The notes below the pieces were generated by a model. The model did not search any database and was not told where the DNA came from. It saw nothing but the letters and a program-made list of their open reading frames with translations. The position numbers were made by a program, and so were the translations under genes. Below, in pieces: positions 1 through 62,190 of a stretch of 62,190 nt of DNA. Location of the stretch: the NCBI GenBank assembly GCA_947460235.1, contig CANHGK010000016.1:1-62190 (forward strand), written 5' to 3'. Each line of letters opens with the position of its first letter. The first letter of the stretch is position 1. This DNA comes from Paenibacillaceae bacterium. GTDB lineage: Bacteria; Bacillota; Bacilli; Paenibacillales; CANHGK01.

Positions 1-1719
1 CACAAAGACTGGATGAACTGGATGCTTGATAGCGTTGGGTTTGACGGTTTCCGGATCGATGCCGTGAAGCATATTAAATTCGATGTGTTCACAAATAAAG
101 CTGGCGATGGGATGTTAGACAAAGTTCGCGCGGCACATTCAACGAAAAACATTTTCGCAGTAGGCGAGTACTGGAATCGTGACCTTGCTTCTTTACAAAA
201 TTATTTGAACTATTCCAACTGGAAAATGAGCTTGTTCGATGTACCATTGCATTTCAAATTTTACGGAATTGGTCAAGGTGGGTTTGATCTTCGCAATTTG
301 AACTCTGGTAACTTAGGTAACCTGAACTACGGTATGAACGCTGTTACCTTCGTTGATAACCATGATACGCAATATGGTCAAGCGCTCTTGTCTCCAGTTG
401 CAGACTGGGCAAAAGGGATGGGCTATGCGTATATCTTGAACCGTACTGAAGGCGTTCCGATGTTGTTCTATGCAGATATGTATGGTTATGACAATCGTCC
501 TGCAACGGCTTCGAATGGTACGTTGGGTGCGGCTAACGGAGTCAAAGGCAATATGATGGATACGATCAAGAAGTTGATGATTGCTCGTACCGCTGCATCT
601 TACGGTAAACAAAACGATTATTTTGATGATGGTGACGTCGTTGGGTTCTCTCGTGAAGGGGTAAGTGATATCGCGAACTCTGGGTCTGCTACAGTTCTTT
701 GTGATAACTACAACTGTGGCGCGGGTACATTAGGTAAATGGATGTTTGTAGGCACAGATGATGCGAAGGATACCTGGAAAAACGTGTTGGGTACAAAAAC
801 AGTTGTTATTCCAGATAATGGTTGGGCGTTCTTCCCAGCTGAAGGCAATGCTTCTGTATATATTGATACTCGTATTACTACAGCTATTCAAGCACCCGGC
901 TACGTGGCACCGAACTATGTTGCATCCGGTCCGGGAGTTGCAACAGCTGCTCCAACAGCAACACCTGCTCCAACGGCAACGCCGGTTCCAGCAGCTACAT
1001 CGACACCTGCTGCAGTTGCAACACCTGCTCCAGCAGCACCTGTAGTTGTAACGAACCAAACGGTAACGGTGTATTTCAAGAAATCAGGTTTTTCAAATGC
1101 AAACATTCACTTCCGTAATACAAAAGATTTGGTTTGGACGACATCACCAGGTGCGAAAATGGATCTTGATGCAGCAACTGGTTACTACAAAGCAACTGTT
1201 ACCATTCCAGATGCTTCACAACTTGAAGCTTGCTTCAACAATGGAACAACATGGGATAGTAATGGTGGATTGAACTACAAGTTTAACGGTAACTCAACAG
1301 TTAACGTAACGGATGGTAAGGTAGTTGCTGGTGTACCAGGATCATCATCAGCTTCATCAGCGGCGCCAGCGGCTGCAGTCGCTACACCAGTACCAGCAAC
1401 AACTGTAACAATCAGCTTTAGCTTAGGTAACATCAGTACGGCATTTGGTGATACAGTTGCAGTTGCTGGTGATTACAACGCTTGGGCAACTTCTGGTACT
1501 GCTGTTACAAAATTGTCGGTAACGGGTGCTTCCGTAGGTTCTTCCAACACATGGACCGGTAAAATTACCGTTCCTGCAAACAAAACGGTGAATTACAAAT
1601 TTATTAAAATCAATTCTGCAGGTGCTGTTACATGGGAATCAGGCTATACGGGTAATCGTACAATTACGGTATCTGCTACGAACCCTGCACTTGTCACCGC
1701 ATCGTGGAATGTGAAGTAA
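1..1719 (+). CDS. Alpha-amylase (GH13), C-terminal part, cut by window edge
   Basis: Secreted starch-degrading alpha-amylase whose N-terminus lies outside the window; the frame is open from base 1. The sequence starts just before the GH13 nucleophile motif FRIDAVKH (Asp codon at 58-60), followed by the acid/base motif GEYW and the transition-state motif FVDNHDTQ, the combination typical of liquefying bacterial amylases (GH13 subfamily 5 type). After the catalytic part comes an Ala/Thr/Pro linker (about 910-1050), a CBM25/26-like starch-binding module (about 1060-1340), a second short linker and a C-terminal CBM20-like module (about 1400-1716). It is a close paralogue of the complete amylase at 9926; protein identity is very high but many catalytic-domain codons differ synonymously. 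Family and role are firm; the CBM family assignments are by eye. Confidence 0.93.
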   Translation, partial: HKDWMNWMLDSVGFDGFRIDAVKHIKFDVFTNKAGDGMLDKVRAAHSTKNIFAVGEYWNRDLASLQNYLNYSNWKMSLFDVPLHFKFYGIGQGGFDLRNLNSGNLGNLNYGMNAVTFVDNHDTQYGQALLSPVADWAKGMGYAYILNRTEGVPMLFYADMYGYDNRPATASNGTLGAANGVKGNMMDTIKKLMIARTAASYGKQNDYFDDGDVVGFSREGVSDIANSGSATVLCDNYNCGAGTLGKWMFVGTDDAKDTWKNVLGTKTVVIPDNGWAFFPAEGNASVYIDTRITTAIQAPGYVAPNYVASGPGVATAAPTATPAPTATPVPAATSTPAAVATPAPAAPVVVTNQTVTVYFKKSGFSNANIHFRNTKDLVWTTSPGAKMDLDAATGYYKATVTIPDASQLEACFNNGTTWDSNGGLNYKFNGNSTVNVTDGKVVAGVPGSSSASSAAPAAAVATPVPATTVTISFSLGNISTAFGDTVAVAGDYNAWATSGTAVTKLSVTGASVGSSNTWTGKITVPANKTVNYKFIKINSAGAVTWESGYTGNRTITVSATNPALVTASWNVK

Positions 1720-1752
1720 TTAGTTTTCAAATCAAACAAAATTAGAAATAGT

Positions 1753-1788
1753 CGCCCTCGATTTCAATCGAAGTCGAGGGCGGTTTTC
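1753..1788 (+). terminator. Rho-independent terminator after amylase 1
   Basis: A 9-bp perfect stem (CGCCCTCGA at 1753-1761 with TCGAGGGCG at 1774-1782) is followed by GTTTTCC. It separates the amylase from the hybrid kinase downstream. Confidence 0.85.
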
Positions 1789-1833
1789 CTAATATTATTC
1801 CAAAATGATACATATCAGAAAGGAGGTGGCACC

Positions 1834-4800
1834 ATGAACGTTTCCACCAATGTATTATCTCGCGGGCTAAAATGGTTCTTTGCCATCTTCTTTCTCAGTC
1901 TTGCAGCGGTTGTTGTTGCGATGTTGGTCTCGTATCGATCGTCTTCAGGAATCGTACAAGAAAAAGTTGCCTCGACTTCACTAGAAGCGGTTACACAATC
2001 GACGAAACAAATGGATTATGTCCTAAATACGTGGGTTGGACTAACCAATCAAATTCAAATGAATCCTGTGCTTAAAAAGAATATTGAAGTGTATTTTGAT
2101 TCTTCCGTTTCTCGAAATGAATGGTCAAAAGCGAACGTGTCCTCAAGTGATACATTAAATAATTTCTTGGATGTTGACCGATCATCGGTGTATTCCATTG
2201 CATTAATACCTAGAGTAAATTTTACCGAGATGAGCACATCGGGTGATGAGTTTAATGATACAATTTTGCATTCAAGAAACGGTCCAACGATGTCGTTTAC
2301 GAATCAAAGTAAAGCAATCGTTCAATCCATTATTCATGCCGATGGAAGTCCAGTATGGATTGCGCCAATGCAAAAGGGGCCATTCGGTTATTCGTATATG
2401 CCAACATACACACTTGGACGTTTGCTCAAGAATTTAAAAGATCCAAGTCATGAAATGGTATTGCTGATTGAACTAAAAGCATCTGCCTTATTCCAACCAC
2501 TTGGTGAAGTATCACTTGGTGAACGGAGTGGAACATTCATTTCAGATTTCGGTGGGAACAAAATTGTTGATCGTACGATGAATAACTTTGGTGCACCAAT
2601 GCCGATGGCTGACCTGAATCGACTCAAACCAATCGGTCAAAGTTCAGGGGCATGGATTTTTAAGGCGGACGATGGTGAAGCATGGTTGGTACTTCGCGCG
2701 AAATCGAAAGTGAGTGGTTGGTTCGTAACTGGCTATTTACCACTCTCAGAATTGGTTGGGCCGATGGATCAGTTGTTGTCGTGGTCGATTCTTGCAGCGT
2801 GTGCGATGCTCCTTGTGTTTATCCTTGCGTTTATTCTAAGTAGTCGTTTCGCGAAATTGTTGAAACAAATGCAATTCGTAAATCATGAGATTCAAACACA
2901 AAATGATAAGTTAGCGCATATGGATAAATTGAAGAATCAAATCCTTGCAAATACGTCTCATGAACTTCGCACGCCGCTTAATGGGATTATTGGGTTGGCG
3001 GACTCGATGGTGGACGGTGCTACTGGTGAATTAAATGATGTAAGCAAATACAATTTAGGAATGATCATTTCAAGTGGACGTCGGCTATTGAATCTAGTCA
3101 ATGATATTCTTGATTTTTCTAAGCTGCGTTCACATGACATCGAAATGAATTTGCAACCACTTGATTTATATGAAGTAACTGATTTGGTGCTGAATATGTT
3201 TAGGCCGCTTGCCGAACAAAAGAAACTAGGTTTGAACAATGCTGTCTCAAGAAATCTAGCGTCTGTCCATGCTGACCCAAATCGCTTGCAACAAATTTTT
3301 TATAATTTAATTGGGAATGCAATTAAATTTACGCAACAAGGCGAAGTGACCATTTCTGCAAGGTCTTTGGGCGATCGAATGATCATTATGGTTCGGGACT
3401 CTGGCATTGGCATTCCGATGGAAGCTCAAGAGCGGATTTTTGAATCATTCGAGCAGGCAGATGGCGAAGCAACGCGAGTGAATGGTGGTACTGGACTTGG
3501 ACTAGCGGTAACGAAGACGTTGGTAGAATTACAAGGTGGTCAAATTTCGGTAACGAGTATGCCGGGTCAAGGATCGACATTTACATTTACAATTTCCATC
3601 AGCGAACTTCCAGCCGTTCCGCTAACGGAAGCGATGGGGCAGTACGTCCTGAATAAACCGCTTGTTGAGATCAATTCGTTAATCGCAGAACCATATGAAC
3701 AACTGTGTGATACTCAAAGTAAAAAATCTACGAGAATCTTAATTGTGGATGATGAGCCGATTAACTTGCAAGTATTGGAAAATCACTTGATGTTGCAACA
3801 GTATGAGGTGTTTCAAGCGAGTTCAGGACCTGAAGCGCTGGAGTGGTTAACGAATCATGCATTGCCGGATGTGATGGTGCTTGATGTGATGATGCCGGGG
3901 ATGACAGGATTTGATGTATGTCGTGAAATTCGTAAAACGCATCATATGAGCGAATTGCCAATTATTTTACTGACAGCCAAAAACCAAGTGCATGATTTAA
4001 TCACTGGCTTTTCCGTTGGTGCTAACGATTATTTGGTAAAACCTTTTACGAAACAAGAGTTTATCGCGCGCTTAAATATGCACATTCAGCTCGGGAAATG
4101 GAATGCTACGCTTGAGGCAGAAGTGCAAGAACGGACAATGGAAATTCAAAATTTACTGGATCACGTTGGACAAGGATTTTTGAGTTTTGATCGTGGATTA
4201 TTGATTGATGAACGATATAGTTCGGAGTGTAAGCGACTGTTTGGAAAAGAAATTGCCGGAATTAAAATTAGTGAGTTGTTGTTTGAACAAGATGAGTTAT
4301 TGCTCATTAGTTTTCCAGAAATTGTGCATGAATTGTTCGATGCAGTTGAACTCAACAAGCAGGAAATGATTCGGCAGTTGCTGCCTAATGAATTGAATCA
4401 TCGTGGGATTCCGTTGCAATTGGAATATAAGTTGATGAAAAACCCGTCAGGACAAGTCGTTCGCATGATGATGATGTTAACGGATGTTACGGAACAACGT
4501 AGTTTACAAGCGAAAATCGACCATGAACAATCCATTTTGAAAATGATTGTCAAGGCGGTAACGCATCGCGGTGAAGTGCATTCAGTCATTAATGCATATC
4601 GTGAATTTGTACAACAAGGAATCGAACAATGGATCCCGCAAAAAGGTGACGGCGTACGTGAATTACCGGTGCAATTATTCCGAATCATTCATACATTTAA
4701 GGGGAGTTTTGCACAACTTGGGTTTGTATTTGCTCCAAAGCGGCTTCATGAAATTGAATCAGAACTTGCTTCACTAATTCAACACGGCGCGACCGAAGAA

Positions 4801-5625
4801 AAAGATTGGATTCTTTGGATAAGTTCGATTGCTTGGATGAAATGCATCGGAAGTGATATTGAACGAATCTCTCATGTGCTCGGACACGCCTACTGGGTCG
4901 TAAGCGATGCGATCGAAATTCAACCAAGTCAATTGCGATCTATTGAACATGAATTAATGAATATGTTTGATATTACAAGGGATCACCCGATGATTGAGAA
5001 AATTCGTACGCTATATTATGTTGCGCTCCCGTCGATCATTCAATCGCATGAAGAAGTAACGATCGAATTGGCACATCGGATGAATAAATCGATCGACAGG
5101 TTTACGTTGGAAGGGGATTACGTTCTGGTTGATCCGGATCAGTTTAAGTCTTGGTCAATGTCGCTAGTACATGTGTTCCGTAATATCGTAGATCATGCCA
5201 TTGATACGTTCGACGATCGAATGATCCGCGGTAAAAATGGTTATGGAACAATCAAAGTTCGAACGGAAATTTTATCGGATTCCATTGAAGTGAGGATCGA
5301 AGATGACGGAAAAGGCTTGCCGGTTGCACTCATTCGGCGAAAACTCGTTGAAAAGGGAATTGCAGCAATTGATGTAGTAGAACGTATGTCGAAGGAACAA
5401 GTAATTGAACACATCTTCTTGCCATCATTTAGTACGAAAGATACGGTAAATGAAATATCCGGTAGAGGAATTGGCTTATGCGCGGTTCGATCGCTAACCG
5501 AAGAAATGGGCGGTACCGTTCATGCCGAAAGCGAACAAGGAAAATTCACACGGTTGATTTTTACATTCCCCAAAACATTATCGTTGACGCCATATCATAC
5601 GGATGCCCTTGTTGTGACAGTTTAG
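1834..5625 (+). CDS. Giant hybrid histidine kinase with CheA-like C-terminal module (copy 1)
   Basis: A 1263-aa membrane sensor kinase. In order: TM1 (about 14-34), a roughly 280-residue extracytoplasmic sensor (dCache-like by size), TM2 (about 314-334), HisKA with H376 in SHELRTPLNG, HATPase (N495, DSGIG from 522, GGTGLG from 551), and REC (acidic pair D639/D640, phospho-acceptor D684 in VLDVMMPG). Beyond the usual end of a hybrid kinase follow a PAS-like region (about 770-900), an Hpt-like helical region with H953 in HTFKG, and a CheA P4-like ATPase (N1117 in the HVFRN-VDHA box, EDDGKG at 1156-1161, SGRGIGL at about 1209). There is no CheW-like P5 domain. AAAGGAGGTG precedes the ATG. It lies between two amylase genes with a paralogue directly downstream. 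The signal sensed and the output partner are unknown. Domains are strong by motif; a starch-related role is inferred from position only. Confidence 0.93.
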   Translation: MNVSTNVLSRGLKWFFAIFFLSLAAVVVAMLVSYRSSSGIVQEKVASTSLEAVTQSTKQMDYVLNTWVGLTNQIQMNPVLKKNIEVYFDSSVSRNEWSKANVSSSDTLNNFLDVDRSSVYSIALIPRVNFTEMSTSGDEFNDTILHSRNGPTMSFTNQSKAIVQSIIHADGSPVWIAPMQKGPFGYSYMPTYTLGRLLKNLKDPSHEMVLLIELKASALFQPLGEVSLGERSGTFISDFGGNKIVDRTMNNFGAPMPMADLNRLKPIGQSSGAWIFKADDGEAWLVLRAKSKVSGWFVTGYLPLSELVGPMDQLLSWSILAACAMLLVFILAFILSSRFAKLLKQMQFVNHEIQTQNDKLAHMDKLKNQILANTSHELRTPLNGIIGLADSMVDGATGELNDVSKYNLGMIISSGRRLLNLVNDILDFSKLRSHDIEMNLQPLDLYEVTDLVLNMFRPLAEQKKLGLNNAVSRNLASVHADPNRLQQIFYNLIGNAIKFTQQGEVTISARSLGDRMIIMVRDSGIGIPMEAQERIFESFEQADGEATRVNGGTGLGLAVTKTLVELQGGQISVTSMPGQGSTFTFTISISELPAVPLTEAMGQYVLNKPLVEINSLIAEPYEQLCDTQSKKSTRILIVDDEPINLQVLENHLMLQQYEVFQASSGPEALEWLTNHALPDVMVLDVMMPGMTGFDVCREIRKTHHMSELPIILLTAKNQVHDLITGFSVGANDYLVKPFTKQEFIARLNMHIQLGKWNATLEAEVQERTMEIQNLLDHVGQGFLSFDRGLLIDERYSSECKRLFGKEIAGIKISELLFEQDELLLISFPEIVHELFDAVELNKQEMIRQLLPNELNHRGIPLQLEYKLMKNPSGQVVRMMMMLTDVTEQRSLQAKIDHEQSILKMIVKAVTHRGEVHSVINAYREFVQQGIEQWIPQKGDGVRELPVQLFRIIHTFKGSFAQLGFVFAPKRLHEIESELASLIQHGATEEKDWILWISSIAWMKCIGSDIERISHVLGHAYWVVSDAIEIQPSQLRSIEHELMNMFDITRDHPMIEKIRTLYYVALPSIIQSHEEVTIELAHRMNKSIDRFTLEGDYVLVDPDQFKSWSMSLVHVFRNIVDHAIDTFDDRMIRGKNGYGTIKVRTEILSDSIEVRIEDDGKGLPVALIRRKLVEKGIAAIDVVERMSKEQVIEHIFLPSFSTKDTVNEISGRGIGLCAVRSLTEEMGGTVHAESEQGKFTRLIFTFPKTLSLTPYHTDALVVTV

Positions 5626-5635
5626 GATCGCAACG

Positions 5636-5672
5636 AAAAAACCACTTCCTAAATTTAGAAGTGGTTTTTTCG
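5636..5672 (+). terminator. Rho-independent terminator after hybrid kinase 1
   Basis: Stem CCACTTC (5642-5648) with GAAGTGG (5658-5664), extended by flanking A and T runs and ending in T6. The A-rich left arm means it could also work on the other strand. Confidence 0.85.
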
Positions 5673-5760
5673 TTTTTAATAAGAGGGTTTATAATTGTGA
5701 TTGGCGAATATTTCTATTTACAATTCTTTTACTATTGTAACTAACGAGAGGTGATCTCAT

Positions 5761-8700
5761 TTGCAACAATCGCCAATTTCGCTTACGCGCGGGTTGCGCA
5801 TATTCTTTATTGTGTTTTTCTTTAGTTTAATCTCAGTTGTCTTCGTTACTTATTTGTCTTATCAATCATCTTCGGGATTAATTCAGAAAAAAGTCGCGAA
5901 TTCCTCGTTGGAAGCAATCACACAGACTGCAAGGCAATTGGATCTATATTTGCAGTCTTTTGTTGGAATGAGCACACAGATTCGCATGAATCCAAACGTG
6001 ATGGATCAAATCGATGTGTTGTTGACAAAGGAAATGTCATACAACGAACGTTCAAAAGTCTTGAAGCAAGTTAATGATATTTTAAATAGTTATCGAGATG
6101 CGGATCGCGAGAGTATTTATTCAATTGCTTTAATCCCTAAGGTGGATTTTGCGAATTATTCAGATGCAGGAACCTTGAGTGCGCCGACGATGGTTCGAAG
6201 CCTTCCCGGTCCTTCGATCAAATTCAATGATGAAAGTTCAAATCGCTTTCAGAAAATTATTAGTGCGGATGGAAAACCAGTATGGTTCCCTTCTACTGTA
6301 AAAGGATTTTTTGGTTTCTCATATATTCCTACATTGACCATGGGGAAATTAATGAAAAATTTGAAACATCCAGAACGAGAAGTTGTTTTGTTAATGGAAA
6401 TTAGTGAGAAACAATTGTGGAAAAATATAAGTCAATTGAAGTTGTCTGAGAACGGAAACGTTTTTATGTATGATGAAAATTCAAAATATGTTGCCATTGC
6501 TGATCCGACATTGTTAGGGCAGAATGCACCATTCGGGACGGAATTAGATCATTCAGCGGTGGGTAACTCCAATCAAATTGCAATTTATGAAGATGATGGC
6601 GGTTCTGAACTTGTTGTACGTGCCGTATCCGAAGTTAGTAATTGGATGGTGGTTGGTACAATTCCAGTTGCTGAAATGGTTGGTGAAATGCAAGGGATGT
6701 TGTATTACGCGGCAGGAGCCCTTGTTGCATTAGCGCTAGTGCTTGTTTTGGCAACGATTCTTAGTTCGCGATTTATGAATGTATATCGTCAATCTCAAAT
6801 GAGTATGCGCGAAATCGAACGTCAAGTCATTCAATTAAATGAGATGGCTCGATTGAAAGATGATTTTCTAGCCAATACGTCACATGAATTGAGAACGCCG
6901 TTGAATGGCATTATAGGGATCGCTGAATCGTTAAAAGACGGAATTGCTGGTAAATTAAGCGATGTCGTTCAATACAACTTAGGTATGGTCATTTCGAGTG
7001 GACGGCGATTATTAAATCTTGTAAATGATATTCTTGATTTCTCAAAAATGAAATCTCACAACGTTGAACTCCATCTTCAATCCATCTGTTTGCAAGAAAT
7101 TGCAGATTTGGTCATTATGATGTTCATTCCACTTGCGAATCAAAAGAATATTACGATTACGAATTCAATACCAAATAATCTTCCTCCGGTGTGGGCGGAT
7201 GCGAATCGCCTGCAACAAATTATGTATAATTTAATCGGAAATGCGCTTAAGTTTACACAATCAGGCTCAGTTATTCTAGGTGGGCGTAATATCGGTTCAT
7301 TAACGTTGTTAACTGTAAAGGATACGGGAATCGGGATTTCACCAGAAATGCATCAACGCATTTTTGAATCATTTGAACAAGGTGAAGGTGATGCTGCTCG
7401 TAAACAAGGTGGAACGGGACTTGGTCTTGCGGTTACCAAACAATTGGTGACGCTACACGGCGGGGAAATCAGTGTAGACAGTTTTCCAGGTCAAGGTTCT
7501 ACGTTTACGGTGACATTCCCAACGTCATTCGAACCTGCGATTTCGGTTGCAGAAGCGATGGGACAACAAACGGTAAACAAACAGTTACTTGATGTTAAGT
7601 CTTTTCTTGATGAACCAGTTCAACCAACCACGTCTGCCGATGAAATTGGGGAAGGTACCGGCTATCGTGTATTAATCGTGGATGATGAACCGATTAACTT
7701 GCAAGTATTAGAGAATCATTTGAAATTGAAAAACTATCAAGTATATCAAGCATCGAGTGGTATGGATGCACTTGCATGGCTAAACGCATATCCATTGCCG
7801 GATGTGGTCGTGTTGGATGTGATGATGCCAGAAATGACTGGGTTTGAAGTATGTAAAATTTTACGCAAAAAGTATAATTCAAATGAACTTCCGATTTTAT
7901 TATTAACCGCAAAAAATCAGGTGAATGATTTAATGCAAGGATTCGATGTTGGCGCGAATGATTATTTGGTAAAACCTTTTACGAAACAAGAACTATTGAA
8001 ACGCGTCAGGTTACACATTCAAATTAGTCGTTGGAATCGAACGTTGGAAGAACAAGTGTCTTCGCGTACGAAGGAAATCCGTAATTTGCTAGATGCGGCA
8101 GGGCAAGGTTTTTTGAGTGTAGGTGCAGACTTAAAAATAGATCCGCAATATAGTGTGGAATGTGATCGGATTTTTGGTGAACCAATTGTCGGAAAATTAA
8201 TAACAGATATTTTATTCCCAGCTGAACAAGAAGTTCGAAAATCAACGAATGACATTATGCAAGCCTTGTTTGCAGCAACCCAACCGTATAAACGAGATTT
8301 AATGTTTGGATTATTACCAATTCGATCTATGGTTGGAAACAATACGATTGATTTGGAATATCGGATGATTGAAGATTCCGATCACGTAATGCAAAAATTG
8401 ATGGTAATTATGACTGATGTTACAGAAAAATTAAAACTCGAGAACGATTTAGAAACAGAAAAGGCATATTTACGGATGATCGTCAAAACGGTTACCAATC
8501 GAACCGATGTGTTAGATTCTATCCATGAATTGCTCTCATTTATTAGTGATAGTAATTCGGAAAGTAAAAGTCAAACTACAGAAGATGTTCCATCATTAAC
8601 GAATCGGTTGATGCGTACTGTTCATACGTACAAAGGTCAATTCGCAATGTTTTCATTTGTAAACACGCCGCGTCATTTGCATGAACTTGAAGAACAATTA

Positions 8701-9534
8701 ACAATCTTATCTCAAAAGGAATCGATAACTGCAAAAAGTTTTTGGAAATCCATTTCATTTGAAGCGTTAAATCTGGCGCTAGAACAAGATTTAATGCAGA
8801 TTACGACGCAATTGGGAGCAGAGTATTTCTCGCAATCGAAAGTGATTTCAGTTGACCCAGAACGGTTACGAATGATTTGTACAAAAATGGAAAAGTTGTT
8901 AGACCGCGAAGATGCGAAAATTCTGATTCGTGAATTGAAAAGTGTTTTCTTTGAATTATTAAAACCGTGGGTGTTGCAATATGAATCTCAAACGATCGAT
9001 TTAGCATCACGAATCGACAAAAATGTATTGCCATTCATTATGAAAGGTCAAGATGTCATGCTTGATCGTAAGTTTTTCGATGGATGGTATAAATCTCTCG
9101 TTCATATTTTCAGAAATATGGTTGATCATGGGATTCAATTATTTGAAGAACGCATCACGGAAGGGAAGTCCGGTAGTGGTAAAATTACTTGTGATGTTAA
9201 CGTAAGTGGTCCTTGGGTCGAAATTAGTTTTGAGGATGATGGCGATGGGATTTCAGTAGATCGCTTGAAACGTAAATTGAGTTACTCTGGTGTAAAAACC
9301 GAACTTGAGTTGGAAATGATGAGCGATGAACAAATCATAGATTTAATATTTGAACCAAATGTTTCAACTGCTGAGAAAATAACAACAATATCGGGCAGGG
9401 GAATTGGTCTATCAGCTGTACGTGAAGTAACACAACAAATTGGCGGTACCGTTCATGTTGAAACAGAAAAAGGGGCTTACACCAAATTTGTTTTTCGATT
9501 CCCGGCGAACAATCCGTACATTCTATTGTTGTAA
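5761..9534 (+). CDS. Giant hybrid histidine kinase with CheA-like C-terminal module (copy 2)
   Basis: A 1257-aa paralogue of the preceding gene with the same unusual domain order: TM1 (about 13-33), extracytoplasmic sensor, TM2 (about 313-333), HisKA (H375 in SHELRTPLNG), HATPase, REC (phospho-acceptor D686 in VLDVMMPE), a PAS-like region, an Hpt-like region with H955 in HTYKG, and a CheA-type ATPase (N1119 in the HIFRN-VDHG box, EDDGDG, SGRGIGL). The sensor region diverges from copy 1 more than the catalytic blocks do, so the two may detect different cues. The start is TTG with GAGAGGTGAT upstream; no better start is seen. No terminator is visible between its stop and the amylase promoter. 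It sits immediately before the riboswitch-controlled amylase. Confidence 0.93.
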   Translation: MQQSPISLTRGLRIFFIVFFFSLISVVFVTYLSYQSSSGLIQKKVANSSLEAITQTARQLDLYLQSFVGMSTQIRMNPNVMDQIDVLLTKEMSYNERSKVLKQVNDILNSYRDADRESIYSIALIPKVDFANYSDAGTLSAPTMVRSLPGPSIKFNDESSNRFQKIISADGKPVWFPSTVKGFFGFSYIPTLTMGKLMKNLKHPEREVVLLMEISEKQLWKNISQLKLSENGNVFMYDENSKYVAIADPTLLGQNAPFGTELDHSAVGNSNQIAIYEDDGGSELVVRAVSEVSNWMVVGTIPVAEMVGEMQGMLYYAAGALVALALVLVLATILSSRFMNVYRQSQMSMREIERQVIQLNEMARLKDDFLANTSHELRTPLNGIIGIAESLKDGIAGKLSDVVQYNLGMVISSGRRLLNLVNDILDFSKMKSHNVELHLQSICLQEIADLVIMMFIPLANQKNITITNSIPNNLPPVWADANRLQQIMYNLIGNALKFTQSGSVILGGRNIGSLTLLTVKDTGIGISPEMHQRIFESFEQGEGDAARKQGGTGLGLAVTKQLVTLHGGEISVDSFPGQGSTFTVTFPTSFEPAISVAEAMGQQTVNKQLLDVKSFLDEPVQPTTSADEIGEGTGYRVLIVDDEPINLQVLENHLKLKNYQVYQASSGMDALAWLNAYPLPDVVVLDVMMPEMTGFEVCKILRKKYNSNELPILLLTAKNQVNDLMQGFDVGANDYLVKPFTKQELLKRVRLHIQISRWNRTLEEQVSSRTKEIRNLLDAAGQGFLSVGADLKIDPQYSVECDRIFGEPIVGKLITDILFPAEQEVRKSTNDIMQALFAATQPYKRDLMFGLLPIRSMVGNNTIDLEYRMIEDSDHVMQKLMVIMTDVTEKLKLENDLETEKAYLRMIVKTVTNRTDVLDSIHELLSFISDSNSESKSQTTEDVPSLTNRLMRTVHTYKGQFAMFSFVNTPRHLHELEEQLTILSQKESITAKSFWKSISFEALNLALEQDLMQITTQLGAEYFSQSKVISVDPERLRMICTKMEKLLDREDAKILIRELKSVFFELLKPWVLQYESQTIDLASRIDKNVLPFIMKGQDVMLDRKFFDGWYKSLVHIFRNMVDHGIQLFEERITEGKSGSGKITCDVNVSGPWVEISFEDDGDGISVDRLKRKLSYSGVKTELELEMMSDEQIIDLIFEPNVSTAEKITTISGRGIGLSAVREVTQQIGGTVHVETEKGAYTKFVFRFPANNPYILLL

Positions 9535-9612
9535 AACAATATAATGCTAGATTTTCGAATGATAAACAAATATAGTACTACAAAAACAACTAAACTTTTT
9601 CGAAATTATATA

Positions 9613-9641
9613 TTGACGAAATTCTGAATTTTGCATACAAT
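9613..9641 (+). promoter_or_regulatory. Sigma-A promoter of amylase 2
   Basis: TTGACG at 9613-9618 and TACAAT at 9636-9641 are separated by exactly 17 bases. Transcription would begin near 9648, giving a leader of about 280 nt. Confidence 0.85.
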
Positions 9642-9647
9642 AAGACT

Positions 9648-9663
9648 ATGAAAGCGCTAACAA
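9648..9663 (+). promoter_or_regulatory. cre box (CcpA operator) over the start site
   Basis: ATGAAAGCGCTAACAA matches the Bacillus cre consensus WTGNAARCGNWWWCAW at all 16 positions. It begins 7 bases after the -10 element and so overlaps the expected start site, the geometry of the cre at B. subtilis amyE. This predicts glucose repression of amylase 2. Confidence 0.88.
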
Positions 9664-9714
9664 CAAGCATAGCAATGCTGTGCAAAAAGACGTTGTGCGC
9701 TGGTGTTTACTAAC

Positions 9715-9921
9715 AACACTCTCTGTAGAAACAAAGGCAAACTCGAGCGAAAGCCGGGGACGCAAAGCCATGGACCTTCAGTAAATGATGGAGTACGTCA
9801 TTTGCAATGGTAGCCAGGTTGCTGATTGCAGAGTTATTTTGCGTCAGGAAGCAGTGGTCTAAACAACCATTGCAAGACACAAAGAGAGTGTTCCTAAATC
9901 TCGTATCAAAGAGGAGGAACA
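9715..9921 (+). promoter_or_regulatory. Predicted expression platform of the c-di-GMP riboswitch
   Basis: Competing pairings are visible. AACACTCTCT (9715-9724) is perfectly complementary to AGAGAGTGTT (9883-9892), enclosing the aptamer. TTGCAATGGT (9802-9811, inside the aptamer) is perfectly complementary to ACCATTGCAA (9866-9875), which can instead close a local hairpin with GCAGTGGT (9851-9858). TGTTCCT (9889-9895) is complementary to AGGAACA (9915-9921), which covers part of the ribosome binding site and overlaps the first pairing. No U-run terminator is seen, so translational control is the likelier mode. This folding is inference. Confidence 0.6.
9731..9825 (+). promoter_or_regulatory. 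Cyclic di-GMP-I (GEMM) riboswitch aptamer
   Basis: The leader contains the GEMM-I signatures in the right order: GGCAAA, a GCGAAAGC tetraloop hairpin, GGGACGCAAAGCC, a variable hairpin (AAATGA with TCATTT), then GGTAGCCAGGTTGC, the tetraloop-receptor side. In known members these elements form the c-di-GMP pocket. One aptamer stem has two apparent mismatches by hand folding. The downstream gene is the secreted amylase, so a second messenger is predicted to set its expression. Confidence 0.87.
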
Positions 9922-9925
9922 TTTC

Positions 9926-12481
9926 ATGACAATCACCATCCAAAGAAAGACAAGCATTATGTTAGTGATCGCGTTAATCGCAAGCATGATTCCGATGTTC
10001 GCATTGAGCATCCAGCCAGTAGCAAAAGCAGGTACACCGCTTAACTTAACCTCATCACAATATTTCGAGTGGTATGTACCTGATTATCACAATGTTAAAA
10101 ATGCTGATGGCACTGAAGGGTTTTGGAATCGAGTTCGTAATAATGCAAGTGATTTGAAAAACATGGGTATTTCAACTTTGTGGTTACCGCCGGCGTATAA
10201 AGGGATGTCAAATCAAGATGTTGGTTATGGCGTATATGACATGTATGACTTAGGTCAATACGATGTTAATGGTACAGGTGGAGTTGATGGGATCCGTACG
10301 AAATACGGTACGCGTTCCGAATTAGATTCAATGATTTCAACATTGCACTCAAATGGTATTTCGGTACTTGCTGACTCTGTTATGAATCATAAAATTTTGG
10401 GTTCTTGGTCTGGCGACCCAGCTCTAGAATATGTTCAATTAGATAAACGTTGTAACTTATGGGGCGATCGTAACATCTGTGATGCTGGTGGTTCAATGAA
10501 CACATTCACACTTGCAAAATTCCCTGCTCGTATTTCTAAAGGTGCACCTGCTGGAGCTCCTGCTAGCTGGTCATGGACGTTTGATAAAACATGGTTCAAT
10601 GGTTCTGACTGGAGCTGTGATAGCGCTGGTAAAAACTGTGGTAACCCTAAAATGAATAACGGCGGAACTGCTGCTGGTAACTGGGGCGGTAAAGGCTGGA
10701 ACTGGGAAATGGATACGGAATTTGGTAACTTCGACTACTTGATGGGTGCTAACGTAGACTTTAACCTTGCATGGGTTAATACGTACCATGTTGACTGGCA
10801 CAACTGGATGCTTGATAGCGTTGGATTCGATGGTTTCCGTATTGATGCAGTTAAACACATCAAATTTGATGCGATTACAAGCCCTACTGGAACTGGTATT
10901 ATCGATAAAGTCCGCGCTGCTCACCCAGGTAAAAACATCTTTGCAGTAGGTGAATACTGGAACCGTGACCTTGGTTCATTAAACAACTACTTGAATAAAA
11001 CAGGTTGGAAAATTAGCTTGTTCGATGTTCCATTACACTTCAAATTCTTCGGTATTGGTCAAGGTGGATTCGATCTTCGTAACTTGAACAGCGGTAACTT
11101 GGCAAATATGAACTATGGTATGAATGCTGTAACGTTTGTTGATAATCATGATACGCAATATGGTCAAATGCTTTTATCTCCAGTTGCTGACTGGGCAAAA
11201 TCGATGGGTTATGCATATATCTTGACTCGTCAAGAAGGTTTACCTTCCATTTTCTATGCTGACCTTTATGGTTATGACTACCGTCCAGCTGGTGGTTCCA
11301 ATGGTACATTGGGTGCTGCTGGTGGCGTAAAAGGTAATTTGTATGACACAATCAAGAAAATCATGGTTGCTCGTACTGCAGCTGCGTACGGTAAACAAAA
11401 TGATTATTTCGATGATGGCGATGTTGTTGGTTTCTCCCGTGAAGGTGTAAGCGATATTGCAAACTCAGGTTCTGCTACAGTTATTTGTGATAATTACAAC
11501 TGTGGTGCAGGTACACTTGGTAAATGGATGTATATGGGAACTGCTAACATCGGAAAAACATTTAAAAACGTATTAGGTTCTAAAACAGTAGTGGTTCCTG
11601 CAAGTGGTTGGGCGTTCTTCCCTGCTGAAGGAAATGCTTCAGTATATATCAATAGTGCAATCAATGCTGCTATTCCTGCTCCTGGCTATGTAGCACCAGG
11701 CGCTGTTGCAACAGCTGCTCCAACTGCAACACCTGCACCAACTGCAACACCAGTTCCTGCTCCAGTAGTCGTACAAGCTGTAGCAACACCTGCTCCTGTA
11801 ACAGCAGTAGCAATTACAAATCAAACAGTAACTGTGTACTATAAAAAATCAGGTTTTTCAAATGCAAACATTCACTTCCGTAATACAAAAGATTTGGTTT
11901 GGACGACTGCACCAGGTGCGAAAATGGATCTTGATGCAGCAACTGGTTACTACAAAGCAACTGTTACCATTCCAGATGCATCGCAACTTGAAGCTTGCTT
12001 CAACAATGGATCAACATGGGATAGCAATGGTGGTTTGAACTACAAATTTAACGGTAACTCCACAGTTAACGTAACAGATGGTAAAATTGTAGCAGGTGTT
12101 CCTGCATCATCTGCGGCAGTTGCAGCAGCTCCGGTTGCAGCAGTGGCTACACCAGCTCCAGCTGCAACAGTAACGATCAGCTTTAGTTTAGGTAATATTA
12201 GTACAGCATTTGGTGATACTGTTGCCGTAACTGGTGACTACAATGCTTGGGCTACTTCAGGTACTGCTGTAACGAAATTGTCTGTAACAGGTGCATCTGT
12301 TGGTGTAGCGAACACATGGACTGGTAAAATCACAGTTCCAGCAAACAAAGTTGTAAACTACAAATTTATCAAAATCTCTTCCACAGGTGCAATTACATGG
12401 GAATCAATTAGTGGAAACCGTACAATTACGGTAGCTGCTACGAACCCAGCACTTATCACTGCAAGTTGGAACGTGAAGTAA
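9926..12481 (+). CDS. Secreted alpha-amylase (GH13) with two starch-binding modules
   Basis: An 851-aa extracellular endo-acting amylase. A signal peptide ends near residue 35 (hydrophobic core followed by AKA). The GH13 catalytic region runs to about 590, with nucleophile D307 (FRIDAVKH), acid/base E343 (GEYW) and D409 (FVDNHDTQ). An Ala/Thr/Pro linker follows (about 592-630), then a CBM25/26-like module (about 632-725), a second Ala/Pro-rich linker and a C-terminal CBM20-like module (about 750-851). GAGGAGGA sits 8 bases before the ATG. It is controlled by a promoter, a cre box and a c-di-GMP riboswitch directly upstream. It is paralogous to the truncated amylase at the left edge. Substrate class is confident; the exact product profile cannot be read from sequence. 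Confidence 0.96.
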   Translation: MTITIQRKTSIMLVIALIASMIPMFALSIQPVAKAGTPLNLTSSQYFEWYVPDYHNVKNADGTEGFWNRVRNNASDLKNMGISTLWLPPAYKGMSNQDVGYGVYDMYDLGQYDVNGTGGVDGIRTKYGTRSELDSMISTLHSNGISVLADSVMNHKILGSWSGDPALEYVQLDKRCNLWGDRNICDAGGSMNTFTLAKFPARISKGAPAGAPASWSWTFDKTWFNGSDWSCDSAGKNCGNPKMNNGGTAAGNWGGKGWNWEMDTEFGNFDYLMGANVDFNLAWVNTYHVDWHNWMLDSVGFDGFRIDAVKHIKFDAITSPTGTGIIDKVRAAHPGKNIFAVGEYWNRDLGSLNNYLNKTGWKISLFDVPLHFKFFGIGQGGFDLRNLNSGNLANMNYGMNAVTFVDNHDTQYGQMLLSPVADWAKSMGYAYILTRQEGLPSIFYADLYGYDYRPAGGSNGTLGAAGGVKGNLYDTIKKIMVARTAAAYGKQNDYFDDGDVVGFSREGVSDIANSGSATVICDNYNCGAGTLGKWMYMGTANIGKTFKNVLGSKTVVVPASGWAFFPAEGNASVYINSAINAAIPAPGYVAPGAVATAAPTATPAPTATPVPAPVVVQAVATPAPVTAVAITNQTVTVYYKKSGFSNANIHFRNTKDLVWTTAPGAKMDLDAATGYYKATVTIPDASQLEACFNNGSTWDSNGGLNYKFNGNSTVNVTDGKIVAGVPASSAAVAAAPVAAVATPAPAATVTISFSLGNISTAFGDTVAVTGDYNAWATSGTAVTKLSVTGASVGVANTWTGKITVPANKVVNYKFIKISSTGAITWESISGNRTITVAATNPALITASWNVK

Positions 12482-12527
12482 TTTGATTCAAATGCAAGTC
12501 AAGCACGACCCCAAATTCAAATCCTTC

Positions 12528-12559
12528 AACCCCTGGCCAATTGGCTGGGGGTTCTTTTT
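12528..12559 (+). terminator. Terminator after amylase 2
   Basis: AACCCC-TGGCCAATTGGCT-GGGGGTT forms a long stem-loop followed by CTTTTTA. Confidence 0.85.
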
Positions 12560-12582
12560 ATGTTTTGGTAATGGATTGACGT

Positions 12583-12614
12583 TAAAAAACCACCCGCCGG
12601 ATGGGCGAGTGGTT
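12583..12614 (-). terminator. Terminator of the oxidoreductase operon (minus strand)
   Basis: Read on the minus strand, AACCACTCGCC and GGCGGGTGGTT pair and are followed by T5. It lies just past the stop of the alpha-beta subunit gene and faces the amylase terminator. Confidence 0.85.
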
Positions 12615-12638
12615 GAGTGAATTAGTAGTTTGATGAAA

Positions 12639-14960
12639 TTACAATGCAGGATGTTCGTGTTTCGCTTTGAGGCGAGTCCAGCGGCGTTCTACTTCTGCTT
12701 CGAACGCTGCAAGACGTTCTTGGTTCTCTGGTTTTGCCATGTGACGAGTTTTGCCCATCATATTCAGCCACTCAAGAGTAGGAATGCGCTTGCCTTTATC
12801 TTCTGGGTTATATGTGATGTTCGTAACGCCTTGTTCGATCTCATAAAGAGGGAAGAAGCACGTATTAACCGCTGCATCGATGATTTTTGCGCCATCTTTC
12901 TCTTCAGAAAGCCAGTTCAATGGGCAAGTGATCAAGATTTTACCGTATACTAGGCCAACATTTTGAGCGTACCATTGTGCTTTCGCAGCTTTGCGAAGTA
13001 AGTCTTGTGGACTCGCTTCGGAACCAGTGAAGACATATGGAATGTTCGTTGATGCCATGATTTGAGCTGTATCTTTGTGTTGGAATAACTTACCTTGTTG
13101 TTTTTTACCGACATTTGACGTTGAAGTACGGTGTCCAAGTGGTGTTGAATAGGATAATTGTGCACCTGTATTCATGTAACCTTCGTTATCGTACTCAAGG
13201 ATGATCATTTTGTGATTACGTAATGCAGCGCCGATTGCAGGACCCATACCAATGTCCATACCGCCGTCACCGGTGATCATCACGAACGTAAAGTCGTCTT
13301 TCAATCCGTATTGCTCTAACTCACCGCGGCGTTTACGTTCCCAGAACATTTCAACGACACCGGAAAGTGTTGCTGCACCGTTTTGGAACAAGTTATGAAT
13401 GTATGTCGCTTTATGTGAGGAGTACGGGTAACCAGTCGTTACGACCATCGCACAACCTGTGTGGAACAAGTAAATGATATCGCCTTCGATCCCTTTGAAG
13501 AACAATTCAAGACCGGAGAAAATACCGCAACCAGGACAAGCGCCGTGACCGGCAGCAATCCGTTTTGGTTTTTTCGTGAGGTTACGAAGAGGTGGAACTT
13601 TTACTGCAAGTTTAATCTTGCCGTTCTCGTCAACTTCTTCTTTAACTGTGATCAAACCAGTATTCAAATCTTCATATTTCATCGGTTCAAGTACACGTTG
13701 AGGAGCTTTTGATGGGTCCCCAGCGGAATGACCAAAATAGTCAAATGGAACCGCTACTTTACCAGAGTTCATCGCTTCGATCGCGATTTCGAACATTGCC
13801 AAACCGTCTTCCGCATAGAAATCTTTACCACCAAGGCCATATACACGGCTGATGACTTTAATGTCATGGTTTCCGTATGTGAACAATGCTGATTTGATTT
13901 CGTGTGACATGTTACCACCATGTGCGCCGTATGAATCTGCACGGTCTGCAACGGTAATTACTTTAACATTTTTTAATGCTTCAGCAATTTGGCGTTGTGG
14001 GAACGGACGAATCATATTAGGTGCGATGGAACCGGCTTTGATCCCATTGTCACGCAAGTGATCTACAACGTCTTTGATGATTTCGGAAGAGGAGTTCATG
14101 ATAAACACCGCTACGTCAGCATCATCCATACGGTAAAGGTCAAGCAATGGGTATTCACGGCCTGTCAATTCGAAGTATTCTTTGGAGATTTCTTCGAATA
14201 CAGTTTCCGCACGATACATTGCTTCGGATTGTTGGTAACAGTTGTTGATATAATCTGGTTCGTTCATGTAAGGACCAACTGTAATTGGGTTGTTGCGATC
14301 CAATACATCAGCGTAACCTGCTGGTGGTTGAGCTCCAACAAATGCATGAACATCTTCACGCTTGGAGAACGTCGCAACGCGGCGTTTCTGGTGAGACGTG
14401 AAGTAACCATCAGAAGCCACGAGGACTGGCAAGCGAACATCTTTGTGTTCAGCTAATTTGATAGCCATGATGTTCATATCATAAACCGCTTGTGGGTCAC
14501 GACACATCAAAATTGGCCAGCCAAGATTCAATGCGTAATAAAGGTCAGAATGATCACCGTGAATATCCAAAGGACCGGATACTGAGCGGCAAACTAAGTT
14601 CATAACCATCGGAAAACGCGTTCCGGATTGAACTGGCAATTGTTCGATCATATAAAGAAAACCGTTTGCTGATGTCGCATTGAATACACGACCACCAGCA
14701 GTGGATGCGCCGTAACAAATTCCGGCAGATCCGTGCTCACCGTCCGCAGGTATCAAAACGATATCATGTTGACCGTTTGCTTTCATTAAATCTAAGAATT
14801 GTGCCACTTCCGTCGATGGTGAAATCGGGAAGTAACCCATGATGTGGTAGTTAATTTGGTGCGCTGCATATGCGGCCATTTCGTTGCCTGATTCATATAC
14901 GATACGCTGTTCCACGGTGCCTAACTGTTCAGGCGACTTAAATGTGGTTTCAGTGCTCAT
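12639..14960 (-). CDS. 2-oxoacid:ferredoxin oxidoreductase, fused alpha-beta subunit
   Basis: A 773-aa catalytic subunit that oxidatively decarboxylates a 2-oxoacid (pyruvate is the likeliest) with CoA and reduces ferredoxin. The N-terminal half is alpha (PorA-like, with a GYFPISPSTE motif), and the C-terminal half, from about residue 475, is the thiamine-diphosphate-binding beta part (GACPGCG cysteines, GDGGMDIGMG, YDNEGYMNTG). The start is set at ATG 14960 because AGAGGTG lies 8 bases upstream; a GTG at 14969 would overlap that site. The gamma-delta subunit gene is directly upstream, 26 bases away. A fused alpha-beta plus fused gamma-delta layout gives a two-subunit enzyme. Substrate choice between pyruvate and other oxoacids cannot be fixed from sequence. 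Confidence 0.9.
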   Translation of the reverse strand: MSTETTFKSPEQLGTVEQRIVYESGNEMAAYAAHQINYHIMGYFPISPSTEVAQFLDLMKANGQHDIVLIPADGEHGSAGICYGASTAGGRVFNATSANGFLYMIEQLPVQSGTRFPMVMNLVCRSVSGPLDIHGDHSDLYYALNLGWPILMCRDPQAVYDMNIMAIKLAEHKDVRLPVLVASDGYFTSHQKRRVATFSKREDVHAFVGAQPPAGYADVLDRNNPITVGPYMNEPDYINNCYQQSEAMYRAETVFEEISKEYFELTGREYPLLDLYRMDDADVAVFIMNSSSEIIKDVVDHLRDNGIKAGSIAPNMIRPFPQRQIAEALKNVKVITVADRADSYGAHGGNMSHEIKSALFTYGNHDIKVISRVYGLGGKDFYAEDGLAMFEIAIEAMNSGKVAVPFDYFGHSAGDPSKAPQRVLEPMKYEDLNTGLITVKEEVDENGKIKLAVKVPPLRNLTKKPKRIAAGHGACPGCGIFSGLELFFKGIEGDIIYLFHTGCAMVVTTGYPYSSHKATYIHNLFQNGAATLSGVVEMFWERKRRGELEQYGLKDDFTFVMITGDGGMDIGMGPAIGAALRNHKMIILEYDNEGYMNTGAQLSYSTPLGHRTSTSNVGKKQQGKLFQHKDTAQIMASTNIPYVFTGSEASPQDLLRKAAKAQWYAQNVGLVYGKILITCPLNWLSEEKDGAKIIDAAVNTCFFPLYEIEQGVTNITYNPEDKGKRIPTLEWLNMMGKTRHMAKPENQERLAAFEAEVERRWTRLKAKHEHPAL

Positions 14961-14986
14961 CACGTTCACCTCTGTCTAGTAGAATC

Positions 14987-15985
14987 TTATCGATTGAATA
15001 CATGCGGAATACGCTTGGTGTCGGCATAGCCATCAACTTCGCGTAATTCAGTTAACGCTTCGGTTGGACATGCATACACGCATTTCAAGCAACCTTTGCA
15101 ATATTGATAATCGATCCCTTGCAAGAACATGTTGTTACGTCCTTTTTTGTCTGCTTTTTCGTCCCAGACGAAGCAGAAGTCAGGACAAACATTATCACAT
15201 GCTGCACAATGAATACATTTGTCTTCTTCAAAGTTAGGCATCATCCCTTGGCGAGAAATGCTTAGGTCTTTCAATATACTATTTCCTGGGTTCGTAATGA
15301 CTCCGCCCATTGGTTGCGTCTCGTAACCAAGTGTTGGCGTATCTTGACGAACGGGTTCCGGCATTGTTACGCCTTCAGGAAGTGCGAATGTTTGGAACTT
15401 CACTTCATTGAATCCACGGTCAAACGTACGAAGAGCAGGTTCAACGGAATGTGGATATTTCTTCTCTAATGATTTACGTGTAACACCTTTGAAAAACTCA
15501 GGATCTAAGAAAGGGCACAATCTGTGCAACGCACCCATGATTGCCATGTTTACGCGATTGTTCTCTTCCAGAGCAATACCAATCGCATCTACTGTAGCGA
15601 TGGTACCTCCAATGAGTTTCATCATATCTTTCAATTGTTCCGGCGTTTTGGTCGAGTTGACCAGAACGATGCTGTCCTCATATACACCACTGACGACATT
15701 TATCGTTTTGTATAACGCTTCATGGAAAATACCGACGACGTGTGGTCGTTCTACCGGACTCGTTGCGCGAATTGGCGTGTGCAAGTCGCAAAAACGGATG
15801 TGCGCTTTCACCGGGGAACCCTTTTTCTCGGAACCGTAGGAAGAAAAGCTTACACCATTCAATCCTGCGCCGACGACACCTGCTTCTGCCAGCATTTTAC
15901 CGGCTAAGTTAGCCCCAAGACCGCCGATTGATTCAAGACGAATCTCGAAAAAGCCAAGCTCATTCTTTTGTGGTAATTTCGACAT
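14987..15985 (-). CDS. 2-oxoacid:ferredoxin oxidoreductase, fused gamma-delta subunit
   Basis: A 332-aa partner of the alpha-beta subunit. The N-terminal part (about 10-200) is the gamma domain (RLESIGGLGANLAGKML, SYGSEKKGSP), which helps bind CoA in this family. The C-terminal part (about 250-310) is a delta-type ferredoxin domain with two 4Fe-4S motifs, CIHCAACDNVCP and CKGCLKCVYACP, which carry electrons out to free ferredoxin. AAGGAGAA precedes the ATG at a good distance. It is the first gene of a two-gene minus-strand operon; the leader shows no recognised regulatory RNA. Confidence 0.92.
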   Translation of the reverse strand: MSKLPQKNELGFFEIRLESIGGLGANLAGKMLAEAGVVGAGLNGVSFSSYGSEKKGSPVKAHIRFCDLHTPIRATSPVERPHVVGIFHEALYKTINVVSGVYEDSIVLVNSTKTPEQLKDMMKLIGGTIATVDAIGIALEENNRVNMAIMGALHRLCPFLDPEFFKGVTRKSLEKKYPHSVEPALRTFDRGFNEVKFQTFALPEGVTMPEPVRQDTPTLGYETQPMGGVITNPGNSILKDLSISRQGMMPNFEEDKCIHCAACDNVCPDFCFVWDEKADKKGRNNMFLQGIDYQYCKGCLKCVYACPTEALTELREVDGYADTKRIPHVFNR

Positions 15986-16072
15986 GTCCGTTCTCCTTTA
16001 CAAAAAAAAGTTACCATAACTGGTTGTAAATTAATCAACAAATGCTATCTTACCAAACTAAATCTCAAGAAT

Positions 16073-17239
16073 CTATCTATTTGATAAATTTCCGTCGAAT
16101 TTTGCAGGAGTTTTTGGTTCGAGCGCGTAGAACTGAAAAAAATGACATGCAATGCGCCCGTTGAATAATTTCCTGAGTTTGTCAGCTTTTCTACCAATTT
16201 GGTGTTCTAACCATTTATGGTTAGAAATGACGAATAAATTCCAATCGTCGAATCGATCAAGATGGGCTCCAAGTTCTCGGAGTGCTTTATCGATATCTTT
16301 CTGTTCACCGATCCGTTCACCATATGGTGGATTGGTAATAATAAATCCATTATCACCAGTTATCCGCATCTTTGCTGCTGGTTTATTCTCAAATCGGATT
16401 GCACCGCGAATTCCGGCTGACTTGACTGCGGCTTCGGCGAGTTGAATTGCTTCGGGATTAATGTCGTAACCGACTAGTCTCAGTTCCTTACGATCATTAA
16501 TTAGTTCAAATGCTTCTTCACGCGCATCGTTCCATATATCGCTTGGAACAATTGGCCATTTTTCTGCAAGAAATTCACGTTTCAAACCGGGTGCAACATT
16601 CCAAGCTTTGAGTGCAGCCTCGATCAAAATTGTTCCCGATCCGCAAAATGGGTCAATTAGTGGATGCTCCGCAGTCCAACCGCTGAGGTGAACTAGGGCA
16701 TGGGCCATTGTTTCCTTTAATGGCGCCTCACCGGTTAATGTGCGATAGCCGCGTTTATGCAGACCGGCGCCCGTTGAATCCAGTGTGATGGTGGCGCGAT
16801 TCTTAAATAATGATACTTCAACAGCTAGTGTGATATCGCTCGATTCATCGACCCAGTCGCCTCCGTCGCGCTTCTTGACGGCTTCGACGATGGCTTTCTT
16901 CACGATCTTCTGACAGGCAGGAACACTCTCTAATTGGGAATCGAACGAACGACCGCTTACTGGGAATTGTGCACCAGATGGAATCCAATCCGTCCATGGA
17001 ATTTTGGAGACACCGACAAACAATTCTTCAAACGTGCGGGCATGAAATTCGGCCAGTTTAATCAAAATACGATCAGCGCTTCGCAACCATAGATTCGACT
17101 GGGCGAGTACCTGCCAATTGCCGCGATAGGTGACGCGTCCATTTTCGACCATGCGGTCCTTAATGCCGAGATCTTCCAACTCTTGGGCCACAACGGATTC
17201 CAAGCCGGTTGGTGTTACTGCGATTAGCTCTAAACGCAT
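16073..17239 (-). CDS. THUMP-domain class I SAM RNA methyltransferase (YpsC/RlmL type)
   Basis: Probable N2-guanine methyltransferase of 23S rRNA, acting in ribosome maturation. The N-terminal 160 residues form the THUMP RNA-binding region (ELIAVTPTGLESVVAQEL), followed by a Rossmann methyltransferase with DPFCGSGTILIEA and the catalytic NPPYGERIG motif. The start is placed at ATG 17239 (388 aa) because GGAGG ends 8 bases upstream; the ATG at 17254 is part of the ATGGAGG ribosome binding site itself. It stands alone on the minus strand. Older annotations call this family a putative N6-adenine DNA methylase; the rRNA role is the better supported one. Confidence 0.9.
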   Translation of the reverse strand: MRLELIAVTPTGLESVVAQELEDLGIKDRMVENGRVTYRGNWQVLAQSNLWLRSADRILIKLAEFHARTFEELFVGVSKIPWTDWIPSGAQFPVSGRSFDSQLESVPACQKIVKKAIVEAVKKRDGGDWVDESSDITLAVEVSLFKNRATITLDSTGAGLHKRGYRTLTGEAPLKETMAHALVHLSGWTAEHPLIDPFCGSGTILIEAALKAWNVAPGLKREFLAEKWPIVPSDIWNDAREEAFELINDRKELRLVGYDINPEAIQLAEAAVKSAGIRGAIRFENKPAAKMRITGDNGFIITNPPYGERIGEQKDIDKALRELGAHLDRFDDWNLFVISNHKWLEHQIGRKADKLRKLFNGRIACHFFQFYALEPKTPAKFDGNLSNR

Positions 17240-17383
17240 TCGGTTAGCCTCCATGTACAGAAATTCTCTAATTTATTATACATCTAAAAAACGACGATTC
17301 CAAATTTATTGCTCACCAATTCTGCTGGAATGGCATAGGTTAAGAAATCATTGTGAACGATATAAACAACAAGGAGTGATTCG

Positions 17384-17686
17384 ATGTTTCGGACGGTAAC
17401 GATGCAAGTCGGAGAACGTGAAGTGATCGGGATCGAAGTGGAATTGCCGAAAACGAAGCTTGTGGCGATAATGAGTGAGCAAGGATATGTCATGTGCGGT
17501 GCGCTTGATGTTAAACTGCTTGATGATCGCTTAGGGGATCGGCAAATTGTTGCGGGTAGAGCTTTTGGGATTCGAAAATGCGAAGACTTGCTGACTGCGC
17601 CGTTGGAATCGGTGACGAGTGCTGCGCGAGAACGCGGGATTTTACCTGGAATGAATGGTACGGAAGCATTATTAAAGATGTTTTAA
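17384..17686 (+). CDS. yunC: DUF1805 (YunC-like) small protein
   Basis: A 100-aa cytosolic protein matching the YunC/DUF1805 family along its full length: VEVELPKTKLVAIMSEQGYVMCG-type core followed by GRAFGIRKCEDLL and a GI-PGM-G-EALLK end. The family is widespread in Bacillales and its function is not established. AAGGAGTGATTCG precedes the ATG. It lies alone between the methyltransferase (opposite strand) and the CapA-like gene. Confidence 0.8.
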   Translation: MFRTVTMQVGEREVIGIEVELPKTKLVAIMSEQGYVMCGALDVKLLDDRLGDRQIVAGRAFGIRKCEDLLTAPLESVTSAARERGILPGMNGTEALLKMF

Positions 17687-17771
17687 GGAATTACGATTTT
17701 TTTATTTCACGCGAGAAAAGGAATTGATATAATGGGGGTTGAATTTGAACAGTGAAAAGGAGTATTCGAAT

Positions 17772-19016
17772 ATGGAATCGCGAAGTTCCAAACATGGGAA
17801 AGTGCAACAGTCAAAAGTAGTTAAAGTATTTATAAATATCGGATCACTTGCATTGATCTTTGGTGCGGTGATCGCCATTTCAAACTGGATGGCGCCGAAT
17901 GTGTTGAACTGGTTATCAGGCAATAAACTTACGCCAGCTGTTGAGGCGATTGCGAGTCCTTCTGTTTCACCAAAAACAACGGGTACACTCGTTGCTGAGT
18001 CGCAGGCGATCGAACCAATCACGACGGCAGCACCTACGAACGAACCGACGGCTTCGCCTGCCGGTTTGACGGATGGACAAGTACGCTTTAATTTGGTTGG
18101 GGATATTATGCTCGGATCTACTGTTGGGGATTATATGAAGCAGAATGGGTACGAACATCCGTATAAATACATACGCAACACACTTCAAGATGCCGATGTT
18201 ACGATTGGTAATTTGGAGGCACCGATTACTGATCGTACGATCGCGGAGTGGAAAACGTACGTCTTTAAAGTGGACAAACAGGCGATACCAGCATTAAAAG
18301 GTGCTGGAGTAGATGTGGTAACCCTTGCTAATAATCATACGTATGATTTTGGTGAACTCGGTTTAACGGATACGCTTGATCATTTAAAAGAAAATGAAAT
18401 TTTATCTGTTGGAGCCGGCAGAAACAGTGAAGAAGCTTATGCACCGGCGATCGTTGAGAAAAATGGCATGAAGATTGCGATCTTTGGATTCAGTCGGATT
18501 TTGCCAACCATAAAGTGGGCGGCCGCACCGGGTAAGATTGGTTTGGCACAAATCTATGATGTAGAGCCATGTAAAGAAGCAATTCGCAAAGTTCGCGGTT
18601 TAGTCGATCTTGTCGTTGTTTATAATCACTGGGGTGTAGAGCGAATGTTGACTCCGAAAAGTTATGAACCGGATGTTGCGCATCAATTAATCGACGCAGG
18701 GGCGGACCTTGTTGTCGGAAGTCATCCTCATGTATTACAAGGGTTCGAACAATATAATGGGAAATGGATTGCATATTCCCTTGGGAATTTTATTTTTACT
18801 TCAAGTGGTTCGTTGTATACGAATGAAACGATGGTGTTACAGGCGACATGTTCAAAACTAGGGGCGTGTCAGTTAAAAATGTTGCCGGCATCAATTGCGC
18901 AAGGTCAACCACAATTAATGGATGCAGCTGCCGGAGCAAAAGTAATTGAACGCGTTAGTCAAGGATCGATTCATGCAAAAGTACTTGCAGATGGTGTCGT
19001 CGAAGCAAATCCTTAA
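17772..19016 (+). CDS. CapA-family membrane-anchored metallophosphoesterase-like protein
   Basis: A 414-aa protein with a short basic N-terminus, one membrane anchor (about 18-38), a Ser/Thr/Pro/Ala-rich stalk, and an extracytoplasmic CapA domain from about residue 104: NLVGDIMLG, GNLEAPIT, LANNHTYDFG, HWGVE, GSHPHVLQGFE and YSLGNFIF, the calcineurin-like metal-binding blocks. Relatives include PgsA/CapA of poly-gamma-glutamate capsule synthesis, but no capB/capC is nearby, so a capsule role is not supported here. The start is ATG 17772 because AAAAGGAG lies about 10 bases upstream; a TTG at 17739 also exists. The MORN protein follows 39 bases later. Confidence 0.88.
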   Translation: MESRSSKHGKVQQSKVVKVFINIGSLALIFGAVIAISNWMAPNVLNWLSGNKLTPAVEAIASPSVSPKTTGTLVAESQAIEPITTAAPTNEPTASPAGLTDGQVRFNLVGDIMLGSTVGDYMKQNGYEHPYKYIRNTLQDADVTIGNLEAPITDRTIAEWKTYVFKVDKQAIPALKGAGVDVVTLANNHTYDFGELGLTDTLDHLKENEILSVGAGRNSEEAYAPAIVEKNGMKIAIFGFSRILPTIKWAAAPGKIGLAQIYDVEPCKEAIRKVRGLVDLVVVYNHWGVERMLTPKSYEPDVAHQLIDAGADLVVGSHPHVLQGFEQYNGKWIAYSLGNFIFTSSGSLYTNETMVLQATCSKLGACQLKMLPASIAQGQPQLMDAAAGAKVIERVSQGSIHAKVLADGVVEANP

Positions 19017-19055
19017 AAATCGAACGAGTTTCGCCCCATTGGGAGGGTTTAAGAG

Positions 19056-20576
19056 ATGCGTACTAGGATTCGTAATTTTCGCACATGGATCACGTTAATC
19101 GTAATTGTTCTTTTTACACAGAGTTTGTTTCCTGTCGTTCATGCGGTCAATATCGGCACGCAAGTTTATATGGAAAAATCAATGATTTCATTTGCGAAAC
19201 CGCCGATTATAATTCACGATACGATGTACGTTGATATGAAATCACTGTTTCGTGCCTTTGGATTGAAATTAACCAAAACCAATGAAAAAGATCAAGTTAA
19301 ATCTGGAATGCCTTCTCCGTCTCCAACGCCTGTCGTTACTCCTGTAGCAAGTGCATTGGCGAGTTCGCTTGCTGAGGAAACTGCTACGCCAGAACCGACA
19401 CCATTCGTGCCGAATGTTCTTGCTACGCAAGGAAAAGACCAAATTGTATTTTATCTAAATGTATCGGGTGTGACGGTTAATGACGTTGAACTCAGCTGGG
19501 ATCAACCGATCACAAAAGTAAATGGGGTATGGTACTTACCACTGCGTGCGTTTGCAGAATGGCAAGGAATGATCGTCCAACGTGCACGTTTTTTGGATAT
19601 GGTATATTTATTGCCGACGGTTCGGCGTTCATTGGATCAATTATTAACCACAAGTGATCAGTGGATTTATGAAGGTGACATATGGAATGGTAAGAAACAG
19701 GGACTTGGAAAGTACTACCTGAATGGTGCATTGATTTATGATGGGAATTTTGAAAATGATTTGATGGATGGCATGGGGAAACTTTATTTGGAAGGTAGAC
19801 TTGTCTATGATGGCGAGTTTTTGGCAAACTATCCCGATGGGTTTGGAACATTCTACGAATCGGACGGTGAAATTTACCAAGGATATTTTGCACACGGAGT
19901 GAAATCAGGCAAGGGTAAATTAAGTCTTGGTCCTGATGTGATGTATGATGGGGATTGGGAATCGGACCAAATGAGTGGTAGTGGTTCATTGTATGATCGC
20001 GGAAAAGCACTTAAATATACAGGTGTGATGAAATTTAATCGCCGTAATGGGTTTGGTACTTCATTTGTGGGCGGTAAAGTAGAATATCGCGGGGATTGGA
20101 AATCCGGCAAACGAAATGGAACGGGCGCATTATTTGATATTAATGATTCTAAAGTTCGTTATGATGGTGAATGGAAAGACAACGTCCAAGATGGGTTTGG
20201 AACGCAAGTGACGTATGGTAAAATTCCTTGGGTTGTGTTAGATGCCAAAGGCACAACATTCGCTTATCGAAGAGATGTTGTATATTGGAATCAAGTTCAA
20301 ATGCGGGCCGGTAAACTTTTCAACAAAGATCGCCGAATGTTTATGTATGTCGGTGATACGAATGAGAATGGATATCCAAATGGGAATGGGACCTTTTATA
20401 TTCAGACCGGAGATGCTGTTCGTACATCTGATCAATTAACGAACTACAGAAAAATAATCGACGGAACATTTAATAACGGTAGATTGTTTGGAGAAGCGAC
20501 GATATATGATGCTAAAAATCGCGCTGTAAAACAAGTTTTTTCTGGAGAAACGATCTGGACGGTCGGATGGGAATGA
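19056..20576 (+). CDS. Secreted MORN-repeat protein with copper amine oxidase-like stalk
   Basis: A 506-aa exported protein. A signal peptide (about 1-30) is followed by two segments resembling the copper amine oxidase N-terminal (stalk) fold (about 32-75 and 131-185), separated by a Pro/Ser/Thr-rich linker. From about residue 202 come eight tandem MORN-type repeats of the form YDG-x-W-x(5)-G-x-G-x-L-Y, then two more degenerate copies near the C-terminus (YVGDTNENGYPNGNG; IDGTFNNGRLFGEA). MORN repeats are beta-hairpin units, mostly known from intracellular eukaryotic and bacterial proteins; here they are extracellular. GGGAGG precedes the ATG. Function is unknown; a cell-wall structural or binding role is inference. 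Confidence 0.85.
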   Translation: MRTRIRNFRTWITLIVIVLFTQSLFPVVHAVNIGTQVYMEKSMISFAKPPIIIHDTMYVDMKSLFRAFGLKLTKTNEKDQVKSGMPSPSPTPVVTPVASALASSLAEETATPEPTPFVPNVLATQGKDQIVFYLNVSGVTVNDVELSWDQPITKVNGVWYLPLRAFAEWQGMIVQRARFLDMVYLLPTVRRSLDQLLTTSDQWIYEGDIWNGKKQGLGKYYLNGALIYDGNFENDLMDGMGKLYLEGRLVYDGEFLANYPDGFGTFYESDGEIYQGYFAHGVKSGKGKLSLGPDVMYDGDWESDQMSGSGSLYDRGKALKYTGVMKFNRRNGFGTSFVGGKVEYRGDWKSGKRNGTGALFDINDSKVRYDGEWKDNVQDGFGTQVTYGKIPWVVLDAKGTTFAYRRDVVYWNQVQMRAGKLFNKDRRMFMYVGDTNENGYPNGNGTFYIQTGDAVRTSDQLTNYRKIIDGTFNNGRLFGEATIYDAKNRAVKQVFSGETIWTVGWE

Positions 20577-20592
20577 ATATAATAATTACCTG

Positions 20593-20629
20593 GTTGTTCT
20601 TCGGAGTTCTTCGGAGAACAACTTTTTTA
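20593..20629 (+). terminator. Terminator after MORN protein gene
   Basis: GTTGTTCT (20593-20600) pairs with AGAACAAC (20615-20622), followed by T6. Confidence 0.88.
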
Positions 20630-20674
20630 TATGCCCCGTATGCCGCGTAGCGGATTGGTATTAATGGCTAAACA

Positions 20675-20709
20675 CAAAAAAATCCGCAAGCATTGGGGAT
20701 GCTCGCGGA
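20675..20709 (-). terminator. Terminator of the YugP-like gene (minus strand)
   Basis: On the minus strand TCCGCGAGCAT pairs with ATGCTTGCGGA, with one wobble, followed by T7. Confidence 0.88.
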
Positions 20710-20728
20710 CCATATTGGTTTGAAACAT

Positions 20729-21421
20729 TTATTCATCTCGATTGCTGTTAAAAATCATGATGTATTTCAATAATTCTAGAACGGAAATTACGGCAGCTGC
20801 TACATAAGTTAAGGCGGCTGCGTTCAATACATGATTGATTCCTTTATGTTCAGAGGGACTCACAAAACCTGAATCAAGTACATAACGTTTCGCGCGCGCA
20901 GTAGCATCAAATTCAACGGGTAATGTGATTAATTGAAATGCAACTGCGCAGGAGAAGAATATGATCCCGAGAAATATCATATTCGTTGAATGAAAGAAAA
21001 ATCCCGCGAGTAATAAAAATGGTGCGACGCCTGATGCAAGGTTGACGACTGGGAAAATATGATGTCGCATCACTAACATAGGATATGAAACTTTATGTTG
21101 GATGGCATGACCGACTTCGTGTGTTGCAACAGCTACTGCGCTGATGGATCTCTCATAATATACAGGCTCACTTAAACGAACTGCTTTGGCGATTGGATCG
21201 TAATGATCTGTTAACGAACCAGGGACGGGTTCGACCGGGATATGTCCAAGACCATTAGCGTCTAACATTCGGCGTGCTGCTTCATATCCTGTCAGGTTAG
21301 ATGACGTGGGTTGGTCGCTATACTTCTGAAAAGTCCCCTTTACGCGAAATTGGGCCCACAAGGATAATCCAAAAGCAATGAAAATCAGAATGTCCATCGG
21401 GTGAAAATAAAATGGTAACAT
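20729..21421 (-). CDS. yugP: Neutral zinc metallopeptidase, YugP family
   Basis: A 230-aa integral membrane peptidase. The zinc motif HEVGHAIQH is present near residue 105, with hydrophobic segments before it (about 5-20) and after it (about 120-165 and near the C-terminus). The fold resembles a minimal membrane-bound M48-like protease; substrates of YugP proteins are not known. TTGGAGG lies upstream of the ATG at a good distance. A monocistronic gene with its own terminator. Confidence 0.9.
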   Translation of the reverse strand: MLPFYFHPMDILIFIAFGLSLWAQFRVKGTFQKYSDQPTSSNLTGYEAARRMLDANGLGHIPVEPVPGSLTDHYDPIAKAVRLSEPVYYERSISAVAVATHEVGHAIQHKVSYPMLVMRHHIFPVVNLASGVAPFLLLAGFFFHSTNMIFLGIIFFSCAVAFQLITLPVEFDATARAKRYVLDSGFVSPSEHKGINHVLNAAALTYVAAAVISVLELLKYIMIFNSNRDE

Positions 21422-21517
21422 GCGAATACCTCCAAACGTTTAATGGGTACTGATCTTTGATTTATATACGATTTTTATGATAAAAAAGTTTCCGTTCGGA
21501 ATTAATTATTTAATTAT

Positions 21518-21534
21518 GTGCTATTTCTTAACAT
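21518..21534 (+). promoter_or_regulatory. Possible GlnR/TnrA site (upstream)
   Basis: TGTGCTATTTCTTAACA matches the TGTNA-N7-TNACA consensus with one mismatch (C for A at position 5). It lies about 60 bases before the amtB -35 element, where TnrA-type activators bind. Confidence 0.5.
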
Positions 21535-21592
21535 TAACTATGAATTTTTATAAAAAAGTTTGTGTTTTTTTCTAAATTCGTTGTTAGAAGAC

Positions 21593-21621
21593 TTGCCATT
21601 CGAATCATCGTTAGCTATAAT
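21593..21621 (+). promoter_or_regulatory. Sigma-A promoter of amtB
   Basis: TTGCCA (21593-21598) and TATAAT (21616-21621) with a 17-base spacer. Confidence 0.85.
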
Positions 21622-21642
21622 CACATTAAAGTTATTACCTCG

Positions 21643-21659
21643 TGTAATAAAATCTAACA
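21643..21659 (+). promoter_or_regulatory. GlnR/TnrA box downstream of the amtB promoter
   Basis: TGTAATAAAATCTAACA is a perfect match to TGTNA-N7-TNACA. It sits about 15 bases after the expected start site, a position that suits repression by GlnR when nitrogen is plentiful. Confidence 0.8.
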
Positions 21660-21678
21660 TAACTAGGAGTGAGTAGAC

Positions 21679-23073
21679 ATGAAGAATTGGTTAGCAGGTC
21701 TTGGGGTTTTAGGTGCTGCTCTAACGTTGCCAGCATTGGCGTTTGCAGCAGACGGCCCGGATAATGTAACACTAGGTGCATCTGCGGATGCGATTTGGGT
21801 GTTCTTAGCTTCTGTACTTGTCATCTTGATGCAAGGCGGCTTCGCATTACTCGAAACGGGTGCAACTCGTATGAAGAATGCAGGTCACGTAGCAGGTAAA
21901 ACAATTTTGACATTTGGTATTTGTGCGTTAGCGTTTTGGGCATTTGGTTTCGGAATCGCATTTGGCGATGGAAACTCATTCATTGGTACAACAGGATTTT
22001 TTATGGATGGCATGGATAGTACTGTATTCGCATCATTAGCATATTCAACAGTTCCGATTAGTATTAAATTCTTGTTTCAAGTGGCATTCGCGGGTGTATC
22101 CCTTGCAATTGTATGGGGCGGATTTGCAGAACGTGGTAAATTATCGGTTTACTTTATCTTCGGTGCATTGTACACGATTTTCGTGTATCCGGTCGTAGCT
22201 CACTGGATCTGGGGCGGCGGTTGGTTGGGAACTGGCGACAACATCGCACAAGATTTTGCGGGTTCAACGGTAGTTCACTTGCAAGGTGCAACGGCAGCAT
22301 TAGTTGCGACAATTTTATTGAAACCTCGTCTTGGTAAATTTAATAAAGATGGTTCACCTAACTTAATTCCTGGTCACAACCAAGTTTATTCTGTACTAGG
22401 TGTAATCTTATTGTTAGTAGGTTGGTTCGGTTTTAACCCAGGTTCAACACTTGGCGCCATGTCACCAGAATTGTTTGGTTTCGTTGCGTTCAACACATTA
22501 ATCGCAGCTTGTGCCGGCGGTGTGGCAGCGATGGTTGTTTCTTGGATTTACTTTGGTAAAGCAGATATTACATCCATGTTGAACGGTGTACTTGCTGCAT
22601 TGGTTGCGATTACCGCATCATGTGCGTACGTAGAGGCGTGGGGCGCATTCGTAATTGGTTTAGTTGCTGGGGTTGTTACGTTCTTTACTGCACAATGGAT
22701 TGAAAAATTCCGCGTTGACGATCCGATCTTTGCTTTCTCCGTTCACGGGGTTGCAGGGATTTGGGGAACGCTTTCCACTGGTTTGTTTGCAAGTGGCGCA
22801 TTAATCGAGAAGTTTGCTTTGTTCGGTCAATCGGGTTTATTCTACGGCGGCGGGTTGCACCAATTGGGCGTTCAAGCAATCGGTGTTTTCTCAGCAATGG
22901 CATATGTAATCGTTGTTTCCGGTATCATTTTATATGTGATTAAATTGACAATTGGTCTACGTGTTACTGAAGAAGAAGAAGTTGTCGGTTTGGATTTAAG
23001 TGAACATGGATCATACGGTTACCCAGAGCAAATGAAAGCTTCATCAACACCTGCATCTGGTTTATCGAAATAA
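21679..23073 (+). CDS. amtB: Ammonium transporter, Amt family
   Basis: A 464-aa inner-membrane ammonium channel. The N-terminus looks like a cleavable signal peptide ending at AFA (about residue 23), as in E. coli AmtB, followed by about 11 membrane segments. The twin pore histidines lie in VVHLQGATAAL and FSVHGVAGIWG, and the family blocks GGFALLETG and GAMSPELFGFVAFN are present. The usual P-II partner gene (glnK) is not next to it; a DUF294 nucleotidyltransferase follows instead. AGGAGTGAG precedes the ATG. The GlnR/TnrA-type boxes upstream predict expression under nitrogen limitation. Confidence 0.96.
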   Translation: MKNWLAGLGVLGAALTLPALAFAADGPDNVTLGASADAIWVFLASVLVILMQGGFALLETGATRMKNAGHVAGKTILTFGICALAFWAFGFGIAFGDGNSFIGTTGFFMDGMDSTVFASLAYSTVPISIKFLFQVAFAGVSLAIVWGGFAERGKLSVYFIFGALYTIFVYPVVAHWIWGGGWLGTGDNIAQDFAGSTVVHLQGATAALVATILLKPRLGKFNKDGSPNLIPGHNQVYSVLGVILLLVGWFGFNPGSTLGAMSPELFGFVAFNTLIAACAGGVAAMVVSWIYFGKADITSMLNGVLAALVAITASCAYVEAWGAFVIGLVAGVVTFFTAQWIEKFRVDDPIFAFSVHGVAGIWGTLSTGLFASGALIEKFALFGQSGLFYGGGLHQLGVQAIGVFSAMAYVIVVSGIILYVIKLTIGLRVTEEEEVVGLDLSEHGSYGYPEQMKASSTPASGLSK

Positions 23074-23106
23074 TCTAGTCTAGGTAAACGTTAAAAGTTA
23101 GTATTT

Positions 23107-23163
23107 GGCACGCTTGGCTTGCATGACCTTGAATTGCGAGGGATGCACAGGCGTGCCTTTTTA
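23107..23163 (+). terminator. Branched terminator after amtB
   Basis: GGCACGC (23107-23113) pairs with GCGTGCC (23151-23157) and is followed by T5. The 37-base loop has an inner TGCAT/ATGCA pairing. Confidence 0.8.
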
Positions 23164-23246
23164 ATATATTTTTATTGTCATCTATTCCGAATCGTACTAC
23201 TCTAAATTTAATGATACGTTCCGACGATGAAGGAGGACGCTTTACC

Positions 23247-24314
23247 TTGACCATGTTAAATTGGATTCGCAATTGGGTTGAACAAATTCAAACTGCACAA
23301 TCGTTAGTGGAATGGAGAACGATCCGAGATCGTTTTCATGCAAAATTAGATACGTCCTCATTTCATTTGGAATCACTTGAGTTAACGCGATGTATTAATG
23401 AATTTCACGATGCAATGATTCGGCGAATTGCGTATTGGAGCATCGAACAAGTGGAACAAGAATTAGGACACAGCACTCCTTCGGAGTATGCTTTTGTATT
23501 GTTTGGTAGCGGTGGAAGGTGCGAACAAACGCCGTGGAGTGATCAGGATAATGGAATTATTTATGAGCTTGTTGATGAATTGAAACAAGTTGAAGTCAAC
23601 GCATTTTTTATGCGTGTTGCAGTCGTGTGGTCGGACGGATTGTGTGAAGTGGGATATCCACCGTGTGTCGGAAATGTGATTTGTACGAATGAACAATGGT
23701 GCCGTTCTTCACTCGGATGGCAACAAATGATTGATTCATGGTGGGAACGTTGTCACTGGGAAGACGTTCGATATTTGCTTATTACAGCAGATGCACGTGT
23801 AATCGCGGGTAACGGAGCGATATGGCAACGAATTCGAGATGCTTATTTATCAAGAGTGCAAGCGAAACCGGAGTTACTGACAGCAATGTTGCGTAATACA
23901 TTGCATCATAAAATTTCGCTTGGTGTATTTGGACACTTTTTGACGGAGCGATACGGGGTCGATGCAGGTGGGATTGATCTTAAATATGGTGGATACATTC
24001 CGATCGTGAATGTGATTCGATTATTAGCGGTACGTCATGGGATTGGTGCATCATCCACTTTGGAACGTTTGGATGGACTTGTACAATTTTATTCGCAAGA
24101 GCAAGTCAATGCCTGGCGCGAAACGTTTTTGGTGATGCTGTTTTGGCGTTCGAATACTCCGTTTGAAATCGAAAATGGAGTTTATACGAGTTCAGGAAAA
24201 ATCAAAGTGAATTCATTATCTTCCGCAAACCAAAAAATCATTAAAAAGGCGCTGCGGGAAGGCATGCAAATGCAGATTTTTCTAAGGCAAAGCCTAAATT
24301 ATAAAAATGAATAG
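23247..24314 (+). CDS. DUF294 nucleotidyltransferase-like protein (GlnD-like)
   Basis: A 355-aa protein of the DUF294 putative nucleotidyltransferase group. The catalytic signature FGSGGR with SDQDNGI (two metal-binding Asp) falls near residues 87-107, followed by a helical C-terminal domain. The fold is related to the uridylyltransferase part of GlnD, but no CBS, HD or ACT domains are attached. The start is TTG 23247, since AAGGAGG ends 10 bases upstream; the ATG at 23253 is somewhat far and the ATG at 23175 has no ribosome site. It sits after amtB and before a DnaQ-type exonuclease. Substrate is unknown; P-II-like modification is a guess from context. Confidence 0.8.
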   Translation: MTMLNWIRNWVEQIQTAQSLVEWRTIRDRFHAKLDTSSFHLESLELTRCINEFHDAMIRRIAYWSIEQVEQELGHSTPSEYAFVLFGSGGRCEQTPWSDQDNGIIYELVDELKQVEVNAFFMRVAVVWSDGLCEVGYPPCVGNVICTNEQWCRSSLGWQQMIDSWWERCHWEDVRYLLITADARVIAGNGAIWQRIRDAYLSRVQAKPELLTAMLRNTLHHKISLGVFGHFLTERYGVDAGGIDLKYGGYIPIVNVIRLLAVRHGIGASSTLERLDGLVQFYSQEQVNAWRETFLVMLFWRSNTPFEIENGVYTSSGKIKVNSLSSANQKIIKKALREGMQMQIFLRQSLNYKNE

Positions 24315-24366
24315 ATCGGCATTCGTAATTTTAATGGTTGACACGAGAGGGAGGTGCGCATGAGCA

Positions 24367-25113
24367 ATGGAAGAGAAACCGAGTATCGGTCAAGTGTGGA
24401 AAATGTACAAGATGGGCGGTATTACTCCAGCGATCACTTCGATGTTCAATGTGCGCACAGCACAACAGATGGCTTTTATCCGCAATATTGCCAAGGAGCA
24501 ACGCTCGCACGATATTATGCATGTTCCATTAAAGGACGTTGAGTATGTTGTGTTCGATTTGGAAACAACGGGTTTTTCTCCGTATCATGGGGATGAAATC
24601 ATTTCAATTGGTGCAGTGAAAATGACCGGGAGTCGCATTTGGAAAAATGAAACATTCTATAGTGTCGTGAATCCGAAACGTCCAATTTCGCGTGAAATTG
24701 AAGAATTAACTGGGATTACGAATGGCATGGCGGAAGCGGCTCCGGATTTAATCCATTCTTTAGAAAAGTTTTTCGCATTTGTTGGGAAAAGTATCCTTGT
24801 TGCTCACGGAACGGGGCACGATAAACATTTTTTGAATTCCGCATTATGGCGCACGTCGCGTGTTAATTTGACGCATCGTATCCTTGATACGATGTTTTTT
24901 GAGCGATGGTTGAATCCGAAACGTCAAAGCATTACGCTAGATGCGTTGATCGATGCATATGAGATTGAAAAACTCGAACGGCATCATGCGCTAGAGGACG
25001 CGCGAATGACCGCGCAGCTTTGGGCATATCAATTAGAGGAACTGATGAATCAGGATATGATTTATTTGTCTGATTTGTATGAGCGCGTAAGTTCGTATCG
25101 TCCGAACGTTTAA
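24367..25113 (+). CDS. DnaQ/PolC-type 3'-5' exonuclease
   Basis: A 248-aa DEDDh exonuclease. Exo I (FDLETTGFSP) is near residue 63, the middle motif (HGTGHDKHFLN) near 151, and Exo III (HHALEDARMTAQ) near 210. The first 55 residues are an extra N-terminal segment of unknown role. The start at 24367 fits GAGGGAGGTG about 10 bases upstream; an ATG at 24360 is in another frame and too close. The order DUF294 protein then DnaQ-like exonuclease suggests an operon. Confidence 0.88.
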   Translation: MEEKPSIGQVWKMYKMGGITPAITSMFNVRTAQQMAFIRNIAKEQRSHDIMHVPLKDVEYVVFDLETTGFSPYHGDEIISIGAVKMTGSRIWKNETFYSVVNPKRPISREIEELTGITNGMAEAAPDLIHSLEKFFAFVGKSILVAHGTGHDKHFLNSALWRTSRVNLTHRILDTMFFERWLNPKRQSITLDALIDAYEIEKLERHHALEDARMTAQLWAYQLEELMNQDMIYLSDLYERVSSYRPNV

Positions 25114-25133
25114 AAGGAGTGGGGGGAGTACGT

Positions 25134-25703
25134 TTGTCTTGGGCGAAATGGTTTGTTTTCGTGTTTTTGATTAGCGTTTGCTTAATCTTATCCTCTTGTA
25201 ATCAATTGGTCATACCCGTTAACGTACCAAATCGCGTTGAATCGTTTGCGATAAGACCTTTGTTCGCACTTCATCAGATGAACTCGGAGCAGTTAAAGGA
25301 TGGAACAAACCTTGTCCTTGGTGGACCATCGAAAACCATTCAAATCCTACATGTGTGGGCGTCGTGGTGTCAACCTTGTGATGAAGAAGCGCCTGAGCTT
25401 GTTCGATTTACAGAAAAACTTCCTGAAGGTGTTACATTCGTTGGGATTAACGCATCTGCGTATGACGACCGAGATGAGGCGCTTGATTTTGCAGAACGTC
25501 ACGATTGGACATTTCCGCTCATTTGGGATCGCGGGGGGGAAATAGTAAAGGCGCTTAAAATAACAAGTTACCCATCTACGGTTTTTGTTGATCAGATGGG
25601 TCAGGCGGTGCTAGTTCATACGGGACCACTTACGGTATCGAAATTGCAAGAAATTACCGAAGCAATTCGTCTGCGTGAATCGCCAAATAAGAAAACCGAG
25701 TAA
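25134..25703 (+). CDS. Thioredoxin-like lipoprotein (ResA/TlpA family)
   Basis: About 189 aa. The N-terminus is a lipoprotein signal (hydrophobic run ending in the lipobox LSSC near residue 21), followed by a thioredoxin fold with WASWCQPC (redox CXXC), a GINASAYDD block and the cis-Pro region SYPSTVFVD. Such proteins act outside the membrane as thiol-disulfide reductants, for example in cytochrome c maturation. The start is uncertain: TTG 25134 is preferred, and a GTG at 25119 overlaps the AAAAGGAG site. Probably the last gene of the run from 23247. Confidence 0.85.
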   Translation: MSWAKWFVFVFLISVCLILSSCNQLVIPVNVPNRVESFAIRPLFALHQMNSEQLKDGTNLVLGGPSKTIQILHVWASWCQPCDEEAPELVRFTEKLPEGVTFVGINASAYDDRDEALDFAERHDWTFPLIWDRGGEIVKALKITSYPSTVFVDQMGQAVLVHTGPLTVSKLQEITEAIRLRESPNKKTE

Positions 25704-25734
25704 CATCGAAATCTAACGATGTTACTCGGTTTTC
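25691..25734. terminator. Bidirectional terminator
   Basis: A perfect 18-bp inverted repeat, GAAAACCGAGTAACATCG (25691-25708) with its complement at 25717-25734. It has A4 and T4 on both flanks, so it can end the thioredoxin-like gene and the convergent TerC gene. It overlaps the 3' end of the former. Confidence 0.92.
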
Positions 25735-26391
25735 TTATTTTTTATACAATCGACCAGCGATGATGACGCCAAGCACGACAATAATTTCAAAGCTCCACAT
25801 AATGAGCGTATTGTTCTGGAAAATTGGTTGTAACAATTGTTCGCTAATCAACATTTTTGCCGCAGTCCATGCCAAGATGGCAGCCCCGATTTCAATGATC
25901 CATGGGTATTTTTCTGTCCACTGAATAAATAATGTACTTCCCCAAACGACAATAGGGACACTAATTAATAATCCGAGTATGACCAATAAGAAGCTTCCGT
26001 GAGCAGCACCTGCTACAGCAATGACGTTATCGATGCCCATGATCGTATCTGCAATCAGAATCGTTCGAATGGCTGCCCACATTCCTGGAGCAACACTGAG
26101 GTTTCCGTGATTAGAATCATCAATAAATAGCTTAAACGCGATCCAAATGAGTAGGATTCCACCGATGGCAAGAAGGCCTGGGATTTTTAATAGCCATACA
26201 ACACAGATTGTCATTAGTGTTCGAATGCCGATTGCTCCAAATGAGCCCCACCATATGACTCGCTTTTGTTGTTCTTTTGGTAAATTTCTTGCGGCGAGCC
26301 CAATCACAATTGCGTTGTCTCCAGCGAGAACAAGGTCAATTGCAATAATCGCAAGTAATGCGGTTAAAAAGTCGATACTGAATAATTCCAT
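25735..26391 (-). CDS. TerC-family membrane protein (YjbE/YkoY type), probable Mn2+ exporter
   Basis: A 218-aa integral membrane protein with about 7 hydrophobic segments and the TerC signatures AIDLVLAGDNAIVIGLAAR and ADTIMGIDNVIAVAG, whose Asp/Asn residues are likely metal ligands. The start is ATG 26391: the ATGGAGG at 26406 supplies the ribosome binding site 8 bases upstream. A yybP-ykoY Mn2+ riboswitch with a terminator lies directly upstream, as for B. subtilis ykoY. This supports a role in manganese export or in loading Mn2+ onto secreted enzymes. Confidence 0.93.
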   Translation of the reverse strand: MELFSIDFLTALLAIIAIDLVLAGDNAIVIGLAARNLPKEQQKRVIWWGSFGAIGIRTLMTICVVWLLKIPGLLAIGGILLIWIAFKLFIDDSNHGNLSVAPGMWAAIRTILIADTIMGIDNVIAVAGAAHGSFLLVILGLLISVPIVVWGSTLFIQWTEKYPWIIEIGAAILAWTAAKMLISEQLLQPIFQNNTLIMWSFEIIVVLGVIIAGRLYKK

Positions 26392-26424
26392 TGCATTCGC
26401 CTCCATTTAATATAGGATAAAAAA

Positions 26425-26458
26425 AGAGCAACTTTTGCCGATTGGCAAAAGCTGCTCT
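26425..26458 (-). terminator. Riboswitch-controlled terminator before TerC gene
   Basis: On the minus strand AGAGCAGCTTTTGCC (26458-26444) pairs with GGCAAAAGTTGCTCT (26439-26425), with one mismatch, and is followed by T7. It stops transcripts unless the riboswitch prevents its formation. Confidence 0.88.
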
Positions 26459-26468
26459 TGGTATGAAC

Positions 26469-26573
26469 AGACCTTTGCCAACGGCAAAGGTCTTGCAAAC
26501 AACACAAATGTTGCAACAACGCCGGGGTATTACCCGTATTGACGACGTTGTTATGACTTGCTACTCCCCTTTG
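26469..26573 (-). promoter_or_regulatory. yybP-ykoY manganese riboswitch
   Basis: The minus strand shows the family signatures in order: CAAAGGGGAGTAGC, ACGTCGTCAATACG, CCCCGGCGT, and GCAAGACCTTTG closing P1 (26568-26573 with 26485-26490). The two internal loops hold the Mn2+ site in known structures. The 3' strand of P1 (26483-26493) can instead pair with 26469-26479, giving a switch with the terminator downstream. It lies between cimA and the TerC gene, both on the minus strand. Confidence 0.93.
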
Positions 26574-26623
26574 AGGTAATCATAAATGGGGGATTGGTTT
26601 TTGTCTATTGTCAAAGTTGTGAA

Positions 26624-28192
26624 CTATTTATTAGTTAATGCATATCGAATCGAGTCAACGAGCGCTTCCCAACTTGCATCAATGACATTTTCAGATACGC
26701 CTACTGTATTCCAAACATTATGGCTGTCCGTGGTTTCGATAAGGACACGGACTTTAGCAGCGGTCGCATCGGCTTCATTAAGGACGCGTACTTTATAATC
26801 AGACAAATGAAAGTCCTTAATTTCAGGATAGTACGGAGTTAAGGCTTTGCGTAATGCATTATCAAGTGCATTGACTGGTCCGTGACCTTCTGCTGCTGTA
26901 TATACCGTTTCGCCTTTGACGTGAAGTTTCAAGATTGCTTCGGACACGCCTTCTTGACCGCCGGTTTTCTCTACAATAATTTTGTAATGTTGCAATGTAA
27001 AGAATAATTCAGGTTCACCAAATGCTTCGCGGAGTAGTAATTCGAGCGATGCGTCTGCACCTTCGAACTGATAACCTTGATGTTCCATTTGTTTGATTTT
27101 ATCGATGATTGCACGGGCTTGAGCTTGTTCCCAATCGACACCCATATTTAATTCTTGTGCCTTAAATAAAATATTCGATTGTCCTGCTAATTCGGATACG
27201 AGTACTCGTTGTTGGTTTCCAACGAGCGTCGGATCCAAATGCTCGTAAGTCTTCGGATGTTTCAAAATCGCAGATACGTGAATTCCACCCTTATGAGCAA
27301 ATGCCGCAGGTCCAACATACGGTTGATTGACAGGCATATGTAAATTGGCAACTTCATTGACGTAACGTGCGGTCTGTGTCAAATTAGCAAGTTGATCCGT
27401 GCCGATACATTCATAGCCAAGTTTCAATTGTAAATTTGGAATCACTGAGCAAAGATTTGCGTTGCCGCAACGTTCACCAATACCGTTCATTGTTCCTTGA
27501 ACTTGACGTGCACCTGCTTGAATGGCAGCGAGGCTGTTTGCGACTGCTAGTTCACTGTCATTATGTGCGTGAATTCCTACGGAACAAGCAATCGTGTTTT
27601 TGACGGTGGTTACAATTGAAGTGATTTCACCTGGTAAGGATCCGCCGTTCGTATCGCAAAGGACAACCCAACTCGCTCCAGCACGTTCTGCCGCACGAAT
27701 CGTGTTCAGTGCATATTCGGAATTATGTTTATATCCATCAAAGAAATGTTCTGCATCATAAATGACTTCGAGTCCGCATTCTTTCAAAAAGGAAACGGAA
27801 TCAGCGATCATGGCAATATTTTCTTCGAGTGTCGTTTGCAATGCTGTGGTTACATGGAAATCCCAGGACTTCCCGAAAATCGTAGCAACAGTTACGCCGG
27901 ATTCCACGATTTTTTGTAAATTGGCATCATCAGAAGCTTTAATGCCTTTGCGCCGAGTACTGCCGAATGCAGTTACTTTTGCGTGTTTTAATGAAACGGA
28001 TTTAATCCGCTCGAAAAATTCAATATCTTTATTGTTACTGCCCGGCCATCCACCTTCGATATAGTGTACGCCGAGTAGATCCAGCTTTTTCGCGATTTTC
28101 AATTTGTCATCAACGGACAGGCTAACACCTTCGCCTTGCGTACCGTCGCGCAATGTGGTATCAAATATCGTAACGCGCTGTGCGGACATCAT
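26624..28192 (-). CDS. cimA: (R)-citramalate synthase
   Basis: A 522-aa enzyme condensing pyruvate and acetyl-CoA to citramalate, the threonine-independent route to isoleucine. The TIM-barrel shows FDTTLRDGTQGEGVSLS at the N-terminus, the HAHNDSELAVANS metal-binding block, and GIGERCGNANL; a LeuA-type allosteric dimer domain occupies the last 130 residues. The length and the GEGVS variant fit CimA rather than 2-isopropylmalate synthase. The start is either of two adjacent ATG codons after AAGGGGAG. No T-box or leader peptide is seen. A TATAAT -10 lies about 35 bases upstream (26-31 of 28200s) with a weak -35. Confidence 0.92.
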   Translation of the reverse strand: MMSAQRVTIFDTTLRDGTQGEGVSLSVDDKLKIAKKLDLLGVHYIEGGWPGSNNKDIEFFERIKSVSLKHAKVTAFGSTRRKGIKASDDANLQKIVESGVTVATIFGKSWDFHVTTALQTTLEENIAMIADSVSFLKECGLEVIYDAEHFFDGYKHNSEYALNTIRAAERAGASWVVLCDTNGGSLPGEITSIVTTVKNTIACSVGIHAHNDSELAVANSLAAIQAGARQVQGTMNGIGERCGNANLCSVIPNLQLKLGYECIGTDQLANLTQTARYVNEVANLHMPVNQPYVGPAAFAHKGGIHVSAILKHPKTYEHLDPTLVGNQQRVLVSELAGQSNILFKAQELNMGVDWEQAQARAIIDKIKQMEHQGYQFEGADASLELLLREAFGEPELFFTLQHYKIIVEKTGGQEGVSEAILKLHVKGETVYTAAEGHGPVNALDNALRKALTPYYPEIKDFHLSDYKVRVLNEADATAAKVRVLIETTDSHNVWNTVGVSENVIDASWEALVDSIRYALTNK

Positions 28193-28316
28193 CTAAGCTC
28201 CCCTTCTTCGGACATTCAAGTGTACATTATAGCATGACACGTTTGAAAAAGGTAGGCGAAAAGATGCATCTTGGTTTTAGTTTTGGTAGGATAATAGGTA
28301 GGGGAGGTCGAAAGTA

Positions 28317-28895
28317 ATGAGTGATGAATTTAAAGTGGCATTGCCTAAGCCACAGCCTTGGTTAAGGTTTTGGGCTCGAAATATTGATTATCTTCTTTTT
28401 TCAATGATTGCGAGTTGTTTATTGATATCATATGATCCGCATTGGATCCATCAAATTCAAAGTTGGTTGTTTGCTTTAATGACAACTTTGTTATGGGGAT
28501 TTCCGGAAGCTGTTTGTTTACGTCTTTTTGGAACGACACCTGGGAAATGGGTGTTTGAAATTAAAGTTATCCCAATTCTGTCGGAACGAATGACGAGTGA
28601 CCTGGCATTTTCACGGACGCGAATGGTCCTTCTCTATGGGATGGGATTAGGCTTGGGTGTGCTTTCGTTGATCATGAATGTTGTTTCATTTTTTGATTTG
28701 CGTCGCAATCAGATGACTTCTTGGGATCGAAAACTAGGATTGTTGGTGACACCAGGTAAAGTTCGTTGGCGCAGATTGATTGGGGTCTTACTCATTGCAT
28801 TTGCAATTGGGCTAATTACCGTTAGTCAATTGAATCCTCAAATGATGGAAGAAATGATGAAACAATCTGGTATTCCAATTCAAAATTTAGGCTGA
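28317..28895 (+). CDS. RDD-family membrane protein (paralogue A)
   Basis: A 192-aa membrane protein of the RDD family, with the Arg and Asp signature in RFWARNIDY near the N-terminus, GTTPGKW between membrane segments, and about 4 hydrophobic segments. Some RDD proteins transport ions or compatible solutes, but most, including this one, have no known substrate. AGGGGAGGTCG precedes the ATG. Another RDD protein of exactly 192 residues is encoded at 61327. Confidence 0.88.
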   Translation: MSDEFKVALPKPQPWLRFWARNIDYLLFSMIASCLLISYDPHWIHQIQSWLFALMTTLLWGFPEAVCLRLFGTTPGKWVFEIKVIPILSERMTSDLAFSRTRMVLLYGMGLGLGVLSLIMNVVSFFDLRRNQMTSWDRKLGLLVTPGKVRWRRLIGVLLIAFAIGLITVSQLNPQMMEEMMKQSGIPIQNLG

Positions 28896-28961
28896 TATTT
28901 TTGCATATTCATAGTAAAATAAACTTAGTAAGCCAATACATCGATGGAAAGAAGGGATGAC

Positions 28962-29189
28962 ATGAATCCGGAACTAGTGCGATTTGTACGGCGTAAATAT
29001 CCGATCGGTCAAACCGTTTCTGTCGGAAGTTTGTTATATATGTATCCTGCACGTGTTGTTGCGCATTTGGATGATGGATCCATTAAATTGGAAGTTCAGA
29101 CCCCAACCGGTATGCAACAAAAGGTGATTACATTAGAAGATGAAGAAGATTATGTGGATCCGGCAGAAGAGCGGTACTACGGCAGATAA
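28962..29189 (+). CDS. Small acidic protein of unknown function
   Basis: A 75-aa protein I do not recognise. It is basic at the N-terminus (FVRRKYPIG) and strongly acidic at the C-terminus (LEDEEDYVDPAEER), with a predicted small beta-rich centre (VGSLLYMYPARVVAHLDDGSIKLEVQT) that could be an SH3-like barrel. The start is ATG 28962, preceded by AGAAGGGATG; an ATG at 28944 lies upstream of that site. A -10-like TAAAAT lies before it. Confidence 0.65.
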   Translation: MNPELVRFVRRKYPIGQTVSVGSLLYMYPARVVAHLDDGSIKLEVQTPTGMQQKVITLEDEEDYVDPAEERYYGR

Positions 29190-29296
29190 AAAGCCGCTAG
29201 GCCGCTTGTTTGCTTTCAGCGACGGAAGAACGTAAAATTTAATTTTGAGATTACAGCATCCGATGAGGATTGTTCATTTTAGGGAGGATATTAGTC

Positions 29297-29656
29297 ATGT
29301 CAACGCAACCAACCAAGTCATTGCATCCAATGCCGAATCCGCATCCAGATCGCAATTATACGGTCGAAATTGAAAGTCCGGAATTTACAGCACTATGCCC
29401 AGCTACTGGACAACCTGATTTTGCAACGATAAAATTTGAATATACGCCTGGTGCGTTTATTTGTGAATTGAAGTCGCTCAAGTTGTATCTTTGGAGTTTT
29501 CGGGACGAAGGACATTTCCACGAAGATGTCACAAATATCATTTTAAAAGATTTTGTAAAAGAAATTCAGCCAAAGTGGTTAAAAGTGACAGGAGTTTTTA
29601 ATGTACGTGGTGGAATATATACTAAGGTAACTTCTGAATATAAAGCAGAGGAGTAA
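29297..29656 (+). CDS. queF: NADPH-dependent 7-cyano-7-deazaguanine reductase
   Basis: A 119-aa single-domain QueF, which reduces preQ0 to preQ1 in queuosine synthesis. The catalytic cysteine sits in LCPATGQPDF, and the QueF signature ELKSLKLYLWSFRDEGHFHED, containing the substrate-binding Glu and His, follows. The start ATG 29297 is preceded by GGGAGG. It is unlinked from queE and queC, which lie 15 kb away. No preQ1 riboswitch is recognisable in the leader. Confidence 0.95.
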   Translation: MSTQPTKSLHPMPNPHPDRNYTVEIESPEFTALCPATGQPDFATIKFEYTPGAFICELKSLKLYLWSFRDEGHFHEDVTNIILKDFVKEIQPKWLKVTGVFNVRGGIYTKVTSEYKAEE

Positions 29657-29661
29657 TCCGG

Positions 29662-30366
29662 ATGCGTCGAGTCGCGGTAATATTGGCAGGTGGCAAGAAC
29701 GAACGGTTTGGCGGAGGGGTAAAAGCTCTTCAAGAATGGAACGGTGAACCATTAATTGTTCATACTGTTTGTGAAGCCAGTTTCTGGGCAGATCATGTGG
29801 TTGTCATTACAAACCAAATAGAAGTTGGTGAAGCGCTCGCTAAATCGCCCGCGCTTACTTATGTTGAATTTGATTTGATGATGGATGATCGGCCGTTTGA
29901 AGGACCGTTAACTGCATACGCTCAAGCATGGGAGTATATTCGCGATCAAATCGATATTCCATTTACACGGATTTGGTTGATTGGTGGGGATATGCCATTT
30001 GTTGATGTTCGCGTTGCGGCAGAGTTAGAGCAATATTTACTGAAGTTACGGAAGACGGAGCCGAATGAATGCTGGGAAGCGGTCGTTCCTTATATTAAAG
30101 GAAGATATCAACCGCTACATGGAATGTATTTTATTGGGCCTGACCCAGATACCCTTCCCAAGGGACTATCCTTTGAATCATGGCTTGATTCGGTACCGAT
30201 TTATAAAATGACAGAAGAAGATTTAATGTGGCCGGACGAGCTTCGTGAGCCACTTGTACAATGTGTGATCGGTTTTAATACAGAAGATGAATACAAGAAG
30301 TGTGTCAAGTTATATCAAGAAACGCTTCTTAGCAGCATGGATGATGATGACTACCCAGATATTTAA
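29662..30366 (+). CDS. MobA-like nucleotidyltransferase
   Basis: A 234-aa cytosolic protein with the NTP-transferase start VILAGGKNERFGGGVKAL, a core DDRPFEGPL block and the metal-binding IGGDMPFVD. This matches the MobA (molybdenum cofactor guanylyltransferase) superfamily, though the C-terminus is acidic and atypical, and no other molybdenum cofactor genes are in the window. It may therefore act on another nucleotide or sugar substrate. It begins 6 bases after queF and may be co-transcribed with it. Confidence 0.8.
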   Translation: MRRVAVILAGGKNERFGGGVKALQEWNGEPLIVHTVCEASFWADHVVVITNQIEVGEALAKSPALTYVEFDLMMDDRPFEGPLTAYAQAWEYIRDQIDIPFTRIWLIGGDMPFVDVRVAAELEQYLLKLRKTEPNECWEAVVPYIKGRYQPLHGMYFIGPDPDTLPKGLSFESWLDSVPIYKMTEEDLMWPDELREPLVQCVIGFNTEDEYKKCVKLYQETLLSSMDDDDYPDI

Positions 30367-30425
30367 TTCGTTCGATCTTCAAACGAAAAATATGCATTTT
30401 TCCTGATGGAAAGGGCATAATCCGT

Positions 30426-30454
30426 TTGAACTTTGATACATGTTGTATTATAGT
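30426..30454 (+). promoter_or_regulatory. Likely promoter of ferredoxin gene
   Basis: TTGAAC (30426-30431), a 17-base spacer and TATAGT (30449-30454), placed about 40 bases before the start codon. Confidence 0.6.
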
Positions 30455-30465
30455 AAGAAACGTAG

Positions 30466-30732
<267 letters not shown>

Positions 30733-30768
30733 TACAGTTGGCGGGCATGTTCCCCCAGTCTGTTGGAA

Positions 30769-30803
30769 AAAGCCTTTTCTCACTGGGAGAAAAGGCTTTT
30801 TTT
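30769..30803. terminator. Bidirectional terminator
   Basis: GCCTTTTCTC (30772-30781) pairs with GAGAAAAGGC (30787-30796), with T7 on the plus strand and an A-run on the left that gives T5 on the minus strand. It serves the ferredoxin gene and the small minus-strand gene. Confidence 0.88.
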
Positions 30804-30824
30804 CCGCGCATACCTGAAACGTTG

Positions 30825-30953
30825 TTATTTGTTGAGAATGATCAATGTAGTCATGACGATCAAAATGACACTAATCATTGCACCGACCCAAACGAGTGCT
30901 TTCTTGTTAAGTTGATTTTTCTTTTGGCGTTCGACGTGCGGGATTTTCTTCAT
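30825..30953 (-). CDS. 42-aa single-pass membrane peptide
   Basis: A short open frame read on the minus strand: a basic N-terminal half (MKKIPHVERQKKNQLNKK) followed by one hydrophobic segment (about 20-39) and a Lys end. AAGGAG lies about 12 bases before the ATG and the shared terminator lies 20 bases past the stop, which supports a real gene. Predicted topology is N-terminus inside. Function is unknown; I do not recognise the family. Confidence 0.6.
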   Translation of the reverse strand: MKKIPHVERQKKNQLNKKALVWVGAMISVILIVMTTLIILNK

Positions 30954-31011
30954 CTGTGTTATCGCTCCTTCACGTGATTGTCATTTTAACCACTATCATA
31001 TATGGAAGTAC

Positions 31012-32133
31012 GTGAAACGTTCAATGGGAATTTTACAATTTGGTTACGAAAATGTTATAAAACCGTATTTATTTCGTAAAGATGCGGAAGATGCGCATGA
31101 TTTTACGTTTAAATTATTAAAAACGATATCTGAAAATTCTTGGATGCAAAAGATGATGTCTACAATTATTTCTGCGCCTACTAATAAAATACTCGAGCAA
31201 CAACTGTTCGGGATGACTTTTGCACATCCCGTTGGGCTTGCTGCCGGGCTTGATAAAAATGCAGTAGCAGTTCCTGTTTGGGCTTCGCTCGGGTTTGGAT
31301 TTTTAGAGGTTGGGACGGTTACACCGGTCGGACAAGCTGGAAATGACAAACCGCGTTTGTTTCGCTTACCGATGGACCAAGCGCTGATTAACCGCATGGG
31401 TTTCAATAATGCGGGAAGTGAGGCAATGCTCGGGAGATTACAAGCATTTGGGAAGAGTTCAATTCCGCTTGCTGTGAACATCGGAAAAAATAAATCAACT
31501 CCGAATGAACAGGCCCTCGAAGATTATATGAAATGTATGAGCGTACTATATGATGTGGCTGATTTTTTCGTCGTTAATATTAGTTCGCCAAATACACCGA
31601 ATTTACGTGAATTACAAAAATCCGATGAACTTGATCAATTGCTTAGTGGTCTTTGCAATCATCGCAAAGTCCTGGCATCCACACGCGGAGCTTCCGTAAA
31701 ACCGATGCTTGTGAAACTAGCGCCAGATATGACGCCGGAAGATTTGGAAGTTTCAATCTACACAATGCGACGTCATCCGGTTGATGGTGTCATTGCAACG
31801 AATACAACGTTGTCACGAGATGGATTACAAGATCGTCATCGGGGGGAAATGGGCGGATTAAGTGGAAAGCCACTAACAATGAAATCTACGGAAGTGATTC
31901 GTTCAATTTACCGGATGTCCGAAGGGAAATTCCCGATTATTGGTGTTGGTGGTATTTTTACAGCGGATGATGCATATGCGAAGATAAAGGCAGGCGCATC
32001 GCTAGTCGAATTGTACTCTGGTTTAATTTATCACGGGCCAACGCTTGCATCATCGATCAGTCATGAATTGATCCAAAAACTTCAACAGGATGGTTTTGAA
32101 CATATTTCTCAAGCGATTGGTGTGGAGGGATAA
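31012..32133 (+). CDS. pyrD: Dihydroorotate dehydrogenase (quinone), class 2
   Basis: A 373-aa membrane-associated flavoenzyme of pyrimidine synthesis, oxidising dihydroorotate and passing electrons to quinone. An N-terminal helical extension (1-45) is typical of class 2. FMN and substrate blocks: GLAAGLDKNA, EVGTVTP, NRMGFNNAG, NISSPNTPNLRELQ (catalytic Ser) and GVGGI. The start is GTG 31012 with a weak GGAAG; ATG 31024 is an alternative. Bacillus itself uses a class 1B enzyme, so this is informative for lineage. It is the first gene of a long packed cluster unrelated to other pyr genes. Confidence 0.94.
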   Translation: MKRSMGILQFGYENVIKPYLFRKDAEDAHDFTFKLLKTISENSWMQKMMSTIISAPTNKILEQQLFGMTFAHPVGLAAGLDKNAVAVPVWASLGFGFLEVGTVTPVGQAGNDKPRLFRLPMDQALINRMGFNNAGSEAMLGRLQAFGKSSIPLAVNIGKNKSTPNEQALEDYMKCMSVLYDVADFFVVNISSPNTPNLRELQKSDELDQLLSGLCNHRKVLASTRGASVKPMLVKLAPDMTPEDLEVSIYTMRRHPVDGVIATNTTLSRDGLQDRHRGEMGGLSGKPLTMKSTEVIRSIYRMSEGKFPIIGVGGIFTADDAYAKIKAGASLVELYSGLIYHGPTLASSISHELIQKLQQDGFEHISQAIGVEG

Positions 32134-32136
32134 TGG

Positions 32137-32991
32137 ATGGACGGACGCGATTGGAATCAGTTTTTATTGCCGTATGAACAAGCGGTAGAAGAACTTAAAG
32201 TCAAATTAAAGGGGCTTCGCAGCGAATTCACTCGCCGACAAGCATATTCGCCGATCGAATTTGTAACCGGACGCGTCAAGAAAATATCCAGTATTCTCGA
32301 AAAGGCGAAACGCTATCATATTGATATGAATCATCTTGAGGCCCAGTTGGAAGATATCGCTGGCATTCGCGTGATGTGCCAATTCACCGAAGATATCGAA
32401 ACGGTGGCACAGCTCATTCGAAATCGTAAAGATCTTACAGTAAAATACGCGAAAGATTATATCAATTCGCCTAAAGAGAGTGGATATGCGAGTTATCATT
32501 TGGTGATAAGCTATCCCGTTCACACGTCGTTCGGAAACACCGAAGTAACCGCAGAAATTCAAATTCGTACACTTGCGATGAATTTTTGGGCGACGATTGA
32601 GCACTCTTTACGTTATAAATACCGTGAGAAATTACCGGCAGAGCTTAAACTTCGACTTCGCAAAGCGGCGGAAGCGGCGACGATTCTCGATCAGGAAATG
32701 TCGGCGATCCGAGAAGAAATCGTCGAATCGCAAAAATGGTTCGAAGACCGCTCAACGGTTGTATTCCGTGTGTTGAATGACATTCAAGAGTTGTATTTTC
32801 ATCGCAAAGTGCGAGAGGCAGTGCATTATCAATTGAGATTTAATGAACTTTTCGAAGACGATGATACCGGTAAATGGAAACAGTTATCGCTCGAATTGCG
32901 TCAATTACTCGATCAAGTGAAGCTAACCGAGCGCAATCGACCGGCAGGCAACGGCATCGAACCGGAGGAAGAGCGCAATGGAAACGAATAA
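32137..32991 (+). CDS. relQ: Small alarmone synthetase, RelQ/YjbM-like
   Basis: A 284-aa (p)ppGpp synthetase without a hydrolase domain. The synthetase core shows RVKKISSILEKAKR, DIAGIRVMCQF, KDYINSPKESGYASYH (ATP/GTP site) and EIQIRTLAMNFWATIEH. A long helical C-terminus (about 190-284) is more than in many RelQ proteins. GGAGGG lies 6 bases upstream of the ATG. The gene begins 3 bases after pyrD and overlaps the DUF309 gene, so it is co-transcribed. Confidence 0.92.
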   Translation: MDGRDWNQFLLPYEQAVEELKVKLKGLRSEFTRRQAYSPIEFVTGRVKKISSILEKAKRYHIDMNHLEAQLEDIAGIRVMCQFTEDIETVAQLIRNRKDLTVKYAKDYINSPKESGYASYHLVISYPVHTSFGNTEVTAEIQIRTLAMNFWATIEHSLRYKYREKLPAELKLRLRKAAEAATILDQEMSAIREEIVESQKWFEDRSTVVFRVLNDIQELYFHRKVREAVHYQLRFNELFEDDDTGKWKQLSLELRQLLDQVKLTERNRPAGNGIEPEEERNGNE

Positions 32992-33421
32992 ACCAGCAAC
33001 GCCAGAAACGTACGAATCGCTATATGTACAATTTATTTATCATTTTAATGTGACCTTCGACTATTTCGAATGTCATGAAGTGCTTGAGGAGCTTTGGCTA
33101 GAAACGGGACGCGATCCGTTATATCAAGGGTTGTTGCAGGTTGCCGTCGGATTACATCATCACAACAATGGGAATGTAAGCGGCGCAATCAAATTATTTA
33201 GTCAGGCAATTGATAAAATTCAGCATTACCCAGATAATGCGCTTGGAATTGATCTTGCCTTTGTGCTTGATCAATCGCGAACCTATCTTGTCGGGTTGCA
33301 GGCGGATGCTTCGAAGGAGTTTCAGCCGTTTCTCGTGCCAGTTCATGATGGCAAATTGCAAGCCCTCGTTGATGAATGGGCGGCGAATGCACCGGAACAT
33401 GGTGAAGATGAGGGAGATTGA
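32978..33421 (+). CDS. DUF309 family protein
   Basis: A 147-aa cytosolic helical protein matching DUF309: FDYFECHEVLEELWLETG-type start with a conserved H-E-E-W pattern, then YQGLLQVAVGLHHHNNGN. The His/Glu arrangement suggests a metal or ligand site, but the function of the family is unknown. It overlaps the synthetase gene by 14 bases and has GGAGGAAGAG upstream. Confidence 0.85.
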   Translation: METNKPATPETYESLYVQFIYHFNVTFDYFECHEVLEELWLETGRDPLYQGLLQVAVGLHHHNNGNVSGAIKLFSQAIDKIQHYPDNALGIDLAFVLDQSRTYLVGLQADASKEFQPFLVPVHDGKLQALVDEWAANAPEHGEDEGD

Positions 33422-33440
33422 GTGATTCGGAGGGATTTCG

Positions 33441-34493
33441 ATGATTGACGTAAAAGATTTGACTAAGCACTACAAGGTACATGTGCGTGAGAGTGGTCTG
33501 CGTGCGGCGCTGAAAAGTCTCGTCAATCGAAAATTTCGTGATGTGCGCGCGGTCGATGGCATATCTTTTCAAATCGCAGAAGGGGAAATGGTTGGCTTTC
33601 TCGGACCGAACGGAGCGGGGAAAACGACGACGATGAAGCTGTTAACGGGGTTGTTACATCCAACATCGGGTGAACTTCGCGTTGGCGGCTTTGTGCCTTT
33701 TAAACAATCCAATGAATTCAAGCGGAATATTAGTCTCGTGATGGGGCAAAAAAGCCAATTGATTTGGGATTTACCAGCAAGTGAAACGTTTGAAGTGCAT
33801 CGTGCGATCTATGAAATAGATGATCGTTCGTTCAAAAAACAGCGCGATGGGTTAGTTGAATTACTTCAGTTGCAGGCGGTAATTGACAAGCCGGTGCGCC
33901 AATTGTCGCTCGGCGAACGGATGAAGTGTGAACTCGCCGCTTCATTGTTGCATCAACCCAAATTGGTGTTTCTTGATGAGCCGACGATTGGTCTTGATGT
34001 ACATATGCAGGAAGCAGTGCGGCAATTTATTCAAGCGTACAATCAAGAGTTTAAAGCGACTATTTTGTTGACGAGTCATTACATGACCGATGTGTCTGCA
34101 TTATGCGAACGTGTCATGGTGATTAACCGTGGGCATTTATTATATGACGGAAAAATTTCAGAACTGATAAGTCGTTTCGCTCCGAATAAACGATTGACGC
34201 TGCAATTTGCACCAGGATCTGCTGAAATGCAAGCAGATGATGGGCCTTGGAGTACGTGGGGAGATGTTCGTGTCGTACGTGTGGAAGGCTTAGTTGTCGA
34301 ACTAGAAGTGTCACGCGAAGCGATGTCAGATGTTGTCCAACGCGTCCTCTCGCAATTGCCGATTCAAGATTTTACCGTTGAAGATCCGTCACTTGAAGAT
34401 GTGATCGGTCAGGCGTTTAACGTAGAGACGTCGAAGCGTGAAGATGATTTTCATTTTAATGGACACGGCGCAGATGACGGAGATGATTGGTAA
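33441..34493 (+). CDS. ABC transporter ATP-binding protein (exporter)
   Basis: A 350-aa ATPase with Walker A GPNGAGKTT, signature LSLGERMKCELA and Walker B LVFLDEPTIGLD. A C-terminal extension of about 100 residues, including an acidic tail, follows the nucleotide-binding domain, as in multidrug or antibiotic exporters of the ABC-2 class. It forms an operon with two membrane proteins directly downstream, suggesting one ATPase serving a heterodimeric permease. Substrate unknown. Confidence 0.92.
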   Translation: MIDVKDLTKHYKVHVRESGLRAALKSLVNRKFRDVRAVDGISFQIAEGEMVGFLGPNGAGKTTTMKLLTGLLHPTSGELRVGGFVPFKQSNEFKRNISLVMGQKSQLIWDLPASETFEVHRAIYEIDDRSFKKQRDGLVELLQLQAVIDKPVRQLSLGERMKCELAASLLHQPKLVFLDEPTIGLDVHMQEAVRQFIQAYNQEFKATILLTSHYMTDVSALCERVMVINRGHLLYDGKISELISRFAPNKRLTLQFAPGSAEMQADDGPWSTWGDVRVVRVEGLVVELEVSREAMSDVVQRVLSQLPIQDFTVEDPSLEDVIGQAFNVETSKREDDFHFNGHGADDGDDW

Positions 34494-35314
34494 TGCGCGC
34501 GCTTCATTGGCTATGGAAAAAATATTCGATTTTGTTTACAACGGAATGGGCTATGATGCTTGCTTATCGTGCAGAAAGCATCATTTGGATGATTGGAGCA
34601 CTCGTTCAGCCATTCGTTAGTATGGCGATTTGGTTGACCATCAGTATACAAGCAGGCGGATCGATTGGTGGATACAATCAAAATGATTTTATCGTTTATT
34701 TTTTAGGTGTTATGGTTGTGGAACGATTGACGCGGGCGTGGAATGTGTGGAATCTCGAAAACGATATTCGTGAAGGGACATTCACACCCAAATTACTGAG
34801 GCCTTTTAATCCAGTGCACTGGGAAATCAATCAAAATCTAGTCTATAAATTTTTTTATGCGGTATTACTTGCTCCAACGTGGGTGCTCGTAGCGTGGATT
34901 TTTCCAGAGACGCGAATTCAAGTTGATTTAGTTTCGATGGGTTGGTTTTTAATTGCCATACTCATTTCTTCTGTGCTACGATTTGTGATTTGCCATTTGT
35001 TTGGAATGATGTCCTTTTGGACGAGTCGCGCGCTTTCCATGTATATGGTGTTCGAAATGTTACATTTTTTCCTCGCTGGACGAATTGCTCCAATGTCATT
35101 GTTTCCGGCGTGGTTGAGCGAGATGAATCAGTGGTTGCCGTTTTACGGATCGGTGGGCTTACCAGTAGATTTGATTAGCGGGCGCTTAATGGGTCATACC
35201 GATTTAATTATTCAAGGTATCCTTGTACTTACAGCATGGACGGTAGCACTCATTGGATTGTCAGTATGGCAGTGGCGTGCAGGGTTGAAACAATACGGTG
35301 CGATCGGAGGATGA
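34493..35314 (+). CDS. ABC-2 type permease 1 (DUF990-like)
   Basis: A 273-aa integral membrane protein with six hydrophobic segments, matching the paired DUF990/ABC-2 permeases. Blocks include YRAESIIWMIGALVQPFVSM and REGTFTPKLLRPFNP. The start ATG 34493 overlaps the stop of the ATPase gene by one base (TAATG), with GGAG about 11 bases upstream; a TTG at 34487 is possible. Confidence 0.88.
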   Translation: MRALHWLWKKYSILFTTEWAMMLAYRAESIIWMIGALVQPFVSMAIWLTISIQAGGSIGGYNQNDFIVYFLGVMVVERLTRAWNVWNLENDIREGTFTPKLLRPFNPVHWEINQNLVYKFFYAVLLAPTWVLVAWIFPETRIQVDLVSMGWFLIAILISSVLRFVICHLFGMMSFWTSRALSMYMVFEMLHFFLAGRIAPMSLFPAWLSEMNQWLPFYGSVGLPVDLISGRLMGHTDLIIQGILVLTAWTVALIGLSVWQWRAGLKQYGAIGG

Positions 35315-35319
35315 GCGAA

Positions 35320-36111
35320 ATGTGGAGAGCAGTAAAAAAATATGCTCGGTTGTTTCGTGAGTTTATTCGGACCTGTATTGTAGAAGAAATGGAATATAGG
35401 GCGCATTTTGTGAGCAATGTGTTCATGTCGATGTTGTTGCTTGCTTTGTCTGTACTTACGGTTCAATTGTATTTTTACCGAGCACCGAGTATTGGGAATT
35501 GGACGTTTGATCAAGTGATGATTTTGCTTGGCGTATTTCAGGCGCTTCAAGGATGTATCGATTTTTATTTGCAACCGAATATGAACCGTCTCGTTCAGCA
35601 CATCCGTAAAGGCACGCTTGATTATATTTTGACGAAGCCAGTAGATAGTATGTTTTTTTGCAGCTTTCGCCATTTAGTATTATGGCGGCTCGTCGATGTC
35701 GCAGGTGGATTTGCACTTGTTGGCTATGGCTTGTGGCACGGTTCAATTCCGGTGACCGTTTGGCAGTGGTTTTTGTTTGTACTATTATTTTTAACTGCAG
35801 TGGCGATTTTGTATGCGCTTTGGATGGCAATGATGATGTTTTCGTTTTGGGCTGTCAAAGTTGATAACTTGTCGTATTTGTTTCAGTCATTATTTGAGAC
35901 GGCTCGCGTCCCAATGAGTGTGTACCGCGGAATCGTATTGGTCGTGCTCATGCCGATGGCGTGTTTGACGACTTTTCCTGCGGCAGCGCTCGTAAATAAA
36001 TTACACAGTCAAGATGTGCTCATAATGCTTGGACTTGCGGTTGGTATGCTCGTCTCCGCGCGATGGTTATGGAATTATGCGCTACGACATTATACGAGTG
36101 CGAGTAGCTAA
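35320..36111 (+). CDS. ABC-2 type permease 2 (DUF990-like)
   Basis: A 263-aa six-segment membrane protein, a homologue of permease 1, with EYRAHFVSN near the N-terminus and IRKGTLDYILTKPVDSMF in place of the equivalent block. The start is ATG 35320, 9 bases after GGAGG; the ATG at 35311 abuts that site. It completes the ABC exporter operon begun by the ATPase. Confidence 0.88.
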   Translation: MWRAVKKYARLFREFIRTCIVEEMEYRAHFVSNVFMSMLLLALSVLTVQLYFYRAPSIGNWTFDQVMILLGVFQALQGCIDFYLQPNMNRLVQHIRKGTLDYILTKPVDSMFFCSFRHLVLWRLVDVAGGFALVGYGLWHGSIPVTVWQWFLFVLLFLTAVAILYALWMAMMMFSFWAVKVDNLSYLFQSLFETARVPMSVYRGIVLVVLMPMACLTTFPAAALVNKLHSQDVLIMLGLAVGMLVSARWLWNYALRHYTSASS

Positions 36112-36126
36112 AAAAGAGGAAGGTGA

Positions 36127-37590
36127 ATGGTTGTGTCGATGCCGAATGCGTTTGTTGAGCGAATGAACATTCAATTAGGAGAAAAAGAAACTGCGCAATT
36201 GCTAAACGAATGGACCAAACCCGCGGCGATGGCACTTCGAATCATCTCCTCGAAAGTTACCGTTGAACATCTATTTACTCATCTGGGAATTGAGTTAAAC
36301 CAAGTTCCTTGGTGCCCAGATGGCTTTTATATGGATGCCGAAAATCGGTTCGGTAAATTACCTGAGCATGCGGCAGGGTTGTTTTATATTCAGGAACCAA
36401 GTGCAATGGCTCCTGTCGAAGCACTTGACGTTCATCCAGGCATGAAGGTACTTGATTTATGTGCCGCTCCTGGCGGAAAAACAACGCAAATTGCATCAAA
36501 AATGTTCGGGAAAGGTATCCTTGTTTGCAACGATCCGCATTCAGATCGCGTAAAGGCGCTTGCAAAAAATGTAGAGCGTTGTGCGCTAGGTTCGGTCGTA
36601 GTTCTAAATGACCAACCAAAGCGGATTGCAAATATATTCAGCGGATATTTTGATCGGATATTGGTGGATGCACCGTGTTCAGGAGAGGGAATGTTCCGCA
36701 AAGATGAAGCAATCCAGCGTCATTGGACACTAGATCAACCAGCCAAAGATGCGATCGTGCAAAAAGAAGTGCTTCGTGCGGCACTAACGATGCTCGCGCC
36801 TGGAGGGCGTTTGGTGTATTCAACATGTACATTTAGTGTAGAAGAAAACGAAGCCGTGTTACTAGATGCACTTAGATCCGATCAGCAAGTTCGAATTGTA
36901 CCGGTGTTTGAAGACAATCATGGATTTGCCCCAGGTCGTCCAGATTGGCTTGATGAAGTTTTATCGACTGATGAAGTTGAACAACTGAAGTTAGCCAAGC
37001 GAATATGGCCGCATCTCGTGCGCGGCGAAGGACATTTTTTTGCTGTTTTCGAAAAATTAGGTGAGCGTCCTACGGAGCGTGCGATACCGCAAATTAGCAC
37101 ACTAATAAAGGAAACATCGAATGCATGGATCACGTGGTGTGAACAGCAATTGAACGCTGAAGTGGCTAAACGCTGGATTCACTTGGGAAGTCGGATGTCG
37201 CAAGTAAACGATTTTTTATTTTTGAGACCAGAGGAGCAGCTTCCTGCGCTAAAGGGAGTTCGAATTTTTCGCGAAGGGTTATTACTTGGAGAATTGGCCG
37301 GCGTAAAAGGCCCAAAACGGTTTATGCCATCTGTAGGAATTGCACTCCAATTAAGACCAATTGACGTACAGCGATCGATTATGTTTGCAAATGATGACGA
37401 ACGGGTCATTCGTTATTTGCGCGGAGAGTCAATCGTAGTTCATGATGATGAAGTAACGGTTACCGAAGGTTCTAATGAAAAAGGGATGGTACTTGTTTGT
37501 GTTTGTGGGTTTGCGCTTGGATGGGCACGCTCACAAGGAGATGGAATGCTTAAAAATGATTATCCAGCAGGTTGGAGATGGAACGGATGA
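36127..37590 (+). CDS. rsmF: rRNA cytosine-C5 methyltransferase, RsmF/NSUN family
   Basis: A 487-aa m5C methyltransferase, probably of 16S rRNA. SAM-binding VLDLCAAPGGKTTQ, motif IV VDAPCSGEGMFRKD and the nucleophile-bearing motif VI STCTFSVEENE are all present in the first 260 residues. The C-terminal half carries a second, less conserved domain (RsmF_B / PUA-like). The start may be ATG 36127, GTG 36133 or ATG 36139; GAGG is best spaced for the first. Its last codons overlap the next gene as ATGA. Confidence 0.88.
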   Translation: MVVSMPNAFVERMNIQLGEKETAQLLNEWTKPAAMALRIISSKVTVEHLFTHLGIELNQVPWCPDGFYMDAENRFGKLPEHAAGLFYIQEPSAMAPVEALDVHPGMKVLDLCAAPGGKTTQIASKMFGKGILVCNDPHSDRVKALAKNVERCALGSVVVLNDQPKRIANIFSGYFDRILVDAPCSGEGMFRKDEAIQRHWTLDQPAKDAIVQKEVLRAALTMLAPGGRLVYSTCTFSVEENEAVLLDALRSDQQVRIVPVFEDNHGFAPGRPDWLDEVLSTDEVEQLKLAKRIWPHLVRGEGHFFAVFEKLGERPTERAIPQISTLIKETSNAWITWCEQQLNAEVAKRWIHLGSRMSQVNDFLFLRPEEQLPALKGVRIFREGLLLGELAGVKGPKRFMPSVGIALQLRPIDVQRSIMFANDDERVIRYLRGESIVVHDDEVTVTEGSNEKGMVLVCVCGFALGWARSQGDGMLKNDYPAGWRWNG

Positions 37591-38387
37591 ACGGCAAACG
37601 TGGGATACCAGCAAAAATGCGGATTGATAAATGGCTAGCCCATATGGGGGTAGCCACGCGCAGTGAGCTGAGGATTATGGCAAAGCGCGGCGTAATTACG
37701 GTGAATGGAAAAGCAGAGAAAGATACCGGCCGGCAAGTTGTTCCTGGTATTGATCAATTGATGGTTGATGGTCAGGAAGTACGATTTGAACCGTTTTTAT
37801 ATATCATGATGAATAAACCAAAAGGCGTAATTAGTGCGACGGAAGACAGACGGGAACGCACGGTGCTTGATTTGGTTCCAGAAGCACTTCGATACACAGA
37901 ACTTTTTCCGGTTGGACGACTCGATAAAGATACGACGGGTTTGTTGTTATTAACGGATGATGGAGAAATGGCGCACCGCTTGTTGTCGCCGAAACGTCAC
38001 GTGGCTAAGACGTATCATGCAACCATTGATGGGAACGTGACCGATGAAATTGTACAAGGGTTCGCTACTGGTGTTACACTTGATGATGGATATTTGACCT
38101 TACCAGGTTCTCTGCGCGTCATGAAACAAATGGGCGACTACGCGGATACGGAAGTCATAATCCATGAAGGCAAATTCCATCAGATCAAGCGAATGTTTCA
38201 AGCGTTCGGGTTGAACGTCGTTGAACTTCGCCGCGTGAAGATGGGGCCGCTTGACTTGGATGAATCCATACCAGAAGGTTCACTGCGTAAATTAACACCG
38301 AATGAAATCGTTTCGCTTGAAGCGGTTGCGTTCAAACAGCTTGGGGGAGACGAACATGAAACGGCCATATCAACTGATCGCACTTGA
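37587..38387 (+). CDS. Pseudouridine synthase, RsuA/RluB family
   Basis: A 266-aa rRNA pseudouridine synthase. An N-terminal S4 domain (MRIDKWLAHMGVATRSELR) is followed by the catalytic GRLDKDTTGLLLLTDDG block containing the essential Asp, and the C-terminal LRRVKMGPLDLDE. The start is ATG 37587, overlapping the rsmF stop as ATGA with TTGGAG 9 bases upstream, so translation is probably coupled. Two rRNA modification enzymes in a row suggest a ribosome-maturation sub-operon. Exact target position is not readable. Confidence 0.92.
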   Translation: MNGKRGIPAKMRIDKWLAHMGVATRSELRIMAKRGVITVNGKAEKDTGRQVVPGIDQLMVDGQEVRFEPFLYIMMNKPKGVISATEDRRERTVLDLVPEALRYTELFPVGRLDKDTTGLLLLTDDGEMAHRLLSPKRHVAKTYHATIDGNVTDEIVQGFATGVTLDDGYLTLPGSLRVMKQMGDYADTEVIIHEGKFHQIKRMFQAFGLNVVELRRVKMGPLDLDESIPEGSLRKLTPNEIVSLEAVAFKQLGGDEHETAISTDRT

Positions 38388-39207
38388 TATTGACGGAACT
38401 TTGCTTAGTGACGAATATAAAATTTCCAAACGCACCATTGACGTGATCCAAGAAGCGCATGCCGAAGGGACAATGATCGTGCTTTGTACTGGTCGTGGTC
38501 CCGCAAACACATTGCCAATCATGTCGATGTTAGACGTCGATGGCTATATGATTACACATAATGGAGCAGTTCATTTAAATTCAAAAGGTGAAATCGTGCT
38601 TCAAAACACTTTTTTATTGGATGAAGTGCGTGCATTGATTGACGATTGTCGCGGCGAAAACGTACATTTTGATGTGAACACTGCTTTTGATCTTTATATT
38701 GAACGTGTTACCCCACTTGCCGATGAAATGTATGTCGATTTTAATGTTGATCCAATTATGGTTGAGGATGTATCTAAGTTGACGCAACCGATGGTGAAAT
38801 TATGTGTATTTGGCGAAACAGAAGAAGTCGATCACATGGAATCTCGCTGGAAGTCGCTGGACTGGAGTCAATTCGGACATATTCATATGATTCGAAGCGG
38901 CGAAGAATTTATCGATGTGATGGATATCAATGCAAGCAAAGGTAGTGCGCTGCTCCAATTTGCTGCAAAATATGGAATTGGTCCAGAAGGAATCATGGCG
39001 ATCGGCAACTATTATAACGACATTGACATGCTCGAAGTAGCTGGATTTTCCGTAGCAGTAGATAATTCACCAGATCGTGTGAAAGCGGCGGCGGACGTTG
39101 TTACCGCTTCTAATAATAATGAAGGCGTATATCATGCCATACAAAAATATCATTTTCAGCGTGCCTCGGAAGAACATCAGACAAGTGAAACGATTATAAC
39201 AAATTGA
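38356..39207 (+). CDS. HAD-superfamily Cof-type phosphatase
   Basis: A 283-aa hydrolase of the Cof subfamily (type IIB cap): nucleophile motif ALDIDGTLLSD at the N-terminus, TGRGP as motif II and GNYYNDIDMLEVAG as motif IV. Such enzymes dephosphorylate sugar or cofactor phosphates with broad specificity. The start ATG 38356 follows GGGGGAG and lies inside the end of the pseudouridine synthase gene (32-base overlap). Last gene of the cluster, followed by a strong terminator. Confidence 0.92.
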   Translation: MKRPYQLIALDIDGTLLSDEYKISKRTIDVIQEAHAEGTMIVLCTGRGPANTLPIMSMLDVDGYMITHNGAVHLNSKGEIVLQNTFLLDEVRALIDDCRGENVHFDVNTAFDLYIERVTPLADEMYVDFNVDPIMVEDVSKLTQPMVKLCVFGETEEVDHMESRWKSLDWSQFGHIHMIRSGEEFIDVMDINASKGSALLQFAAKYGIGPEGIMAIGNYYNDIDMLEVAGFSVAVDNSPDRVKAAADVVTASNNNEGVYHAIQKYHFQRASEEHQTSETIITN

Positions 39208-39253
39208 AACAGGCCACTTCGTGATTCATTTCATGAAGTGACCTGTTTTTTTG
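39208..39253 (+). terminator. Terminator of the pyrD-to-HAD cluster
   Basis: AACAGGCCACTTCGTGA pairs with TCATGAAGTGACCTGTT, with one mismatch, followed by T7. Confidence 0.9.
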
Positions 39254-39687
39254 TTGCTTGCTATTTCGATACACCTGAAATTATTTTCGAAAAAATTTTC
39301 GCACAACAAGAAAATCAGGAAATATATGAAAAGTTCTTGCATATACTATAGTCCGGTAACGTGTAGTGGAGAGTTTACCGAGACGTACATCCCGGAATTA
39401 ATTCGAAAAGCACGCGATCCCACCTGAGATGATCTGATCAGAATTTTTCGTTGATTTCCAGCATGATTTTCAATATTTCAGTAATTTAATGAGAAAAATC
39501 AAAAAACGTTAATTTTAAGACTCTTTTTGTTGTGAATTTTGAAAATGAAAACAATTTGTTCAAGGTTTTGTCATTTTGAAAACATTTTCATAAGCTTTTC
39601 AATACTATTTTCATGAAAATGAATATGTTATTCTTACATTGCAAGGAAAACAAAGAGTGATTCAGTTCACGAAGGGTGAGAACACTA
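39254..39687 (+). other. Unexplained AT-rich leader with TTTTC/GAAAA motifs
   Basis: This 434-base stretch has no open frame that looks real. Its first part (about 39340-39440) contains possible hairpins (GGTAA with TTACC; CTGA with TCAG) but matches no riboswitch I know. From about 39465 to 39625 it repeats the elements TTTTCA, TGAAAA and TTTTGAAAA, including the 12-base palindrome TTTTCATGAAAA near 39609. It may hold operators or a structured leader for the secreted protein downstream. The ribosome site GAAGGGTGAG is at 39671-39680. Confidence 0.5.
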
Positions 39688-40455
39688 ATGAAAACAAATT
39701 GGTTAACACGCACAGTCGCAGCAGTTGTCGGTTTGAGCATATATTTTGGTATTACAGTTTCAGGATTTGCAGCACCGGTTAAAATTTTATCTGTTTCTGC
39801 AGCACCAGTAAAATTGGTTTCCGCTGAACTGAAGGATGAACACCACTACGACGTCCTTAGTGGAACTGTATCAAGTAGTTCAAATCCAAAAAATGCTACG
39901 GTAGGTATTCGTTACAAAGTGAACGGATCCAATAAAACATCAGTTGTTGTAGCAACGTTTGATGCGATTCGTAAAGATGGAACGGCCATCTACAAATTCG
40001 AAATTAATTTAACAGACAAGTCGCTCGTTGATTCAAACGGATTAACCATCCGTGCAGTTAGCTTGGATAACAAAGGGAATGTAATCAATTCTACTTCGTT
40101 AGATCAATCGTATGTAATCGGTGGAAGTAAATCGAACTTTTTGCTTGCGAAAGCAAATGTTGGATTAACAAAAAAAGAATTTAGTTGGAATGATAATAAT
40201 GCAAGTGGCGCTGTGGTTGTGAAGAAATCCTTGAATATAAAAAGTGTTGATGTGTATTACCAAACAAACGATAATCCAGTTTGGAAAAAAGTCAGTACAT
40301 CCCTTGAACGTGTCGTAGGTACAACTGATGAGTGGGGTTTTGAAGTCCCTGTTTCAGCAACAACAACGAGTATCAACTTTATGATTGGTACAAAAACAGA
40401 TGGAATTTCAAAAATTGATCATAGTAATCAAGATATTTGGAACTGGACTCGATAA
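39688..40455 (+). CDS. Secreted protein of unknown function
   Basis: A 255-aa exported protein. A signal peptide (about 1-29) ends near GFAAP, followed by a duplicated short motif (APVKILSVSAAPVKLVSAE). The remainder looks like two beta-sandwich units: about 45-150 and 160-255. The second, with VDVYYQTNDNPVWKKVS, WGFEVPVSATTTSINFMIG and a closing NQDIWNW, loosely resembles starch-binding CBM21-type modules, but this is a by-eye resemblance only. The start is ATG 39688; a GTG at 39676 overlaps the ribosome site. Monocistronic, with its own terminator. Confidence 0.7.
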   Translation: MKTNWLTRTVAAVVGLSIYFGITVSGFAAPVKILSVSAAPVKLVSAELKDEHHYDVLSGTVSSSSNPKNATVGIRYKVNGSNKTSVVVATFDAIRKDGTAIYKFEINLTDKSLVDSNGLTIRAVSLDNKGNVINSTSLDQSYVIGGSKSNFLLAKANVGLTKKEFSWNDNNASGAVVVKKSLNIKSVDVYYQTNDNPVWKKVSTSLERVVGTTDEWGFEVPVSATTTSINFMIGTKTDGISKIDHSNQDIWNWTR

Positions 40456-40466
40456 TTGAATATACT

Positions 40467-40499
40467 AAAAGACGAGACAATATGTCTCGTCTTTTTTTG
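40467..40499 (+). terminator. Terminator after secreted protein gene
   Basis: AAAGACGAGACA and TGTCTCGTCTTT form a perfect stem around a 3-base loop, followed by a T-run. Confidence 0.92.
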
Positions 40500-40537
40500 T
40501 GTTTTGAATTTATGAACCGTGATGGAGGATATAGGAT

Positions 40538-41410
40538 ATGAATGATAATCAGACCCAAAAAACTGGTCGATGGACGTATTTTTTAGCTTTAATCGTTCCA
40601 GCTGTTGGTGTTGGACTGTGGGAGACGTTTCGCCATCAAGAACATTTTTCAATGGGAACAACATTTGAAGGGAATTTAATTACAGCTGGCGTCGTTTTTT
40701 TATTTACTTTTGGCCTGCAACGCCATTTATTAAATCGCATGGCCCAACATGAACGATCATTAGAAGCTGCGAAAATGGAGACAGCTTATATGAAATCTCG
40801 TGAAAATCTCGCCAAACAATTACATGATGGAATTGCACAAGGTTTGTTTCTATTATCTGTTCAAACCGATACGTTTTCACGTCAACTTCCTATATCTGAG
40901 GAATCGGAGGCGTCGAAATCGATTTTGGCAATGAAACAGACGATTCATCACCTCAATGGCGATGTACGCGCTGCAATTATGACACTCAGAGATCGGCCGT
41001 TCCATGTGCAGAGAGCCTTTGAATTATCACTTCATGAATGGGTTTTACAACTCGCGAATGATGCCAATTGGTCGTTTGAGTGGAACTGGTCGTTGACCTT
41101 GGAATTCATGTCGACACGTGCTCAAATTGAATTTCAGGCAATTGTGCGTGAAATTATTCTAAATGTATATAAACACTCACAAGCGAAATTGGTCATCGTC
41201 ACAGCGAATGGAGATGTAAACAATTGGGTAGTACAAATTACGGATGACGGAATTGAATGGGATACGGACGAGTATACGCTAGAACAAACAGCGACTTCTG
41301 GAATCGGATTAGCGATTGTTCGCTCACGTGCGAATTCAATGGGTTGGACGATCGAATTTAGACGTGAAAAAGAGTTATCTATTTTTCGAATGCAACAAGA
41401 AAGGAAGTAA
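40538..41410 (+). CDS. NarL-type sensor histidine kinase (HisKA_3)
   Basis: A 290-aa kinase with two N-terminal membrane segments (about 11-29 and 47-63) and almost no extracytoplasmic loop, so it probably senses within or near the membrane. H96 lies in KQLHDGIAQGL, the HisKA_3 phospho-acceptor motif; the HATPase shows IVREIILNVYKHS, DDGIEWD and SGIGLAIVRSRA. The response regulator gene begins 3 bases downstream, and copper-related genes follow, so it may control those or itself. Confidence 0.92.
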   Translation: MNDNQTQKTGRWTYFLALIVPAVGVGLWETFRHQEHFSMGTTFEGNLITAGVVFLFTFGLQRHLLNRMAQHERSLEAAKMETAYMKSRENLAKQLHDGIAQGLFLLSVQTDTFSRQLPISEESEASKSILAMKQTIHHLNGDVRAAIMTLRDRPFHVQRAFELSLHEWVLQLANDANWSFEWNWSLTLEFMSTRAQIEFQAIVREIILNVYKHSQAKLVIVTANGDVNNWVVQITDDGIEWDTDEYTLEQTATSGIGLAIVRSRANSMGWTIEFRREKELSIFRMQQERK

Positions 41411-41413
41411 CTC

Positions 41414-42073
41414 ATGATTTGTCGTGTTTTAATTGTTGATGACCACCTACATGCCCTTCAGGCAATACGATTATTACTTCAAGACGAACCTCGATTTATA
41501 ATTGCTGGGAGTGCACGAAGCGGCGAAGAAGCGCTTCAAATGGTTACTGAACAAAGCTACGATCTCGTATTAATGGACATTCAAATGACTGGTTTGAATG
41601 GGTTACAAACGACACGCCTCATGAAACGATCGTTTCCTGCGTTAAAAATTATCGTCGTAAGTGTATCGGACGACTCACAAGATTTATATGCAGCCCTTCA
41701 GGCTGGTGCGCAAGGTTATTTAATCAAAAACATTGAAACGAGCAGTTGGTTGGGATATCTTCGGGCAATCGCTTTTGAAGAAGGTGAAATTCCAGAAGAC
41801 GTTAGTAGACAAATGTTACAAACGTTTCAATCGGCGATCCGTTCTGAATCCGTAGAATGGGAAAAAACGCTTGATTTTACACAACGTGAAATGGATATTT
41901 TAGAAGAAGTAGGTAGAGGTTTGACCAATCGCGACATCTCAACTCAATTATTTATTTCTGAACATACCGTCAAAAATCATCTCAAAAGTATGATGCAAAA
42001 AGCAAATGTGGACAATCGTGTAAAATTAGCTGCGTTAGCGCTCAAAATGACTCGAAAGAGTCATGGCAATTGA
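41414..42073 (+). CDS. NarL/LuxR-type response regulator
   Basis: A 219-aa DNA-binding regulator: receiver domain (acidic pair VDDH, phospho-acceptor D55 in LMDIQMTG, Lys in GYLIKN) and a C-terminal LuxR-type helix-turn-helix (FTQREMDILEEVGRGLTNRDIS; HTVKNHLKSMMQKA). It is the cognate partner of the kinase directly upstream (AAGGAAG precedes the ATG). Likely targets are the adjacent DUF4198 and CopCD genes; that is inference from position. Confidence 0.94.
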   Translation: MICRVLIVDDHLHALQAIRLLLQDEPRFIIAGSARSGEEALQMVTEQSYDLVLMDIQMTGLNGLQTTRLMKRSFPALKIIVVSVSDDSQDLYAALQAGAQGYLIKNIETSSWLGYLRAIAFEEGEIPEDVSRQMLQTFQSAIRSESVEWEKTLDFTQREMDILEEVGRGLTNRDISTQLFISEHTVKNHLKSMMQKANVDNRVKLAALALKMTRKSHGN

Positions 42074-42130
42074 TGAATCTCCGGTTATTGTTTACCTTGG
42101 GTAACATAACTTGGAGGGAGATCTGCAAAA

Positions 42131-43195
42131 ATGAAATTTTCTGTAAAAAGAATGAGTCTGGCAATGGTTGTGGTAATTACGATGTTCTCAGCAGTTCCGG
42201 TTTCAGCACACATGGGCTGGACCCAAACGAATTCACCAATAACAGCAATTGGAGAATCTGCCTATGTTGAATTATTGGTTGGGAATCATACCAATGAACA
42301 TCGCAGCTATCGTGTTGATGCAAATTGGGGGTCGATGAAACACAGTACTTTTGTATTTGATCCAAGTGGAAACAAAATTGATATTAGTTCTACGGAGTTT
42401 TATACTGGGGAAAATGATCCATCCGTTAAAAATTCAAACATTAATAATGAATATATCGCTTCATTTCGCGCGAACGAACCGGGCGCTTATATCATATCCG
42501 CACAAGGTGAGAGCGTTGCTTCCTATTCTGGTTATCCTACCTTAACAAAACGAAGTGCAAAATCGTTTGTTGCCGTGAGTGATATCACGAATATGCAGCG
42601 CGTTCAATCGTTACGAGGTTTTCAGCGTCAAGTCAGTCCGGATCGCGCAGAGTGGATTCCATTATTTAATCCTGCTGCGGTAAAACCGGGACAAGTTCTC
42701 AACGCTAAATATTTGGTGCGCGGTGTCCCAATGGCGGATGTTCATGTTAATGTGATTCGTCGTTCGACGAAGGATTCACTTGATTTGACGACGGATAAAG
42801 ACGGGATTGTGACTTATACAGCTGGCCCCGCAGATTATTACCTCATTGCTGCGAAACCTGAATTGAAGGAAAAAGTTGAAGGCCAATATGATGCGATTAA
42901 TTTTGAAGCAACAATGACTTATGTCATTCAGAATGGTACATTGAACGTAAAACCTGCAAAAGTACAAGCAATTCCTGACGTGTTTTTGAATGGAAAAGAA
43001 ATTACGATTCCAGGTCTCAGTTATAAAAATGGCGTATATACAGCGCCAATCAATTGGTTGAAATTCAAGGTTTCGATATTTGCCGAGGGAACAGGGAATG
43101 TCAATCTTCGTAGATCACTTGAAGCAGCTGGATTTCAAGTAGAACAATTTGATGCAGTAGGAGCGATTCCCGCAATGATCGTGATTCGTAAATGA
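42131..43195 (+). CDS. Secreted DUF4198-like protein
   Basis: A 354-aa exported protein. The signal peptide (about 1-28) ends at VSAH, leaving His at or near the mature N-terminus, as in CopC-type copper proteins. The body resembles DUF4198 (periplasmic metal-uptake-associated, with IgG-like domains): HMGWTQTNSP, FRANEPGAYIISAQG, RGVPMADVHVNVI and TDKDGIVTYTAGPADYYLIAAKPE. A C-terminal tail (about 285-354) resembles the copper amine oxidase-type stalk domain. GGAGGGAG precedes the ATG, and the gene overlaps CopCD by ATGA. A copper or nickel role is inferred from the neighbour. Confidence 0.8.
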   Translation: MKFSVKRMSLAMVVVITMFSAVPVSAHMGWTQTNSPITAIGESAYVELLVGNHTNEHRSYRVDANWGSMKHSTFVFDPSGNKIDISSTEFYTGENDPSVKNSNINNEYIASFRANEPGAYIISAQGESVASYSGYPTLTKRSAKSFVAVSDITNMQRVQSLRGFQRQVSPDRAEWIPLFNPAAVKPGQVLNAKYLVRGVPMADVHVNVIRRSTKDSLDLTTDKDGIVTYTAGPADYYLIAAKPELKEKVEGQYDAINFEATMTYVIQNGTLNVKPAKVQAIPDVFLNGKEITIPGLSYKNGVYTAPINWLKFKVSIFAEGTGNVNLRRSLEAAGFQVEQFDAVGAIPAMIVIRK

Positions 43196-44688
43196 GTTAT
43201 ATTCGAATACTTATTTTTATGATTTTCAGTTTCGCCGCGACCTTTATGGTCGGCGGCGTTTCTGCGTTAGCGCATGCCTACTTAGATCATCCTTTGCCTG
43301 AAGCGGAGAGTCAATTACACGAATCGCCCAATCAGCTGATGTTGGGTTTTTCTGAAGATGTAGAAGAACAATTTTGTACAATCGCTTTGTTTCATGAAAA
43401 TCGGACGGAGGTTACAATTTCCAAACCACTTCATGGTGGAAGTAATGATCAGTTAATCGTTGAACTCCCGCCGTTATCGGATGATGTATATGACGTGAAC
43501 TGGCAAGTGTTATCGGTGGATGGACACGTTACAGAAGGTTCCTATCGGTTTTCGGTTAACCGTACGCTGCCAGAAATTCGTCCAGATGATGCCGTCGAAA
43601 TCGGGTCAAATTGGGGAAGTGCCGAAGATTCGCAGTTGACTTCAGTCGTCGATCAAACGACACCGACGAAGAATGTAGGAGTAATAAAAGTAACGCCTAA
43701 TAAAATAATCAACAATCAAATTGTTAGAAAAACGTTGGCACCATTAGAGACGAGCGTACCCACTACAGCTAATTTAGCAACACTTGTTCCTAGCGATACA
43801 TCGACCATTGCTAAGGTTTCGGAAGATCGAAGTGTTCAGCCGGTTATCATTAAAAAACCGCTCACCATTCAGAATGAATCCATTGAAGACCAACATCAAA
43901 TCGATATGATCCAGTGGCGAATCATTTTTTGGTTGTTAGTAATACTTATGGTATCGCCATTCGTAAACTGGGCGGGAATTCAATTTGTTTCAGAAACACA
44001 TCGGTTCATTCATCGGATGGTTAGCATCATCATGGCAGGTTGGTTAGTTCAAATGGAAGTTCAACATTTGTCACATATGGCCGCAATCGTACAGCGAAGT
44101 TTCTACGAGATGATCACGGAATCGCAAATTGGGTATGGGATGGTTGCACGAATTGCAATTGTACTGTTCTTTTTAATTGTTATGCAATTCAATGTAGTCA
44201 AGGTTGTTTGGTTTAACCATCTCGCGGGACTGGCGTTGGTTTTTGCAATCATGTGGAACAGTCATTCCCATCCGTCTGGAACATTTTATACGATTGTGCA
44301 ATGGTTATTTCAGACGTTCCATGCTTGGTTAGCCATCGGTTGGATTGGTGGGGTTGGCATGCTTTTGCTTATACGACCAGAACAAACAAAATGGGAAGAG
44401 TTTTCAAAACGTGCCCTCCGTGGAATGCTTATGTTGATCGTACTAGGTGTTTCATTAGCGCTTTTTCGAGTGCCCATCGAGATATGGATGTCACCCCATT
44501 GGTCTACTTATGTCGGATTACTAGCAATGAAAAGTGTCTGTGTGATTATCGTACTGGCATTTGGTTGGCTGTTAAGACGAAACATGCTAAGTAAACATGT
44601 TTATGTTTTGTGCAGCATCGAATTGTTGATTGGGTTCGTTATTTTTTGTTTGTCTGGATGGTTGTCTACGACTCCGTTACCTTCTTGA
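43192..44688 (+). CDS. CopC-CopD fusion, copper handling (YcnJ-like)
   Basis: A 498-aa protein with a signal peptide ending at ALAH, a CopC domain (about 27-125: HAYLDHPLPEAESQLHESP, WQVLSVDGHVTEGSYRFSV with copper-binding His), a long Thr/Val-rich linker (about 130-235), and a CopD membrane domain of about 8 segments (245-498, including HSHPSGTFYT and FHAWLAIGWIGGVGMLL). In Bacillus YcnJ this architecture imports copper. Translation is coupled to the DUF4198 gene (ATGA overlap), and a two-component pair is upstream. Confidence 0.93.
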   Translation: MSYIRILIFMIFSFAATFMVGGVSALAHAYLDHPLPEAESQLHESPNQLMLGFSEDVEEQFCTIALFHENRTEVTISKPLHGGSNDQLIVELPPLSDDVYDVNWQVLSVDGHVTEGSYRFSVNRTLPEIRPDDAVEIGSNWGSAEDSQLTSVVDQTTPTKNVGVIKVTPNKIINNQIVRKTLAPLETSVPTTANLATLVPSDTSTIAKVSEDRSVQPVIIKKPLTIQNESIEDQHQIDMIQWRIIFWLLVILMVSPFVNWAGIQFVSETHRFIHRMVSIIMAGWLVQMEVQHLSHMAAIVQRSFYEMITESQIGYGMVARIAIVLFFLIVMQFNVVKVVWFNHLAGLALVFAIMWNSHSHPSGTFYTIVQWLFQTFHAWLAIGWIGGVGMLLLIRPEQTKWEEFSKRALRGMLMLIVLGVSLALFRVPIEIWMSPHWSTYVGLLAMKSVCVIIVLAFGWLLRRNMLSKHVYVLCSIELLIGFVIFCLSGWLSTTPLPS

Positions 44689-44788
44689 AGTTTTGCCACG
44701 AGAATGTCATATTCAAACATTGGGGATTTCCCTGCCGCTATGGTATCATATCGGTGGGGAATTTTATTTTGAGAAAGAAGGAACGGCA

Positions 44789-45484
44789 GTGAATCCCAGT
44801 AGTCTAGAACAGATCCGCCTACCTATGGTGGAGATCTATGAAACCATAGAGGGTGAAGGTCAAATGGCTGGATTTCCTACGGTGTTTGTACGATTGTTTG
44901 GTTGTCAATTGCGTTGTACTTGGTGCGATACACCTTATAGTTATGCGCCAGCAGAACCGGAAGAAATTGTTTCAATTCAAGATGTGTTGAATCGTCTTGA
45001 ATCCTATTCTTCACGACGATTGTGTTTAACGGGTGGAGAACCATTGATCCATGGTGATCGTGTTGTCGAATTGTTGCGAGCTCTTGCTGCCAATCCGAAG
45101 TGGCTTGATATTCATGTTGAAACGAATGGTGCAGTTGATGTTTCGTCGTTTATCAATGCTGTTCCAGAAAAGCACATTCGTTATGTGATGGATTATAAAC
45201 TACCAGGTTCTGGTGAGTACGATAAAATGAATGATGATTTTCTTCATGCACTACGTGAACAAGATGAATTGAAATTCGTGATTGCAGACGAAACGGATTA
45301 TTTGGTTGCATGTTCTTTAATTCGTAAGGTTTCGATCAAGGCACAAGTTTTATTTAGTCCTGTATTTGAATCGATGCCTGCGAAATCGTTAGCGGAACGA
45401 ATATTGGCCGACAAATTAGATCATGTGAAATTAAATATCCAAATGCATAAATTGATTTGGCCACCAGCGCAGCGCGGCGTGTAA
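44789..45484 (+). CDS. queE: 7-carboxy-7-deazaguanine synthase
   Basis: A 231-aa radical SAM enzyme making the 7-deazaguanine core of queuosine. The cluster motif is CX3CX2C (CQLRCTWC), preceded by EIYETIEGEGQMAGFPTVFVR, with LTGGEPL for SAM binding. The start is GTG 44789, 6-8 bases after AAGGAA; the frame stays open further upstream inside the CopCD 3' end but without a site. queC follows 29 bases later, in the same operon. Confidence 0.94.
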   Translation: MNPSSLEQIRLPMVEIYETIEGEGQMAGFPTVFVRLFGCQLRCTWCDTPYSYAPAEPEEIVSIQDVLNRLESYSSRRLCLTGGEPLIHGDRVVELLRALAANPKWLDIHVETNGAVDVSSFINAVPEKHIRYVMDYKLPGSGEYDKMNDDFLHALREQDELKFVIADETDYLVACSLIRKVSIKAQVLFSPVFESMPAKSLAERILADKLDHVKLNIQMHKLIWPPAQRGV

Positions 45485-45513
45485 TGTTTGACTCTTTTGA
45501 GGAGGGTTTTGCA

Positions 45514-46197
45514 ATGAATGAACGAACAAAAGCTGTCATTATTTTAAGTGGCGGATTAGATAGTACGACATGTATGGGTCTTGCTCAAGCGGAAGACCGT
45601 GAGTTATTTCCAATTACGTTCAACTACGGACAACGTCATGTGATTGAATTGGAATGCGCCAAGAAGGTAGCAGCCTATTATGGCGTTGTTGAGCGACTTA
45701 AATTGGTGGAATTGCCATTTCTCAAAGATATTGGCGGTAGTGCGTTAACGGATGAAACCATCGAGGTGCCCCGCGATGAATTGCAAACAGACCGGATTCC
45801 AGTAACCTATGTTCCTGGTCGTAACTTATTGTTTTTGTCACTGGCTGGTGCATACGCGGAAACAATCGGGGCGACGGAACTTTGGATCGGGGTAAATGCG
45901 CTTGACTATAGCGGTTATCCAGATTGTCGGCCTGAGTTTATCGCATCCATGGAAACGGTTTTGGCACAAGCGTTAAAAATGGGGGTTGAAGGAAAACCTG
46001 TGGTGATTCGGGCTCCGTTAATCCATTGGACGAAGGCCGAGATTATTAAACATGGTCTAGTTGTAAATGTTCCATATGAATTAACGACATCATGTTATGT
46101 TGGCAAAGAACAACCGTGCGGTCATTGTGATAGTTGTTTGCTACGCATGAAAGGTTTTGAAATGGCTGGTATGATCGATCCTCTGTTACTCAGTTGA
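45514..46197 (+). CDS. queC: 7-cyano-7-deazaguanine synthase
   Basis: A 227-aa ATP-dependent enzyme converting the QueE product to preQ0. The PP-loop SGGLDSTT is near residue 11, and the zinc-binding cysteines are in TTSCYVGKEQPCGHCDSCLLR near the C-terminus. The start ATG 45514 follows GAGGAGGG. With queE upstream and queF at 29297, only queD of the preQ1 branch is missing from the window. Confidence 0.95.
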   Translation: MNERTKAVIILSGGLDSTTCMGLAQAEDRELFPITFNYGQRHVIELECAKKVAAYYGVVERLKLVELPFLKDIGGSALTDETIEVPRDELQTDRIPVTYVPGRNLLFLSLAGAYAETIGATELWIGVNALDYSGYPDCRPEFIASMETVLAQALKMGVEGKPVVIRAPLIHWTKAEIIKHGLVVNVPYELTTSCYVGKEQPCGHCDSCLLRMKGFEMAGMIDPLLLS

Positions 46198-46219
46198 AGT
46201 TAGATCGGAGTTGCTTTGT

Positions 46220-47344
46220 ATGAGAGTATTACAAGCGCTTTTTTTTCCGCCGGAACAACCGGGTGGTGTTTCTTCGATGATTCCATATGTTCAGAAACGA
46301 TTCGAAGAACTCGGTTGGGAGATGGAATTGTTTTCATTGCCAAAGCGTGTGCGAAATAAGGGGACGATGGATCTACCATTTCATGTGTTGGATATCGGGC
46401 CATATCAACACGACCCCATTGTCGCAAAATACTTGCAAACGTTTCGGGATTATATGTGGTGGTCCGCGATGCGATTGGAAGGAAGAGCGTTTGATTTGAT
46501 TCATGCTCACCATCCAATTGTCGCGATAACGATGAAGTGGTTATATCCGAATACACCCGTCATGGCAACAATACACTCTAGCTATGAAAGGGAATTGTTG
46601 TTAAATAACAAAATAGACCGAGATAGTTTGGCGCATCGTTTTCTGACAGCGATCTATCGTGAATTGGAACTTCAAGTTGATCGGCTAGTGACCGTTTCTG
46701 AATCGTTTCGTACCTATTTACGTCCGTATATGAATAATGTTGATCGGATTGAAGTCTTACCGAATGGTTTTGATGAAAATCGTTTTAAGCCGATGCCACA
46801 TCATAATCCGGTGACTCAGTTGTTAACTGTCTGTCGATTAGTTCCTGCTAAGGGAATCGATGTGTTATTGCGAGCGTGTTCAGCATTAAAAGACAGTGGA
46901 CATTCTTTTGTCCTTCATGTCATCGGTGACGGTCCAATACGCGTGGAACTTGAACAAATGGCTCGTGACCTAAACATTTACGAAGAAATTATATTTTATG
47001 GATATATGCTTCATCCCGAGAATTTCATGCCGTTTTCGGATGTGTTTGTACTACCCTCGCGTGCCGAAGCGTTCGGCTCGGTATTTGCTGAAGCAGCACT
47101 ATGCAAGTTGGCTTTAGTCGGAACCGATGTTGGCGGAATTGCCGAACAAATTCGTCACGGCGAAAATGGTTTGCTCGTGCCAGTGGATAATGTAGAGGCA
47201 TTGACCGATGTTCTCTCGATGTTAATTAATGATCGCAACCAACGAGTTACACTTTCCGAACGAGCATGGCAAGTTGCAATTGATCAATACTCATTAGAAC
47301 GAGTAATGGAACGTCTGACGACGATCTATCAACAGTATTTGTAA
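46220..47344 (+). CDS. Glycosyltransferase family 4
   Basis: A 374-aa GT-B glycosyltransferase: N-terminal acceptor domain (FFPPEQPGGVSSMI, DLIHAHHPIVAI) and C-terminal donor-binding domain (GRV-type VCRLVPAKGIDVLL, and the EX7E block PSRAEAFGSVFAEAALCKL). It transfers a nucleotide-activated sugar to an unknown acceptor, probably an envelope glycan or glycolipid. The start is ATG 46220, 9 bases after CGGAG; a TTG at 46211 abuts that site. Confidence 0.92.
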   Translation: MRVLQALFFPPEQPGGVSSMIPYVQKRFEELGWEMELFSLPKRVRNKGTMDLPFHVLDIGPYQHDPIVAKYLQTFRDYMWWSAMRLEGRAFDLIHAHHPIVAITMKWLYPNTPVMATIHSSYERELLLNNKIDRDSLAHRFLTAIYRELELQVDRLVTVSESFRTYLRPYMNNVDRIEVLPNGFDENRFKPMPHHNPVTQLLTVCRLVPAKGIDVLLRACSALKDSGHSFVLHVIGDGPIRVELEQMARDLNIYEEIIFYGYMLHPENFMPFSDVFVLPSRAEAFGSVFAEAALCKLALVGTDVGGIAEQIRHGENGLLVPVDNVEALTDVLSMLINDRNQRVTLSERAWQVAIDQYSLERVMERLTTIYQQYL

Positions 47345-47368
47345 TACGCTAGGAATCCGATTAAAAGT

Positions 47369-47412
47369 GGGCCTAATCTTCCTGATCTTTAGGGGATTAG
47401 GCCATTTAAATA
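47369..47412 (+). terminator. Possible terminator after glycosyltransferase gene
   Basis: GGCCTAATC pairs with GATTAGGCC around a 17-base loop, followed by ATTTAAAT. The U-run is poor, so this may be only a stabilising hairpin. Confidence 0.55.
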
Positions 47413-47599
47413 AATGTACAGGGCGGCTTATCGATATTTCACCCATCACGTTGAGTTGAAAATGTATATTTCTGAAATTCCTGCTTTGTAATAATATTTA
47501 TTATAGTCAAATATATCAGATTATTTAAACATTTTTGATATGAGCAAAAACATCACAATATTTGCAATTTTGTCATAGACTTTTTCGTTCAGAATGTGC

Positions 47600-47605
47600 T
47601 AAAAT
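47600..47605 (+). promoter_or_regulatory. Probable -10 element
   Basis: TAAAAT at 47600-47605; a -35-like AGACTT lies 17 bases upstream (about 47577-47582) and is weak. Confidence 0.5.
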
Positions 47606-47611
47606 AATGCT

Positions 47612-47627
47612 ATGTAAACGGTTACAG
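47612..47627 (+). promoter_or_regulatory. cre box (CcpA operator)
   Basis: ATGTAAACGGTTACAG matches the cre consensus at 15 of 16 positions, including the palindromic core TGTAAACGGTTACA. It starts 7 bases after the -10 element, exactly the spacing seen at amylase 2. Confidence 0.75.
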
Positions 47628-47703
47628 CATAAATTGTGGAATTTTCTAAAAATGACCATGATTTTAGCTCCGCTGCAACTAAGTGATAGAGAGGAAGAAA
47701 TAT

Positions 47704-48189
47704 GTGAAGTATCGTTTTTGTCCGATTTGTGGTTCCTATTTGAACACAAAAGACAAGTCAAGTTTGCCGTCATGTCCATCGGGTCACTACACTGTACAAT
47801 CTCAACTCGGAGTTGAGGTCGCGCCGATCATTGCACGAAAAGGTGCAATTGTTCTTGAACGCAACAAAGAAGGCGGTTGGAACTTGCCAACAGCGACAGT
47901 ACAAGCTAGTGCATCACCGGTACATACGATTCGTGAATTAACGCAATCTATTGTACTTTGTGAAGTAAACGTTGGGGCGCTCGTTAACTTGCGTAGCACA
48001 AAAAATGCATGCACGTTATTTTATGAAGCAGAACCAGAAAATACCGGTACATTAGCAATCGCACATCAATGGTTTTCGATTGACTCGATCCCTTGGAACA
48101 ACATTACGAACAACGTTCATCGTGAAGTTCTGGTAACTTGGGTTCAACAGCACGTTTCGAAAACACGCACATTGGTCAGTGTTAGCTAA
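47704..48189 (+). CDS. Zinc-ribbon protein with degenerate Nudix domain
   Basis: A 161-aa cytosolic protein. The N-terminus is a zinc ribbon (CPICG near residue 6 and CPSGH near 27). The rest looks like a Nudix fold, but the Nudix box is broken: where GX5EX7REUXEEXGU is expected the sequence has GWNLPTATVQASASPVHTIR then ELTQSIVL, losing the metal-binding EE pair. It is probably not an active pyrophosphatase and may bind a nucleotide or act as a regulator. The start is GTG 47704 behind AGAGAGGAAG. A cre box lies over its expected transcription start. Confidence 0.75.
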   Translation: MKYRFCPICGSYLNTKDKSSLPSCPSGHYTVQSQLGVEVAPIIARKGAIVLERNKEGGWNLPTATVQASASPVHTIRELTQSIVLCEVNVGALVNLRSTKNACTLFYEAEPENTGTLAIAHQWFSIDSIPWNNITNNVHREVLVTWVQQHVSKTRTLVSVS

Positions 48190-48200
48190 TTTAAAAAACT

Positions 48201-48228
48201 CGGGTGGGTAGCCATCCGCTTGTTTTTG
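48201..48228 (+). terminator. Terminator after pseudo-Nudix gene
   Basis: CGGGTGG pairs with CCATCCG (one G-T) around GTAG, followed by CTTGTTTTTG. Confidence 0.7.
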
Positions 48229-48330
48229 CCCAATACATAAAACGTTTGCACGCAAACTTGAACATTCGTACACGGAATGATACAGTAAACACATAATTCA
48301 CACACATCGAATTTACGGAGGTTTACGAAA

Positions 48331-48762
48331 ATGGAAAACATGTATCCAACAATTTTATTAGTACATACTGTTTTTGGTTTGGCATTGATTATTTATTTAT
48401 TATTTCCAGTAGTTATTGCATGGTTGCGCGGTGCTACGACAAACACTCAAGTATCCACATTAAATGTGTTACAGAACATTAATCGGGTCGGACAATTTTT
48501 ATTAATCATACAATTTTTCTCCGGTGGAATGATGATGACTCATGCAAAATATTCAACCATGTGGATGGCTGTTATTACAATACTACTTGTTGCAATCGGT
48601 GCATTTACAGGTATTATGGCAAAACCAATGAAAAATTGGAAGTTAGCGATTGAAACAGGTCAAGATGCTGTGACGTATAACAAAGTTATGATTTTAAGTG
48701 TTTTGAATGCATTGGCATATGCGGTTATTTTATTTATGATGTATCATCCAATGTATCGCTAA
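48331..48762 (+). CDS. Four-segment membrane protein of unknown function
   Basis: A 143-aa protein with four hydrophobic segments (about 7-30, 50-68, 76-97, 119-138) and short basic connecting loops. Motifs such as LLVHTVFGLALIIYLLF and QFFSGGMMMTH could carry haem or metal ligands (His, Met), but I do not recognise the family. TACGGAGG precedes the ATG at a good distance. Its 3' end overlaps the convergent YkvI-like gene by 29 bases. Confidence 0.75.
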   Translation: MENMYPTILLVHTVFGLALIIYLLFPVVIAWLRGATTNTQVSTLNVLQNINRVGQFLLIIQFFSGGMMMTHAKYSTMWMAVITILLVAIGAFTGIMAKPMKNWKLAIETGQDAVTYNKVMILSVLNALAYAVILFMMYHPMYR

Positions 48763-49801
48763 GTTTCGGTAGTGGAATCACAAACACTGCAATGAGCCAT
48801 ACCATGCAACAAATTCCTGCGATGGGATACAAGTACGATACGATCCATGGTAATGGGATAAAACTACATCCAAATAAGATGGAACCAATGATGAAGATTT
48901 CGTTATTGGTTCTTTTTTGTTGAGCTGATTTTGATTTTAAGATGCTAAACAATCCGCATAAAAAGGTAGTGAGTAACTCTCCAAGAACGATCAATTCATA
49001 AACGAGCGAAATGAATTGACCGTGATTTTTCACAAATAGCAAAAGTGGCATTTCATGATGCCATTGTGTTGTACCAAGTAATTGTAATGCTTGACAAGTT
49101 AGCATAATGAGAACGTTTAATATAAGTGAGACCAAAAGTGCGGTTTTGTAATGTTTGTTTGACTGATTTAACTTGATTGCCAATGGGGTTAGTACGCTTT
49201 GAGATAATCCAATATTTAAGCTTGTGTAGATCAATGGATGGATCAATAGATTTGGGTCGAGAACGTCGTCCATCGCTGTGATTGTTTGCCATGTAGGAAA
49301 TGAGAAAAGACTTGTTGATAAATACGGAATGACGAGACCTAAGAAAATGACAAAACCGATACTGATGATGCTACTTGCACTGAGAATAGCAGATAAACCT
49401 TTGGAAACGATCCAACAAGAAATGAGAATAAACAATAGTGCACCAAACCAGCGGGGGATATGCCACTGTTGATTCATTAACGCACCAGCGGCGGATACCA
49501 TCGTCAAATTCATCATCCAAAACATACATTGGGTAATAAGGTTTAAATAGGTTGAAAAGGGTTTTCCAAAATGCAATTCGTTGCGTAACTTCCAACATGT
49601 TTGCTTGAAATACGCTAGCCTTGGTAACATAAAGATCAACACGAAGGAGCAAATGATTGTATTTAAAATGATCATGAAGTACATTTGATTACCAAATCGG
49701 GCAAAAAATCGGATCATTTCTTGTCCGCTAGCAAACCCTGCGCCGACCATCGTGCCGAGTACGGCAAATGTAGCGTGCAACACGGAACCTTCTGGAAACA
49801 T
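48734..49801 (-). CDS. ykvI: YkvI-like membrane protein
   Basis: A 355-aa integral membrane protein with about 10 segments, beginning ATFAVLGTMVGAGFASGQEM, the hallmark of the YkvI family, which is distantly related to amino-acid/cation symporters (the APC-like GAGFASG break in TM1). Substrate unknown. Starts with ATG after AAGGAAGGAGCG. Monocistronic on the minus strand and convergent with the four-segment membrane protein. Confidence 0.85.
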   Translation of the reverse strand: MFPEGSVLHATFAVLGTMVGAGFASGQEMIRFFARFGNQMYFMIILNTIICSFVLIFMLPRLAYFKQTCWKLRNELHFGKPFSTYLNLITQCMFWMMNLTMVSAAGALMNQQWHIPRWFGALLFILISCWIVSKGLSAILSASSIISIGFVIFLGLVIPYLSTSLFSFPTWQTITAMDDVLDPNLLIHPLIYTSLNIGLSQSVLTPLAIKLNQSNKHYKTALLVSLILNVLIMLTCQALQLLGTTQWHHEMPLLLFVKNHGQFISLVYELIVLGELLTTFLCGLFSILKSKSAQQKRTNNEIFIIGSILFGCSFIPLPWIVSYLYPIAGICCMVWLIAVFVIPLPKLSDTLDDTS

Positions 49802-49979
49802 GCAAATCGCTCCTTCCTTAAATCACTGTATGTTTCATGTTTGAGGATCATTCAGTTCTAGTCGTTCGTGATTATGTCAATAATTGTCCGAAAACAGCAT
49901 GGATGTTGAAAAATAACTTGAAAATGCCTAGTTCACTGTGATATTTTTTTCAAAATAGGATGTGTGGAGGTTGAACGGC

Positions 49980-50549
49980 GTGGAGCAATTAAAACAAAAA
50001 ATTCGTGAAGAAGGCGTTATTCTATCCCAACAAGTGCTCTCGCTTGATTCGGTGTTAAATCATCAAATTGATCCGCAACTTATGATGGAGATGGGGAAAG
50101 AATTTGCGGCAAGATATGCAGGAAATCACATCACGAAAATCGTAACCGTTGAATCATCAGGAATTCCGATTGCATTTGCGACCGCATATTTTTTAAACGT
50201 ACCAATGGTATTTGCCCGCAAGAAAAAAACGCGTGTAATGGACGAAGATTCATTGGTAGAACGAGTTCCTTCATTTACAAAAGGCTTTGTGACCGAACTT
50301 GTTATCTCACGAAAAATGGTATTGCCGACCGATCATGTGTTAATCATCGATGATATTTTGGCGAATGGTGAAGGATTAAAAGCATTGCATCGGATGATTG
50401 GAACAATTGGTGCACCGATCGTTGGACTTGGTGTTGCGGTCGAAAAAACGTTCCAAAAAGGAAGTTTAGCATTCAGGGAAATGGGTGTACGCGTTGAGTC
50501 ACTCGTAAAAATTAACTCGTTAGCAGACGGAATTATTCATATGGATTGA
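49980..50549 (+). CDS. xpt: Xanthine phosphoribosyltransferase
   Basis: A 189-aa purine salvage enzyme converting xanthine and PRPP to XMP. VESSGIPIAFATA lies in the xanthine-site region, and the PRPP loop is VLIIDDILANGEG. The sequence follows Bacillus Xpt along its whole length (MEQLKQKI-REEG-VLS at the start). The start is GTG 49980, 9 bases after TGGAGG. No purine riboswitch is recognisable in the leader, unlike B. subtilis xpt. Confidence 0.94.
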   Translation: MEQLKQKIREEGVILSQQVLSLDSVLNHQIDPQLMMEMGKEFAARYAGNHITKIVTVESSGIPIAFATAYFLNVPMVFARKKKTRVMDEDSLVERVPSFTKGFVTELVISRKMVLPTDHVLIIDDILANGEGLKALHRMIGTIGAPIVGLGVAVEKTFQKGSLAFREMGVRVESLVKINSLADGIIHMD

Positions 50550-50628
50550 TTTTCATATGAATAGGACTTTTAATTGAACCGAATCTTCGACTATAATATA
50601 ATTAATCCGACGATAAGGAGAGACGATA

Positions 50629-50964
50629 ATGGCTTCTAAACAAGTACATGATTATATGGTTTCGAGACTAACTGATGCGAAGACGACATTTGAGCGGGCA
50701 CTTGATTGCAAGCACACGGGATTTGATGATTTGTATCCCTACATGACTGAGCACCCGCAATTTTTCTGGTATAAACGATATGTGGCATGGGCAGAATTAT
50801 TAACCATTGTTAACGTCTCGGAAGGTTTGAATATTGAGTGGAAAAGTTTATTTACTCCAAAACAGTCAGACTACATTACGCTCAAAGTAATGTCTGCTTC
50901 TGTACTTGATTACTGGTATGGAGTAAATAAAACAGAACCTTCGGTTCAAGAACAAAATCCATAA
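50629..50964 (+). CDS. Hypothetical protein
   Basis: A 111-aa soluble protein I do not recognise, rich in aromatic residues (YPYMTEHPQFFWYKRYVAW; SVLDYWYG). It has a good ribosome site (AAGGAGAGACG) and is followed by a terminator, which supports it being real. Probably helical. Confidence 0.65.
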   Translation: MASKQVHDYMVSRLTDAKTTFERALDCKHTGFDDLYPYMTEHPQFFWYKRYVAWAELLTIVNVSEGLNIEWKSLFTPKQSDYITLKVMSASVLDYWYGVNKTEPSVQEQNP

Positions 50965-50975
50965 TTGAAATTCGG

Positions 50976-51012
50976 AAGACCTTTCTGCCCGACAGGGGGA
51001 ATGGTCTTTTTT
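50976..51012 (+). terminator. Terminator after hypothetical gene
   Basis: AAGACC (50976-50981) pairs with GGTCTT (51003-51008), with an inner CTGCCC/GGGGG pairing, followed by T6. Confidence 0.75.
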
Positions 51013-51045
51013 GCTTGTCAAGAATCGCCTGAAAGGAGTGCACGT

Positions 51046-51276
51046 ATGACTGCACCATTAATAACAGATGATTTGCTAGAAAATTGGCGACTTAAGGGAG
51101 AGTTAGTTCGCGTCATTCGCGATGTAAACATAGAAAATGACGTGATTGGTTTGGTCGCAGCATGGAATGATCAACAATTATTAATCCGTAAGCGAAACAA
51201 GAAAGTGGTTGAATTGGCAAGAAGTTATTATATCCAATCGGCCTCCGCTGAACGAAAGGTGGACGGCTGGTTATGA
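51046..51276 (+). CDS. Small hypothetical protein
   Basis: A 76-aa protein of unknown family with a predicted beta-rich centre (LVRVIRDVNIENDVIGLVAAWNDQQLLIRKRNKKVVEL), which could be a small SH3- or Sm-like barrel. The start ATG 51046 is preceded by AAAGGAG. Its stop overlaps the start of the acyltransferase gene by 4 bases (ATGA), so the two are probably translated together. Confidence 0.65.
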   Translation: MTAPLITDDLLENWRLKGELVRVIRDVNIENDVIGLVAAWNDQQLLIRKRNKKVVELARSYYIQSASAERKVDGWL

Positions 51277-53180
51277 GCTTCTTGCGTTTTAATGTTCTGA
51301 GCTCCATGTACGTATTGTTTATGATTTTTGGTGGAGTTCTCTTTCCTGTGGTTGCTGCAAATTCATTGTTTCAAGCGAACGGTTGGGTGGGCGGAGCGTT
51401 TGATCAATCGCCGGATGCGGTCCAATTTGATGCCGACCATCTGACGATTTTAAATAAGAAACTTAATGATTCTAGATGGAAACAAACCATTCAGGTACCC
51501 AAAGGATCGAATTTACATTTCCATGCGTCTGTGTTGACGCAAAATGTCAGTAATGAAGGACTTGGAGTTAACTGGTCGATCGAAGATGGTGTGATACACT
51601 CTGAATCGTTACACGGTTCGAGTAACGGGTGGGTCGATTTGGATTGGTATTTACAAATTCCAGGTCAAGACGATGGTCAACTAATCCCGTTAACTCCGAC
51701 CATAGGGATCGGTGGTTATGGTTCTGTAAGCACTGGACAAGCATCATTTGATCAATTATCCGTTGAGACGACAGATGTCATTCCTGTCGATGTACAAGTT
51801 TCTGTGCTTGAAATGCCAGGCGAGTCAAATGAACAACCGATCGTTGTGAATCCAACGGCAGATGAAAAACCCCCACTTGGTGTTGTGAAATACGCGGCAC
51901 CAATATGGCAATGGATTGCACTAATTGTAAGTATTGTTGTGTTTTTGATTTGGTCGATTCGCTGGAAAATCACAAAATCGGAAATGAAAAAATCAGAACT
52001 CCCGGTTGGAATGCATATTGATGTATGGGATGGACTTCGCGGGTTAGCGATTTTACTAGTGGTATGGTTCCATGTTTGGCAAGTCACATGGTATAACGTA
52101 CCAGGCACAGAGTGGGCAGGCCCCGCAGGGTTTATTGGGGTTGAGATCTTTTTCTTTATTAGTGGATGTTGTTTGTTTTATCCGTATGCCCGTTTTATGT
52201 GGGAGAAACGTACACAACCGCAAATTGGACATTTCTTCTACCGTCGAATGATCAAGATTTTACCATCGTACTATTTATCGCTGATTCTGTTTGTGACGGT
52301 TTTACAACCAGAATTTTGGCAACATCCCAATGCAATCAAAGAGCTAGCGATGCATATTTTCTTTATCGAAAATTTTGATAGTGGTGTCGCTTCGTCAATA
52401 AATGGCGTCTATTGGTCACTCGCTGTGGAAGTTCAGTTTTATTTGATCTTTCCATGGATTGCAATGGCGATGGTTCGTCGTCCAATCGTAGTTGGAAGTC
52501 TCATGATTGCTGGAGCAATTGGATACCGTTGGTATGCGGAAGTTGTTGCGCTTCAACAGGTTGCAAAGGGATTAAATCATTCGTTTGGCGCGTGGATGCA
52601 TCAATTGCCTGCGGTACTTGATTTATTTGCGATGGGTATGTTGACTGCATTGATTATTGTCATGTTCCGCGCACGTAAGCATGCGCTATGGATGTTGAAT
52701 TCGATTTCATCAAAATGGTTGGCGATGAGTTCATCGATTTTTGCATGTGTAGCCTTCGTTGGAATGATTAAATGGTTGTTTGACAATCGATTCGATGGTC
52801 AAGAAATTTGGCAGGCGCATTACCGATGGCTAATCGGATTGATCTTGATGTTTATCGTTATCGGCGGAGCATTCGCATGGCGCGGATGGCAAAAAGCAAT
52901 TGCAAACCCGGTTTTGGTGTTTTTATCTTTAATTTCGTATAATCTATATATTTGGCACCAATGGGTGGCGCGGACATGGGCGGAATCGAAATATTTCGTT
53001 CCGTTAACTGCTGACCCGCATCAAGATCCAATGTGGGAAATGAATGTATGGATCGTATCCGTATTGTCTGCAATTGCATGGACAGGAATCATTACGTGGC
53101 TTTTCGAACGGCCACTACTCAAACATGGATTCAAAGGTGTCGTTGAGCAAATGAAATTATGGAGGCTAATACGTCGATGA
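51273..53180 (+). CDS. Acyltransferase 3 (OafA-like) with extracytoplasmic N-terminal domain
   Basis: A 635-aa membrane O-acyltransferase. A signal peptide (about 1-29) precedes an extracytoplasmic beta-rich domain of about 160 residues (NGWVGGAFDQSPDAVQFD, NNVSNEGLG-type sugar-binding look), one membrane segment (about 212-230), then the acyltransferase 3 domain starting DVWDGLRGLAILLVVWFHVW with 10 segments and the conserved YWSLAVEVQFYLIFP. Such enzymes acetylate surface polysaccharides or cell-wall glycans. The attached outer domain may bind the acceptor glycan. The 3' end overlaps argS (ATGA). Confidence 0.9.
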   Translation: MSFLRFNVLSSMYVLFMIFGGVLFPVVAANSLFQANGWVGGAFDQSPDAVQFDADHLTILNKKLNDSRWKQTIQVPKGSNLHFHASVLTQNVSNEGLGVNWSIEDGVIHSESLHGSSNGWVDLDWYLQIPGQDDGQLIPLTPTIGIGGYGSVSTGQASFDQLSVETTDVIPVDVQVSVLEMPGESNEQPIVVNPTADEKPPLGVVKYAAPIWQWIALIVSIVVFLIWSIRWKITKSEMKKSELPVGMHIDVWDGLRGLAILLVVWFHVWQVTWYNVPGTEWAGPAGFIGVEIFFFISGCCLFYPYARFMWEKRTQPQIGHFFYRRMIKILPSYYLSLILFVTVLQPEFWQHPNAIKELAMHIFFIENFDSGVASSINGVYWSLAVEVQFYLIFPWIAMAMVRRPIVVGSLMIAGAIGYRWYAEVVALQQVAKGLNHSFGAWMHQLPAVLDLFAMGMLTALIIVMFRARKHALWMLNSISSKWLAMSSSIFACVAFVGMIKWLFDNRFDGQEIWQAHYRWLIGLILMFIVIGGAFAWRGWQKAIANPVLVFLSLISYNLYIWHQWVARTWAESKYFVPLTADPHQDPMWEMNVWIVSVLSAIAWTGIITWLFERPLLKHGFKGVVEQMKLWRLIRR

Positions 53181-54895
53181 GTGATACAAAATTAGCAGTT
53201 GCCCAGTGGATTCAATCATTCGTTCCAGAAATGAGTGTAGATCAATTAGCAGGATTAATTGAATATCCACCAAATCCTGAACTGGGGGACTTATCTTTAC
53301 CTTGTTTTAAGTTAAGTAAAATCATGCGCAAATCGCCTCAGCAAATTGCCGAAACATTACAAACACAAGCAGTAGGTCATCCGCTCGTAAAACATACGAT
53401 TGCGATCAATGGTTATTTTAACTTGTTCTTAAATCGTGCAGGTGTAGCTGCAAAATTAGTACAAGAAATTTTGAACGCCCCCCTTCGATTTGCATCTTCT
53501 ACGGAGGGAACAGGAAAGAAAGTCGTCATTGACTACTCGTCGCCAAACATTGCAAAACCGTTTCATGTTGGTCATTTGCGTTCCACAATGATTGGTAATG
53601 CACTTCGGAATATTCACGAACATCTTGGATATGAAGTCATCGGGATCAACCATCTTGGTGACTGGGGAACCCAGTTCGGAAAATTAATTGTTGCCTATCA
53701 TACGTATGGTACATCAGTACCAGTAGATGAAGTATCCATTCAAACGCTTCTCGATTGGTATGTGAAGTTCCATGATGATGCGAAAGAGAACCCAGCGCTT
53801 GAAGATGAAGCACGCTCTTGGTTTACAAAACTCGAAAATGGTGATGAAGCGGCAACGAAATTATGGCAATGGTTCAAACAAGTAAGTATGGATGAATTCG
53901 AGCGCATGTATAAAAAGTTAGACGTAACCTTTGATTCATATAATGGTGAGAGTTTTTATAATGATCAATTGCCTGGCGTCGTAGCATCGCTTCGCGACAA
54001 GGGATTACTCCGACATGACGAGGGAGCGGTACTTGTCGACTTGGAAGCGTTCAATATGCCACCATGTTTAATTTTGAAAAAAGATGGAAGTTCCTTATAT
54101 GCAACTCGTGATTTGGCAGCGGCAATTTACCGCGCACAAACTTATGCGTTTGAAAAATGTATATACGTGACGGGTTCACCGCAAATTTTACATTTCCAAC
54201 AATGGTTTAAAGTGATTGAAATGATGGGATTTGATTGGCACAATAAGTTATTGCATGTTCCTTTTGGTCAAGTAAGTTTGGGCGGGGAGAAATTTTCGAC
54301 GCGCAAAGGGAATGTTGTGTTGCTTGAAGATTTGATCAGCCAAACGATTGCTAAAACGAAAGAAATTATGGCGGGTCGTGCACTACCGAATGCGGATGAA
54401 CTTGCAGAACAAGTTGGGATCGGTGCTGTTGTATTCGGAGATTTAAGTCACAACCGAATGAAAGATATTGTGTTCTCTTGGGAAGATATGTTGAACTTTG
54501 AAGGTGAAACAGGACCTTACGTTCAATATTCTTATGTGCGAACTTGCAGTATTTTGCGCAAAGCGGAGTTATTAGAGGGGATGAGTGCGGAGTGGATCGC
54601 TATGATTTCTTCTGAACATGAAGCATGGGAAGAAGGTCCGGCTTTTGCATTGATCCAAGAATTAGTTCGTTTTCCTGAGCGTGTACAACAAGCGGCTGAT
54701 AAACTTGAACCCTCGATCATTACGCGTCATTTAATTGATATTGCACAAGCATTTAATCATTTTTATCATACATCACAAATTTTAGTTGATGATGAAGTTG
54801 TGCGTATTATTCGATTGTCAATCGTTGCTGCCGTTAAAAACACACTTGCATTAGGGTTACGGATGATTGGTGTAGCCGCTCCAGAGCGAATGTAA
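53177..54895 (+). CDS. argS: Arginyl-tRNA synthetase
   Basis: A 572-aa class I synthetase charging tRNA-Arg. The HIGH-type motif is HVGH in SSPNIAKPFHVGHLRST, and the KMSKS counterpart is KFSTRKGN; the N-terminal Add1 domain and the C-terminal DALR domain are both present. The start is ATG 53177, 11 bases after GGAGG, overlapping the acyltransferase stop as ATGA; an ATG at 53159 is part of that ribosome site. No T-box leader is present. Coupling to an acyltransferase is unusual. Confidence 0.96.
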   Translation: MSDTKLAVAQWIQSFVPEMSVDQLAGLIEYPPNPELGDLSLPCFKLSKIMRKSPQQIAETLQTQAVGHPLVKHTIAINGYFNLFLNRAGVAAKLVQEILNAPLRFASSTEGTGKKVVIDYSSPNIAKPFHVGHLRSTMIGNALRNIHEHLGYEVIGINHLGDWGTQFGKLIVAYHTYGTSVPVDEVSIQTLLDWYVKFHDDAKENPALEDEARSWFTKLENGDEAATKLWQWFKQVSMDEFERMYKKLDVTFDSYNGESFYNDQLPGVVASLRDKGLLRHDEGAVLVDLEAFNMPPCLILKKDGSSLYATRDLAAAIYRAQTYAFEKCIYVTGSPQILHFQQWFKVIEMMGFDWHNKLLHVPFGQVSLGGEKFSTRKGNVVLLEDLISQTIAKTKEIMAGRALPNADELAEQVGIGAVVFGDLSHNRMKDIVFSWEDMLNFEGETGPYVQYSYVRTCSILRKAELLEGMSAEWIAMISSEHEAWEEGPAFALIQELVRFPERVQQAADKLEPSIITRHLIDIAQAFNHFYHTSQILVDDEVVRIIRLSIVAAVKNTLALGLRMIGVAAPERM

Positions 54896-54932
54896 TTAAT
54901 GTTTTTTCTCTAAATTAAAGGAAGTTATAGCG

Positions 54933-54967
54933 TCCGTTACGAATTATCAATCGTAACGGATTTTTTT
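54933..54967 (+). terminator. Terminator after argS
   Basis: TCCGTTACGA (54933-54942) pairs perfectly with TCGTAACGGA (54951-54960), followed by T7. Confidence 0.93.
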
Positions 54968-54998
54968 GATGTCCATTCGCTGAGGGCGGTGTTTATAC

Positions 54999-57359
54999 AT
55001 GCAACAAAATGCACGAAAAATAAATCCAGTAATTTTGTTTGCTGTTTTTTTTGGTGTGTTAGCATTGATTATTACGGTAAGTATCTATTCCAGTACGGTA
55101 TCACGAAATACAATTCGAGAACAGGCCGCAGAGTCAACCGAACGAACGGTAAGTCAAGTTCGTGATAAATTGGATTCACAATTGGCTCGGATCGAAAGTC
55201 TGCTTAAACAAGTGCATTTTGATCCAACATTGCGGGATATTCTCAAAGTTTATCCTAATCCGCCTGAAAATGAGGTAGATCGACTGCAATTATATGATCA
55301 AGCATCAAAAATTCTTGGTGGTTATTCGAGCACGATGAAATACATTGATGGTATTCATATTTTTAGTGATAAATTTTTGAAAAAAGTAAGCACCGATGCT
55401 ATTAAATTGCAAAATGCCGGTCCAGAATCTCGGTTAAGTATTATTTTTGATGAAACAAATATCGGTTGGTTACAAAAAATGAATGCTGATGAACGTACGC
55501 CAATTTGGGTTCCTGTGACGAAAAATGGTTTTTTGCGCAGTGCAAATTTAAGTGCAATTAAAGATTATGCAGGGCCAACGTTTTCAATTGGCAAACGCTA
55601 TGCGAACATTAAACGCCAAGATGGACAAGGTTTTTTTATTGTAATTAATTTAAATGTGAAATTTTTGCGTGAATTATTCCAAAACGTTGATTTGGGTTCG
55701 GGTTCAAAAGTATATGTAACGGATGCGAATGGAAAGATTATCTATGCAAAACAAGAAGAGTTAATCGAAACGCAAATTCCATTGGACCAAAGTCTAATAC
55801 CTTTGCAGGGAAGCAAAATTGTAACATTGGATGGTCAAGAACAATTATTGTTACATGAAACATCGGTTTCGTCTGGTTGGCATGTCGTTGGTACATTACC
55901 AACAGGACAATTGTTTAGTGATGTGACCCGGACGTCCAATTATATGTATCTTGTTCTTGGCTTGCTCGTAGTGGTTATGGCGATCACGTATTTATTAATC
56001 CGTCGTTTTATTATCGTGCAGGATCGCCTACAACTTCAATCTGCTCAATTATTACGAAAAAATGATGAACTCGAACAAATGGATCGATTGAAAGATGATT
56101 TTCTGGCGAACACATCACATGAATTGCGTACACCAATCAACGGAATTATCGGGATTACCGAATCGCTCGTTGATGAATTTGAAAATAGTAATGAGTCTAT
56201 AAAAAAAGACTTAAATATGATCATCAATAGCGGTCGTCGTTTATCCAATTTGGTCAATGATATATTGGATTTTTCCAAACTACGCAATAGTAAATTGGAT
56301 TTGCATCTTGGAATTGTTGATTTTCCTAGTGCACTCGACATGACACTCGGTTTGTTAAAACCGTTGATTGGGAAAAAACGCTTGGAAATTATTAATGAAC
56401 TTGAATTTATGAAACCGGCAGAGTTAGAGAAATTAAAGATGGTTGCGGATGAAAATCGAATTCAACAAATTTTGCATAATATTATTTCAAATGCGATTAA
56501 ATTTACCGAAGTTGGCCGAGTTGAAATCAATGCGTATACGATCGGCACAATGGTCGTGTTCCAAGTGTCGGACACGGGGATTGGTATTCCTGAAGATAAA
56601 TTGGATACAATCTTTAATTCATTTGAACAAGTAGACGGTTCTACTGCACGAAAATATGGTGGTACCGGATTGGGATTGTCAGTCACGAAACAATTGGTTG
56701 AACTACATTTTGGTTCCATTAAGGCCGAATCACAGCATGGTTCTTGGACTCGGATTACTGTACAAATTCCGATGGCTGATCCTGCATCTGTGCCGAGTGA
56801 AAATAATGTTCAGTTGTCTCGTGCGATGGTTGAACTTGATGAAGTGCATGAACCTGATGTGATCAACCAAAGCAATGAAGGGATGAAGTCACACGGGAAA
56901 GTACTCGTTGTTGATGATGAACCGATAAATTTGCAAGTCATTTTGAATCATTTACGCAAAATGGACTATGAAGTAAAAACGGCAGACAATGGTATCGATG
57001 CGAAAGAAATGATTCGCAATGGCTATCGACCTGATTTGATTTTGCTTGACGTCATGATGCCAAAGTTATCTGGTTTTGATTTGGTGCGGTTATTAAGACG
57101 TGAATTTCCACAAGAGGAATTACCAATTTTGCTATTAACGGCAAAAAATACACCCACAGACGTCGTTACTGGATTCGAATCGGGTGCAAATGATTATTTG
57201 GTAAAACCATTTACGAAAATGGAATTGATCGCACGTGTAGATTTACACATGAATATGGCAAAAAAACATCGTCAACTGATGTTAATGTCAAAAAATGTGA
57301 TGAGGTTGCTTGATGAAAACAAAATAAAATATCAATCCAACGTGGTTGGAGATGAATAA
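54999..57359 (+). CDS. Hybrid histidine kinase without CheA module (third paralogue)
   Basis: A 786-aa membrane kinase related to the two giant kinases at 1834 and 5761: TM1 (about 9-29), extracytoplasmic sensor, TM2 (about 310-330), HisKA (H374 in SHELRTPINGIIG), HATPase (NIISNAIKFTE, DTGIGIP, GGTGLGLSV) and REC (DDEPINLQV, phospho-acceptor D684 in LLDVMMPK). The protein ends about 35 residues after the REC domain, so the PAS-like, Hpt and CheA-type parts are absent. No response regulator or Hpt gene is beside it. GAGGGCGGTG precedes the ATG. Confidence 0.93.
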   Translation: MQQNARKINPVILFAVFFGVLALIITVSIYSSTVSRNTIREQAAESTERTVSQVRDKLDSQLARIESLLKQVHFDPTLRDILKVYPNPPENEVDRLQLYDQASKILGGYSSTMKYIDGIHIFSDKFLKKVSTDAIKLQNAGPESRLSIIFDETNIGWLQKMNADERTPIWVPVTKNGFLRSANLSAIKDYAGPTFSIGKRYANIKRQDGQGFFIVINLNVKFLRELFQNVDLGSGSKVYVTDANGKIIYAKQEELIETQIPLDQSLIPLQGSKIVTLDGQEQLLLHETSVSSGWHVVGTLPTGQLFSDVTRTSNYMYLVLGLLVVVMAITYLLIRRFIIVQDRLQLQSAQLLRKNDELEQMDRLKDDFLANTSHELRTPINGIIGITESLVDEFENSNESIKKDLNMIINSGRRLSNLVNDILDFSKLRNSKLDLHLGIVDFPSALDMTLGLLKPLIGKKRLEIINELEFMKPAELEKLKMVADENRIQQILHNIISNAIKFTEVGRVEINAYTIGTMVVFQVSDTGIGIPEDKLDTIFNSFEQVDGSTARKYGGTGLGLSVTKQLVELHFGSIKAESQHGSWTRITVQIPMADPASVPSENNVQLSRAMVELDEVHEPDVINQSNEGMKSHGKVLVVDDEPINLQVILNHLRKMDYEVKTADNGIDAKEMIRNGYRPDLILLDVMMPKLSGFDLVRLLRREFPQEELPILLLTAKNTPTDVVTGFESGANDYLVKPFTKMELIARVDLHMNMAKKHRQLMLMSKNVMRLLDENKIKYQSNVVGDE

Positions 57360-57365
57360 TTGAAC

Positions 57366-57412
57366 AAGACGTCCATATTTGCATCCGTTGGTGTAAGTAG
57401 GTCGTCTTTTTT
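57366..57412 (+). terminator. Terminator after third hybrid kinase
   Basis: AAGACG (57366-57371) pairs with CGTCTT (57403-57408), helped by CC/GG, around a long loop and followed by T6. Confidence 0.7.
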
Positions 57413-57496
57413 ATGTTCAGATGGTTGCCTTCAGGCGCTGTTTTGGGCGATAATGGTACAGTTGAGAATGCATAATAAAGGGCGGGAACGAAACGA

Positions 57497-59116
57497 ATGA
57501 TATCGACAGAGAATATTTCCTTACAATTTGGCGGTCGTACACTGTTTGAAGATGTAACGATCAAATTTAATCCAGGTAACTGTTACGGATTAATCGGGGC
57601 AAATGGCGCAGGGAAATCGACCTTTTTGAAAATTTTGTCTGGCCAAGTAGAACCAACACGAGGAAATGTATTTGTTCAACCTGGTGAACGGATGGCTGTT
57701 TTGAAGCAAAACCAATTTGAATTTGATGAATTTCCAGTGCTAGAAACTGTAATTATGGGTCATCAGCGTTTGTACGCGATCATGAAAGAAAAGGACGCAA
57801 TTTATGCGAAACCGGATTTCAATGATGATGATGGGATGAAAGCAGCTGAATTGGAAGGCGAGTTCGCGGACCTTAACGGTTGGGACGCAGAATCCGAAGC
57901 AGCTGGACTTTTGAATGCACTTGGTATCGATAAAACGTTGCATGAAAAGACGATGAAAGAACTTGAAGGTAGCGAAAAAGTCCGCGTACTTTTAGCGCAG
58001 GCGCTTTTTGGTCGTCCGAATATTTTGCTCCTCGATGAGCCGACGAACCATTTGAACTTGACTTCAATTGAATGGCTTGAGAACTTTTTGGCTTCCTATG
58101 AAGGTACAGTTATTGTTGTATCCCATGACCGTCACTTCTTGAACCAAGTATGTACGCACATCGCAGATATCGACTTCAGTAAAATTCAAATGTATGTCGG
58201 TAACTATGATTTTTGGTATGAATCCAGTCAATTAGCACTTCAATTACAACGTGAATCAAATAAACGTGTCGAAGAGAAACGGAAAGAACTCGAAGAATTC
58301 ATTCGTCGTTTCAGCGCGAATGCATCGAAGTCTAAGCAAGCGACATCACGTAAAAAATCGCTTGAACGATTGACACTTGAAGACATTAAACCGTCAACGC
58401 GTAAATATCCTTTCATTAATTTCAAAGCTGAGCGGGATGCGGGTAAACAATTATTCTCGACAGAAGATTTGACAGTGACAATGGATAATGAAGAAGTGTT
58501 ATCGAAGTTGAATTTAACGATCCATCGTAATGATAAAGTTGCATTTATCGGCGGGACGGGTGCTTCATATACTGCTTTATTTGAAACGATTACTGGATCA
58601 TTAGAGAAAACAAGTGGTACGTTCACTTGGGGTGGTACAGTCAAATACGCATATTTCCCGAAAGATAACATAACCTATTTCCAATCGTCATTGAACTTGA
58701 TTGACTGGCTCCGTCAATATTCGGTTGAACAAGATGAAGCGTTCATCCGTGGATTCCTTGGTCGAATGTTATTTTCAGGGGAAGAAACGTTGAAGGCGGT
58801 TAATGTAATCTCTGGGGGAGAACGTGTACGCTTAATGTTGTCTCGTATGATGTTATTAGCACCGAATGTACTCATTTTCGATGAACCTACGAACCATTTG
58901 GACCTCGAATCGATTACAGCACTAAATAACGCATTGATTCAATACGATGGCACGATCTTGTTTACATCTCATGATTTACAATTTGTCCAAACGATCGCTA
59001 ATCGTGTCGTCGAAATTACACCACTCGGCAACATGGATAAAATCGGCACGTATGATGAGTATTTGGTACACCCTGATGTTAAAAAATTCCGCGAGAAATT
59101 TGCGGTGAAAAAATAA
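57497..59116 (+). CDS. ykpA: ABC-F ATPase, YkpA/YbiT-like
   Basis: A 539-aa soluble twin-ATPase protein that acts on the ribosome in this superfamily. NBD1: GANGAGKST, a variant signature LEGSEKVRV, LLLDEPTNHLN. NBD2: the Walker A is degenerate (GGTGASYTAL, no Lys), signature ISGGERVRL, LIFDEPTNHLD. A charged linker (about 245-320) joins the domains. From memory, degenerate second Walker A motifs also occur in Bacillus YkpA, so this is probably a family trait. It has no membrane segments. GGGCGGG provides a modest ribosome site. Confidence 0.9.
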   Translation: MISTENISLQFGGRTLFEDVTIKFNPGNCYGLIGANGAGKSTFLKILSGQVEPTRGNVFVQPGERMAVLKQNQFEFDEFPVLETVIMGHQRLYAIMKEKDAIYAKPDFNDDDGMKAAELEGEFADLNGWDAESEAAGLLNALGIDKTLHEKTMKELEGSEKVRVLLAQALFGRPNILLLDEPTNHLNLTSIEWLENFLASYEGTVIVVSHDRHFLNQVCTHIADIDFSKIQMYVGNYDFWYESSQLALQLQRESNKRVEEKRKELEEFIRRFSANASKSKQATSRKKSLERLTLEDIKPSTRKYPFINFKAERDAGKQLFSTEDLTVTMDNEEVLSKLNLTIHRNDKVAFIGGTGASYTALFETITGSLEKTSGTFTWGGTVKYAYFPKDNITYFQSSLNLIDWLRQYSVEQDEAFIRGFLGRMLFSGEETLKAVNVISGGERVRLMLSRMMLLAPNVLIFDEPTNHLDLESITALNNALIQYDGTILFTSHDLQFVQTIANRVVEITPLGNMDKIGTYDEYLVHPDVKKFREKFAVKK

Positions 59117-59134
59117 ATTAATGAACTTATCTTG

Positions 59135-59166
59135 CCACCTGTTCTCAATGAACGGGTGGTTTTGTT
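59135..59166 (+). terminator. Terminator after ABC-F gene
   Basis: CCACCTGTTC pairs with GAACGGGTGG (one G-T) around a 5-base loop, followed by TTTTG. Confidence 0.85.
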
Positions 59167-59231
59167 ATGATAACGATAAATAGATAAGTGAAAACATATT
59201 CGTCCAAGTGCGACGTTTTTGGAGGTTCATG

Positions 59232-60152
59232 GTGAACAAGACAAAACCTTACCTTTTTATGCTGATGATGGTTTGTTGTATCGTTATAACGACTGCTTGT
59301 TTGTCTGATATTAAGTTGCCCAACATTAAGTTGCCAGAAAAAGAAACTGAGGATCTCATTGAATGGTCTTATACCGGTCCTGGAAATCCAGGTCATTGGG
59401 GTGAGTTGGATTCAACGTATGTTGAATGTTCTACCGGTCAGAAACAATCGCCAATCAATATGGTCACCGAAAAAATTAAATCAACAGATAAAAGAAATGA
59501 AAAAGTAGTCCCAATAGAGTTTTATTTGCAGCCGATGGAGGTTGGCTTTATTAATAATGGGCACACGATTCAAATCACAGGGATCAATTCTCATAACACG
59601 ATGACAGTTGATGGAAAATCGTATCGGTTCAAACAAATTCATTTTCATCATCCTGGGGAGCATCAATTTAATTTATCAGCATATCCGATTGAAATTCATT
59701 TTGTACATCAAACCGACGATGGATCAGAATATGCGGTGTTAGCGGTTATGGTTAAACCAGGTAAAGAAAATCTTGAACTAAAAAAGCTGTGGGATATATT
59801 CCCAGATGTTAAGACAGATACCCAAATTAAAGTGGCATCTCAAATTGATCCTCGTGAATTATTGCCAAATAATATTCGTTCGTATCGGTACAATGGATCG
59901 TTAACGACACCGCCATGTTCAGAAAAAGTTCACTGGGTTATTTTGAAAAAGGCAGTAGAATGGTCACAAGAACAGATTGATTTATTCGCAAAAGCTTTTC
60001 CAAATAATTCACGTCCAATTCAATATTTAAATGATCGACCAATTTTGACCGAACCAAAAGATGCAAAAACAGAGTTTAATAACAATCCGAACGGATCGCC
60101 AGATCCTTCGGGTTCACCAACTCCGAAATCATCAACGGCTCCAACCAAATGA
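59232..60152 (+). CDS. Alpha-carbonic anhydrase, lipoprotein
   Basis: A 306-aa extracytoplasmic enzyme interconverting CO2 and bicarbonate. A lipoprotein signal ends at the lipobox TTAC near residue 24. Zinc ligands are H137 and H139 (IHFHHPGEH) and H156 (EIHFVHQ), with the family blocks GHWGELD, QSPINM and YNGSLTTPPCSE all intact. The C-terminal 40 residues are a Pro/Ser/Asn-rich tail. The start is GTG 59232, 6 bases after GGAGG; ATG 59229 is too close. The stop overlaps the MFS gene (ATGA), so the two are co-translated. Confidence 0.94.
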   Translation: MNKTKPYLFMLMMVCCIVITTACLSDIKLPNIKLPEKETEDLIEWSYTGPGNPGHWGELDSTYVECSTGQKQSPINMVTEKIKSTDKRNEKVVPIEFYLQPMEVGFINNGHTIQITGINSHNTMTVDGKSYRFKQIHFHHPGEHQFNLSAYPIEIHFVHQTDDGSEYAVLAVMVKPGKENLELKKLWDIFPDVKTDTQIKVASQIDPRELLPNNIRSYRYNGSLTTPPCSEKVHWVILKKAVEWSQEQIDLFAKAFPNNSRPIQYLNDRPILTEPKDAKTEFNNNPNGSPDPSGSPTPKSSTAPTK

Positions 60153-61330
60153 ATAATTACAAAATGCCAAAGATGGTGTGGGCACTAGGTTGGGTTAGTT
60201 TATTTACAGATTGGTCAACACATATGGTCACGGTGTTGTTTCCTCTATATTTACAAAGTGTGATGCAAGTACCGATCTCTTCGATCGGTTGGATTGAAGG
60301 CATTGCTGAAGGGCTTTCAGGAGTTATGAAATGGCTCGGAGGTCGTGCGGTAGATCGGGCGAATCGTCATAAAAAATGGCTACTTTGGGGCTATGGAATT
60401 AGTAATTTTTCGAGAATGCTGTTATTAATATGGGGTTCCGCGTTGTCGGTACTTAGCGTCCGTTTGTTAGATCGATTCGGTAAAGGGCTACGCGTTGCCC
60501 CGAGGGATGCTTTGATTGCTTTGCATGCAGATCCGAAACATCGCGGGGCAGTTTTCGGATTTCGTCGTATGATGGATACGATCGGAGCGACGATTGGACC
60601 AGTTTGTGCGTCAATCGTGATGTATTTGACGCAACAAAATTTTGGATGGGTATTTGGGTTAGCGATGATTCCAGGTATTTTAGCCGTGATTGTCTTATTA
60701 TTATATGTTAATCCCCAAAAAGAGATTGTACCTAATCTGTCAGCAAGCGAACATCTACAAGGACAGGTTCAAACCGAAATTCAACTGGGGAAGCCGTTTT
60801 TCATTTTTACAGCGGTTATGTCAGTGTTTTCGATCTTTAATGTGTCTGACGCATTTTTATCGTTACGTGCTGCAGATGTGAACATTTCGTTTGCGTTCGT
60901 CCCTTTGTTATTTATGCTCGTACAAGGTGTGAGTGCATTGTTTTCGATACCAGCTGGTAAGTTGGCTGATCGGATTGGAAAGCATTATGTAATATGTATC
61001 GGTTTGTTTGTATATGCGATTGTGTATGCGATCATCGGGAATGTGAACCATCCGGCGATCATCATTTTATGTTTTGCAGGATATGGCGTATTTTACGCGT
61101 GCACTGATGGTGTGCAGAAGGCTTATATTACTGATATGGTACCTGAAGGACATCGTGGCCGAGCGATGGGGATTTATCAGGCTTGGACAGGTATTGCACT
61201 TCTGCCTGCCAGCATTATGGGAGGATATATTTGGCAAATTTTCGGTTCTCGTATCATGTTTAGTGGATGTGCAGTGGTTGCGGCATTAACTGCAATTGTG
61301 GTCGGTATGAAATGGGGCGCAAGGGAATGA
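60149..61330 (+). CDS. MFS transporter
   Basis: A 393-aa transporter with about 12 segments. The loop 2-3 region shows GGRAVDRANRHKKW and the central block is DRFGKGLRVAPRDALIALHADPKHRGAVFGFRRMMD, typical of a group of uncharacterised bacterial MFS proteins (YfkF/YjdL-like look). Substrate unknown. It is translationally coupled to the carbonic anhydrase upstream and to an RDD protein downstream, so a role in bicarbonate, organic acid or pH stress is possible but unproven. Confidence 0.9.
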   Translation: MNNYKMPKMVWALGWVSLFTDWSTHMVTVLFPLYLQSVMQVPISSIGWIEGIAEGLSGVMKWLGGRAVDRANRHKKWLLWGYGISNFSRMLLLIWGSALSVLSVRLLDRFGKGLRVAPRDALIALHADPKHRGAVFGFRRMMDTIGATIGPVCASIVMYLTQQNFGWVFGLAMIPGILAVIVLLLYVNPQKEIVPNLSASEHLQGQVQTEIQLGKPFFIFTAVMSVFSIFNVSDAFLSLRAADVNISFAFVPLLFMLVQGVSALFSIPAGKLADRIGKHYVICIGLFVYAIVYAIIGNVNHPAIIILCFAGYGVFYACTDGVQKAYITDMVPEGHRGRAMGIYQAWTGIALLPASIMGGYIWQIFGSRIMFSGCAVVAALTAIVVGMKWGARE

Positions 61331-61905
61331 CTGGATATAATCGCGTTCGTCCGTGGGTGCGTTACTGGGCACGAACGCTTGATTTGATTGTTTTTGAGTT
61401 TGTATTAAGTAAGCTCTCTCATCTGATCAATTCACAAGCGTTTGATGCGATTCCTAGTTGGGTGTGGGGAGTTATTGTACTTCTTGCATGGATTCCAATC
61501 GAGGCAATTTGCCTCACAACGTGGAGCACAACCCCAGGAAAATGGCTGATGAATACGCATGTTTATCATGAAAATGGGTTGCCTTTATTGTTCGAACAAG
61601 CGTTATATCGTTCATTTCTAGTTTGTATGCGCGGGTTTGCATTTGGATTGCCAATCGTGAGTTTATTTGTTGCGAATGACGTATATCGTGATTTACTCCG
61701 ATTTGGGATCACGAGTTATGATCGTGAATTGAAATTAATGGTGTGGCATCGTCCGATTGGTTTTGCAAGAATTTGTGGATCAATTGCTGTCATCGGAATT
61801 TTGGTCATGTTAACAGTGATGGATATGGTATTAGCGATGCTAAAGTTCTTAAATTCAAGCACACCGAATGAGCTGACGACGAATCTGATGAAATTATTGT
61901 TTTAA
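61327..61905 (+). CDS. RDD-family membrane protein (paralogue B)
   Basis: A 192-aa membrane protein with RYWARTLDL near the N-terminus and TTPGKWL in the loop, both RDD hallmarks, and four or five hydrophobic segments. It is a clear paralogue of the 192-aa protein at 28317. The start ATG 61327 overlaps the MFS stop (ATGA). It is the third gene of the carbonic anhydrase operon. Confidence 0.88.
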   Translation: MTGYNRVRPWVRYWARTLDLIVFEFVLSKLSHLINSQAFDAIPSWVWGVIVLLAWIPIEAICLTTWSTTPGKWLMNTHVYHENGLPLLFEQALYRSFLVCMRGFAFGLPIVSLFVANDVYRDLLRFGITSYDRELKLMVWHRPIGFARICGSIAVIGILVMLTVMDMVLAMLKFLNSSTPNELTTNLMKLLF

Positions 61906-61914
61906 GAACAGGAA

Positions 61915-61972
61915 GGACCTGTTTACACATTCCGCCAATATGGGGATGTTTGTGTAATCAGGTCCACTTTTA
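61915..61972 (+). terminator. Terminator of the carbonic anhydrase operon
   Basis: GGACCTG-TTACACA (61915-61929) pairs with TGTGTAA-CAGGTCC (61950-61965), followed by ACTTTTAT. Confidence 0.82.
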
Positions 61973-62057
61973 TATTGAAATAAGTTGAAATTAACGTTGA
62001 TTCAATCCGTATCAAATCTTAGTTACATCCAATAATTGTCCCTGTAAATGTTAGTTT

Positions 62058-62190
62058 AAAAGTGCACCACCATGACAGTTGAAAAGTGCACCACAGAATA
62101 CGATAAATACTCCATGTTTTTGAAGTGAATGAACATGGAGGTTTGGGAGCTGTGATTCAATTGTCAGAGAAACAAAACATCATATTAATG
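62058..62190 (+). mobile_element. Left end of an IS21-like insertion sequence (cut by window edge)
   Basis: Two direct copies of AAAAGTGCACCAC, at 62058-62070 and 62082-62094, lie just before a transposase-like start. Multiple short terminal repeats of this kind, with TGAAAAGTGCACCA-type cores, are typical of IS21-family ends. The right end is outside the window, so target duplication cannot be checked. Confidence 0.6.
62152..62190 (+). CDS. Start of a probable IS21-type transposase (partial)
   Basis: A GTG start at 62152 with GGGAGC upstream opens a frame reading MIQLSEKQNIILM before the window ends. Thirteen codons are too few for a family call by themselves; the assignment rests on the repeats before it. 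Confidence 0.45.
   Translation, partial: MIQLSEKQNIILM

Follow-up and report, generated by a model that had tools for sequence, protein, structure and literature searches.

The CheW-like P5 domain was present in 100% of the 13,673 CheAs of one survey, in which it ranks as a core domain (PMC10782961). Control of one kinase by another has been reported in Leptospira, where LvrA switches LvrB, a kinase under receiver control (PMC13269768), and in Rhodospirillum centenum, where CheA3 phosphorylates the receiver of CheS3, and CheS3 phosphorylates CheY3 (PMC3868531).

Two tandem genes of a Paenibacillaceae bacterium encode proteins that fall between the usual definitions, the CheW domain being the mark of CheA and a single catalytic core that of hybrid kinases. 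The window analysed is the whole stretch of 62,190 nucleotides, positions 1 to 62,190 of the forward strand of contig CANHGK010000016.1, from a 2.7-Mb genome (assembly GCA_947460235.1). Each chain runs from a hybrid kinase into an Hpt region and a second, CheA-type ATPase. Taken as a whole, the sequence data are best explained, we believe, by a kinase cascade of two stages within a single chain, a reading that we hold to be probable. In the open-access papers that we searched, neither CheA-type kinases that bear sensors and have no P5 nor the two-engine fusion are described.

Domain organisation of the tandem kinases

The order TM-sensor-TM-HisKA-HATPase-REC-PAS-like-Hpt-CheA P4 proposed for both proteins by the first-pass annotation is borne out by Pfam, by a family profile and by comparison with the PDB, the PAS label being the weaker part (Table 1). 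Pfam places HisKA of copy 1 at residues 367-433 (1e-17), REC at 635-747 (1.5e-30), and HATPase_c at 481-588 as well as over a second, C-terminal stretch (1.7e-50 overall); copy 2 returns the same domain set, its sensor giving a weak dCache_1 match (8e-4), and NCBIfam groups the C-terminus with a CheA model. HisKA, HATPase_c and REC are thus present in one chain with their key residues intact, and the first half of each protein is an ordinary hybrid kinase.

For the Hpt region the Pfam match of copy 1 (944-978, 0.0024) lies below the gathering score, and that of copy 2 is likewise sub-threshold (946-990, 9e-4). Family data make it firm, since Pfam Hpt matches 23 of 28 module members, and a profile built from 28 intact modules (alignment A1), compared with solved structures in the PDB, matches CheA P1 (1tqg, 6e-8) in addition to CheA P3-P4 (4xiv, 1.3e-61). 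The motif is of the P1 type, HTxKG, reading HTFKG and HTYKG at residues 953 and 955. Structure prediction bore out the ATPase and left the rest less certain: the AlphaFold model is reliable over P4 only (pLDDT ~80), where the top Foldseek matches are CheA P4 domains (TMt 0.81-0.87), and its confidence over the PAS and Hpt regions is low. Neither copy shows a CheW/P5 domain in Pfam at E<=1 and both proteins end after P4, as had been claimed. Two kinase engines, two phospho-acceptor histidines and one aspartate per chain were likewise found as described, at exactly the residues named for copy 1 (H376, D684 and H953) and at H375, D686 and H955 of copy 2.

The segment between receiver and Hpt we assign to a PAS-like domain with moderate confidence. 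PAS_4 matches it in four of 28 module members (best 0.07) and in one homolog at 0.002; its low-confidence model has the strand and helix order of a PAS domain, with structural neighbours that are mostly PAS and none significant; and a profile of the region gave no significant match among solved structures.

Table 1. Features of the two kinase genes, in window coordinates
Feature	Position	Strand	Evidence and remarks
Copy 1, two-engine hybrid kinase (TM-sensor-TM, HisKA, HATPase_c, REC, PAS-like, Hpt, CheA-type P3/P4)	1834..5625	+	ORF, 1263 aa; Pfam, PDB profile
Copy 1 HisKA, H376	2932..3132	+	Pfam 1e-17
Copy 1 HATPase_c, first engine	3274..3597	+	Pfam
Copy 1 receiver REC, D684	3736..4074	+	Pfam 1.5e-30
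Copy 1 signalling helix, REC alpha5 to PAS-like domain	4075..4164	+	fixed 43 aa from REC-P to PAS-QG
Copy 1 PAS-like domain, ~residues 778-887, moderate confidence	4165..4494	+	weak profile matches, low-confidence model
Copy 1 Hpt / CheA P1-like, H953	4588..4842	+	PDB profile CheA P1 6e-8; Pfam
Copy 1 CheA P3-like helices and P4 ATPase; N box ~1113-1121, G1 1157, G2 1209	4852..5574	+	PDB profile 4xiv 1.3e-61; Foldseek
Copy 2, two-engine hybrid kinase, tandem paralog of copy 1	5761..9534	+	ORF, 1257 aa; TTG start as listed
Copy 2 HisKA, H375	6856..7053	+	Pfam
Copy 2 HATPase_c, first engine	7198..7524	+	Pfam
Copy 2 REC, D686	7669..8010	+	Pfam
Copy 2 PAS-like domain	8098..8427	+	weak profile matches, low-confidence model
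Copy 2 Hpt, H955	8518..8775	+	Pfam; PDB profile
Copy 2 CheA P3-like/P4 ATPase, G2 at 1211	8785..9507	+	box conservation; PDB profile

The kinase pair is flanked by amylase-like genes (window 7-1735 and 10793-12497) that are 79% identical to one another in DNA, the contig start falling inside the first. Directly 3' of the pair, a c-di-GMP-I-GGC riboswitch (RF03167, 9727-9827 on the + strand, 59.6 bits against a gathering score of 59) lies in the leader of the amylase-like gene at 9926-12481. Further along the window, between genes for arginyl-tRNA synthetase and an ABC-F-like protein, lies a third hybrid kinase (54999-57359, +) of HisKA-HATPase_c-REC type, with a weak dCache match and no second engine.

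A mobile Hpt-P4 module

The C-terminal block, about residues 755-1250, is a mobile module and recurs 25 times in the source genome, 21 times intact, behind dCache-HAMP, HAMP, TPR-GAF, REC alone, sensor-REC or HisKA-HATPase_c-REC. Sixteen of the intact modules belong to proteins without HisKA, and 14 of these are also without REC; full two-engine fusions comprise five intact proteins and two with a dead second engine. The complete fusion is also found in at least four other genomes with differing N-termini, two of them HisKA_7TM, which rules out uniqueness to the source genome. The fused state changes six times or more on the module tree, which means that the fusion has arisen or been lost repeatedly. 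At a locus of a fifth genome (L205, G074) an in-frame TAG that falls between Hpt and P4 divides the fusion into two ORFs of 738 and 257 aa, which are either a broken gene or a natural two-part version.

Occurrence across the phylum is sporadic: full-length modules were found in at least 26 of the 298 genomes sampled from the order, the source genome included, and in at least 11 of 397 other genomes of a phylum-wide sample, both counts being lower bounds since only a few candidates were scored per genome. One module is carried by a Caballeronia plasmid. Another family of the class has 1981-aa ORFs (the ~2000-residue type, loci L295-L300) whose C-terminal module has HQFKG in place of HTxKG, and viral contigs yielded one distant relative. 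When the whole protein was used to search genome contigs, mostly HisKA-REC relatives and no further fusion were returned. A chance match or annotation artefact is ruled out by the E-values and by the 64 homologous modules from the source and other genomes.

Sixty of these 64 modules keep the Hpt histidine, the N-box asparagine and the G2 glycines. The other four, all from the source genome, are without the Hpt histidine, and their N and G2 boxes are gone too; Fisher's test of this joint loss gives 1.6e-6, a naive value that overstates independence, the tree requiring at least two independent losses, although in both of these Hpt and ATPase went together. Two of the four (L006 and L007) have an intact first engine and receiver. 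The joint conservation, the joint loss and the survival of first kinase and receiver in two of the four dead copies together support the view that Hpt and P4 would work as a single functional unit. At locus L178 (contig 13, 3511-11788), two fusions in which the second engine is dead but the first engine and receiver are intact stand on either side of a receiver-only protein of 192 aa that is extended at its N-terminus.

Should the second engine be vestigial in the window copies as well, only the first kinase and its receiver would signal; the four paralogs with clearly dead second engines speak for this, as does the identity between the two window copies, which is 34% over Hpt and 38% over P3-P4 against 74% over HisKA and 69% over REC. 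We nevertheless consider it very improbable, since despite such wide divergence both copies keep the Hpt histidine, the N-box asparagine and histidine, the G1 aspartate and the G2 box SGRGIGL. The N-box glycine is alanine in copy 1 (VDHA), as it is in one other intact homolog.

Probable receiver input and CheY output

The receiver lies N-terminal to the second kinase and is joined to it by a helix of constrained length: from the proline of the REC KP motif to the QG motif of the PAS-like domain there are exactly 43 residues in all 16 receiver-containing proteins examined, from six genomes. The HATPase-REC linker varies between 86 and 109. The position held by the receiver is otherwise taken, in module kinases, by HAMP or GAF. 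This invariant spacing, together with the exchange of REC, HAMP and GAF at one position, makes it reasonably likely that the receiver is the input switch of the second engine; most likely it is not merely the tail of the first kinase. Fixed spacing could partly reflect shared ancestry, and the receiver could instead give its phosphoryl group to Hpt or serve as a sink. Some operons contain the unfused counterpart of this arrangement, a separate hybrid kinase preceding a module kinase.

Phosphoryl transfer to Hpt would make the protein a classical multistep phosphorelay that runs from HisKA through REC and Hpt to an external regulator, with P4 as a second source of phosphate and the two inputs meeting at H953. 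The order HisKA-HATPase-REC-Hpt is indeed that of BarA/ArcB-type hybrids, and the intact fusions keep all three phospho-acceptor residues. We judge this unlikely, though it deserves more weight than the other alternatives: the sixteen intact modules in proteins without HisKA, fourteen of them without REC, argue that Hpt needs no receiver; a relay would tolerate a flexible tether where the REC-PAS spacing is invariant; and retention of Hpt tracks the P4 boxes rather than the first engine, as in L006 and L007.

The output of the module is indicated by its neighbours in other genomes: a gene for a stand-alone response regulator lies within 1.5 kb of 35 of 40 modules, on the same strand in 35 of 35 cases and often separated by only 6-50 bases. 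Among the other five, two sit at the edge of a contig, and for two a regulator is found about 2.4 kb away. These regulators are single-domain CheYs, or CheY-like receivers with a C-terminal domain that gave one marginal STAS match. Of the 40 kinases, 18 carry a fused CheX and eight more have CheX encoded by a neighbouring gene, and kinase-CheX-CheY operons are seen. In the sample of the order, all 19 genomes with a best regulator-family match below 1e-55 also have the module, about eight of the 19 having contributed rows to the regulator alignment, so that independent support comes from the remaining genomes. We regard it as highly probable, on this synteny, that the module kinase pairs with a CheY-type regulator. 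Given the same-strand regulator genes at 35 of 40 modules, the second engine most likely phosphorylates its own Hpt, which would then feed an external CheY. The first-pass annotation had offered phosphorylation of the internal Hpt and supply of a separate regulator as alternatives; the two appear to form a single route, from P4 through Hpt to an external CheY.

Among individual loci, kinase and a C-terminal CheX phosphatase domain share one chain at L165 (contig 22, 5783-8122 and 8134-11328) and L166 (contig 15, 5347-7695). L248 encodes a fusion of CheX with a class III nucleotide cyclase domain (3553-5133, -), directly after a CheY-STAS-like regulator and a module kinase, a possible second-messenger output.

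No response-regulator gene stands beside either window copy, and in the source genome one intact module only has such a gene within 1.5 kb, on the opposite strand; the assignment of partners there rests for this reason on sequence family. In the proposed genome search for co-occurring orphan receivers, the best matches to the partner family are two stand-alone CheYs, C20:30356-30733 (220 bits), which adjoins a sensor-REC-module kinase on contig 20, and C29:20750-21112 (208 bits), which lies among purine-biosynthesis-like genes on contig 29. The CheY of the flagellar/chemotaxis cluster scores 165 bits. These two CheYs are the likely targets in the source genome, common to about 21 intact module kinases. 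Two stand-alone CheX genes are also present, and three CheX domains are fused to modules. The LuxR-type regulator at window 41414-42073 is a poor match to the regulator family and was rejected as a partner.

Alternatively, phosphate from the second engine might drain into the receiver (H953 to D684), which would then serve as a sink, with the first kinase only tuning it. Tethered receivers acting in this way are documented, having been reported for CheAY2 and R. centenum CheA3 (PMC3868531). Most module kinases, however, contain no receiver yet are accompanied by a separately encoded CheY, and CheX is often fused to them or encoded alongside; the receiver, moreover, stands N-terminally, where sensory input domains otherwise stand; we consider a sink very improbable, slightly more so than a vestigial second engine.

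In the cascade that we favour, a periplasmic, probably dCache-type sensor would control the HisKA/HATPase_c kinase (H376/H375), as family knowledge suggests, and this kinase, after autophosphorylation, would phosphorylate the attached receiver (D684/D686). The receiver would switch the second engine through the fixed-length helix into the PAS-like domain, as spacing and domain swapping suggest. Joint conservation and joint loss point to the CheW-free P4 then phosphorylating its own Hpt (H953/H955), an autophosphorylation predicted, like that of H376, from sequence; and synteny in other genomes, which is strong, to transfer from Hpt to a separate CheY-type regulator reset by CheX-family phosphatases. 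The proteins would in effect act like CheA with CheY and CheX, built-in sensors replacing chemoreceptors and CheW. More tentatively, and with slightly less than even confidence, we envisage a "chemosensory" network free of CheW and chemoreceptors, composed of modular CheA-type kinases with interchangeable sensors, some with a built-in HisKA and receiver stage, about 21 of them converging on two CheX-reset CheYs.

Should the cascade model be correct, ordinary sensor domains or a receiver can directly drive a CheA-type core, and no arrays are needed. As a compact natural system, the fusion would lend itself to the study of kinase-kinase control; operon partners in other genomes make its output directly testable, and the many kinases facing few CheYs raise a question of signal integration.

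Comparison with described systems

The tripartite hybrids BarA, ArcB, TorS and EvgS share with the window proteins a HisKA-HATPase_c-REC core and a downstream Hpt; unlike them, to our knowledge, they have no second ATPase after Hpt. CheA is resembled in the P1-type Hpt, the P3-like helices, the P4 with its DHG N box and SGRGxGL G2 box, and the probable partners CheY and CheX, but the window proteins have neither P5 nor P2 and contain, in the one chain, a sensor of their own and a complete second kinase. The second engine would work like CheA and is not one by the definition of the survey (PMC10782961), because the CheW-like P5 was looked for and is absent. Each protein is best described as a CheA-type kinase without CheW, probably under receiver control, joined in one chain to the hybrid kinase that precedes it. 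The LvrA-LvrB-LvrC system of Leptospira has the succession proposed here, a receiver phosphorylated by an upstream kinase turning on, by way of a helix, a second kinase that feeds a separate regulator (PMC13269768), but its kinases are separate and the second is of HisKA type, whereas those of the window are fused and the second is of CheA type. R. centenum CheA3-CheS3-CheY3 likewise puts two kinases in series, the second phosphorylating a single-domain CheY (PMC3868531); there the two kinase types come in the opposite order and as separate proteins, and the system has a chemotaxis-type gene cluster.

Follow-up and report, generated by a model that had tools for sequence, protein, structure and literature searches.

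A non-catalytic zinc-ribbon Nudix protein, predicted from sequence, behind a putative CcpA site in a Paenibacillaceae genome

The window analysed here, a stretch of 62,190 nt (GenBank assembly GCA_947460235.1, contig CANHGK010000016.1) from a Paenibacillaceae bacterium, encodes a 161-aa protein, P0001, which by its alignments is a real non-catalytic zinc-ribbon Nudix protein overlooked by family models. We consider it reasonably probable that P0001 is a stand-alone Nudix pseudoenzyme, probably expressed from a lone transcript, which would bind a ligand or a partner and would be repressed by CcpA. Non-catalytic Nudix domains typically lie within multidomain proteins, according to excerpts of PMC5389931, and a free-standing bacterial example whose ribbon is intact, retained in two families and, it appears, tied to carbon repression, would offer a clean system for studying a non-cutting Nudix role. 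No description of such a dead zinc-ribbon Nudix protein was found in the titles and abstract openings of the open-licence PMC literature.

Gene layout and relatives of P0001

The features of the locus, in window coordinates, are as follows.

47576..47605, + strand: promoter-like site of the extended -10 type (TG preceding the -10), TAGACT - 18 nt - TAAAAT, 9/12 matches
47613..47626, no strand assigned: predicted CcpA site (cre box) TGTAAACGGTTACA, just 3' of the -10
47690..47697, + strand: ribosome-binding-like AGAGGAAG, 6 nt 5' of the GTG start, read from the sequence
47704..48189, + strand: gene of P0001, the non-catalytic zinc-ribbon Nudix protein (161 aa, GTG start)
47719..47787, + strand: zinc ribbon, residues 6-28 (Cys6, Cys9, Cys24, His28), from alignments
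47890..47958, + strand: degenerate Nudix box TATVQASASPVHTIRELTQSIVL, residues 63-85, from alignments; the Nudix helix 72-84 is predicted to persist
48201..48227, + strand: intrinsic-terminator-like hairpin and T-run, from a terminator scan

The span of the initial annotation, 47600-48189, runs from the first base of the -10 to the stop codon. Promoter-like sites were about as frequent in shuffled sequences as in the region (mean 3.3 and 4, respectively), so the assignment of the P0001 promoter rests on its position and context. Terminator-like sites also numbered four, against a shuffle mean of 0.7, and because one such hairpin lies 3' of the gene, P0001 is probably transcribed alone. No Rfam element was detected at the gathering threshold in positions 46000-50200. 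The neighbours in the window are a glycosyltransferase gene (Pfam) and a small membrane-protein gene (read from the open reading frames), and the homologue described below is flanked by genes of glycine cleavage and one resembling lipoate ligase (annotated by reading); no neighbour was conserved between these two genomes.

The family models gave nothing relevant with P0001 alone; its identity became visible only through homologues. None of the Nudix models in Pfam or NCBIfam matched, so automatic annotation can miss such proteins; NCBIfam returned nothing significant, the best Pfam match was EF-hand_12 (E 0.015, below its cut-off) and a PDB sequence search was likewise without significant matches. 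Scanning genome_contigs, viral_contigs and plasmids with P0001 alone retrieved no close relatives. Of 198 genomes of the order, its own left aside, the strongest match (E 2.2e-19) came from the metagenome-assembled genome 'Bacillales bacterium isolate RE-18aug17-241' (G002), a species of another family. This homologue, P0002, is 32-35% identical to P0001 (BLASTP 86.3 bits), scores only sub-cut-off Nudix matches in Pfam and NCBIfam, and retrieved only its own record from genome_contigs.

Relatives with an intact Nudix box are here called active. The active protein L081 of G702 aligned to P0001 with 93.6 bits and 31% identity over 160 positions, and the profile-profile match to active Nudix members had a probability of 99.7% (E 4e-27). 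L081 looks like an ordinary Nudix protein (PF00293, E 7.3e-17), as do the other nearest active relatives, L053-L057, of which L053 reached 55 bits against the NudC model (cut-off 158). A two-sequence profile of P0001 and P0002 found matches at E <= 1e-6 in 34 of the 392 genomes sampled from the order, in 15 of 398 from the class and in 5 of 398 from the phylum, where each count includes the window's own genome and the three samples share genomes. No third dead homologue was found among these sampled genomes (G366, G379, G362 and L187 left out). Of the matches in the order, those of G032, G366, G379 and G362 yielded no additional locus. The G032 match, read from L006, has an intact Nudix box, as do three of the four phylum matches other than the window, the fourth, L187, not being recovered by the pattern; L088 holds an internal stop.

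An AlphaFold model of P0001, for which the alignment comprised P0001, P0002 and ten active viral Nudix proteins, had a mean pLDDT of 83.7 and a pTM of 0.69 and still contained the Nudix helix 72-84. Its best Foldseek match was 3cng, a zinc-ribbon Nudix hydrolase of Nitrosomonas europaea, followed by NudC; comparison by VIA gave Z 16.7 and rmsd 2.0 over 120 residues for 3cng, and Z of about 14 for NudC, NrtR and AraR. The comparison with NudC and NrtR that the initial annotation had set as a check ended in a predicted match to both folds. A control model built from the two dead sequences only had a confidence of 48.8, produced no Foldseek match at E <= 0.001 and had no Nudix protein among the 50 matches listed, so the AlphaFold model cannot count as evidence separate from the homology inference. 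Detectable homology and fold, which together define the Nudix homology superfamily, were both found for P0001 (BLASTP, profile-profile, model), and the alignments make its descent from CxxGH-type zinc-ribbon Nudix hydrolases clear.

Loss of the Nudix active site and retention of the zinc ribbon

The initial annotation described a Nudix box broken by loss of its metal-binding EE pair, and the alignments bear this out. The pair reads QS in both P0001 and P0002 by BLASTP; the register of the box depends on the aligner by one residue, MAFFT placing S-I (P0001) and S-V (P0002) opposite EE, and the EE pair is gone from P0001 in either register. Taking as reference the six nearest active relatives, none of the 11 invariant box positions is retained in both dead proteins (singly, P0001 retains none and P0002 two in the MAFFT alignment), whereas of the 39 invariant positions elsewhere 17 are (Fisher p 0.009). 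The E-U-x-E-E pattern is intact in 42 of 44 aligned proteins, the two without it being P0001 and P0002. In P0001 the first box glycines are missing too, and G (V in P0002) stands in place of the Glu further on in the 'ES' motif, a residue that we take to be a metal ligand. Measured against the enzyme consensus GX5EX7REUXEEXGU with its metal-binding glutamates, P0001 lacks the EE pair and the glycines. The earlier proposal that the protein is probably not an enzyme is well supported at the sequence level: in the alignments the catalytic site is lost, whereas the homology core and the zinc site are retained.

The zinc ribbon had been called intact, and it holds the full CCCH set: C6, C9, C24 and H28 are all retained in P0001 and, in the alignment, in P0002. 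Since the CxxGH or CxxxH form is common to the six nearest active relatives (L081 and L053-L057) and so native to the active subgroup, the ribbon of P0001 is intact and not a damaged CCCC ribbon. It is also where conservation between P0001 and P0002 is densest. A further copy in G002 (C3:46086-46214; L032 about 4087-4332) is 50% identical to residues 1-46 of P0001 and consists of the zinc ribbon alone, with no recognisable Nudix domain behind it.

Among known systems, 3cng, the best fold match, shares with P0001 a zinc ribbon directly before the Nudix domain, and when the nearest active relatives were compared with PDB sequences it again came first. It differs in having a second C-x-x-C in the ribbon and, in the stretch aligned, a retained Glu pair in its box, whereas the ribbon of P0001 has C-x3-H and its catalytic box is lost. 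NudC, the NAD+ diphosphatase of Escherichia coli, shares the zinc ribbon and Nudix fold but is about 257 residues long and carries SQPWPFPxS, the NudC substrate motif, as well as the catalytic box, both absent from P0001. An identification as NudC or NADH pyrophosphatase was rejected because no NudC model matched and the motif is missing from the sequence. DBC1 is a large multidomain eukaryotic protein, unlike the small, stand-alone bacterial P0001 with its zinc ribbon. DBC1-type domains nonetheless share with P0001 a non-catalytic Nudix fold, which excerpts of PMC5389931 describe as predicted to bind NAD metabolites.

The initial annotation had further proposed a ligand-binding regulator. In the NrtR/AraR family an impaired Nudix box is used for ligand binding, as the available part of PMC4666351 reports; the dead Nudix domain of AraR, a protein tied to sugar use, has two or three of its box glutamates missing and binds sugar. 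The box of P0001 is impaired as well, but NrtR and AraR carry a C-terminal winged helix-turn-helix and the N-terminal zinc ribbon of P0001 lies outside the two-domain layout given in that same part of PMC4666351. At 161 aa, P0001 ends in the model with helix 137-154, the final helix of the Nudix fold; no C-terminal winged helix-turn-helix was found, nor any Pfam or NCBIfam family match there above cut-off, and membership of NrtR/AraR was rejected because this domain is absent. By the same token the term 'regulator' is unsupported in that form, and ligand binding is what the AraR precedent would suggest.

The cre box and predicted carbon control

A 15/16 match to WTGNAANCGNWNNCWW was confirmed at 47612-47627 (ATGTAAACGGTTACAG), and its inner cre box, TGTAAACGGTTACA, matches TGWAANCGNTNWCA at 14 of 14 positions on both strands. 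Its 14 bases are letter-identical to the rbsR and yncC boxes of Bacillus subtilis, which control other genes, in Tables 3 and 4 of PMC3463425, where, in the part available, the former is a high-affinity and the latter a low-affinity site. Scored with a matrix derived from 69 published B. subtilis boxes, identical ones excluded, the box ranked second of 62,177 window positions, the first being that of amylase 2. Exact consensus matches genome-wide (12 strand hits at 9 places) barely exceeded the backward control (8), and the motif alone is thus weak evidence; matrix rank, identity to the rbsR and yncC boxes and position are what make the box credible, and by sequence we find it convincing.

The distance from the end of the -10 to the centre of the cre box is 14 nt at the P0001 gene and 14 nt at amylase 2, the equal spacing reported earlier, and 13 or 15 nt at L041 and 12 nt at L043; the same scan found no promoter at L044. 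Five of the nine perfect places are clearly intergenic (open reading frames by reading): three lie 5' of genes with CBM25 starch-binding domains, of which those at L041 and L045 also encode amylase domains, one 5' of a GGDEF-EAL gene (L043) and one 5' of P0001. The ccpA gene of this genome scored 472.6 bits (cut-off 442.35). Both marks of a CcpA/cre regulon, a predicted cre box near a promoter and a ccpA gene, were thus found, and a cre box overlapping the promoter or lying 3' of the start site leads to repression according to the accessible text of PMC3463425.

Upstream of the P0002 gene, a promoter TTGACG-17-TATACT is followed by the cre-like ACAAAGCGCTTTCT, centred 13 nt after the -10. Across the 12,988 positions of its 13-kb stretch no other scores higher, yet the site is weak: at 10.7 bits it falls below nearly all known boxes, has three mismatches to the consensus and is without G2 on the gene strand. 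G002 also has ccpA (469 bits). In the 300 bases 5' of the match, the best cre scores of five active relatives were 7.6, 5.4, 3.6, 0.8 and -0.2 bits, and the best upstream cre-like site of L054, judged by mismatch count only, had two mismatches; no comparable cre box was found upstream of these six. The link to carbon repression drawn in the initial annotation accordingly stands as a sequence-based prediction, resting on the cre box, the ccpA gene, the geometry shared with starch genes and the similar arrangement in a second family, and we regard predicted carbon repression of the P0001 gene as well supported.

Several other loci were also noted. Two amylases of the window (1-1719 and 9926-12481) are similar to each other and carry CBM25 and CBM20 domains; the first is cut by the contig start, and two large hybrid histidine-kinase-like open reading frames (by reading) lie between them. 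At 39577-39590, TGAAAACATTTTCA (14.7 bits, the third-best cre score in the window) lies 5' of a probable secreted open reading frame at 39676, to which Pfam gave no match. At 48237-48250, ATAAAACGTTTGCA (12.0 bits by the cre matrix) lies 5' of the small membrane-protein open reading frame at 48331 and precedes a possible TTGAAC-17-TACAGT promoter (by eye), an activation-type position. The perfect cre site at L043 (G000:C7:64685-64698), 12 nt after the -10 and 5' of the GGDEF-EAL protein, hints at carbon-controlled c-di-GMP turnover.

Constraint, candidate roles and alternatives

The identity between the P0001 and P0002 genes by codon position was 0.45, 0.61 and 0.38, where composition would give about 0.25, and the residues retained in both proteins comprise the zinc ligands, W59, L61, FYE, W123, H139 and W146. 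The terminal branches of the two dead proteins were 4.19 and 3.65 changes per column in the tree. By these alignments the gene looks constrained but fast-evolving, although the very long branches also fit relaxed selection. The full tree united P0001 and P0002 at 100/98. After removal of the box columns (16 of 44 rows), P0001, P0002 and the active L081 formed an unresolved set, and topology tests on the same data gave p-AU 0.228 for P0001 with L081, which was not rejected, and 0.12 for P0002 with L081. A single ancestral loss was dropped because the pairing dissolves without the box columns and the alignment of P0001 to L081, at 93.6 bits, slightly outscores that to P0002, at 86.3 bits.

By alignment, P0001 has retained its fold core and zinc ribbon and lost the metal-binding acidic residues essential for hydrolysis; in the proposed mechanism, with the catalytic acids gone, it should bind without cutting. 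The old substrate cleft could hold a small molecule, either an NAD- or ADP-ribose-type nucleotide or a sugar as in AraR, or P0001 may instead bind a partner protein. On a preferred sugar, CcpA with HPr-Ser-P would bind the cre box, which is observed to overlap the predicted transcription start, and shut the gene off, so that P0001 would appear on starch or poor carbon alongside the amylases. A more specific version, in which P0001, its level set by CcpA, serves as a small stand-alone sensor that recognises a nucleotide or sugar as a sign of carbon starvation, leaves it uncut and relays the state to a partner, seems to us rather unlikely; if true, it would be a sensor of a new kind in a little-known group of Bacilli. 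Inactivation and predicted cre control occur together in both families, and may have been acquired independently.

The gene could instead be decaying, having drifted under weak constraint with no important role after the catalytic site was lost. The very long branches in both dead lineages fit such decay, only 2 of the 44 aligned proteins are dead, with no third among the sampled genomes, and the ribbon-only copy in G002 indicates that decay does happen in this family. Against it stand frames that remain open in two genomes of different families, the common set of retained residues with second codon positions 61% identical, and, in both genomes, a separate promoter bearing a cre or cre-like box, where the nearest active relatives have no comparable box. 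We judge a decaying gene an improbable explanation on balance.

Less probable again are two readings that give the protein another kind of activity. It might still be an enzyme, its fold re-equipped with other acidic residues for a new reaction: Nudix substrates are highly varied, as stated in the part of PMC5389931 available, and P0001 keeps the FYE motif and, under the BLASTP alignment, the R-E preceding the EE position, which P0002 does not. However, the EE pair is lost together with the first box glycines and the ES-motif Glu further on, P0001 and P0002 share no replacement acid in the box, and E52 and E108, found in both dead proteins, also occur in active ones and are not replacements; we think this quite improbable. 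An adaptor that binds nucleic acid or protein chiefly by its zinc ribbon, for which the Nudix fold would serve as scaffold, would agree with the dense conservation of the ribbon and with its survival on its own in the further G002 copy, but the ribbon is conserved in active enzymes too, where it is likely structural, and the Nudix domain also retains motifs beyond the box. We give this adaptor role a similarly small chance, and return to the stand-alone, CcpA-repressed pseudoenzyme as the reading we prefer, with P0002, an open frame that retains the zinc site and has an equally dead Nudix box, as its counterpart in a second family.

Two MutT-like Nudix paralogues, resembling each other and both intact in the box, were also observed about 19 kb apart on one contig, at G000:C1:102038-102391 (L037) and G000:C1:83115-83336 (L039), where the L039 match spans only part of the model.
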